DNA of 34,081 nucleotides from Thermoplasmata archaeon. GTDB taxonomy: Archaea > Thermoplasmatota > Thermoplasmata > Thermoplasmatales > ARK-15. This document shows, in pieces, positions 1 through 34,081 of the stretch. Where the stretch lies: positions 1-34,081 of the forward strand of contig JAGDXS010000027.1 in the NCBI GenBank assembly GCA_023261755.1, given 5' to 3'. Under the pieces are notes generated by a model. That model did not search any database. It saw only the letters and a list, made by a program, of their open reading frames with translations, and was not told the DNA's origin. The position numbers were made by a program, and so were the translations under genes. The first letter of the stretch is position 1, and every line of letters starts with the position of its first letter.

Positions 1-46
1 AAAAAAATATTCCTGTTATAACAAACATAAAACTTGCTAGTAGCAT
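1..46 (-). CDS. Start of a probable membrane protein (cut by window edge)
   Basis: Reading leftwards from an ATG at 46, fifteen codons are open to the window edge and give MLLASFMFVITGIFF, which is almost entirely hydrophobic and looks like a signal peptide or first membrane helix. It lies 46 bases downstream of the stop codon of the metallo-hydrolase gene on the same strand, so the two could be co-transcribed. No family can be named from so little sequence, and the call could be wrong. Confidence 0.3.
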   Translation of the reverse strand, partial: MLLASFMFVITGIFF

Positions 47-92
47 TTTAATGAGCCTTAATACAGATTTTGATCTTTATCCTTTAAAAAAA

Positions 93-968
93 TTATAGAT
101 TCTTCCTAAAGCCATTGATTATGATTCTTAAGACATCATTTCTGAAGTCCTTAGAAAAAAGATCAAATTGATCCTTATATTTGTTGAACAATATGTCTTC
201 GTAATTTTCTTCATTTTCTATAATCTCTTTCCATTCATCTAGAATTCTTAAAGCGTCTTTTAAAACAATTTTTACATTATTCCCTGAAATTGCACCGAAG
301 TGAGAGAAACCTATCATTTCAGGGTTTATTTCTATTAATTTCAAAAGGGAATTTCTATACTCTTGATATTTAAAACTGGGAGGGAAAGAATTTGGAATAG
401 AAACCATATATCTTCCAGAAAATAACCCTGCACCATCACCCGTAAATACAAAATTATTTTCTTTTTCAAGATACATAAAATGATCCGATGTGTGTCCTGG
501 CATGTACAAAGCCTTTATAACAATGTTATTTCCTAAATCAAATTCATCATTATCTGTAATTTCTATTAATCTACTTTCATTTTTTACGGGAATTATTGGT
601 TCGGCTAAGTAGCCATACATATCTTTTGTCGCAGAATTTATTTTATCTGGGTTTTTTAGATTTTCAATCGTTATTGGATGAGCATAAATGTTAGCATTTT
701 TTAATTTTTTAATTAAAACTGATGCTCCTGCAGAATGATCATTGTGCCTATGAGAAATAAAAATGTATTTTACCTTATCCTTTTCAATTTTAAAATCGTA
801 CAATAATTTTAATATGATATTTGCTGATTCGCTTCCGGCAGGATCTAAAATCGCAATATCATTGCCAATAATAACGAATGATGATGTTGTCTTTTCATTT
901 TTCCATCCATTTGCATCTAGCATAAGAATGTTCTTGCTTAAGTAACCAGTTTCTAAAGTTAATGTCAT
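93..968 (-). CDS. Metallo-beta-lactamase-fold hydrolase
   Basis: This 291-residue protein carries the classic MBL metal-binding set. The HxHxDH motif is at residues 73-78 (HRHNDH), followed by the Gly-His of MPGHTSDH, the Asp of FTGDGAG and a late His in GFSHFGA. Together these would bind two metal ions. The length and the extra C-terminal helical part (about residues 215-291) match the general hydrolase group that includes glyoxalase II-like thioesterases rather than RNase Z or CPSF nucleases. There is no signal peptide, so it is cytoplasmic. The ATG at 968 has an A/T-rich TATA-like stretch about 25-30 bases upstream, suggesting its own promoter. The substrate cannot be read from the sequence: a thioester, lactone or phosphodiester are all possible. 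Confidence 0.85.
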   Translation of the reverse strand: MTLTLETGYLSKNILMLDANGWKNEKTTSSFVIIGNDIAILDPAGSESANIILKLLYDFKIEKDKVKYIFISHRHNDHSAGASVLIKKLKNANIYAHPITIENLKNPDKINSATKDMYGYLAEPIIPVKNESRLIEITDNDEFDLGNNIVIKALYMPGHTSDHFMYLEKENNFVFTGDGAGLFSGRYMVSIPNSFPPSFKYQEYRNSLLKLIEINPEMIGFSHFGAISGNNVKIVLKDALRILDEWKEIIENEENYEDILFNKYKDQFDLFSKDFRNDVLRIIINGFRKNL

Positions 969-1108
969 AAATAATGGATAAAATTATGTTCTATTTATTA
1001 ATTCTTACTTAAAAATTTTTATTTTGATATCCAAAATAATTTCCTTGTGAAAGAATATAAAAGTAAATTTAAATATGAATTTTATTTATATAAATATTTT
1101 TTATACTT

Positions 1109-1120
1109 AAAAATAAAAAA
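1109..1120 (-). terminator. T-rich terminator after tRNA-Arg
   Basis: On the minus strand, shortly after the mature end of the tRNA, the sequence reads TTTTTTATTTTT (the plus strand shows the A-rich complement). Oligo-T tracts of this sort terminate archaeal RNA polymerase. It would end the rpo7-to-tRNA transcript. The assignment rests on base composition only. Confidence 0.45.
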
Positions 1121-1137
1121 TATATATAAATTAACAA

Positions 1138-1211
1138 CGGGCCCGCCGGGAGTTGAACCCAGGCCTGAGGCTCCGGAAGCCTCTATGCTATCCCAACTAC
1201 ACCACGGACCC
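1138..1211 (-). tRNA. tRNA-Arg (anticodon CCG)
   Basis: The minus strand folds into a full cloverleaf without an intron. The acceptor stem is GGGTCCG with CGGGCCC (one G-U pair), the D arm is GTGT/GCAT, the anticodon stem is GAGGC/GCCTC enclosing the loop TTCCGGA, and the T arm is CTGGG/CCCGG with loop TTCAACT. The anticodon CCG decodes the arginine codon CGG. The discriminator base is G, and no CCA is encoded. It follows rps27ae by about 20 bases on the same strand and has no obvious TATA box of its own, so it may be processed from the ribosomal-protein transcript. Confidence 0.95.
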
Positions 1212-1231
1212 GCAAAATAAGAAAAAATTGC

Positions 1232-1384
1232 TTATTTCTTTTTAAATTCTGTATAACCACACTTGCCGCAGGTGTATCTATCAGCATGTTCTGCTAAAAA
1301 TACTCCAGGACCACACTTTGGGCAAGTTTTCCTTTTTCTTACAAGTTTTCCATCTTTGATTTCATATAATTCCCTTTTTTGCAT
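1232..1384 (-). CDS. rps27ae: 30S ribosomal protein S27ae
   Basis: This short gene encodes 50 residues. It is a zinc-ribbon protein with two CxxC knuckles, CPKC at residues 21-24 and CGKC at 39-42, within the S27ae signature ([18 protein letters not shown] then [11 protein letters not shown]). It is an archaeal/eukaryotic small-subunit protein without a bacterial counterpart. The ATG at 1384 lies one base after the stop codon of rps24e, the usual archaeal partner, so the two are translated from one message. The length is normal for archaeal S27ae, which lacks the ubiquitin fusion seen in eukaryotes. Confidence 0.95.
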
Positions 1385-1385
1385 T

Positions 1386-1682
1386 TTATTCACCTTTCTT
1401 TTCCTTCAATCCATGCCTTATGAGAATATAATCAGGTTCTATTCTTTTTGCAAAATCAACATTCTCATATATCTTTGAATATCCATTAATAAGATGCAAA
1501 CCGAATGATGTTCTCATATGGTCTATTATTACATTCTCATTTTTGGATGAAAAATTTTTTGCAATCATTTCTCTTACTTCTGCCCTAGAAGGTGTTTTCT
1601 CCTTCTGAAACTTCACCCTGAACTTTATTTCTGTCCTATGCAACAACGGATTTTCCTTTTTTTCCATTATTTCAAGCTCCAT
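1386..1682 (-). CDS. rps24e: 30S ribosomal protein S24e
   Basis: This 98-residue protein begins [18 protein letters not shown] and continues with a [12 protein letters not shown] segment, both typical of S24e of archaea and eukaryotes. The central part ends with the conserved region around [10 protein letters not shown] and a Gly-Tyr-containing segment ([10 protein letters not shown]). The start ATG lies inside the end of the upstream dephospho-CoA kinase gene (11-base overlap), which indicates translational coupling. The order rpo7-spt4-(DPCK)-rps24e-rps27ae is widely conserved in Euryarchaeota and supports the assignment. Confidence 0.95.
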
Positions 1683-2187
1683 TTTCTATCACCATCTTAC
1701 TTATTATATCATTAGTTATTTTTTTAATATCATCGTTAACTTCGATTACAGTAATACCCATATTTGGAATCCCGTATATAATAATAACGCCATTTGGAAC
1801 CATTGTTATGCAGACTAAAGATGCAAGATCTTCTTCACCAATTACTTGGATTGCAGGAATATTCTTTTCGAGGGAAATTTTAATTGCATTAATTAAATAG
1901 TAAGTGATCTTCCCTTGATCATTACTTACTATAATTCTATGTGGAAAATTGTTTAGCAAATCATCGGAAATTTGCATCCTTTTTGTTTTAAGATCAAAAA
2001 TAGAGAGCTTTGTCTTTATCTTTAATTTAATCATTGTGAGTGTTGTTTCATCTCCTACTGCAATAACTTCTTTATCTTTCAAAATTTTATAAATATTTTC
2101 ATCGTTGTAAATTTTTCCGACGGGTTTAGAAAGGTTTTCCCTCAATTCCTCAGGTAGAATTAAGCTTTCACCTGGTTTTAATTGCAT
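1672..2187 (-). CDS. GTP-dependent dephospho-CoA kinase (DUF359 family)
   Basis: The 171-residue sequence matches the archaeal family once called DUF359, now known as a GTP-dependent dephospho-CoA kinase that carries out the last step of coenzyme A synthesis (phosphorylation of the ribose 3'-OH). Recognisable family segments are VIAVGDETT, the basic FDLKTKR stretch, SNDQGKIT, VIGEEDLASL and YGIPNMGI. It is not homologous to bacterial CoaE. The ATG at 2187 is preceded by a GGAG ribosome site and overlaps the end of spt4 by 20 bases, and the 3' end overlaps rps24e. Location inside the Rpo7/S24e cluster is the normal archaeal context. Confidence 0.88.
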   Translation of the reverse strand: MQLKPGESLILPEELRENLSKPVGKIYNDENIYKILKDKEVIAVGDETTLTMIKLKIKTKLSIFDLKTKRMQISDDLLNNFPHRIIVSNDQGKITYYLINAIKISLEKNIPAIQVIGEEDLASLVCITMVPNGVIIIYGIPNMGITVIEVNDDIKKITNDIISKMVIENGA

Positions 2188-2359
2188 ATTCTCCTTCCTT
2201 ATTTTTTCCTATGTTTTTAGCTAGTGTAGAATCATTTGGGTTTATTATGTATATATATCCATCCCAATCAAGGGTTGTATCACCACCGCAATCAGGGTCC
2301 GGACATTTCAGCTCAGTTGTTATTTTACCGCATTTCCTGCATGCTCTAAGATCCTTCAT
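2168..2359 (-). CDS. spt4: Transcription elongation factor Spt4 (RNA polymerase subunit E'')
   Basis: This 63-residue zinc-binding protein has an N-terminal CRKC knuckle (residues 7-10) and a second pair in CPDPDCGG (residues 19-24), followed by the conserved DWDGYIYIINP segment. Spt4 binds Spt5 and the complex clamps RNA polymerase for processive elongation. The length is normal for archaeal Spt4/RpoE2. It overlaps rpo7 by 14 bases and the dephospho-CoA kinase gene by 20 bases, so stoichiometric coupled translation is likely. Confidence 0.95.
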   Translation of the reverse strand: MKDLRACRKCGKITTELKCPDPDCGGDTTLDWDGYIYIINPNDSTLAKNIGKNKEGEYAIKTR

Positions 2360-2927
2360 TTTTATCTACATCCTCCAATTTTCCTAATCCGGGCTGTCTC
2401 ATTGTAAGACCTATCCTGCTCTCTCTCAAATTTTCATCATTTATGGATAAAGAAACAATTCTCACCCTTACTTTATCATTAACTCGTAATTCTTTCTTAG
2501 AATCCTTTCCTATCAATCTTTTTCCATCAAGATCTATATCAAATCTATCATCCATAACCTGGCTAATGTGAAGCAGCCCATCCAAAACACCAAATCTAAC
2601 AAATGCACCGAAATTAACTATGTCAACAATATCTCCCTCAATTATCTCCTGCAATTCAGGATGGAACACTAGGGCCTTGTATATAACTTTTTGATACACA
2701 CCACCATCTCCAGGAATTATTCTTCCATCGCCCTCTCTTTTTATATCAAGAATCGTAATAATTATAAATTTTCTTTCTTGAGGATCGGGTACATCCTTCT
2801 TATCAAAGGATTTTACTCTGCCTTCCATCTTTTTCAATGCAAGTTCCTTAATTACTTTTTCAGGATCATCACCTAGCATTTCCGGTGGAATTCGGATTAC
2901 ATCTTCATTTTCAATAATCATGTACAT
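2346..2927 (-). CDS. rpo7: DNA-directed RNA polymerase subunit Rpo7 (E')
   Basis: The protein has 193 residues. The N-terminal half carries the Rpb7-type tip domain (IENEDVIRIPPEMLGD, IIPGDGGVYQKVIYKAL), and the C-terminal half from about residue 82 is an S1/OB RNA-binding domain with GDIVDIVNFGAFVRFG and LDGLLHISQV. With Rpo4 it forms the polymerase stalk that aids open-complex formation and termination. The start at 2927 lies about 30 bases downstream of a TATA-like element (minus strand CTATTTAATTG at 2954-2963), so this is probably the leaderless first gene of the operon ending in the tRNA. A second ATG lies two codons further in and cannot be excluded. Confidence 0.95.
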   Translation of the reverse strand: MYMIIENEDVIRIPPEMLGDDPEKVIKELALKKMEGRVKSFDKKDVPDPQERKFIIITILDIKREGDGRIIPGDGGVYQKVIYKALVFHPELQEIIEGDIVDIVNFGAFVRFGVLDGLLHISQVMDDRFDIDLDGKRLIGKDSKKELRVNDKVRVRIVSLSINDENLRESRIGLTMRQPGLGKLEDVDKNEGS

Positions 2928-2953
2928 AATTGTTTTAAAGAGAATTCTTTTTC

Positions 2954-3000
2954 AATTAAATAGTTTTCGCTGTCTCATTGTTCAGTTAAATTTAATAAAT
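2954..3000. promoter_or_regulatory. Divergent promoter pair for rpo7 and the GYD-like/elp3 operon
   Basis: The 94-base gap between rpo7 and the plus-strand gene at 3022 contains two separate TATA-like elements. One is CTATTTAATTG on the minus strand (2954-2963), about 30 bases before the rpo7 ATG. The other is the plus-strand TTTAATAAA near 2991-2999, about 25 bases before the ATG at 3022. Archaeal initiation about 25 bases after TATA would give leaderless or nearly leaderless mRNAs in both directions. The boundaries are approximate. Confidence 0.55.
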
Positions 3001-3021
3001 TGAACTTTTTTATTGTTTTAT

Positions 3022-3264
3022 ATGATGTTCGTAACATTCATAACTGCGAGCCATGAAAGGTATCCTAATCTATCTACCTTATTGAAAAAAATGCACAAGC
3101 CAGAAAATATAAACATCCTAGGTACTTACATTCTTCTAGGCAAGCCGGATGCAATGATAATATACGAAGCACCCGATGAAGTGGCAGCACTTAAATTTGT
3201 CGAAGAATTTGTAAGTGTGGGAGATGTACAAACAAATACAATTGTAAAGGCAGAATCATTATGA
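3022..3264 (+). CDS. Small GYD/DUF3303-like ferredoxin-fold protein
   Basis: This is an 80-residue protein if the first ATG is used. The pattern is beta-alpha-beta: MMFVTFITASHERY, a helix, then LGTYILLGKPDAMIIYEAPD and a helix with conserved acid residues ending in TNTIV. It resembles small dimeric alpha/beta-barrel families such as GYD or DUF3303, whose biochemical roles are mostly unknown. An upstream TTG at 3013 is in frame, but the TATA element near 2995 places transcription start at about 3020, so ATG 3022 (or the adjacent ATG at 3025) is preferred. The stop codon overlaps the elp3 ATG (ATGA), so it is translationally coupled to a tRNA-modifying enzyme. A link to Elp3 function is inference. 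Confidence 0.7.
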   Translation: MMFVTFITASHERYPNLSTLLKKMHKPENINILGTYILLGKPDAMIIYEAPDEVAALKFVEEFVSVGDVQTNTIVKAESL

Positions 3265-4832
3265 TAGATGCAGGAAAATTATTAGCAGATCTCGTTATAG
3301 AAAAAAATATTCAAGATCATGAGGAATATGAAAAATTAAAGATGTACATTTCAAAAAAATACCATGTTTCACCTCCAAAAAATAGTGATGTAATAAAAAA
3401 TATACCTGATGATTTAAAAGAAAAATTTTTGCCAATTCTTGTAAGGAAGCCATCTAGAACTCTATCAGGTGTGGCCGTAATTGCAGCCATGACTTCACCA
3501 TTTCCTTGTCCCCATGGAAAATGCATATACTGTCCTGGAGGAGTTGAATATAACACAGCTCAATCCTACACAGGCCATGAGCCGGCTGCTTTAAGAGCCA
3601 TAATGAACGATTATGACCCTTACAAACAAGTGAAATCAAGAATTGAGCAATTGCAGGCAATAGGGCATTCAACTTCAAAAATAGATGGAATTGTAATGGG
3701 TGGTACTGTTACAGCAAGATCAGAGGAATATCAGAAATATTTTGTTAAGGGCATGTACGATGCAATGAATGGCTTCACTTCTAATAATGTCCACGAATCA
3801 ATGCTTTACAATGAAATTTCAGATAATAGGATGATAGGCCTTACATTTGAAACTAGGCCAGACTGGTTTTATGAAAGGGAGATAGACATAGCTCTTGATC
3901 TTGGTGTGACTAGGGTTGAATTGGGGGTTCAATCTGTATTTGATGATATTTTAAATTTAGTTCATAGAGGCCATGGCCAAATGGAAATAATAAAATCCAC
4001 TCAGTTAGCAAAGGATGCTGGATTGAAAATTTGTTATCACATGATGCCAGGCCTCCCAGGAAGCAGTCCTGAAAAGGACCTTGAGAGTTTTAAAAAAATA
4101 TTCAATGATGAAAATTACAGGCCTGACATGCTGAAAATTTATCCCACGCTTGTTGTTGAGAATAGCGAATTATATAAATGGTGGAAGGAGGGAAAATACA
4201 GACCATACCACGACGATGATTTTCTTGATCTATTAATTGAGATAAAGAAGATTGTGCCTAGATGGGTAAGAATACAGAGGGTAGAGAGGGATATACCTGT
4301 TCCCCTAATAATAGATGGAATAAGAAGGTCGGATATAAGGGATCTTGCATACAATAAAATGAAATCCATGGGTCTTCATTGCAATTGCATCAGGTGCAGG
4401 GAAATAGGCAGAAAATACGAGAAGGGAGAAATTTTAAAAGAGCCTGAAATAAAGATGAACAGATTTGATTATGATGCATCAAAAGGTAAGGAGATTTTTC
4501 TTTCCTTTGACGATGTTAAAAATGATGCTATTATTGGATATTTAAGGCTCAGAATTCCATCAGAATTTGCTCATAGGAAAGAGGTTTTCCAAAGTTCAAT
4601 GGTAAGGGAACTAAAGGTCCTCGGTCCTGAGGTACCTGTTAATAAAATTTACAGCAATGCTTTTCAACACAAGGGATATGGAAAAATGCTTATGGAAGAG
4701 GCAGAAAAAATATCAAGGGAAGAGTTTGATAAAAAATATATGCTAGTGAACAGTGGTGTTGGTGCAATAGAATATTATAGGAAATTGGGTTATGAAAAAT
4801 ATGGACCCTATGTCAGGAAATTGATTCTATAA
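3261..4832 (+). CDS. elp3: Elp3-type tRNA U34 radical SAM/acetyltransferase
   Basis: This 523-residue enzyme combines a radical SAM core and a C-terminal GNAT domain. The cluster-binding motif is C83-x4-C88-x2-C91 (CPHGKCIYC). Elp3 signatures follow: the MGGTVTARS, TFETRPDW and RVELGVQS segments and GHGQ. The cysteine pair HCNCIRCREIG near residues 374-384 is also typical. The GNAT acetyl-CoA loop is HKGYGKMLMEEAE near the C terminus. Elp3 starts the carboxymethyl modification of uridine-34 in tRNA from acetyl-CoA, and in archaea it acts without the other Elongator subunits. Length is normal. The gene begins inside the stop of the GYD-like gene, and its last 20 bases overlap the convergent pyrF. 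Confidence 0.95.
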   Translation: MIDAGKLLADLVIEKNIQDHEEYEKLKMYISKKYHVSPPKNSDVIKNIPDDLKEKFLPILVRKPSRTLSGVAVIAAMTSPFPCPHGKCIYCPGGVEYNTAQSYTGHEPAALRAIMNDYDPYKQVKSRIEQLQAIGHSTSKIDGIVMGGTVTARSEEYQKYFVKGMYDAMNGFTSNNVHESMLYNEISDNRMIGLTFETRPDWFYEREIDIALDLGVTRVELGVQSVFDDILNLVHRGHGQMEIIKSTQLAKDAGLKICYHMMPGLPGSSPEKDLESFKKIFNDENYRPDMLKIYPTLVVENSELYKWWKEGKYRPYHDDDFLDLLIEIKKIVPRWVRIQRVERDIPVPLIIDGIRRSDIRDLAYNKMKSMGLHCNCIRCREIGRKYEKGEILKEPEIKMNRFDYDASKGKEIFLSFDDVKNDAIIGYLRLRIPSEFAHRKEVFQSSMVRELKVLGPEVPVNKIYSNAFQHKGYGKMLMEEAEKISREEFDKKYMLVNSGVGAIEYYRKLGYEKYGPYVRKLIL

Positions 4833-5448
4833 TTTCTTTTGTTTTTTGAACAGGATCCTTTGCCTCATAAATAGATCTTCCTATTATAATATAGTCTGCA
4901 CCATTTTCTATGGCCCTTTTAGCTTCCCCTCCCTGAACACCTATGCCAGGTGCAAGCAATAAAATTTCTTTCGACATACTTCTGTAAATTTTTATTCTTT
5001 CCGGCCTTGTTCCCGGAACGATGAATCCCGATACGCCCTTTTCAATTGCCATCTTTGCAAGTTTTAAAGAAACTTCCTGCATAAATTCAACAGCTCCTGG
5101 ATGCGTCATTTCAACAACCGCAAAGACCTTCCCGGGATAGAATGATTTAATAACTGCATCTAGGGAATCAGAACCTGTAAATGCATGTGAAATTAATCCT
5201 TCTGCACCATGTTTCTTTACAGATTCTGCTATTAATGAATTTGTATTGGGTATATCTGCCACTTTAAAATCACAAATGACAGGCATTGTTTTTGAAATTT
5301 CATCTACAATATTCATACTATTTTCCAATACTGTTGGATAACCTATTTTAACAGCATCTATTAGATTTTTTAATTTTTTAACTATTTCCAAAGCCTTATC
5401 ATGATCCTTTACATCAAGAGCAAGGATTATACCTGATTTCTTTTCCAT
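4813..5448 (-). CDS. pyrF: Orotidine 5'-phosphate decarboxylase
   Basis: This 211-residue protein catalyses OMP to UMP, the final step of de novo pyrimidine synthesis. The family's catalytic residues are visible: Asp12 (LALDV), Lys34 (AVKIG), and Asp60-x-Lys62-x-x-Asp65 in DFKVADIPNT. The phosphate-binding end of the barrel reads VVEMTHPG, then LLAPGIGVQGG and DYIIIGRSI. It is the short archaeal form. It lies 24 bases downstream of the DHH nuclease gene on the same strand and overlaps elp3 tail to tail. A distinct ribosome site is not visible, so translation may depend on a nearby promoter or on the upstream message. Confidence 0.96.
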   Translation of the reverse strand: MEKKSGIILALDVKDHDKALEIVKKLKNLIDAVKIGYPTVLENSMNIVDEISKTMPVICDFKVADIPNTNSLIAESVKKHGAEGLISHAFTGSDSLDAVIKSFYPGKVFAVVEMTHPGAVEFMQEVSLKLAKMAIEKGVSGFIVPGTRPERIKIYRSMSKEILLLAPGIGVQGGEAKRAIENGADYIIIGRSIYEAKDPVQKTKEIIESIS

Positions 5449-5472
5449 ATTTAGGAGAATAAACGATCAAAT

Positions 5473-6924
5473 TTAATTTTTTCCAGACGATTTGTGCTCT
5501 TTTATTAACTGAACGAGAATTTCAATAAATTTTTCTTCCGTACCTTTTGGTATTGATGCTCCTGCGGCTATGTTATGCCCTCCGCCGTATCCTCCTACTA
5601 AAACTGCTGCCTTTGAAATTATTTTTGATAGATCGAGGCCATTATTAACAAGGTTTCTTGTTGCCCTTCCTGATACTTTTACCATTCCATTCCCATTTTC
5701 TGCGAATCCTATTATTGGAAGTGAAGAGTCAGCAAGCTCTGATGAAAGCACCATGGATGCTATTGTGCCCACTACTGTATCGGGTATATGTGATCCTGCA
5801 TTAAAGTATTGCAAATTTTCCATTTTAATTATTCCTATATCCTTTAAATAATCCATGCCATCAACAATTATTTTTCTGTGTTTTGTAAGCAAATTAATTG
5901 CCTTCTTTAGATTTTCATCCCTGTCTCCCTTTACTATAGCAAGGCCCACATCTGCATTTCCATATCTACCGCAGGCATTTAACAATGTTGCAAATTCCCT
6001 GGCATCTCTTAGGTATGTTCCCTCCTGTTCATTTTTTAATGTATATACTTCACCAATTAATCTTATCACAAGAGGGTAACCATAACCCATTTGCAATAAA
6101 TTTATTACTATTTTACTCAGTATTTTCTTTTTTTCCTCTTTCGTTAGATCTACCCATTTCCTCCATTTATCATTTTCTTTCAACTGTATTCCTAATGAAG
6201 AAAGAAAATTCAATGCTCCAGATTCGTCACCCGTAACTCCAGGGATTATTGGATCTGATGCGTATTCTAACATCTTGAACAAAGGCCTTGTTTCCCTCCC
6301 AAAAAATCTTCCATCTATTGTAACATCAATGAAACCAAATTCCTCAGATTCTTTTACAATGTATCTATTTGTTCCTGTTAATTTCGAGAATGTTGAATCC
6401 TGCAAATCTCCTATTGCTCCAACTATTGCGTATTGGCTCAAATAAACATTTTTCATGTCCATTTCCCTTGCAACTAAATATGTAAGGCCAGCTCCACTAA
6501 TGTCAATGCCACCATCTTTTCCAAAAAAATGTGGATTAAGCTGCAATATTTCATTCTTGTTTATTTCATCAAAAAATTCTGTAAGTGTTCTTCTCCTTTC
6601 CTTTGGAACATTTAATATCATATTACTGGGTGAATGGTGGTCTGTAATAACAGCGCTGATACCGTGCATTTCATGGACCATCCCGCTCCCCAGGTCAGTA
6701 AACCATATTAATGGATAACCCATGGATTTTATTTTATTAATGGCATCGCTATCAAGCTGTTTTAAAAATAAAACTTCATGAGAAATGCTAGCATTTTCCA
6801 AAGCCTTGGATGCTATGCCTGCTGAAGTTATACCATCTGCGTCTATATGGGAAACAATTAAAACGTTCTTTTCCCTTAGTATTCTTTCAGCAATGATCTT
6901 TGCAGTTGACAGGTATTCTCTCAC
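5473..6924 (-). CDS. RecJ-like DHH/DHHA1 phosphoesterase (archaeal GAN-type)
   Basis: This 483-residue protein has the DHH superfamily motifs: HIDADG at residues 26-31, Asp77 in FTDLGS, and DHH at 95-97. A C-terminal DHHA1 domain carries the glycine-rich nucleotide-binding end GGYGGGHNIAAGA. This is the archaeal RecJ/Cdc45-like family, which includes GINS-associated nucleases that degrade single-stranded DNA or RNA with Mn2+ during replication and repair. All metal-binding motifs are intact, so it should be an active nuclease rather than a Cdc45-like inactive form. The start is GTG at 6924, supported by a GGAAG site four bases before it and a TATA-like GATATAGTTAT (minus strand, about 6942-6954). 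It probably shares a transcript with pyrF. Confidence 0.88.
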   Translation of the reverse strand: MREYLSTAKIIAERILREKNVLIVSHIDADGITSAGIASKALENASISHEVLFLKQLDSDAINKIKSMGYPLIWFTDLGSGMVHEMHGISAVITDHHSPSNMILNVPKERRRTLTEFFDEINKNEILQLNPHFFGKDGGIDISGAGLTYLVAREMDMKNVYLSQYAIVGAIGDLQDSTFSKLTGTNRYIVKESEEFGFIDVTIDGRFFGRETRPLFKMLEYASDPIIPGVTGDESGALNFLSSLGIQLKENDKWRKWVDLTKEEKKKILSKIVINLLQMGYGYPLVIRLIGEVYTLKNEQEGTYLRDAREFATLLNACGRYGNADVGLAIVKGDRDENLKKAINLLTKHRKIIVDGMDYLKDIGIIKMENLQYFNAGSHIPDTVVGTIASMVLSSELADSSLPIIGFAENGNGMVKVSGRATRNLVNNGLDLSKIISKAAVLVGGYGGGHNIAAGASIPKGTEEKFIEILVQLIKEHKSSGKN

Positions 6925-6941
6925 ACTACTTCCTAAACAAA

Positions 6942-6980
6942 ATAACTATATCATTTTTTCCAGTAGTTTTTTATTTTAAA
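6942..6980. promoter_or_regulatory. Divergent promoters for the RecJ-like gene and truD
   Basis: The short intergenic stretch holds a TATA-like element for each direction. The minus-strand one is GATATAGTTAT at about 6944-6954, roughly 25 bases before GTG 6924. The plus-strand one is TTTATTTTAAA near 6969-6979, roughly 25 bases before ATG 6996. Their spacing supports short or absent 5' leaders and helps fix both starts. No experiment backs the assignment. Confidence 0.5.
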
Positions 6981-6995
6981 TTACATTTTAGTTTC

Positions 6996-8261
6996 ATGGT
7001 CGATGAAAATTTCATTGGAATGGAAGCTTATTTGACAAAATCTCCAGGTATAGGTGGTAAACTTAAAAAAGAGGTAGAAGATTTCATAGTTGAAGAAATA
7101 CCTTTAGAATTTTCAAGGAAATCGGATGGAAAAAATTTGATTCTAAAAATAAGGTTAAAGAATTGGGAAACAAACAGATTTGTAATTTCTTTAAGTAAAG
7201 AATTAAAAATAAACAGAAATGCAATTACATTTGCTGGAACAAAGGATAAGAGAGCCATAACAACACAGTATTTCTGCATAAGCAATTATAAAAATGATGT
7301 AAAATTAGATCTTAAAGATGTTGAAATCTTGGACCAATTTCTTTCTGATAAATGCCTGGATCTTGGAGATCTTTACGGAAATAAATTTAATATTAGAATT
7401 AAAGAAATTATTGAAAATTCAGAAGAATCGATCAAAAGAATTTTGGATGAAATGGAATACAAACAATTTCCTAACTTTTTTGGCGTCCAGAGGTTTGGAA
7501 GTTCAAGGCCAATAACACACATTGTTGGTAAATTTATACTTGAAAAGAAATTTGATGAGGCTGTGAGAAGTTATATAGGACTTACATTTTCATTTGACAG
7601 GGATGTTGATGCAAGAAAATATTTCTATGAAACATTGGACCCAGAAGGTACAATAAAACTCATGAAGGGTAAAATGGATTATGAATATATAATGCTAAAA
7701 CATTTATGTGAAAAACCAAACGATTACAAGGGTGCTATTGAAAGACTCCCAAGAACATTGAAAATGATGTTCATACATGGATATCAAAGCTATCTGTTCA
7801 ACAAAATTCTTTCAGAAAGGTTGAAAAAATATTCTATATTTGAACCTATGATTGGGGATATTGCACTGCCCGTAGATCGCTTTGGTTTACCAATGAATGA
7901 TAGGTATATAAAAATAACAAGTGAGAATATAGATACAATAAGAAAAAGGATTTTAGAGAAAAAGGCATACATTTCAGGTATTCTGTTCGGTTCAGAAAGC
8001 CAAATGTCTGAAGGTAACATGGGGGAAATAGAAAGATCAGTTATTGAAAAAGAGAATATTAATGAAAATATGTTCAAAATTAAAGAAATAAGAGAAATAG
8101 CAAGTAAGGGTAGTAGAAGAGCTATTTCAACACCTTTCATAGATCTGGATTTTTATGTAAAAAATAGAGTTGCAAATTTTTCATTTTCACTTTTCAGAGG
8201 CTCTTATGCTACTTCATTTCTTAGGGAATTCATGAAACAATCTGAGATTTACTACTATTGA
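6996..8261 (+). CDS. truD: tRNA pseudouridine(13) synthase TruD
   Basis: This 421-residue enzyme isomerises uridine-13 in tRNA. The N-terminal EVEDFIVEEIP segment and the catalytic loop FAGTKDKRAITTQ (nucleophilic Asp84 from ATG 6996) are the family hallmarks. NFFGVQRFGSSRPITH and the late IHGYQSYLFN are also diagnostic. The reading frame is open further upstream to 6900, but that part overlaps the divergent nuclease gene and is low-complexity hydrophobic sequence, and the promoter spacing fits ATG 6996. The ATG at 7020 is a second possibility (413 residues). The 3' end overlaps the convergent radical SAM gene by 32 bases. Confidence 0.93.
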   Translation: MVDENFIGMEAYLTKSPGIGGKLKKEVEDFIVEEIPLEFSRKSDGKNLILKIRLKNWETNRFVISLSKELKINRNAITFAGTKDKRAITTQYFCISNYKNDVKLDLKDVEILDQFLSDKCLDLGDLYGNKFNIRIKEIIENSEESIKRILDEMEYKQFPNFFGVQRFGSSRPITHIVGKFILEKKFDEAVRSYIGLTFSFDRDVDARKYFYETLDPEGTIKLMKGKMDYEYIMLKHLCEKPNDYKGAIERLPRTLKMMFIHGYQSYLFNKILSERLKKYSIFEPMIGDIALPVDRFGLPMNDRYIKITSENIDTIRKRILEKKAYISGILFGSESQMSEGNMGEIERSVIEKENINENMFKIKEIREIASKGSRRAISTPFIDLDFYVKNRVANFSFSLFRGSYATSFLREFMKQSEIYYY

Positions 8262-9759
8262 TCTTCAATTCACTAGGATCATCTATGAGATAACCTTTCT
8301 TTTTTGCAGTTCTTTCAATTGCCTTAATGAAGGTATAGTAGAATGGATAAAGTGTATAAAGATAAACATGCTCTTTGAAATAGTTCCTTAATATCATTTT
8401 ACCCTGCCTTACACCATGACTCAAGCATAGTTTGAGCAATTCCTGTTGTGTTTCTGTTAGTTCGTAAGCCTTATACCAGTCCTTGTTCTTTAGAGTTCCC
8501 ATTGGTACGAAGAACATAGGCATCACTATGGCCTTAAAATCCCAGAGTCTCTCAACAAGTTCAATCGTTTTGATTACATCATCTTCTGTTTCCTCTGGAA
8601 GACCTACAATCAATGTCATTGCAGGAATTAATCCAACATCCTGCATCACACCAGCAGCTTCAACAACCACGTCTGGCCAGTTCTTTGTTTCGAATGGCTT
8701 TGCCTTGTTTGGCATAATTATTTCAGCAAGCCTAGGTGATCCTGTTTCAATACCTATTTCTGCCCCCCACCAATCCTGATCCCTCTTTATTATTTCTCCT
8801 ACCTTTGTTAACATTTTATCATTCTTTTCTCCAGCCAGGATTGCTGCTAGACTAGCGTGGCTCCATGCCATGGTTTTGTAATACTTTTTAGTTATTTCAT
8901 GAAGTTTTATCAATTTATCAGTTCTAGGTATATAATCAGTTGAACCGTACAATGGTACATCCTCAGCATGAAGTATTCCAGATCTAACTCCTTCTCTATA
9001 GTTTACCTGTAATTCCTTCTCTATTTTTTCATAGGGGTAAAATCTTAATGCCCTTAATGTAACAGAGCAAAACTTGCAACCTCTTATACAACCTCTCATT
9101 ATTTCAACAAGGCCATTAACACTTGCGTGCTTTATTTCAGATATTTCTTCCAAAGTTGGTGCATCTCTATTGTTCATTACTACAAAATCTGGTAGTGGCT
9201 CATTGTTCAATGCCTTTTTTACTAGATCAACAACTATACGTTCTCCCTCACCATCAACAACTGTGTCTACGCCCCATTTTTCCTTTAAATCTTTCCTGTA
9301 ATTCCACTGCCATGCTGAAGGCCCACCTGCTATGATCTTAATCCCTCTTTCCTTTGCCTTTCTTATGGGCTCAGATTCCATTAACTTCGCGAATGATCTT
9401 GCATTCAATGGCTCTGTTTTGAATATTGATGCAAATGTGGAAGATGGTGGACCAAAGCCAAAGTAATCATGGTGAGATAATAAAAGCACCTTTGCATCTT
9501 TTAAATATCTATCAAGATAGTCTGGATCAACTACCAATGTATCTATGCCAGAATCAACAAGTTTTGCCTCTATCTTTCTTATACCATATGAAGCTTCCCA
9601 TGGTATACCATTCTTTGTTTTCATTTTTGGTGCAAAAAGCCAGTACCAAAATCTTTCTGGAAATAAAACAGGCACACCAGTAGCACCAAAGCCTAAAAAT
9701 TCCTTACCATGGTGATTACTCATCATTGTTCTATCTGTTGTTATAACTACTTCAGCCAT
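8230..9759 (-). CDS. B12-binding-type radical SAM enzyme
   Basis: This 509-residue protein has the architecture of cobalamin-dependent radical SAM enzymes. Residues about 60-190 form a Rossmann-like B12-binding region with IIAGGPSAW (143-150) and the VVDGEGE loop (167-173). The [4Fe-4S]/SAM motif CxxxCxxC is at C224, C228 and C231 (RGCIRGCKFC). Later segments such as GAEIGIETGSPRLAE and TLIVGLPEETEDD are typical of the radical SAM barrel. It is translated from an ATG overlapping the end of the regulator gene by 13 bases, with GGTGA ahead, so the regulator probably controls it. Substrate unknown. In archaea this superfamily includes membrane-lipid ring synthases (Grs), methyltransferases and others. 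A lipid role would suit an acidophile but is speculation. Confidence 0.85.
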   Translation of the reverse strand: MAEVVITTDRTMMSNHHGKEFLGFGATGVPVLFPERFWYWLFAPKMKTKNGIPWEASYGIRKIEAKLVDSGIDTLVVDPDYLDRYLKDAKVLLLSHHDYFGFGPPSSTFASIFKTEPLNARSFAKLMESEPIRKAKERGIKIIAGGPSAWQWNYRKDLKEKWGVDTVVDGEGERIVVDLVKKALNNEPLPDFVVMNNRDAPTLEEISEIKHASVNGLVEIMRGCIRGCKFCSVTLRALRFYPYEKIEKELQVNYREGVRSGILHAEDVPLYGSTDYIPRTDKLIKLHEITKKYYKTMAWSHASLAAILAGEKNDKMLTKVGEIIKRDQDWWGAEIGIETGSPRLAEIIMPNKAKPFETKNWPDVVVEAAGVMQDVGLIPAMTLIVGLPEETEDDVIKTIELVERLWDFKAIVMPMFFVPMGTLKNKDWYKAYELTETQQELLKLCLSHGVRQGKMILRNYFKEHVYLYTLYPFYYTFIKAIERTAKKKGYLIDDPSELKINSSKSQIVS

Positions 9760-10145
9760 TCAGCTTCACCTTTTATATTTTTTAAATTATTTTTTATTGA
9801 ATTTATTTGATTATAAAAATTTTCGGAAAAATTTTTCCTGTCCATGGATATGTATTTCAATTCTTTTTCAATTTTATTTAAAAAAGATTCATATATGTTA
9901 ATTAAAAATTTTTCATTCAATTTGTATATATATTTATGACCATCTCTATTTTTAATAATTACTCCATTTTCTGATAATCTTTTAAGAATTAATGAAACCA
10001 TGGATCTGCTGTAACCTGTCTTCTTTGTGAGGTAAATTACATCCACAAAATCTTTTTCATACATCAAGGATGTTAGAATCTTACTGCAGGATTCATCATA
10101 ACCGAACATTATTATCAATCTTTTCAGTCTAGGAATTTCTATCAT
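9747..10145 (-). CDS. Winged-helix transcriptional regulator (MarR/TrmB-like)
   Basis: The 132-residue protein has a winged helix-turn-helix at about residues 32-72. VIYLTKKTGYSRSMVSLILK forms the helix pair, followed by RLSENGVIIKNRDGHKYIYKL as the wing. A charged C-terminal helical tail (about 75-130) probably mediates dimer formation. No metal or ligand-binding site is obvious. The gene overlaps the start of the radical SAM gene. Its own promoter region contains a near-perfect palindrome over the predicted transcription start, which suggests autorepression. A MarR, TrmB or ArsR label is loose, because the fold is shared and the sequence is not diagnostic. Confidence 0.8.
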   Translation of the reverse strand: MIEIPRLKRLIIMFGYDESCSKILTSLMYEKDFVDVIYLTKKTGYSRSMVSLILKRLSENGVIIKNRDGHKYIYKLNEKFLINIYESFLNKIEKELKYISMDRKNFSENFYNQINSIKNNLKNIKGEAEWLK

Positions 10146-10153
10146 AATCGAAC

Positions 10154-10196
10154 TTCCAATAATTTTTGGAACTTTAATCTAAAGTAATTATAAAAG
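10154..10196 (-). promoter_or_regulatory. Promoter and candidate operator of the regulator/radical SAM operon
   Basis: On the minus strand a TATA-like element CTTTTATAATTAC lies at 10184-10196. About 25 bases downstream, around the expected transcription start, is the 18-base near-palindrome TTCCAAAAATTATTGGAA (10154-10171), with six-base arms TTCCAA/TTGGAA and a single mismatched pair. Placement over the start site is the usual position for an archaeal repressor operator. It lies just upstream of a gene encoding a winged-helix protein, so autoregulation is a reasonable inference. Confidence 0.5.
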
Positions 10197-10210
10197 TTTT
10201 TCTAAAAAAT

Positions 10211-10522
10211 TTAAGATTTTAATTCTATTTCGATGTGTATACCATCTGGTATCTGAATTCTCATTAATTGCCTAAGTGCCCTTTCATCAGCTTCAATGTC
10301 TATCAGCCTCTTATGTATCCTCATTTCCCACCTTTCCCATGTTGCAGATCCATCTCCACAAGGAGATTTCCTTACTGGAACTACGAGTCTTTTAGTAGGA
10401 AGTGGAACAGGGCCATGCAATTCAACACCTGTTCTTTGGGCAATACTTTTAATCTCAGTACACACATCTTCTACTTTCTTGTAATCGTTTCCTGAAAGCA
10501 ATATTCTTGCTTTATAAACCAT
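10211..10522 (-). CDS. rps10: 30S ribosomal protein S10
   Basis: This 103-residue protein shows archaeal S10 features: [18 protein letters not shown], then [21 protein letters not shown] and the [15 protein letters not shown] segment, ending in [11 protein letters not shown]. It follows the EF-1alpha gene by 22 bases on the same strand with a GGTGAT ribosome site just ahead of the ATG. The EF-1alpha-S10 pair is conserved in archaea and recalls the bacterial str operon end. An oligo-T stretch (minus strand) lies directly after the stop, before the regulator promoter. Confidence 0.97.
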
Positions 10523-10544
10523 TTAATCACCAAAAATAAAAAAT

Positions 10545-11816
10545 TTAGGATGTTTTCTTAACAACATCCAGGCAAAGGCCTGCTGCAACCGTAATTCCCA
10601 TATCTCTTACTGCAAACCTACCAAGCTGGGGTATTTCGGAAGATTTTTCTATTACCATGGGCCTGGTTGGAGTAACCTTTACTATTGCCACATCTCCAGT
10701 TTTAATGAAATCCGGTTTTTCCTGTTTTGTTCCACCTGTCCTTGGATCCAGTGTCTTAACTATTTCCGTAATTGTGCATGCCACTTGGGCAGTATGTGCA
10801 TGGAATACAGGAGTGTAACCTGGACTTATCACTGACGGATGGTTAAGAACAACTATCTGAGCTGTGAATTCCTGAACCACTGTTGGTGGATTGTCTGGCC
10901 TTCCGCACACATCTCCTCTCTTGATATCATTTTTTGATATTCCCCTTACATTGAAACCAATGTTGTCTCCTGGCTCTGCCTTTGGAAGTGGCTGATGATG
11001 CATTTCAATACTTTTTACTTCCCCGGCCTTGTTCGCAGGCATAAAGACCACTTGATCATTAACATTCAATACACCTGTTTCAACCCTACCAACAGGCACA
11101 GTACCTATACCAGTTATGGAATAAACATCCTGTATGGGTATTCTCAATGGCTTATCTATAGGCTTTTCAGGAAGCTTAAGAGAATCGAAAGCCTGAACAA
11201 GCGTTGGTCCATTGTACCATGGCATATTCTGGCTTGGCTTTACCACATTGTCACCAAGGTAACCACTAATTGGAACAAAAGGAATATCTTTATATGCTAC
11301 AGACTTGAGGAGTTTTTCAACTTCGGCCTTAACGGAGTTGAATGCCTCCTGGCTAAATGGCGGTGTTGTAGCATCCATTTTATTTATTGCAACTATCATT
11401 TGAGGAACACCAAGTGCCCTTGCTAAGAATATATGTTCTCTAGTCTGTTCTTGAACTCCTTCCTTTGCTGAAACAACTAAAACAGCTGCATCTGCCTGGG
11501 AAGTACCAGTAATCATGTTTTTAACGAAGTCCCTGTGTCCTGGTGCATCGATGATAGTTATATAATATTTAGATGATTCAAATTCCTTGTGTGCTACATC
11601 TATTGTAACACCTCTTTCCCTCTCTTCTTTTAATCTATCCATTACCCATGCAAATTCGAATGTTGCTTTACCTTTTTCCTGTGCTTCTTTCCTATACTGT
11701 TCTATTATTCTTGCATCTATTGCTCCCGTATCCAATAGTAGCCTACCTACTGTGGTAGACTTGCCATGGTCAACGTGACCGATGAACACCACGTTCATAT
11801 GAGGTTTATTTACCAT
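10545..11816 (-). CDS. tuf: Translation elongation factor EF-1alpha
   Basis: This 423-residue GTPase delivers aminoacyl-tRNA to the ribosome. The G1 motif GHVDHGKST is at residues 13-21, the switch region has [11 protein letters not shown] (G2 Thr71), G3 is DAPGH at 90-94, and G4 is NKMD near residue 146. Domains II and III follow with [12 protein letters not shown] and the C-terminal [15 protein letters not shown]. Length is normal for archaea and no intein is present. It has its own clear promoter and a strong GGAGGG ribosome site, unusual in this largely leaderless genome and in keeping with very high expression. Confidence 0.98.
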
Positions 11817-11822
11817 TTTTTT

Positions 11823-11879
11823 CCCTCCAATTCATCATTTAAATGCTTCAAAATCCCTATAACAAGCTTATATATAATC
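11823..11879 (-). promoter_or_regulatory. Promoter and Shine-Dalgarno site of EF-1alpha
   Basis: The minus strand reads GATTATATATAAGC at 11866-11879, a near-consensus archaeal TATA box. A start about 25 bases downstream would give a leader of roughly 25-30 bases. Within this leader, TGGAGGG (11823-11829) stands six bases before the ATG at 11816. It is one of the few places in the window where a first gene has both a strong TATA box and a strong ribosome site. Confidence 0.7.
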
Positions 11880-11931
11880 CTTTTTAGTAAGAATTAGAGT
11901 TGCACATTATTTTTATCTCTATGAAAATGAT

Positions 11932-11962
11932 TAAAAAATATCATAAAAAAATAATTAAAAAT
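11932..11962 (-). terminator. Oligo-T terminator after EF-2
   Basis: Downstream of the EF-2 stop codon the minus strand contains repeated T tracts, including a run of seven T at 11945-11951 and another near 11933-11938. They separate EF-2 from the EF-1alpha promoter and would end the rps12-rps7-EF-2 transcript. Archaeal terminators need only T tracts, so no hairpin is expected. Confidence 0.5.
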
Positions 11963-11977
11963 AATATAATAATTTAT

Positions 11978-14182
11978 TTATAAACCTGCATAGTAATTTT
12001 CATCGTAAGGTTCAGGTTTTAGGCCTTTCCTTTCCCTTATTTTTCTTACCACCTCAGGCTGAAGTTCCCTTGGAACCCTCTCGTATCCTGCATTTTCAGT
12101 TGACCACAATACCCTTCCGCTGGTAGCGGACCTGATAGCAGATGCGAAGCCGAAAAGTTCAGCAACTGGTGCCTTTGCTACAATGGACGTCTGATAATCT
12201 TCCTGTTCAATGTTCAATATTACTCCTCTTCTCTGCTGCAATTCTCTTGTAACATTACCTACCTCTTCAGTTGGTACATTTATAAAAACGTTCTGGATAG
12301 GCTCTAAAAGGACCCTTTCTGCCTGGCAAATGGCACCGTATATGGCGTTCCTCACGGCAGGTATAACCTGTGCAGGCCCCCTGTGAATACTATCCTCATG
12401 GAGCTTTGCATCAACAAGCTTTACCTTGACTCCATACAATTTTTCATTTGCCAGTGGACCTTTATCAACTGCTTCACTGAATGCTTGTTTAACAAGTTCC
12501 ATTGTTTCATTTAAATACTGTATACCCCAGGTCATATCTAATAGCATATTTGGACCTTTAATTACTTCAAATTTTCTTGCCTCATCATGATCCATGCCCA
12601 ATGATTCCAATTTTTTTGTAATATCCTTTTTATCCTTGAATCTATCCCCTTGGGGTATTTCACCAGAAAGTATAGCTTTAACAACTTCTTCTTGCAATGG
12701 CTCCACCTCAATATAGAATTTATTGTGCTTATTCGGTGATTTACCCTCAAATGGACCACCCTTATGATCTATTGTTTCCCTGTAAACCACAAGAGGTTCA
12801 GACGTTTCTATCTCTACCTTATAGTCATTCACTATCCTGTATATGGTAACTTCAAGATGAAGTTCTCCCATACCTGAAATTAAATGTTCTCCTGTTTCCT
12901 GGTTTATTTCTACCTGAATTGAAGGGTCTGCCTTTGCAATTAACCTTAAAACTTCTATTAATTTTGGAAGATCCTTGGTGTATTTTGCCTCTATTGCCAT
13001 GGTAACAACAGGATCTGAATAATGTTTCATTGGCTCAAATGGATCTATGTTTTTGATCGATGATACAGTTGATCCTGCAATTGCATCCTTAAGACCTACA
13101 ATTGCGGCAATGTTACCTGCCTTAATTTCATCAATTGGGATTCTATCTGGACCTACCATCATTGCCAATTGTTGAACCCTGTATGATTTTTCACCCATAT
13201 CAGATATGTAAAGCTCATCTCCTTTTCTTATTGTTCCAGAATAAACTCTGCCCACTGCTATTTCTCCGGCATGCTGATCTACAATGATCTTCGTTATCAT
13301 AATAACAGTAGGTCCTTTTGGGTCTGCATTAAGAAGAGATTTACCCACTTCCGAATTTAAATCACCCTTCCATATTTGTGGTATTCTATATTTCTGAGCT
13401 TCAGCTGGGTTCGGGATATGATGCACTACCATATCAAGGACTACCTGATGTAATGGTGCTTTTTTGGATAGAGTTTTCTGATCACCATTCTTAAGGTATT
13501 CATAAACCTCTTTGAATGTAATTTTGTTCTTTTGCATTGATGATAAACTCAATGCCCATTTATTAAAAGCTGAACCGAATGCAACTGTACCCTTTTCTAC
13601 TTTAACTGTCCATTCTTCCTTCTTATCCTGTGGTGCATACATTTTTATTAATCTATTTACATCAGTAATTATCTTTGCAAATCTTTTCTGCATCTGATCA
13701 GAATCAAGTTTTAGCTCATTTATTAACCTATCTACCTTATTAATAAATAAAACAGGTTTGACTTTTTCCCTCATTGCCTGCCTTAAGACAGTTTCAGTCT
13801 GAGGCATTACTCCTTCAACTGAATCTACAACTAGGATTGCACCATCAAGAGCCCTAAGGGCTCTCGTAACATCACCGCCAAAGTCAACGTGACCTGGTGT
13901 ATCTATTAAATTTATTAAGTATTCAGTACCTTCTACCTCATGAACCATCGAAGCTGCAGCAGCGTTAATTGTAATACCCCTGGCCTGTTCCTGCTCATCA
14001 TAGTCTAGAACGAGCTGCTTTCCAGCAAGCTCTTCACTCATCATGCCTGCTCCTGCAATAAGGTTATCACTTAAGGTAGTTTTACCATGATCTATATGCG
14101 CTATGGTACCAATATTTCTAATTTTTGTAATGTCGTCCATTATTTTTGAAGCTTTTTTAATATTATCTTCTTTCCTTCCCAC
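11978..14182 (-). CDS. fusA: Translation elongation factor EF-2
   Basis: The protein has 734 residues from the preferred start. The G domain shows AHIDHGKTTLSDNL (G1), the RGITINAAA switch, DTPGHVDFGGDV (G3) and INKVDR (G4), followed by domains II-V of archaeal/eukaryotic EF-2. SIHRGPAQVIPAVRNA in domain IV holds the histidine converted to diphthamide. An in-frame GTG at 14191 exists, but GGTGAT at 14187-14192 stands four bases ahead of the GTG at 14182, giving MGRKEDN, the usual archaeal N terminus. The gene therefore starts with GTG, two codons of spacing from rps7. It drives ribosomal translocation. Confidence 0.97.
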   Translation of the reverse strand: MGRKEDNIKKASKIMDDITKIRNIGTIAHIDHGKTTLSDNLIAGAGMMSEELAGKQLVLDYDEQEQARGITINAAAASMVHEVEGTEYLINLIDTPGHVDFGGDVTRALRALDGAILVVDSVEGVMPQTETVLRQAMREKVKPVLFINKVDRLINELKLDSDQMQKRFAKIITDVNRLIKMYAPQDKKEEWTVKVEKGTVAFGSAFNKWALSLSSMQKNKITFKEVYEYLKNGDQKTLSKKAPLHQVVLDMVVHHIPNPAEAQKYRIPQIWKGDLNSEVGKSLLNADPKGPTVIMITKIIVDQHAGEIAVGRVYSGTIRKGDELYISDMGEKSYRVQQLAMMVGPDRIPIDEIKAGNIAAIVGLKDAIAGSTVSSIKNIDPFEPMKHYSDPVVTMAIEAKYTKDLPKLIEVLRLIAKADPSIQVEINQETGEHLISGMGELHLEVTIYRIVNDYKVEIETSEPLVVYRETIDHKGGPFEGKSPNKHNKFYIEVEPLQEEVVKAILSGEIPQGDRFKDKKDITKKLESLGMDHDEARKFEVIKGPNMLLDMTWGIQYLNETMELVKQAFSEAVDKGPLANEKLYGVKVKLVDAKLHEDSIHRGPAQVIPAVRNAIYGAICQAERVLLEPIQNVFINVPTEEVGNVTRELQQRRGVILNIEQEDYQTSIVAKAPVAELFGFASAIRSATSGRVLWSTENAGYERVPRELQPEVVRKIRERKGLKPEPYDENYYAGL

Positions 14183-14193
14183 AAAAATCACCT

Positions 14194-14760
14194 TTATCTG
14201 GCTGAGGCAGCTATTCTCTCTACCTCTTCCTTCTTGGAAATTGCAAAGCTTGACATATCGTAATTCGATGCTTTTACAATCTCATCTGCGAGGCATTCAT
14301 AAATTGGCTTCGTATTTTTGAATGAACATTGCATTGCTCCCAGAGCTATGTTCCTTATTGCAACATCCAACCTTCTTGATGCTGAAACATCAACTGCTTT
14401 TGGAACCGCAACGCCTCCCATCTTAAGCCTTGTTACTTCCTCTCTTGGTGCTGCATTTTCAAGTGCATTAACAAGAACCTGAAGTGGATTCTTCTTCGTC
14501 CTTTCATTGATTATTTCAAAAGCTTTCATGACTACTCTATAAGCACTCAATTTCTTTCCTGTATATTTTTCTGTCCTCATGAGATTATTTATGAGCCTCT
14601 CAACTATATTCATCTCTTTCTTTCCAAAATGCCTTCTTCCGTAAAATCCATGAGTGTGAAAAACAAACCTTGATTTTAAATTCATATATTTCACAAGGCT
14701 AGGATCCTTAATTGAAACTTCATCCGGATCGTATTTGCCAAAAATAAGTATCTTTTCCAT
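14194..14760 (-). CDS. rps7: 30S ribosomal protein S7
   Basis: This 188-residue protein has the archaeal S7 core: [38 protein letters not shown], then [18 protein letters not shown], ending in an [16 protein letters not shown] tail. A GTG at 14769 is in frame but forms part of the GAGGTGA ribosome site, which also contains the stop codon of rps12. The ATG at 14760 is the better start, giving [15 protein letters not shown]7 organises the head of the small subunit. The gene sits between rps12 and EF-2 in the conserved archaeal order. Confidence 0.97.
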
Positions 14761-14765
14761 GTATT

Positions 14766-15194
14766 TCACCTCACTGGCTTCTCCTTTCTACCTTTTACAA
14801 GTTCCTTGAGTGAGATGCCATTAACCTTTACTACTTTGTACCTTACACCTGGAATATCACCCTTGGACCTGCCAAGCCTACCACCTATTCCTTCTATGAC
14901 TACTTCATCGTGCTCATCAATATAGTTTATTGCACCATCCCCAGGAGCAAAGGCTGTTACTACCTTACCATTCTTTATTAATTGAACCTTAACAGCCTTC
15001 CTTATAGCAGAGTTAGGCTGTTTAGCTTCAATCCCAATCTTTTCAAGAACTATTCCCTTTGCCTGTGGTGATCCTTCCAGAGGATCACTCTTTTCTTTTA
15101 ATTTAAGTACCCTTTTTTTATAATATCTATCACTCCACCTAAGCTGTTGCCTTTCCCTCTCTAACTTTTTAGCAGTATAAAGACCATTTGCCAA
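14766..15194 (-). CDS. rps12: 30S ribosomal protein S12
   Basis: This 142-residue decoding-centre protein shows [19 protein letters not shown] and [17 protein letters not shown], the most conserved S12 segments. The start codon is TTG at 15194 ([15 protein letters not shown]), supported by GGTGAT at 15200-15205, five bases upstream, and by the fit of MANGL to other archaeal S12 N termini. The nearby ATG at 15187 is in another frame. It is the first gene of the rps12-rps7-EF-2 operon and has a TATA-like element at 15238-15252. A TTG start on such a highly expressed gene is unusual. Confidence 0.96.
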
Positions 15195-15199
15195 CTTAA

Positions 15200-15252
15200 A
15201 TCACCGTCTCAAGATTTTTGTTTCTTAAATTAACAACCAGTATAAATACTCT
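15200..15252 (-). promoter_or_regulatory. Promoter and ribosome site of rps12
   Basis: The minus strand has GAGTATTTATACTGG (about 15238-15252) as a TATA element, then after about 33 bases the ribosome site GGTGAT (15200-15205) five bases before the TTG start. The site decides the non-ATG start of rps12. A transcription start near 15220 would leave a leader of about 25 bases. Confidence 0.6.
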
Positions 15253-15265
15253 ACCATAGAATTTA

Positions 15266-15781
15266 TTATTTTCTGTTTAAGTAACTAATGAACCTTGATA
15301 ATGGCAAACCTTCTTCCCATCTTAGGATGAAATTACCATCCTTGCTTTTTTCCATCTTTGGTAATAAATTATAAATTAATAATAAATTACCATGAACAAT
15401 CATTTCTGGAAGTGTAAATAATCTCCATGGATCGCCCTTTGTTCTTTTAAGTCTATAGGCATAAATTGGAAATATTCCTGCTCTACTTGTTATTTTTATG
15501 TAATTTTCTGCCTGGTCTTGGGCTCTTCCATTTGATTCAGCAAATCTTAAAATTTTAAATTTTGAACTTTTCACCTCTATGGGAAAAGAAAAATCGTACC
15601 TGAGAACTATTAGATCTACTCCTAATGATCCAGCTGCTCTTACAACAACAAAGGGTTTTTCAATCATTGATATATAATGACTCTTTTCCAACTCATCAAA
15701 AGTTTTTGTGAATTTTACTATGAATTCCTTATTTCCTGAAAAAATGCTCCTCAATTCCCTTTCATATATGTCTCCAGCCAT
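15266..15781 (-). CDS. Hjc-like Holliday junction resolvase family protein
   Basis: The 171-residue protein matches the archaeal Hjc nuclease fold. There is an N-terminal Glu in IYERELRSIF, then VVVRAAGSLGVDLIVLR with the catalytic Asp, and PIEVKSS with the Glu-x-Lys pair, followed by a helix containing the conserved Gln of RAQDQAENY. Hjc cleaves four-way DNA junctions in recombination. Typical Hjc is about 120-140 residues, and the extra part here is an insertion between the first Glu and the VRAAGS strand plus a longer C terminus, so substrate range may differ. A GTG at 15787 overlaps the upstream stop, and ATG 15781 is preferred. It is the last gene of a four-gene overlapping operon. Confidence 0.8.
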   Translation of the reverse strand: MAGDIYERELRSIFSGNKEFIVKFTKTFDELEKSHYISMIEKPFVVVRAAGSLGVDLIVLRYDFSFPIEVKSSKFKILRFAESNGRAQDQAENYIKITSRAGIFPIYAYRLKRTKGDPWRLFTLPEMIVHGNLLLIYNLLPKMEKSKDGNFILRWEEGLPLSRFISYLNRK

Positions 15782-15783
15782 GG

Positions 15784-16800
15784 TCACACATCCAAATCAT
15801 CTATATCCATATTGATTAAATCTGATAAGTATCTGTGCAATGATCTTATACGATCTACCTGATTGTGGAGGCCCATTTTTCTATATTCTTCTAGTACTTC
15901 TTCAAGCTTTATTTTTTTATCTCTTTTTATTAAATTATCAGCATGGCAAACTATCTTTTCTTCGAGTGTTTCAGGCATTAGATCGAATTCTTTAAGGCCA
16001 AGTTTTTTAGCTTCTTCTTGTTCCAATCCACCACCCACATGCCTTTTAACTATATTTGCCACTTCAATGGGATATCCTAGCTCAAGAACCATTTCAGATC
16101 CAACAATTCCATGTGATATTCCATTTTCCCTTATTCTTCCAATATCGTGGAACAAAGCCCCACATATAAGAAGTGGAATGTCAGCGTTGCATCTTTTACC
16201 TATTTCAAAGGAAAGATTAGCAACTGCAATGCTGTGTGAAATGAGCTTTTCATCCATCCCTAAATTTCTCAATATTGAAACGCATTCTTCTCTTGAAAAT
16301 ATTTTTAAATTTTTACCGTGCTCAGATGGTATTACCCTCATTATACCTTTAAATTTTTTTTCTAGTTCCTTTCCTTCATAATATTTATCCAAGAAAATTG
16401 CGAGGCCAGCAACTTCACTGTGAGGTTGATTCGTTACAGCAATATTAAAATCTGCCAATTTATAAACTTCAGAAGGCACTTTTTCTGATCCTACTATGAT
16501 TAAAAGATCCTTATCCTTTGGTATTTTTTGTATTGCATTTTGAATAGGAATTCCATACATAGTGAGATGAATTTTAATACCTTGAAAATTTTGAATGTAT
16601 TTTTTCCAGTTAATGCCAGACTCAACCTGGAATTCACCCCCAAATCTTGATACAACGTCTGAAACAGATTTTACTACATTATCATCCCTGGTGGAAATTA
16701 CTATTCTATCTGCACCTAGTGCCCTAGAAACAAGGCAAACATGAGTGGTCACTCTCTTGTCCCGTTCCGGTCTATGCCCCAGTCGAAGTACTGTTATCAT
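15784..16800 (-). CDS. trm56: tRNA ribose methyltransferase aTrm56 fused to an HD phosphohydrolase domain
   Basis: This is a 338-residue two-domain protein. Residues 1 to about 170 are archaeal Trm56, a SPOUT-class enzyme that 2'-O-methylates cytidine-56 in the tRNA T loop: VLRLGHRPERDKRVTTHVCL, IHLTMYGIP, then IIVGSEKVP and NIAVTNQPHSEVAGLA forming the knot. Residues about 171-338 are an HD domain with all metal ligands present: His189 (SHSIAV), His218-Asp219 (FHDIGR), His230, His254 (KRHVGG) and Asp288 (HADNL). The HD substrate is unknown. Free-standing Trm56 is about 180 residues, so the fusion doubles its length. It starts in a 4-base overlap with the membrane-protein gene upstream. Confidence 0.9.
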   Translation of the reverse strand: MITVLRLGHRPERDKRVTTHVCLVSRALGADRIVISTRDDNVVKSVSDVVSRFGGEFQVESGINWKKYIQNFQGIKIHLTMYGIPIQNAIQKIPKDKDLLIIVGSEKVPSEVYKLADFNIAVTNQPHSEVAGLAIFLDKYYEGKELEKKFKGIMRVIPSEHGKNLKIFSREECVSILRNLGMDEKLISHSIAVANLSFEIGKRCNADIPLLICGALFHDIGRIRENGISHGIVGSEMVLELGYPIEVANIVKRHVGGGLEQEEAKKLGLKEFDLMPETLEEKIVCHADNLIKRDKKIKLEEVLEEYRKMGLHNQVDRIRSLHRYLSDLINMDIDDLDV

Positions 16801-17273
16801 AGTCTATCCATTGGAGGTTTTGGATGTTCTTTTTGCTTTTTTTCAATATCTATTGGCATCTCTTTTTTCTTTGGTATTTCTCTCTGTGGCTCTGTAAGTA
16901 TTCTAATTTCAATCGCCTTCATTAAAAATATTAAAGAAAAGAATGAAATTGCAGTTAATGCTATTGAGAAGATTATCAAGGATTCTCCTAATATGGAATT
17001 TACCTGGTTTCTAAAATCTATGAATATGAACAAAGCAGCTATTACTATAATTATCCCTGAGAAAAAATTTGTAAAAGTGCTCGAAAATTTATACAATACA
17101 TGGGCGAACATCAAGAATCCAGCTACAATGGCAAGAATTATGGGAGGAAGAAATTCAAAAATATTTAAATTAAATAAATAAATGAAATATAATGAAACTA
17201 CAACAATGCCAATCATTATACCAGATATTAAGCCAAGGGTTGCACTATTTAATCTTTCAAGTTTTGAAAGCAT
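16797..17273 (-). CDS. Four-helix membrane protein of unknown function
   Basis: This 158-residue protein has four strongly hydrophobic segments at about residues 12-34, 41-62, 72-88 and 97-119, followed by a polar tail rich in lysine, glutamate and proline (residues about 122-158). By the positive-inside rule this tail is probably cytoplasmic. No motif of a known transporter or enzyme is seen. The start follows the stop of the winged-helix gene without a gap, and the end overlaps trm56 by four bases (ATGA-type), so it is coupled on both sides. A regulator-membrane protein pair is possible but not demonstrated. Confidence 0.75.
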   Translation of the reverse strand: MLSKLERLNSATLGLISGIMIGIVVVSLYFIYLFNLNIFEFLPPIILAIVAGFLMFAHVLYKFSSTFTNFFSGIIIVIAALFIFIDFRNQVNSILGESLIIFSIALTAISFFSLIFLMKAIEIRILTEPQREIPKKKEMPIDIEKKQKEHPKPPMDRL

Positions 17274-17774
17274 TTAAGATTCAACCTTTTCAATGTTATG
17301 ACCTTTTATGTCAAAAATCGAACTTCTCTTAATTATACCTTTCAAAAATGTTAAAGATACATTCAGTGCAGATTGCACATCTCCTATAAATATAGATTTT
17401 TGATTACCCATGATCTTTAGTATTCTTTCCTCATATTTTTTTATTTCTGTATCATCCATTGTTGCTATATAAATAATGTCTGGTAATTCAATTATAGGTA
17501 CTGTTATGTTTATTTGAACAGTATCGTAATATGCCCTGTACGATTTTGTTCTTTGACCATTATCGTATGTGATCCATTGGCTTTCTACAAGCTTTATTTT
17601 TTCAAGATAAAAAAGTGCTTTTTTACCCTCCTCACCATATTTTTTATATATCTCCTCTTCGGTCATCCATCCCTTGATCAAATCAAGGAAAAGATTTTTT
17701 TTCACCTCACTATCTGATGTATGAAAAATTCCTATCATATCGCTTACATCATTAATACCCTTAATTTTACTCAT
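17274..17774 (-). CDS. ArsR-like winged-helix protein
   Basis: This 166-residue protein appears to have a winged helix at residues about 24-80: LFLDLIKGWMTEEEIYKKYG, then GKKALFYLEKIKLVESQW and a wing around TYDNGQRTKSYRAYY. The second half (about 85-166), starting with VQINITVPIIELPDIIYIA, looks like a separate sensor or dimerisation region. No cysteine metal site is present. It is the first gene of the operon leading to trm56-HD and the Hjc-like gene. The ATG at 17774 lies about 30 bases from a symmetric TATA element shared with the divergent pcc1. I do not recognise a specific family. Confidence 0.7.
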   Translation of the reverse strand: MSKIKGINDVSDMIGIFHTSDSEVKKNLFLDLIKGWMTEEEIYKKYGEEGKKALFYLEKIKLVESQWITYDNGQRTKSYRAYYDTVQINITVPIIELPDIIYIATMDDTEIKKYEERILKIMGNQKSIFIGDVQSALNVSLTFLKGIIKRSSIFDIKGHNIEKVES

Positions 17775-17802
17775 AATAATCTCAAATGGATATGCAAAGG
17801 TT

Positions 17803-17814
17803 AAATATATATTT
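17803..17814. promoter_or_regulatory. Symmetric TATA element between divergent genes
   Basis: The sequence AAATATATATTT is a perfect 12-base palindrome and the only strong TATA element in the 57-base gap between the winged-helix gene (minus, ATG 17774) and pcc1 (plus, ATG 17832). Its centre is about 24 bases from the pcc1 ATG and about 34 from the other start. It could direct TBP in either orientation, so the two leaderless transcripts may share or compete for one element. Confidence 0.5.
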
Positions 17815-17831
17815 TGAGCTTATTATACCGT

Positions 17832-18047
17832 ATGATACATTGTACAATCATGATAGAAAATGATAACGTGGAAAAAATTTTAAAGTCAATCGAACTGGAC
17901 AACGGCATTTATGTTAATGCAAGGATAGAAAATAAAAAGCTAATTTGTGAAATTGAATCCGAAAACATAAACAGTTTTTCAAGAACGATAGATGATCTTC
18001 TTCAGGCAATAGCATTATCAATGAAGATTCTAAATAATGAAGAATAA
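17832..18047 (+). CDS. pcc1: KEOPS complex subunit Pcc1
   Basis: This 71-residue protein matches archaeal Pcc1: an initial strand (MIHCTIMIEND), a helix, ARIENKKLICEIESENINSFSRTIDDLL, and a C-terminal helix. Pcc1 dimerises and bridges two Kae1 subunits in KEOPS, which makes N6-threonylcarbamoyladenosine at position 37 of ANN-decoding tRNAs. The frame is open back to 17814, but ATG 17832 is about 24 bases from the TATA element, implying a leaderless message. It precedes purC, which has a separate TATA-like sequence. Small size leaves some doubt, though pattern and length agree. Confidence 0.8.
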   Translation: MIHCTIMIENDNVEKILKSIELDNGIYVNARIENKKLICEIESENINSFSRTIDDLLQAIALSMKILNNEE

Positions 18048-18079
18048 AATTTTTAAGCACATATTCTTTAAAGTAAAAT

Positions 18080-18964
18080 ATGGAACTAATAAGAAAAGGA
18101 AAAGTTAAGGAAGTGTATGCTTTAAACGACAAAGAATTATTATTCATTTTTACAGATAGCATTTCAGTCTTTGATAAAATAATTCCATCAAAAATTCCTG
18201 ATAAAGGTGCTTCACTTGCTCGAACTTCTGCCCACTGGTTTGAAATTGCTGAAAACATGGGCATTAATACACATTTTATAAAGCTTGAAGAAATGAACAG
18301 GATGAGGGTTAAGAGATTCTCAATTATGAACAAGGGAGACGTGAATAAAAATTCATTCCTTATACCACTTGAATTTATTGCTCGATACTATGTTGCAGGT
18401 TCATTATTTGATAGATTAAAAGAAGGGAAGATAAAAGCTGTAGAGCTTGGAATAAGGAATGTAAAATATGGTGAAAAACTTCCTCAACCATATTTTGAAG
18501 TTACAACAAAGTTCGAAGATCATGATAGGAATATAGATTTCAATGAAGCTATGGAAATTGGCGGTCTTCATAAAAATGAACTTGATGAAATCAAGGAACT
18601 AATATTTAAAATTGATGAAAGACTCAATAAAGATGTTGAATCGAGGGGCCTAATTCATGTAGATGGCAAAAAGGAATGGGCTTTAGATATGAATAGAAAT
18701 CCTGTCCTTGTGGATACATTTGGCACAGCAGACGAGGATAGATTTTGGGATCTAAAGGAATATGAAAAAGGAAATTTCATTGAATTAAGCAAGGAGTTTG
18801 TGAGAAAATATTACAGAGAAATAGGATATTACGACAAACTTTTGGAAGCAAGAGAAAAGGGACTAAAGGAACCTGAAATTCCACCATTACCAGATGATAT
18901 GATTAAAAAAACAAGTGTTCTCTACAAAGAAATGTATGAAAAAATAACAGGAAAAAAATGGTAA
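18080..18964 (+). CDS. purC: Phosphoribosylaminoimidazole-succinocarboxamide synthase
   Basis: The 294-residue enzyme joins aspartate to CAIR using ATP in purine synthesis. GKVKEVYAL at the N terminus is the ATP-binding loop, FDKIIPSKIPDKG, then PLEFIARYYVAGSLFDRLKEG and the LVDTFGTADEDRFW segment are the usual SAICAR synthetase signatures. It is longer than the bacterial form of about 240 residues and ends in a helical extension (PPLPDDMIKKTSVLYKEMYE). A TTTTTAAG TATA-like element lies about 28 bases before the ATG. It ends eight bases from a convergent gene. Confidence 0.96.
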   Translation: MELIRKGKVKEVYALNDKELLFIFTDSISVFDKIIPSKIPDKGASLARTSAHWFEIAENMGINTHFIKLEEMNRMRVKRFSIMNKGDVNKNSFLIPLEFIARYYVAGSLFDRLKEGKIKAVELGIRNVKYGEKLPQPYFEVTTKFEDHDRNIDFNEAMEIGGLHKNELDEIKELIFKIDERLNKDVESRGLIHVDGKKEWALDMNRNPVLVDTFGTADEDRFWDLKEYEKGNFIELSKEFVRKYYREIGYYDKLLEAREKGLKEPEIPPLPDDMIKKTSVLYKEMYEKITGKKW

Positions 18965-18982
18965 AAAATTTTTTATCTTTTT
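18963..18982. terminator. Bidirectional A/T terminator between purC and a convergent gene
   Basis: The palindrome AAAAAATTTTTT (18963-18974) followed by ATCTTTTTC puts T tracts on both strands across the eight-base gap between two converging genes. It can serve both transcripts as an archaeal oligo-T terminator, although it overlaps the last codons of the minus-strand gene. Confidence 0.45.
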
Positions 18983-19869
18983 CTTATAGCTAATGCTATA
19001 CCAGCAATAATGACAACCACTGCAACCACAGCAACTATTATGATTAACATATCAAATGTATTAGGAGCAGATGGTAATATTGTAATTGTATTGTTCGATG
19101 CCGTTGCATATCCAGGTACAGATATTGTGCTCGATGGATCATAAAGTAATTTTAATGTATATGTGCCATTGAACATTCCTGTACCGTTTACGCTTATTGA
19201 AAGAAGCTCATTCAGTGAAGAATTGTAATAGAATGTGGTCGTATTTGTTGAAGAATCATATGTCCTGTTCCATTTGGAAAGAGGAACTTTTAACATAGTG
19301 AAATTAATTGTTGATTTGTTGTTCAATCTATCCATTAAGCCCGTGAACATTCCAATTGAACCTAGATAGCTACCGAAATTATTCACATCATGGCCATTTA
19401 TATCAAAAGATCCCTTTATCTCGAATGATCTCCAAGATAAATTAACTTTTGTTTCACTCTTTGTTTTATTAAATATTCCGCTTAGCCAAAGATCAAGGCT
19501 CAGATTCTTATATATTTTAAGTTCTGTATTATTTGCATTCTCTGTTAGGTTGAATATAACTGTCATATTATCAACGGTAACATTATGATACCTTGATTTT
19601 AGATAGCCTTCTATGAATGCTATAGCATGATCTGAAGGATGATTAAATGTTTCAGAAAAACTAATGTTTTCTGATGAACCGTTGAGCATTTTAGATGCAA
19701 AGCTTCCATTGGGGTAGGTGAATATAAGTTCGCTCTCTGATTCAAGGTTAACATTTGCTAGCTTTTTTTCTGGATATAATGAAATTTTAAGTGTGCTGCC
19801 ATATGTTACTGGAACCATTAATGAAAGTATTACTAAAACAGTTGCTGACAAAACAATTATTTTTTTCAT
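18973..19869 (-). CDS. Membrane-anchored, N-glycosylatable surface protein
   Basis: This 298-residue protein has a Lys-Lys plus hydrophobic signal peptide (residues 1 to about 24, ending near VTYGS), an external domain, and a C-terminal membrane helix (about 273-293, rich in V, I and A) ending in RKR. This is the layout of an archaeal type I surface protein. The external part contains about 18 Asn-x-Ser/Thr sequons (for example NGSF, NISF, NVTV, NLTE, NRTY, NGTY), consistent with heavy N-glycosylation in an acid-exposed cell without a wall. Only the hydrophobic ends lack them. It has its own TATA-like element (19891-19900), so it is probably leaderless. No domain is recognised. Confidence 0.8.
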   Translation of the reverse strand: MKKIIVLSATVLVILSLMVPVTYGSTLKISLYPEKKLANVNLESESELIFTYPNGSFASKMLNGSSENISFSETFNHPSDHAIAFIEGYLKSRYHNVTVDNMTVIFNLTENANNTELKIYKNLSLDLWLSGIFNKTKSETKVNLSWRSFEIKGSFDINGHDVNNFGSYLGSIGMFTGLMDRLNNKSTINFTMLKVPLSKWNRTYDSSTNTTTFYYNSSLNELLSISVNGTGMFNGTYTLKLLYDPSSTISVPGYATASNNTITILPSAPNTFDMLIIIVAVVAVVVIIAGIALAIRKR

Positions 19870-19912
19870 ATTTTATAGAAAAATTCTTCTAAATTTAAAA
19901 CTTTTGGTACAA

Positions 19913-20902
19913 TCATTTTTTGAATATGAGCATTGCATCACCAAAACTGTAAAATCTATATTTATTTTCTACAGCTATTTTGTAAGCGTTCATAATTCTT
20001 TCGTATCCACCAAAAGATGTAACGAGCATTAAGAGTGAAGATTTCGGAATATGAAAATTTGTAATAAGAGCATCTATTCCAGATTTGAATTTGTATCCTT
20101 CCTTAATGAATAAATCTGTTTTAAATGCACCAGAAATTATTTTACCATCTTCTGAACATGATGATTCTAGAGCCCTTACAACGGTGGTACCAACAGCAAA
20201 TAACCTTCCTTCCCTTTTATTTATCGAATTTGCTGTATCTTCTGGAATTTGATAATATTCCTCATGAAGCTTTCCTTCAATTATTTCTTTTTCATCAAGA
20301 GGCTTGAATGTTGAATAGGATATATGCAAAGTTATAAATAAAATTCTTATGCCTTTTTCTTGAATTTTATTTAATAAATTTTCGGTAAAGTGCAAGCCTG
20401 CTGTTGGTGCAGCCACAGATCCCTGTATTTTTGAAAAAATTGTTTGATATCTCTCACCATTTTCCAAATGTTCTTTAATATATGGAGGCAATGGAACTTC
20501 ACCATATTTTTCAATTATTTCATGAACATCAGCATTAAAATCAATTTTGCAAATACCTTCATTTTTTTCTCTCACAACTCCTCTTATATCATTTATAATA
20601 ATTTCAGTTCCAGGCTTAATATTTTTACCCTTAACTAAAATATCAGGATCTTTATCATAGGATAAAAAGAGAAGTTCTACTTTTCCTCCAGTATTTTTAA
20701 TTCCTTTTACCCTAGCTCTTATTACACGTGAATTATTAAAAACTATTGTATCCCCTTTTTCCATGTAGTTCAAAATTTCATAAAAATGTTTGTGCTCAAT
20801 AGTTTCCTTTATTACCATTAACCTAGAACTATCACGAGGTTCTGCAGGTTTTTGAGCTATAAGCTCTTTTGGAAGATTATAATCATATTTTTCTATAAGC
20901 AT
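19913..20902 (-). CDS. queA: QueA-like S-adenosylmethionine:tRNA ribosyltransferase-isomerase
   Basis: This 329-residue protein is clearly of the QueA family. It begins YDYNLPKELIAQKPAEPRDSS, then has DTIVFNNSRVIRARV, GSVAAPTAGLHFT, a FAVGTTVVRALES segment and TNFHIPKSSLLMLVTSFGG. In bacteria QueA transfers the ribosyl part of SAM to preQ1 in tRNA to form epoxyqueuosine. Archaea normally make archaeosine, not queuosine, so the role here is unclear. One motif differs: the bacterial LHVGxGTFxPV reads LHISYSTFKPL here, a region involved in substrate binding. Otherwise the length is close to normal. It sits upstream of the surface-protein gene on the same strand, with a separate promoter between them. 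Confidence 0.9.
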   Translation of the reverse strand: MLIEKYDYNLPKELIAQKPAEPRDSSRLMVIKETIEHKHFYEILNYMEKGDTIVFNNSRVIRARVKGIKNTGGKVELLFLSYDKDPDILVKGKNIKPGTEIIINDIRGVVREKNEGICKIDFNADVHEIIEKYGEVPLPPYIKEHLENGERYQTIFSKIQGSVAAPTAGLHFTENLLNKIQEKGIRILFITLHISYSTFKPLDEKEIIEGKLHEEYYQIPEDTANSINKREGRLFAVGTTVVRALESSCSEDGKIISGAFKTDLFIKEGYKFKSGIDALITNFHIPKSSLLMLVTSFGGYERIMNAYKIAVENKYRFYSFGDAMLIFKK

Positions 20903-21068
20903 ATATGGAATGGAAACATAAAAATTATTTTAATTTTATTGATTATTAAAATTTCTTGGTATGTTTAAGGATCTTAATTTATAAAGAATTAACATTATAT
21001 AAAATTATAAAATTTTTATTTTTTTATTTTAAATTTTCATTTTTAAAGATAAAAAAAATGATGGGAAA

Positions 21069-21078
21069 TTTTTAAATA
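21069..21078 (+). promoter_or_regulatory. Promoter of the 2-oxoacid oxidoreductase operon
   Basis: TTTTTAAATA preceded by the purine-rich GATGGGAAA is a good BRE/TATA pair, 31 bases before the ATG of the first gene. It lies at the right end of a 207-base, very A/T-rich gap after queA. I see no gene or RNA in the rest of that gap, only A/T homopolymer runs. Confidence 0.6.
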
Positions 21079-21109
21079 GATTCCTCTAATTAGGATTTGG
21101 TGCTTATAG

Positions 21110-21664
21110 ATGCTAGAGGTGAGATTTCACGGAAGAGGGGGGCAGGGAGCAGTAATAGCATCAGAAATATTGGCAACTGCGGCCTTCTATGAGGGAAAGT
21201 ATGTATCTTCATTTCCATACTTTGGTGTAGAGAGAAGGGGAGCTCCAGTAACTGCGTTTACTAGAATAGATTCAAAGCCAATAAGAGTGAAGACACAAAT
21301 ATACAACCCAGATCATGTTGTAGTCCTTGATCACTCATTACTTAACCTTGTAAACGTAACAAATGGATTAAAAGATGGAGGCCTCGTATTAATCAATACA
21401 ATAAAAAAACCAGAGGAAATAAAAATTGATGCAAAAATAGTTGCAACAGTAAATGCATCTGAAATTGCATTAAACCACAGTTTGGGATCACACTCAGCTC
21501 CTATAGTAAATACAGCTATACTTGGGGCATATGCCAAGGTAAGTGGCGTTGTTAAACTTGAATCAATAAAAAGGGCAATAGAAGAAAATGTTTCAGGTTT
21601 TATTGAGGAAAATGTTGCATCTGCAGAGGATGCATACAATTTTGTAAGGGTGATTCAAAAATGA
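21110..21664 (+). CDS. porC: 2-oxoacid (pyruvate):ferredoxin oxidoreductase, gamma subunit
   Basis: This 184-residue protein is the gamma chain, with [17 protein letters not shown] at the start, then [18 protein letters not shown] and [18 protein letters not shown]. It contacts CoA and the TPP site in the heterotetramer. It is the first gene of the gamma-delta-alpha-beta set, the separate-subunit layout typical of archaea and regarded as ancestral to the fused bacterial enzyme. The stop overlaps the delta-subunit ATG. Pyruvate is the likely substrate, but 2-ketoisovalerate oxidoreductase has the same architecture and cannot be excluded from sequence. Confidence 0.92.
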
Positions 21665-21969
21665 ATGATGATTTTCCTACTCCAATAACTACCGAGCCAA
21701 GCACAAAAAATAAGACAGGTACTTGGAGAACTTTCAGACCTGTAATAAAATATGAAAATTGCATAAGATGCATGATTTGCTGGAAATTCTGTCCTGAACC
21801 AGCAATTATAATTGTTGATTCGAATAAATATGTTGCAAAAAATGATGCAATAAAGAAACTAGATGCACCAGAAATAAATTATGATTTCTGCAAAGGGTGT
21901 GGTATTTGCGCTAATGAATGCCCAACTAAGGCAATTGACATGGTTTTTGAAGAATCTCTGGAGGAATGA
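21661..21969 (+). CDS. porD: 2-oxoacid:ferredoxin oxidoreductase, delta (ferredoxin-like) subunit
   Basis: The 102-residue protein holds two [4Fe-4S] motifs, [16 protein letters not shown] in the middle and [16 protein letters not shown] near the C terminus. It passes electrons from the TPP/beta subunit cluster to ferredoxin. The N-terminal extension with [10 protein letters not shown] is typical of the delta subunit. The ATG overlaps the gamma stop (ATGA) and is preceded by GGTGAT with six-base spacing. Intact cysteine sets argue for full function. Confidence 0.94.
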
Positions 21970-21971
21970 TT

Positions 21972-23156
21972 ATGAAAAAGATGTTAACTGGAAATTATGC
22001 ATCCGCTTATGGCGCAAAGGTTTCCAAGGTAAAGGTAGTTTCTGCATATCCCATTACACCTCAAACAACAATAGTTGAAAAAATTGCTGAGTTTATAGCA
22101 AATGGAGAATTTGATGGAAAATATATTAGAGTAGAGAGTGAACACTCTGCAATGGCATCTTGCATTGCGGCTGAAAATACTGGTGTGAGGACGTTTACAG
22201 CTACATCTTCCCATGGTCTAGCCCTTATGCATGAAATGCTTCATTGGGCCTCAGGGGCAAGGCTTCCTATTGTGATGAGTGTTGTAAATAGGTCTCTAGG
22301 GCCACCATGGTCTATTTGGAGTGACCAGCAGGATACAATATCCCAAAGAGATACGGGATGGATGCAAATTTACACTGAAAATAATCAGGAAGTTTTAGAT
22401 TCCATAATAATGGCCTACAGAATAGCAGAAAATGAAATTGTTATGCTTCCTGCAATGGTAATAGAAGATGCCTTCATACTTTCACATACAATGGAACCTG
22501 TGGACATTCCTGATCAGGCAGATGTTGATGAATTTCTGCCTGATTACAATCCAAAATTTAAGCTAGATGTTTCAGAACCTATGGGTTTCGGTTCACTTAT
22601 AATGCCAGAAGGTCCATTTATGGAATTTAAGTATAAGGGTCACGAATCAATGAACAATGCATTGAAAATTATAGATGAAACAGATATACTATTCAAGAAA
22701 AAATTTGGCAGAAGTTATGGTGGAACGGTAGAAACATATAAACTTGATAATGCAAAATATGCGTTAGTTATGATGGGCAGCACAGCATCCACAGGTAAAG
22801 AGGTAGTGGATAAAATGAGGGATGAAGGCTACGAAGTAGGTCTTCTAAGAATAAGATCCTTTAGACCATTTCCAAAAGATAAATTAAGAAATTATCTATC
22901 AAATATGAAAAGCATAGGAGTTTTTGATAGAAGTTACACATTCGGTTATGGTGGTGCTGTTTTCAGTGAAGTGAGAAATACCATGTATGGCAAGAATATT
23001 CCAATAAAGGGTTACATTGGTGGCCTTGGTGGAAGAGATGTAACTATGAATCTTATTGAAAAAATATTCTTGGATGTGGTAAATATGTCTGAAAAAGGTC
23101 AGGATAAGGATTATGAATGGGTTGGTTTGAATGGGGACAAGAGGTGGTCACAATGA
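21972..23156 (+). CDS. porA: 2-oxoacid:ferredoxin oxidoreductase, alpha subunit
   Basis: The subunit has 394 residues. YPITPQTTIVEKIAEF and ESEHSAMASCIAAENTGVR, followed by TATSSHGLALMHE, are alpha-chain signatures of the domain that binds pyruvate and the TPP pyrimidine. The C-terminal third (RSFRPFPKDKL, GYIGGLGGRDVT) is the usual transketolase-C-like part. An ATG at 21966 overlaps the delta stop, but GGAGGA at 21960-21965 lies six bases before the ATG at 21972, which is preferred. It overlaps the beta gene by four bases. Confidence 0.94.
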   Translation: MKKMLTGNYASAYGAKVSKVKVVSAYPITPQTTIVEKIAEFIANGEFDGKYIRVESEHSAMASCIAAENTGVRTFTATSSHGLALMHEMLHWASGARLPIVMSVVNRSLGPPWSIWSDQQDTISQRDTGWMQIYTENNQEVLDSIIMAYRIAENEIVMLPAMVIEDAFILSHTMEPVDIPDQADVDEFLPDYNPKFKLDVSEPMGFGSLIMPEGPFMEFKYKGHESMNNALKIIDETDILFKKKFGRSYGGTVETYKLDNAKYALVMMGSTASTGKEVVDKMRDEGYEVGLLRIRSFRPFPKDKLRNYLSNMKSIGVFDRSYTFGYGGAVFSEVRNTMYGKNIPIKGYIGGLGGRDVTMNLIEKIFLDVVNMSEKGQDKDYEWVGLNGDKRWSQ

Positions 23157-24064
23157 AGAATTTAACTATACCAGAAGAGGAATTGATGCTTCCTGGACAT
23201 ACAGCCTGCCTAGGATGTGGTGCGACATTGGCAATGAGATATGCATTAAAAGCCTTAGGAAAAAATACCATTGTCACAATTCCTGCCTGCTGCTGGGCAG
23301 TCATACCAGGGGTATACCCTGCAAGAACACTCGAAGTGCCTTTATTATATACAGCTTTTGAAGTAACAGGTGCTGCTATTTCAGGAATCAAGAATGCACT
23401 TGAAGCTACTGGGAATGATGATATAAACGTTTTAGGGTTTGCTGGAGATGGAGGTACAGCTGATATTGGTATTCAATCCTTAAGTGGTGCTGTAGAAAGA
23501 GGTGAGAATGTATTTTATATCATGTATGATAATGAAGCATATATGAACACTGGTGTCCAGAGATCTTCTTCCACTCCGAAGGGTGCATGGACAACAACAA
23601 CGCAGGTGGGTAAAGTAAGAGACTGGAAGAAAGAGAAGAAAAAGAATATGGTTGAAATTATGGTAGCGCATAATATACCATATGCTGCAACAGCATCTAT
23701 AGCATTTCCGGAGGATTTAATAAAAAAATTGGAAAAGGGTAAAAATATCAAGGGACCTAAATTCTATCATATATATGCAACATGCCCAACTGGTTGGAGA
23801 ATATCACCTTCAAAAACAGTTGAGATTGCAAGGCTTGCAGTTGAATCTAAAGTATTTCCATTATATGAAGTGGACCATGGTGTATATAACATAACATATA
23901 TGCCTAAAAAGAATGTATCTGTAAAGGAATACATGCTTCCACAGGGAAGGTTCAGGCACTTAACGGAAGATGAAATAAAGGAAATTCAGAGTGAGGTTGA
24001 CAAGGACTGGAACTTACTTCTTGAAAAAGAGAAATGGACACAATCCTTGAATAAGGTGCAGTGA
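23153..24064 (+). CDS. porB: 2-oxoacid:ferredoxin oxidoreductase, beta subunit
   Basis: The subunit has 303 residues. The TPP-Mg motif runs from GDGGTADIG to DNEAYMNTG, and the cluster cysteines are in HTACLGCGA (Cys19, Cys22), with others at CCWAV and ATCPTGW. It carries out decarboxylation of the 2-oxoacid and feeds electrons to the delta chain. The frame is open upstream to 23117 within porA, but GAGGTG (23141-23146) and the ATGA junction fix the start at 23153. TPP and [4Fe-4S] ligands look complete. Confidence 0.95.
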   Translation: MKNLTIPEEELMLPGHTACLGCGATLAMRYALKALGKNTIVTIPACCWAVIPGVYPARTLEVPLLYTAFEVTGAAISGIKNALEATGNDDINVLGFAGDGGTADIGIQSLSGAVERGENVFYIMYDNEAYMNTGVQRSSSTPKGAWTTTTQVGKVRDWKKEKKKNMVEIMVAHNIPYAATASIAFPEDLIKKLEKGKNIKGPKFYHIYATCPTGWRISPSKTVEIARLAVESKVFPLYEVDHGVYNITYMPKKNVSVKEYMLPQGRFRHLTEDEIKEIQSEVDKDWNLLLEKEKWTQSLNKVQ

Positions 24065-24065
24065 A

Positions 24066-25934
24066 ATGAGCGGTTATGACACTCTCCTTGGGGAAGAAAA
24101 TGAAAAACATTTCCTTCTAGGCAATGAAGCAATAGTTCGTGGTGCAATTGAATCTGGAGTAGGTGTAGCTGCAACCTATCCTGGTACACCATCTAGCGAA
24201 GTTGGTGATGTACTTTCTAAGATTGCAAAAAAGGCAGGTATTTATTTCGAGTATTCAACAAATGAAATAGTGGCACTTGAAGTAGCGGCATCCGCTGCCG
24301 CTTCAGGCATAAGAGCTTTCACATTCATGAAGCACGTCGGCTTGAATGTTGCAGCAGACGCATTTATGAGCGTTGGATATGCTGGAACAAAGGCTGGTTT
24401 GGTGATAATGACAGGCGATGATCCATCCATGTTCTCATCGCAGAATGAGCAGGATAACAGGCATTATGCAGAAATGGCGTTCATCCCATTGATTGAACCA
24501 TCGAATCCACAGGAGGCAAAGGATTTTCTTATTTATTCATTTGATCTTTCTGAAAAAACGGGCTCAGCTGTTCTTTTTAGAACAACAACAAGGGTAAGCC
24601 ATCAAAGAGCAAATGTTACATTTGGTAAAAAAATGGAAATAAAAAATAAGTCTCATTTCATTAGGGATCAAAATAAGTTTGTTCTGGTTCCCGCAAATGC
24701 TTATGTTGCCAAGGATAAATTAATAAAAAGATTTGAAAATTTAAAAGAATTTTCCGAAAATTCACCTTTGAACGTTATTTATGGCAATGGAAATGAATGG
24801 GGCATAATTACTGCAGGTGCTGCATATAACTCCGTAATGGATGCAATAAATATCTCCGGTCTTAAATTTGATATATTGAAACTTGGATTTTCAAATCCAA
24901 TGCCTGAAAGGAAGATCATTAATTTCCTAAAGGACCACAAGTCTGTGATCATTTTTGAGGAATTGGATCCATTTATTGAATCAAAGGTAAGAATAATTGC
25001 ACAGATGAACAATATAAATTCCAAAATATATGGAAAAATGGACAGCTATGTACCCTGGAGTTACGAATTCAACCCTGACAGAGTTTTGGCTGTATTTTCA
25101 AAATTATTTAATATTAATTATAGCATATCAACAGTAAATCAAGATATTAAATTACCATCAAGGCCACCTGTGCTTTGCCCTGGATGTCCACACAGGGCTA
25201 CATTCTATGCTGTCAAATTGGTATCAAAACAATTAAGGTTAAAGGATCCAATTTTCCCAAATGATATTGGATGTTATACATTGGGTATTCAGAAACCCTA
25301 TGAGGAAGCAGATTACCTTTTATGCATGGGTTCATCCATTGGCTCAGGGTGCGGCTTTTCAAAAACAACAGATCAAAAGGTTATTTCATTCATAGGTGAT
25401 TCAACATTTTTCCATGCAGGCATACCAGGTTTAATAAATGCTGTTCATAATGGCCATAAATTCGTTTTAATAATTCTTGATAACAGAACTACTGCAATGA
25501 CAGGACATCAACCAAATCCTGGTCTTCCAATAAATGGTATGCGTGAGCCTGCACCAGAAATTTCAATAGAAGAAATTGTTAAAGCAATAGGTGTAAGATA
25601 CGTTAAAACAGTCGATCCATATGACCTTAAGAGCACTATAATTGCGATTAGAGAAGCTGTAAATTTTGATGGTATGGCAGTAGTAATATCTAAGAGAGAA
25701 TGTGCTTTACTTAGAGATGCTGAAATGATCAGAAATAAAAAATGGGTGAGGTACCATATAAATCAGGAAAAATGCACTAGATGTATGAATTGTGTGTTGA
25801 ATTTCTCCTGTCCAGCTTTCTACGTTGACAAGGATGGTGCAGTGTTAATAGATCCTGTTCTATGCGATGGTTGTGGTGTTTGCTCTCAGCCGCAAGTCTG
25901 CGGTTTCCATGCAATAGAGAGGGATGAACCATGA
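24066..25934 (+). CDS. iorA: Indolepyruvate:ferredoxin oxidoreductase, alpha subunit
   Basis: This 622-residue subunit oxidises aryl-pyruvates from transamination of aromatic amino acids to aryl-acyl-CoA with ferredoxin. The N-terminal region has TYPGTPSSEVGDVLS and MKHVGLNVAADAF, the middle has CPGCPHRATFY and the TPP site IGDSTFFHAGIPGLIN to LDNRTTAMTGHQPNPG, and the C terminus has two [4Fe-4S] motifs (CTRCMNCVLNFSCPAF and CDGCGVC). Length is normal. GGTG upstream of the ATG and one base after porB make it part of the same operon. The pairing of IOR with POR genes in one transcript fits peptide-based growth. Confidence 0.95.
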   Translation: MSGYDTLLGEENEKHFLLGNEAIVRGAIESGVGVAATYPGTPSSEVGDVLSKIAKKAGIYFEYSTNEIVALEVAASAAASGIRAFTFMKHVGLNVAADAFMSVGYAGTKAGLVIMTGDDPSMFSSQNEQDNRHYAEMAFIPLIEPSNPQEAKDFLIYSFDLSEKTGSAVLFRTTTRVSHQRANVTFGKKMEIKNKSHFIRDQNKFVLVPANAYVAKDKLIKRFENLKEFSENSPLNVIYGNGNEWGIITAGAAYNSVMDAINISGLKFDILKLGFSNPMPERKIINFLKDHKSVIIFEELDPFIESKVRIIAQMNNINSKIYGKMDSYVPWSYEFNPDRVLAVFSKLFNINYSISTVNQDIKLPSRPPVLCPGCPHRATFYAVKLVSKQLRLKDPIFPNDIGCYTLGIQKPYEEADYLLCMGSSIGSGCGFSKTTDQKVISFIGDSTFFHAGIPGLINAVHNGHKFVLIILDNRTTAMTGHQPNPGLPINGMREPAPEISIEEIVKAIGVRYVKTVDPYDLKSTIIAIREAVNFDGMAVVISKRECALLRDAEMIRNKKWVRYHINQEKCTRCMNCVLNFSCPAFYVDKDGAVLIDPVLCDGCGVCSQPQVCGFHAIERDEP

Positions 25935-26533
25935 AAACTGTAAATGTAACAATTGTTGGTGTGGGTGGCCAGGGTGTAGTTTCAGCAGGCATGATCATTG
26001 GAACTGCCACAACGAAAAAGAACATAAACACAATTATGTCAGAAATCCATGGTATGGCACAGAGGGGTGGAATTGTATCAGTTGATCTAAGGATAGGAGA
26101 TGCATATGGGCCTATTATACCCAATGGCCTCGTTGATCTAATTATAGGTTTTGAAGCAATGGAAACTTTAAGATCATTAAATAGAGCAGGAAAGGATACA
26201 ATTGTAATATTGAACAAAGAGAAGATAATTCCATTTACAGTAAACATAGGTGATAGCCCTTACCCCGATATTGAAAAAATAGTTAAGGAGAAAGATTTAA
26301 AAAATATTATAGAAATTGGTGCTGTAGAATTGGCCAAAGAAACGGGCAATTATCAGGCTGTAAACATGGTAATGATAGGTGCGGCATTAGCATCTGGCAT
26401 TTTACCTATAGAGGAAAAGGATATTGAAGATGCGGTAAAATCAATATTTCCAGAATTTTCTTGGGAATCTAATATAAATGCATTTAAACTAGGTATAAAA
26501 GAATTTAAAAAAATCAAAGGAGCATATCAATAA
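25931..26533 (+). CDS. iorB: Indolepyruvate:ferredoxin oxidoreductase, beta subunit
   Basis: The subunit has 200 residues. TIVGVGGQGVVSAGMIIG is the gamma-type 2-oxoacid oxidoreductase fold, followed by SEIHGMAQRGGIV and LIIGFEAMETLRSL, which distinguish IorB. It forms the heterodimer with IorA. The ATG overlaps the iorA stop (ATGA), and the 3' end overlaps the next gene on the opposite strand by 20 bases. It is the last gene of the operon. Specificity for indolepyruvate versus other aryl-pyruvates is not readable. Confidence 0.94.
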   Translation: MKTVNVTIVGVGGQGVVSAGMIIGTATTKKNINTIMSEIHGMAQRGGIVSVDLRIGDAYGPIIPNGLVDLIIGFEAMETLRSLNRAGKDTIVILNKEKIIPFTVNIGDSPYPDIEKIVKEKDLKNIIEIGAVELAKETGNYQAVNMVMIGAALASGILPIEEKDIEDAVKSIFPEFSWESNINAFKLGIKEFKKIKGAYQ

Positions 26534-27482
26534 AACTTTCTATCCTTATTTTTGTTCTTTCATCCAAAGGACCTGGCCTATTCCCTTCTATGGTTAAGAC
26601 AGGTATGTCAATGCTATCCTTTATAACATAATCAAGTATTTGTCTATGGCAGAAGCTTTGCACATAATGTATTATGCCCTCAATTTTCCTTTTTTTGATT
26701 TCATTTTTTATATCCGATATTCTGTCCTTTACCGTATAGGGATATGTGTATTTTATATACTTTTCAATCCAATCCGATTCTGGGAAGGGCATAGAAAATT
26801 GTCTTTGAACTTCATTAAAAACAACATGGGCACCATTCTCGCTTAAAAAATTATAAAGATCTGTGAATATTGGTGGTACACCTATATAGCCAAGTCTCAA
26901 TGTATAATCAATTTTTTCTCTATTCTTAGCTATACTTAAAAATTCTTTTGCGCTATTTACATAATTTTTCACATTTCCTAAAAAATCGCTTGTATTTACA
27001 AGGTAATAATGATTTTCAAGACCAGTTACTTTATCTTTCACTGTTAAATAATCTATTTCCCAGGCTAATTTTCTTGCTTCATCTACTTGGTCAATGATCC
27101 TTTTCAACTCGTACTTATCACTTTTCAATGTTTGCATCAAATTGTTTATCTCATCCTCTAATTTTGATACATTTTTATCATATGGATAAGAAAATGGTAT
27201 GACTTTAACATTTTTGAAATCTAAAAAATCCAGAAGTGATTCAGTATTACTGCAGTCACCTCTTACTACACCAATTACAGCGTCCATTTTTTCCTTTATT
27301 GCTACAGAATAAAGTCCTTTTATCCAAGAACAGGTATTATATGGAAAACCATCTATTTCAGCATTTACTACATATTTTTCAGGATCTGTTGATGTAATGA
27401 ATATGTTGTTTAAATCCTTTGGGACATGATTTCCAGCAAATATGGGTTCAAGAGGCACTGTGGTAGTTAAACCTATTTTCAT
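26514..27482 (-). CDS. 2-hydroxyacyl-CoA dehydratase / benzoyl-CoA reductase D-like protein
   Basis: The 322-residue protein has the pattern of the HGD-D/BcrB-C family (2-hydroxyglutaryl-CoA dehydratase-like): the FPYNTCSWIKG loop, GVVRGDCSNT, SFCHRQILD, and the closing TIEGNRPGPLDERTKIRIES, which parallels the family's acid-rich loop and Arg-rich helix. It contains exactly three cysteines, C51, C77 and C278, one in each motif. Three cysteines are what a subunit of this family uses to hold its [4Fe-4S] cluster. Usual family members act as two different subunits with an ATP-dependent activator. Neither is near here. It follows the duplicated 611-residue gene by 39 bases and converges on iorB. 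Confidence 0.75.
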   Translation of the reverse strand: MKIGLTTTVPLEPIFAGNHVPKDLNNIFITSTDPEKYVVNAEIDGFPYNTCSWIKGLYSVAIKEKMDAVIGVVRGDCSNTESLLDFLDFKNVKVIPFSYPYDKNVSKLEDEINNLMQTLKSDKYELKRIIDQVDEARKLAWEIDYLTVKDKVTGLENHYYLVNTSDFLGNVKNYVNSAKEFLSIAKNREKIDYTLRLGYIGVPPIFTDLYNFLSENGAHVVFNEVQRQFSMPFPESDWIEKYIKYTYPYTVKDRISDIKNEIKKRKIEGIIHYVQSFCHRQILDYVIKDSIDIPVLTIEGNRPGPLDERTKIRIESFIDMLL

Positions 27483-27521
27483 TGAATAAGAAAATGTTAT
27501 TGTGAATTTAACATTTTTGAA

Positions 27522-29357
27522 TTATTTAATGATTTCAAACTTTGATAAAATTATTTTAAAGCCTATGTCTGCAAACATATCAAGATTGCTTAAAAATAAA
27601 GGCACCATCTTTTCTTCCATAAAAATGTTAACTTTGCATGTACCGTTCTTACATTCAAATTCAAAATATAAAAAGAAAATGAGGTTATCGTTCATACTTT
27701 TTAAGAAATCCTCTACAATATTTCCAATCGAGGGAATTTCTTTTACAATAGTTGTAAGATTTACTATCTCTAAACCATTCCCATGATCCACAACAAATTG
27801 AATATTATTTACTTCGCTGCTGAAATTCTTCAATATACCTTTTGCATCTGGACCTTCAAAATTAAAAATGAATTGCATTGCTCCAATCTCAGATTCTAAA
27901 CCAAGGTTTCTAATAAATGCAATTGGATCCTCAGATTCACATACTTTTTCTATTCTAAAACTATCCTTTCCTAGAATAGTGTGATAAATATCATGAACAT
28001 TTAAAATTCTTGCCGTTACATCATATTCATAATCCTTGTTGTACTGGTCGCAATAGTATATTCTATTGTTGTTTATTAAATGAAATGGCAAATGGAAAGA
28101 ACCTGGAAGGTTTATTTGCCTATCTACACTTATTTTTTCAAATATATCCTTATTTGATTTTGAAATATCTGGAAATTTTAGCCATAAGAATGACCTATTT
28201 TCATCTATTTTTATATTATTTCTAATTGCTTTTATCTTTACCTCCGGATATATTTGGGAACTGTTATCCAGGACAAAAAATAGATCCAAGGAGAGTGAAT
28301 CATTGTAAATTATTGCCTTATCTATGATATCTTTTATTAAAGGCATATAATCCATATCTTTTGAATAAATTATCTCCTTTTGGAACATTTCTTTATTTAA
28401 TGTACTAAATGGTAATTCATTTTTCTTTTCCTCTTGATAATCAATTTCAAGCTTTTTTACCTTTGAGAAAGAAAATTTTACACCCGATTCAACTATTTTA
28501 TTCAATGCCCTTAAGACGTCCAAAAGAAATCTTTCTTCAACTATCCATCTTACCCTGCATATTCCATTTTCACATTTTCCATCAAAATAAGATGTGAATG
28601 CAAATTTTTCAGAAAGATCTTTTACTGAATTGAATATTCCTTCTGATGGAATATTCAAATTATTAATCATATCTTTTAACATAAATTTATAAAATTCACC
28701 ATTAATTTTTACAATGAATTCATCCTCTTCTGGGTTTATAGTAGCCCTTTTCAATATTCCTATTAAATTTGGACCCTCATATGGAAAGGACACCTCCATC
28801 TCATAGAAATTCTGATCCACCTGACCGTATTTAAATAATTCAATAAAATTTTCAGATTCTGAAATTCTTTCAATTTTGAAAGAGCCTGAGCCATAAAATT
28901 CGTTATATGCTCTTTGTATTTTATAGAAACTTTCAGAGACATCCGGTTCTGAACTGGCATCGTACTGATAAAGATAATAAATTCTGCCTTCTTTATTTAA
29001 AACCAGTGGAAATACCATTCCCTTATCTACTGATCTTAGATTTTTTCCCATTAGCATTGATCTCATTTTTTCATTTCCCAATGTTTCCCCTTGGAAACTT
29101 ACCCAATATATGTTCTCATTTTTATTGAATTTAAGACCGATTTTTTCTCCTTCAAGAATTAGCCTGGAATATCCTGGATCATTTTCAGTAACAAAGAAAT
29201 AGTGCATTCCTGTCAAAAAATCGTAATAAATTGATTTCCCCTTTAATATATATTGAAGATTCTTTAACTTAATTTCTGTTGAAACGGAGAAAATAACCTG
29301 TTTTTGAAACATTATTTTATTTACATAAACATTAGGATCATTATTTTCAAATTCCAT
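27522..29357 (-). CDS. Unrecognised 611-residue protein with an internal tandem duplication
   Basis: No known domain is recognised. The protein consists of two homologous halves: residues about 16-310 and about 324-611. Matching landmarks keep a constant offset of 307: RIYYLYQY at 125 with RIYYCDQY at 432, FKIERISESE at 160 with FRIEKVCESE at 467, GILK at 200 with 507, and a CxNGxC pair (C262/C267 with C569/C574). There is no signal peptide or membrane segment. The start ATG has a GAGGTG ribosome site about eight bases before it, and an 18-base A/T palindrome lies upstream at 29380-29397. A sensor or regulatory protein is one guess, but this is unsupported. It may share a transcript with the dehydratase-like gene. 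Confidence 0.75.
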   Translation of the reverse strand: MEFENNDPNVYVNKIMFQKQVIFSVSTEIKLKNLQYILKGKSIYYDFLTGMHYFFVTENDPGYSRLILEGEKIGLKFNKNENIYWVSFQGETLGNEKMRSMLMGKNLRSVDKGMVFPLVLNKEGRIYYLYQYDASSEPDVSESFYKIQRAYNEFYGSGSFKIERISESENFIELFKYGQVDQNFYEMEVSFPYEGPNLIGILKRATINPEEDEFIVKINGEFYKFMLKDMINNLNIPSEGIFNSVKDLSEKFAFTSYFDGKCENGICRVRWIVEERFLLDVLRALNKIVESGVKFSFSKVKKLEIDYQEEKKNELPFSTLNKEMFQKEIIYSKDMDYMPLIKDIIDKAIIYNDSLSLDLFFVLDNSSQIYPEVKIKAIRNNIKIDENRSFLWLKFPDISKSNKDIFEKISVDRQINLPGSFHLPFHLINNNRIYYCDQYNKDYEYDVTARILNVHDIYHTILGKDSFRIEKVCESEDPIAFIRNLGLESEIGAMQFIFNFEGPDAKGILKNFSSEVNNIQFVVDHGNGLEIVNLTTIVKEIPSIGNIVEDFLKSMNDNLIFFLYFEFECKNGTCKVNIFMEEKMVPLFLSNLDMFADIGFKIILSKFEIIK

Positions 29358-29379
29358 AAACTTTGCACCTCAGGAATTT

Positions 29380-29397
29380 AATTAATAATTATTAATT
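29380..29397. repeat. 18-base perfect A/T palindrome upstream of the duplicated-protein gene
   Basis: AATTAATAATTATTAATT is its own reverse complement. It lies in the 111-base gap between divergent genes, just upstream of the minus-strand 611-residue gene, where a promoter would be. It could be an operator or just A/T-rich promoter DNA with TATA-like character on both strands; such sequences arise easily at this base composition. Confidence 0.4.
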
Positions 29398-29468
29398 CTA
29401 GTAATAAATTTTTCTTTAAAACAATGGAAAAATTTATTATGGGTATATCATTTATATTTTGAAAAATT

Positions 29469-30149
29469 ATGAAAATTAGAGCATTTAAATCAATGTTCAT
29501 CATCGGGGAGAGAAAATTATTCGAATCACTTTCAGAATACATTAAGATTGAAAAAGACGCGTCAAAAACAGCTCAGGAAATGTTTTTATGCAATGGAGAA
29601 AATTTTGTAACATTAAAGGAAAAATTGAAAGAATTTGAAAAAGATGGTGATGAAATAACATTTGATCTAAAAAGTAACATATTGGAGGGTGCCATTAGCC
29701 CCAACCTGCTTGATACTTTCCTTGAATTAATTGAACAATTTGATAACATTTTGGATCTTTTGTACTTTGTAAGCAGGGAAATTTCAAGGTTCCATCTGTT
29801 TTTACAAAAAGATAAAAATGGAAATGAAAGAATAATATGTGAATTTTATAGAAAATTTGTGGATATAGTGAATATGCATTTAAATGCCCTGGATAAAATA
29901 GAATTGATGCTAAATACAAGTTCGGAAAATGAAATTATAAAGGCATGGTCTGAAATAATAGATTTTGAGGAAAGGGTAGATGATATTAAGGACAATCTTC
30001 TAGATACTGTCTATTCCGAATCAGGATCACTTCATTATTTGATTTTCATTCATTTGGTTGAAATAATACACAAGCTTGATGATCTACTTGATACTGATAG
30101 AGATATTTCTGAATCTATACTTAACGTTGTTTATACTATAAGTAAGTAA
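29469..30149 (+). CDS. DUF47/PhoU-like helical protein
   Basis: This 226-residue protein is all-helical. It shows the acidic metal-binding patterns of the PhoU/DUF47 family: EKDGDEITFDL near residues 57-67, EERVDDIKDNLLDT near 175-188, and IIHKLDDLLDTDRDIS near the C terminus. Family members often pair with a Pit-type phosphate transporter gene and are thought to regulate it, but no transporter lies nearby in this window. The ATG at 29469 has TATA-like sequence about 30 bases before it (AAATTTATTATG). Its end overlaps the convergent glycerophosphodiesterase gene by 14 bases. Confidence 0.85.
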   Translation: MKIRAFKSMFIIGERKLFESLSEYIKIEKDASKTAQEMFLCNGENFVTLKEKLKEFEKDGDEITFDLKSNILEGAISPNLLDTFLELIEQFDNILDLLYFVSREISRFHLFLQKDKNGNERIICEFYRKFVDIVNMHLNALDKIELMLNTSSENEIIKAWSEIIDFEERVDDIKDNLLDTVYSESGSLHYLIFIHLVEIIHKLDDLLDTDRDISESILNVVYTISK

Positions 30150-30840
30150 CTTGTTTTCTTATTATGTCGCATCTGTCTGAAATTATTCCATACAAATTTT
30201 TTGCGTAATTTTTAATGATTGATATGTCATTAACCGTCCAGGGTGCTAGTTTAATTTTTTCATTATTTAATTTTACAAAATTATCCAGAATTTTAATGTC
30301 AGGTAAAAGATATTCAAGATTAAATTCTTCAATAAATTTTTCCAATACATCAAATGGAAGAATTTTTTCTGAATTTTTTTCATAATCCAAACCAAGGATA
30401 TATTTTTCAGAATATAATCTCATCTCTTCCAGAGATTTAGGATCAAAAGATATGAAAACAAGATTTCTGTAATTATTAAAATTTTTATGCAGAATTTCTG
30501 GAAGCGCTTCATTGTATCTTTTACCATAATCGTCTATTGTTTTCAATTCAACATAAATTTTTTTATCACCGAACTTTTTTACTACTTCGTACAATGTTGG
30601 TATGTGATCATTTCCAAGCTTAATCTTCTGAATTTCAGATAATGATAATTCATAAATTTTTTCATCCATATTTGATAATCTTTTTAAATCAAAGTCATGA
30701 AAAACAATAGGAACATGATCTGAGGAAAGATGTACATCAAGCTCAACAGCATCTGCACCATTTTTAAATGCATCTTCAAATGATCCAATTGTATTTTCCA
30801 CGTGTGATATTGGTAATCCTCTATGTCCAACAATTTCCAT
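30136..30840 (-). CDS. Glycerophosphodiester phosphodiesterase
   Basis: This 234-residue enzyme has the full GDPD active site: VGHRG (His6, Arg7), ENT (Glu15), ELDVH (Glu33, Asp35, His37), FHDFDLKR with catalytic His48, and VELK with a later Glu. It hydrolyses glycerophosphodiesters to glycerol phosphate and an alcohol. No signal peptide is visible, so it is cytoplasmic. Divergent from glpK with a 72-base shared upstream region, it fits a glycerol/phospholipid salvage module. Whether it acts on glycerol-1-phosphate diesters (archaeal lipids) or imported glycerol-3-phosphate diesters cannot be told. Confidence 0.93.
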   Translation of the reverse strand: MEIVGHRGLPISHVENTIGSFEDAFKNGADAVELDVHLSSDHVPIVFHDFDLKRLSNMDEKIYELSLSEIQKIKLGNDHIPTLYEVVKKFGDKKIYVELKTIDDYGKRYNEALPEILHKNFNNYRNLVFISFDPKSLEEMRLYSEKYILGLDYEKNSEKILPFDVLEKFIEEFNLEYLLPDIKILDNFVKLNNEKIKLAPWTVNDISIIKNYAKNLYGIISDRCDIIRKQVTYL

Positions 30841-30912
30841 AGTTAATGTAATATTATTCTGAAAATAAATGTTTTGAGCAAATTTATTATCATGTTTTAC
30901 AATATTAAATTC
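30841..30912. promoter_or_regulatory. Shared upstream region of the phosphodiesterase and glpK
   Basis: The region holds TATA-like ACATTTATTTT for the minus-strand gene and AAATTTATTAT (about 30881-30891) for glpK, each about 25-30 bases from its ATG. Divergent promoters in such close contact invite joint regulation of glycerol use. No operator palindrome is evident. Confidence 0.45.
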
Positions 30913-32406
30913 ATGGGAAAAGATTACATTGCCGCAATAGATGTGGGTACAACAGGTACAAAATGCATAATTTTTGATAAAAATGCAAAAATAGTTTCTA
31001 AAAGTTATATTAAAAATAATTTAATATATCCACATCCAGGATGGGTGGAACAGGATCCAATGGAACTTGTCGAAAATGTTAAAATTGTTGTAAAGGATGC
31101 AATTAAAAAAGCAAAGGTAGAAAAGGGAGACATAACAGCAATAGGAATTACAAATCAGAGAGAATCCATAGTTGCCTGGAATAAAAATACGGGCATACCC
31201 TACTATAATGTTATCTCTTGGCAGGATACAAGAACAATAGAAATATGCAACGATCTAATTAAAGAAAATTATACTGCCTTAATTAAAAATAAAAGTGGTT
31301 TGTCAATAAATACATACTTTTCAGCTCCTAAAATAAAATGGCTTTCGAATAATATAAATAAGTTCAACGATGGTATTAAAAAAAATGAGGCTTATGTTGG
31401 AACAGTGGATTCCTGGATATTATGGAATCTTACAGGAGGTGTATTTGCTACAGATTTTACAAATGCATCTAGAACAATGTTAATGAATTTAAAAAAATTA
31501 AAATGGGATGATGACTTATTAAATTTATTTGGAATTAATAAAAATATTCTGCCCAATATTTATCCATCATCCAACAGAGGGTTTTTTGGATTTAGTAAGG
31601 AGAATGGCCCATTTATGGAAAATATTCCTGTTTCTGGTATATTGGGAGATCAGCAGGCATCACTCTTAGGCCAAGCATGTTATGAGGAAGGTATGATCAA
31701 AAATACATATGGTACAGGATCGTTCATTCTTTTAAACACAGGAAGAGAAATAAAATATTCAAAACATGGACTTATAACAACAGTAGCTTTTGGTGATGAA
31801 AAAAATATTTCTTATGCACTTGAAGGATCTATTGCTTATACAGGTTCGATTATTGACTGGTTAAAAAACAATATGGGAATTCTTAAAGATGTTAATGAAA
31901 GTGAAAAAATTGCAATTTCAGCTGGAAGTTCAAATGGCGTTTATTTTGTGCCATCTTTTAGCGGACTTTATGCACCATACTGGGATATGAGCGCTAGGGG
32001 CCTTATTATTGGATTAACATCATTTACTAGAAAAGAACATATTGTTCATGCTGCTATAGAAAGTATTGGGTTCCAAACAAGGGATGTTCTGGAGTCAATG
32101 GAAAAAGATTTGAATAAAAAAATCACTGAATTAAGAGTGGATGGTGGAGCATCAAAAAATAATTATTTAATGCAAATACAATCAAATATTATAGGTATAA
32201 ATGTCCTACGTTCAGGAATTTCTGAAACAACTTCCCTTGGCGCAGCATTCTCTGCTGGCCTTGCGATAGATTATTTCTCTTCAGATTTATGGAAATATTA
32301 TTCAATTGATGAAATATTCCAACCAAAAAATTCTGAAAGTGAAAGGGAAATTTCTTATAATTTATGGAAAGAGGCTGTAAAAAGATCAAAAAATTGGATT
32401 CATTAA
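30913..32406 (+). CDS. glpK: Glycerol kinase
   Basis: The 497-residue enzyme of the FGGY family phosphorylates glycerol to sn-glycerol 3-phosphate with ATP. The N-terminal phosphate loop is AAIDVGTTGTKCIIFD, GITNQRESIVAWNKNTG and SWQDTRT are glycerol kinase signatures, and TYGTGSF plus RVDGGASKNNYLMQIQ make the second ATP-binding half. The frame is open back to 30874, but the TATA-like element at about 30881-30891 places initiation close to 30913, where the conserved MGKDYIAAI start lies. Family length is about 500 residues, so nothing is missing. It lies divergent to a glycerophosphodiesterase gene. Confidence 0.95.
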   Translation: MGKDYIAAIDVGTTGTKCIIFDKNAKIVSKSYIKNNLIYPHPGWVEQDPMELVENVKIVVKDAIKKAKVEKGDITAIGITNQRESIVAWNKNTGIPYYNVISWQDTRTIEICNDLIKENYTALIKNKSGLSINTYFSAPKIKWLSNNINKFNDGIKKNEAYVGTVDSWILWNLTGGVFATDFTNASRTMLMNLKKLKWDDDLLNLFGINKNILPNIYPSSNRGFFGFSKENGPFMENIPVSGILGDQQASLLGQACYEEGMIKNTYGTGSFILLNTGREIKYSKHGLITTVAFGDEKNISYALEGSIAYTGSIIDWLKNNMGILKDVNESEKIAISAGSSNGVYFVPSFSGLYAPYWDMSARGLIIGLTSFTRKEHIVHAAIESIGFQTRDVLESMEKDLNKKITELRVDGGASKNNYLMQIQSNIIGINVLRSGISETTSLGAAFSAGLAIDYFSSDLWKYYSIDEIFQPKNSESEREISYNLWKEAVKRSKNWIH

Positions 32407-32504
32407 ATTTAATTTATTTAAAGATAATAAAAGTGGTAGGTATGAAGAAAAAAATGGAAATATTTTTATATAGATTTTTTATATTATCAAATGGGATGTT
32501 TTAA

Positions 32505-32790
32505 TTGCCCGGTCTTATGGTAGGATTAGGTAGAGGAGTGGTACCTTCAAACACATTATTCGCAATCGTTGCAAAAGTTCAGATAATTCCACCGGAAGGT
32601 AGACAGCAGAGTACTCAAAAAGGTTCTAAGCATTTTATACTCCTTGATAACATGGTTCAATGTTTGGTAACAAATTGGAACAAGCAGAGGAAGCTATTAT
32701 AAAATACTGTAAATCAATCAATTCTCAGAATAAAATGACAGTGGCGGCTTTTTCAGGTCAGGTAATTTTTTATTTACTTACCAAAAAGGT
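32505..32790 (+). pseudogene. Truncated, frameshifted von Willebrand factor A (VWA) domain gene
   Basis: This is the left part of a VWA-domain protein, broken twice. The first frame (start TTG 32505 or ATG 32517) reads to FILLDN. There the frame shifts: the next two bases (32652-32653) are AT where one serine codon is needed, and from 32654 the other frame reads GSMFGNKLEQAEEAIIKYC and continues to VAAFSGQ. Joined, this is a good VWA metal site (D-x-S-x-S, DNSGSM), so a one-base loss in the serine codon explains it. Uncorrected, the first frame stops at 32702. Similarity fades after about 32765-32790, far short of the about 180-residue domain, so the 3' part is missing too. An assembly error could explain the frameshift but not the truncation. 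Confidence 0.65.
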
Positions 32791-32830
32791 ATGCTCCCGA
32801 CGGGATTTATATCATTTTTGGTATAAATCC
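32779..32830. repeat. Interlocked inverted repeats upstream of the recombinase
   Basis: Three inverted repeats are packed in 52 bases. TACCAAAAA (32779-32787) pairs with TTTTTGGTA (32815-32823). GGATTTATA (32803-32811) pairs with TATAAATCC (32822-32830). TCCCGACGGGA (32795-32805) is an odd palindrome with five-base arms, a G/C island in A/T-rich DNA. They stand between the broken VWA gene and the recombinase promoter. They may be recombinase arm or core sites, regulator operators, or a terminator hairpin. Confidence 0.5.
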
Positions 32831-32834
32831 ATAA

Positions 32835-32854
32835 TTTTATATACTAGCATGCTA
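32835..32854 (+). promoter_or_regulatory. Recombinase promoter with a palindrome near the transcription start
   Basis: ATTTTATATA at about 32834-32843 is a TATA element 23-32 bases ahead of the ATG at 32866. TAGCATGCTA (32845-32854), a perfect ten-base palindrome, follows directly and lies before or at the expected start. This suggests repression by a bound protein, possibly the recombinase itself. Confidence 0.5.
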
Positions 32855-32865
32855 TACATATAATC

Positions 32866-34081
32866 ATGGTATTCAAAAGCAAATATGAAAACTTAAAAGC
32901 TAATAAATTGGTCATGGAGTGGTATAAGAATTTACAAGGTGGATCTTTAATAACTGCCGATAATTATTTAAGGACTTTAGGTCGTTATTGTAAATTAACA
33001 AATAATACCCCAGAATCTATTCTGGAAAAAGCTAAATCTGGAGAATTGAAACATGAGTTTATTGAGTTCGTAAATGATCTTCAAAATCAGGGTAAAAACG
33101 GTTCTTATCTTGTATTGTTTAAAAAGATGCTTAACTCATGGCTTACATTCAATAATTTAGATCAAAAGCTCCAAGGAATAAAGATAAGGGGAGCAAATTT
33201 AACACCTACAATTCAAGATGAAAGACCACCTACTAGAGAGGAATTAGAAAAAATAATAAGAAATGCTAGCTTGAGAGGTAGAGCAATAATAGGAATTCTA
33301 GCTTTTTCAGGAATTAGGCCTGAATCCCTAGGTAATTATAAAGGAACAGATGGAATTGTCTTAAAAGATATTGAAGGCCTTGAAATAACAGATCAAGGTA
33401 TTAACTTTAAAATATTTCCGGCTATGTTAAAAATAAGGCCTAACTTAAGCAAAAAAGGAAATGCTTATTTCACTTTCATACCTGAGCAAGCCGGTAAATA
33501 TATCAAGGATTACTTAGATCTAAGACTTAGAAATGGGGAGAAATTGAACATGGAAAGTCCTCTCATACTATCGGATCCCAGAGGATCACATTCTAAGGCT
33601 ACAGAGTTCATTTCTACAATGTTCTTGTTAAGGGATGTGAAAAAAGCAATAAAAAAATCCGGTTTTTCTTTTAGGCCTTATGTAATGAGGGTATATTTTG
33701 CTAGTGCTATGGATATAGCTGAAAGCAAAGGCTTAATTTCTCATTCATGGAGAGCCTTTTTTATGGGCCACAAGGGAGATATTGAAGCAAGGTATTCAAC
33801 GAACAAGAGATTACCGCCTGATGTAATAGAACAGATGAGGGAAGCATATAAAAGATGTCAGAAATACCTGATTACTGAATTACCCCAAGTTGAAGAGAGC
33901 AATCTTCAGGATTTGATAAAAAAACAAATGCTTTTAGTAGCTGGATTCAAGCCCGAAGAAATAGAGAAAATGAACTTACCAGAAATGAGCAATGAGGAAA
34001 TAACTCAAAAAATCAGGGAAAAGCTCATGGGATCACTCAAAGAATCCTTGGTGAAGAATGCAAAAGGGCAATTTGTTATCA
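32866..34081 (+). CDS. Tyrosine recombinase/integrase (3' end beyond window)
   Basis: The reading frame is open for 405 codons from ATG 32866 to the window end. An N-terminal SAM-like core-binding domain (residues about 10-105) is followed by the catalytic domain with Arg151 in AFSGIRPESL, a candidate Lys near 196-197 (LSKKGNAYF), Arg275 in RPYVMRVYF (Tyr272 stands where HxxR enzymes have His), His302 in MGHKGD and nucleophile Tyr310 in EARYS. Residues 340-405 form an extra charged helical tail. The type is that of archaeal proviral or plasmid integrases, not the short XerA. The remaining reading frame lies beyond the window. Its TATA element suggests a leaderless transcript. Confidence 0.85.
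   Translation, partial: MVFKSKYENLKANKLVMEWYKNLQGGSLITADNYLRTLGRYCKLTNNTPESILEKAKSGELKHEFIEFVNDLQNQGKNGSYLVLFKKMLNSWLTFNNLDQKLQGIKIRGANLTPTIQDERPPTREELEKIIRNASLRGRAIIGILAFSGIRPESLGNYKGTDGIVLKDIEGLEITDQGINFKIFPAMLKIRPNLSKKGNAYFTFIPEQAGKYIKDYLDLRLRNGEKLNMESPLILSDPRGSHSKATEFISTMFLLRDVKKAIKKSGFSFRPYVMRVYFASAMDIAESKGLISHSWRAFFMGHKGDIEARYSTNKRLPPDVIEQMREAYKRCQKYLITELPQVEESNLQDLIKKQMLLVAGFKPEEIEKMNLPEMSNEEITQKIREKLMGSLKESLVKNAKGQFVI

Follow-up and report, generated by a model that had tools for sequence, protein, structure and literature searches.

Genes at the right end of the contig

The DNA analysed here (the window) is one contig in full, C22, 34081 bp long, from an archaeal MAG of 1.22 Mb in 38 contigs. 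The closest named relatives of this MAG are Thermoplasmata, including acid-mine-drainage 'plasma' genomes and Ferroplasma. The window is syntenic with two sister species, G001 and G002, up to about position 27483. The DNA that follows (27484-32864), which holds a gene for a 611-aa protein, a DUF47/PhoU-like gene, GDPD, glpK and the remnant of a VWA gene, has no match in either species, and glpK is absent from G001-G004. The 611-aa protein (27522-29357, minus strand) is without a Pfam match and apparently consists of two similar halves, in which the stretches 'KCENGICRV' and 'ECKNGTCKV' are alike.

The VWA-domain remnant (32505-32764, plus strand) is spread over two frames, 32517-32669 and 32654-32764. 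One base is missing near 32655, which causes a frameshift at the MIDAS motif (DN..MFGN). When the frameshift is read through, the remnant matches the first ~85 residues of VWA proteins of ~394-431 aa, and its match to Pfam VWA_2 (E 1e-5) falls just under the cut-off. Similarity ends at 32764, in agreement with the original prediction, which saw it fade between about 32765 and 32790. No further VWA piece was matched elsewhere in this genome. Judged by its frames and homology, this gene is a pseudogene remnant in the chromosomal flank, broken already.

The last gene of the window (32866-34081, plus strand) encodes a tyrosine recombinase that faces rightwards and out of the contig, as had been proposed. 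Its frame is stop-free for 405 codons (32866-34080) and is ended solely by the contig end; since its relatives continue for ~30 residues past the point of truncation, only the tail is missing. The protein matches the PHROG_1 integrase (E 9e-10) and the archaeal XerA model NF040815 (E 4e-10), the latter with 39.7 bits. A XerA chromosome-dimer resolvase would score above the 220-bit cut-off of this NCBIfam equivalog, and that identity was rejected. PDB chains of XerA match only weakly, and Pfam Phage_integrase (PF00589) gave no match in this protein. The residues R151, K196, Y272, R275, H302 and Y310 are invariant among 14 relatives of the integrase, and the YxxR box is formed by Y272-x-x-R275. 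The signature R...YxxR...Y is that of the pNOB8-type enzymes (PMC8371274), here represented by R151, Y272xxR275 and Y310, together with K196 and H302 (in full, R..K..YxxR..H..Y). Directly upstream, an AT-rich leader with a TATA-like sequence (32831-32865, plus strand) is the probable promoter of the integrase.

The tRNA-Glu 3' end beside the integrase

Between the VWA remnant and the integrase lie 17 nt of a tRNA gene, which the original prediction overlooked. Read on the minus strand, positions 32808-32792 give AAATCCCGTCGGGAGCA, the final 17 bases of tRNA-Glu(CTC), with the 3' end of the tRNA pointing left, to the chromosome. The genes for this tRNA in the sister species end in AAATCCCGCCGGGAGCA. 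In the present genome tRNA-Glu(CTC) is a single-copy gene at the very end of another contig, C4, where it adjoins ABCE1 in a neighbourhood conserved in both sister species. Contig C4 stops inside the gene, 21 nt short of its 3' end (GCTCCCGTGG...CTCTCAATCCCTCGACACGG, followed by the break).

The 17 nt of the window complete the tRNA of C4, with perfect pairing in the acceptor stem (GCTCCCG/CGGGAGC) and in the T stem (ACGG(G)/CCCGT). A composite of 54 nt from C4, the four bases GTTC and the window core folds as a full cloverleaf, where GTTC (the conserved start of the T loop, between the two pieces) was filled in from relatives. The last 21 nt of the tRNA-Glu(CTC) of this species are accordingly predicted to read GTTCAAATCCCGTCGGGAGCA. 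In particular, the T stem carries a species-specific base: CCCGT pairs with ACGG(G) here, and CCCGC with GCGGG in the sister species. Where the window core departs from the sister species by its one base, the C4 half departs at the pairing partner of that base. The core agrees with the expected tRNA 3' end at 17/17 positions; the best of 400 random 126-bp windows from the same contig reached 12/17. Rfam returned no tRNA match on the junction, for which the core is too short, and an exact search of IMG/VR with the 17-nt core and the right end of the window found nothing.

The core holds a palindrome, TCCCGACGGGA, and CCCGtCGGG is nearly self-complementary. A 12-bp inverted repeat (32803-32814 and 32819-32830) lies between core and integrase and is possibly an arm site of the enzyme, going by its sequence and position. 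The original prediction had described packed inverted repeats at this place; one such pair can be recognized, and the packing as a whole is weak, with a folding z of only -2.0 for 32755-32865.

Since the 17 bases complete the sole tRNA-Glu(CTC) of the genome, truncated on C4, the junction has the form of an attR-type border. We consider it very probable that a mobile element has inserted into the 3' end of tRNA-Glu(CTC) and has its border at the right end of the contig, with attR at 32792-32808. The original prediction of an element border with the integrase just inside is thus borne out.

Some observations concern the surroundings of tRNA-Glu genes more widely. In G004 (locus L138), homologues of the left end of the window (a metallo-beta-lactamase and tRNA-Arg(CCG)) and of its purC occur in the 3' flank of tRNA-Glu(CTC), the window genes in question being 93-2927 and 18080-18964; the DNA around tRNA-Glu has perhaps been inverted or rearranged. 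The block at 27484-32864 may have been gained earlier at the same tRNA. The tRNA-Glu(TTC) gene of this MAG (G000; C37:8344-8438) has an apparent intron after the anticodon and is uncalled by ARAGORN at default settings.

Relatives of the integrase and their elements

Across GTDB genomes, 203 relatives of the integrase were detected, in Thermoplasmata, Nitrososphaeria, Bathyarchaeota, Hadesarchaea and others; the best 80 of them were retained and 79 examined. About two thirds of these 79 have an intact tRNA 48-180 bp upstream, most often at 48-50 bp. As a rule, then, the intact tRNA is directed towards the integrase; the tRNA piece in the window points away from it. The nearest relatives share the layout of the window, with an inverted tRNA 3' core before the integrase and an intact tRNA ~6-10 kb downstream. 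L177, in the nearest clade, has a 13-nt core and tRNA-Arg(TCG) 10.4 kb away; L222 a 15-nt core and an intact tRNA at 7.6 kb; L144 (genome G030) a 12-nt core and an intact tRNA at 10.5 kb; and L210 a core of 9 exact nt, with one mismatch beyond, and tRNA-Arg(CCG) at 5.9 kb. L240 is a further candidate. Core and integrase are 56-60 bp apart in L177, L222 and L144; in the window the distance is 57 bp. The idea that each clade keeps to one class of orientation was rejected, as the inverted arrangement appears several times in a quick tree of the integrases.

A direct repeat of the tRNA 3' end is found at both borders in L177, L222, L223 and L144. The scaffold of L223 (JAJZLU010000040.1; 9741-9960 and 19150-19400) is decisive for the mechanism: an empty attB lies side by side with attR and attL, which share a core of 14 nt with tRNA-Arg(TCT), so that empty and occupied sites stand on one scaffold. 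This scaffold contains an N10 gap and appears to have been assembled from a mixed population. In the complete element of L177 one DnaA-like ATPase (PHROG_5484) is recognizable among otherwise unknown proteins, a content that points to an integrative plasmid of small size or a small virus-like replicon. No relative of the window integrase was found in IMG/VR.

The same MAG has a second integrase of the family on C9 (47496-48804), 51% identical to that of the window and located at tRNA-Arg(TCT). The end of C17 and C9 share exactly 55 nt through the 3' end of this tRNA and then diverge. Since 55 nt is the overlap between contigs of this assembly (the k of the assembler), the sharing is a branch of the graph, best explained by occupied and empty sites that coexist in the sampled population. 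Contigs C22 and C9 both stop near the same integrase codon; no shared DNA was found between their ends.

Several integrases of the family look like chimeras (L181, L187, L202, L214 and others), with a catalytic part and tail that are near identical and an N-terminal third and upstream tRNA that differ. High DNA identity begins ~300-400 bp into the gene and ends at the stop codon.

The probable insertion and its place among known elements

At this border the left side is chromosome (glpK and the VWA remnant) and the right side is element. The proposed order is chromosome, core, integrase, element, and core with tRNA. The integrase of the element would recombine within the short 3' core of the tRNA (12-17 nt), restore a whole tRNA-Glu at the opposite end (attL, which is expected to join the end of C4) and leave only the core here, with its own gene just inside attR and reading into the element. 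Because the tRNA piece points away from the integrase, as in an attR with the integrase at that end, the intact tRNA-Glu is predicted far to the right, on the minus strand and joined to C4. Integration and excision would be reversible, and an empty site, if present in part of the cells, would show the tRNA of C4 running directly into '...GGGAGCATACCTTTTTGG-VWA'. From these sequences we infer a complete element that links C22 to C4, and an active enzyme.

The near border is read directly, and the far border follows from the tRNA cut at the end of C4; with the last 21 nt of tRNA-Glu(CTC) unassembled, the direct repeat is a prediction. Contig C4 ends short of the core instead of beyond it, a position that simple attL/attB branching leaves unexplained. 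None of the contigs in the bin continues C22, either by a contig-end overlap of at least 15 nt or by an integrase C-terminal tail; most of the element lies beyond the end of C22, and the cargo is absent from this assembly. The sister species offer no syntenic empty site for comparison, since synteny with G001 ends at 27483, glpK is missing in G001-G004 and the 3' flank of tRNA-Glu in G001 is not glpK/VWA.

The original prediction placed the insertion in the VWA gene, with the rest of that gene or a copy of the att core at the far end. A protein-coding target would fit the loss of VWA similarity only 28 bp from the core, and is nonetheless highly improbable: the border repeat is a tRNA 3' end, members of this integrase family consistently target tRNA genes, the VWA remnant already carries a frameshift and no other piece of it matches in this genome. 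With the remnant a pseudogene and its similarity gone before the core begins, no VWA remainder is to be expected at the far end. A search of 32740-32830 for the att repeat did yield a partner, in a form other than foreseen, namely the tRNA-Glu(CTC) gene cut by the end of C4. The core match itself could be fortuitous and the integrase directed at another target or none, given the palindrome within the core and the weakness of the flanking inverted repeats. This is scarcely credible beside a 17/17 match with a control maximum of 12/17, the completion of one specific tRNA in both stems with its contig ending right there, and the same spacing and orientation in relatives. It is also unlikely, if somewhat less so, that the integrase is decayed or stands alone beside a fossil att core, the remainder of the element having been lost or rearranged and an intact tRNA-Glu now lying elsewhere. 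The body of the element is indeed absent from the bin, and the integrases of several relatives are pseudogenes (L016, L017, L020 and L022), but here the 405-codon frame is open, all catalytic residues are kept and the nearest relatives retain elements of 6-10 kb.

Insertion of an element into tRNA-Glu(CTC) can be set beside known archaeal systems. The SSV-type suicidal integrases carry attP inside the integrase gene and have the signature R...KxxR...Y. Like the window enzyme they are archaeal tyrosine recombinases that use tRNA genes; unlike them, it has YxxR rather than KxxR and an att core that precedes the start codon by 57 bp, outside the coding frame, so that the gene is not split, and an SSV-type assignment was rejected. 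The pNOB8-type (type II, non-suicidal) archaeal tyrosine recombinases reportedly go back to She et al. With these the window enzyme shares R...YxxR...Y, an intact, open integrase gene on one side of att and the 3' end of a tRNA as target; on this sequence evidence it is a non-suicidal enzyme of the pNOB8 type. It differs from them in falling below the NF040815 cut-off and in having no match to Pfam Phage_integrase, which places it outside the well-described subfamilies. The pNOB8-type enzymes are reviewed in PMC8371274; the window integrase is perhaps close to fam30-08 of that review, a widely distributed integrase family without Pfam domains. Genomic islands flanked by tRNAs have been surveyed in acidophilic Thermoplasmatales (PMC12302457), that is, in the same archaeal order and likewise at tRNA 3' ends with direct repeats. 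That survey used IslandViewer predictions and its excerpted text does not describe this integrase family; the island of the window is cut off by the contig end. As far as these accounts go, the element is of an ordinary sort, tRNA-targeting archaeal integrases being well known (PMC8371274) and tRNA-flanked islands being reported in the order (PMC12302457).

The family also bears on how such elements may reach new tRNAs. Identity at the N terminus follows the target tRNA, which is not so for identity in the catalytic part. Among pairs matched for catalytic identity (80-90%), those with the same target amino acid have an N-terminal identity of 0.83-0.93 and those with different ones 0.50-0.80, in a comparison that covers a few clades and whose statistics ignore phylogeny. 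For example, the N termini of L181 (tRNA-Val) and L187 (tRNA-Leu) are 46% identical, their catalytic parts 95% and their tails 98%. We tentatively suggest, while rating it at somewhat below an even chance, that the N-terminal third and the neighbouring att site form an exchangeable targeting cassette, that elements reach a new tRNA by recombining it onto a shared catalytic domain, and that the divergent tRNA-Glu(CTC) integrase of the window is one such variant.

With this analysis a tRNA gene replaces a protein gene as the target, and the missing end of the element is placed at tRNA-Glu(CTC) on C4, so that the cargo should be recoverable from the same metagenome. In addition, the locus adds a well-supported case to an under-described family of archaeal integrases, whose members use many tRNAs, in either orientation to the target, and may switch targets through exchange of the N-terminal part.
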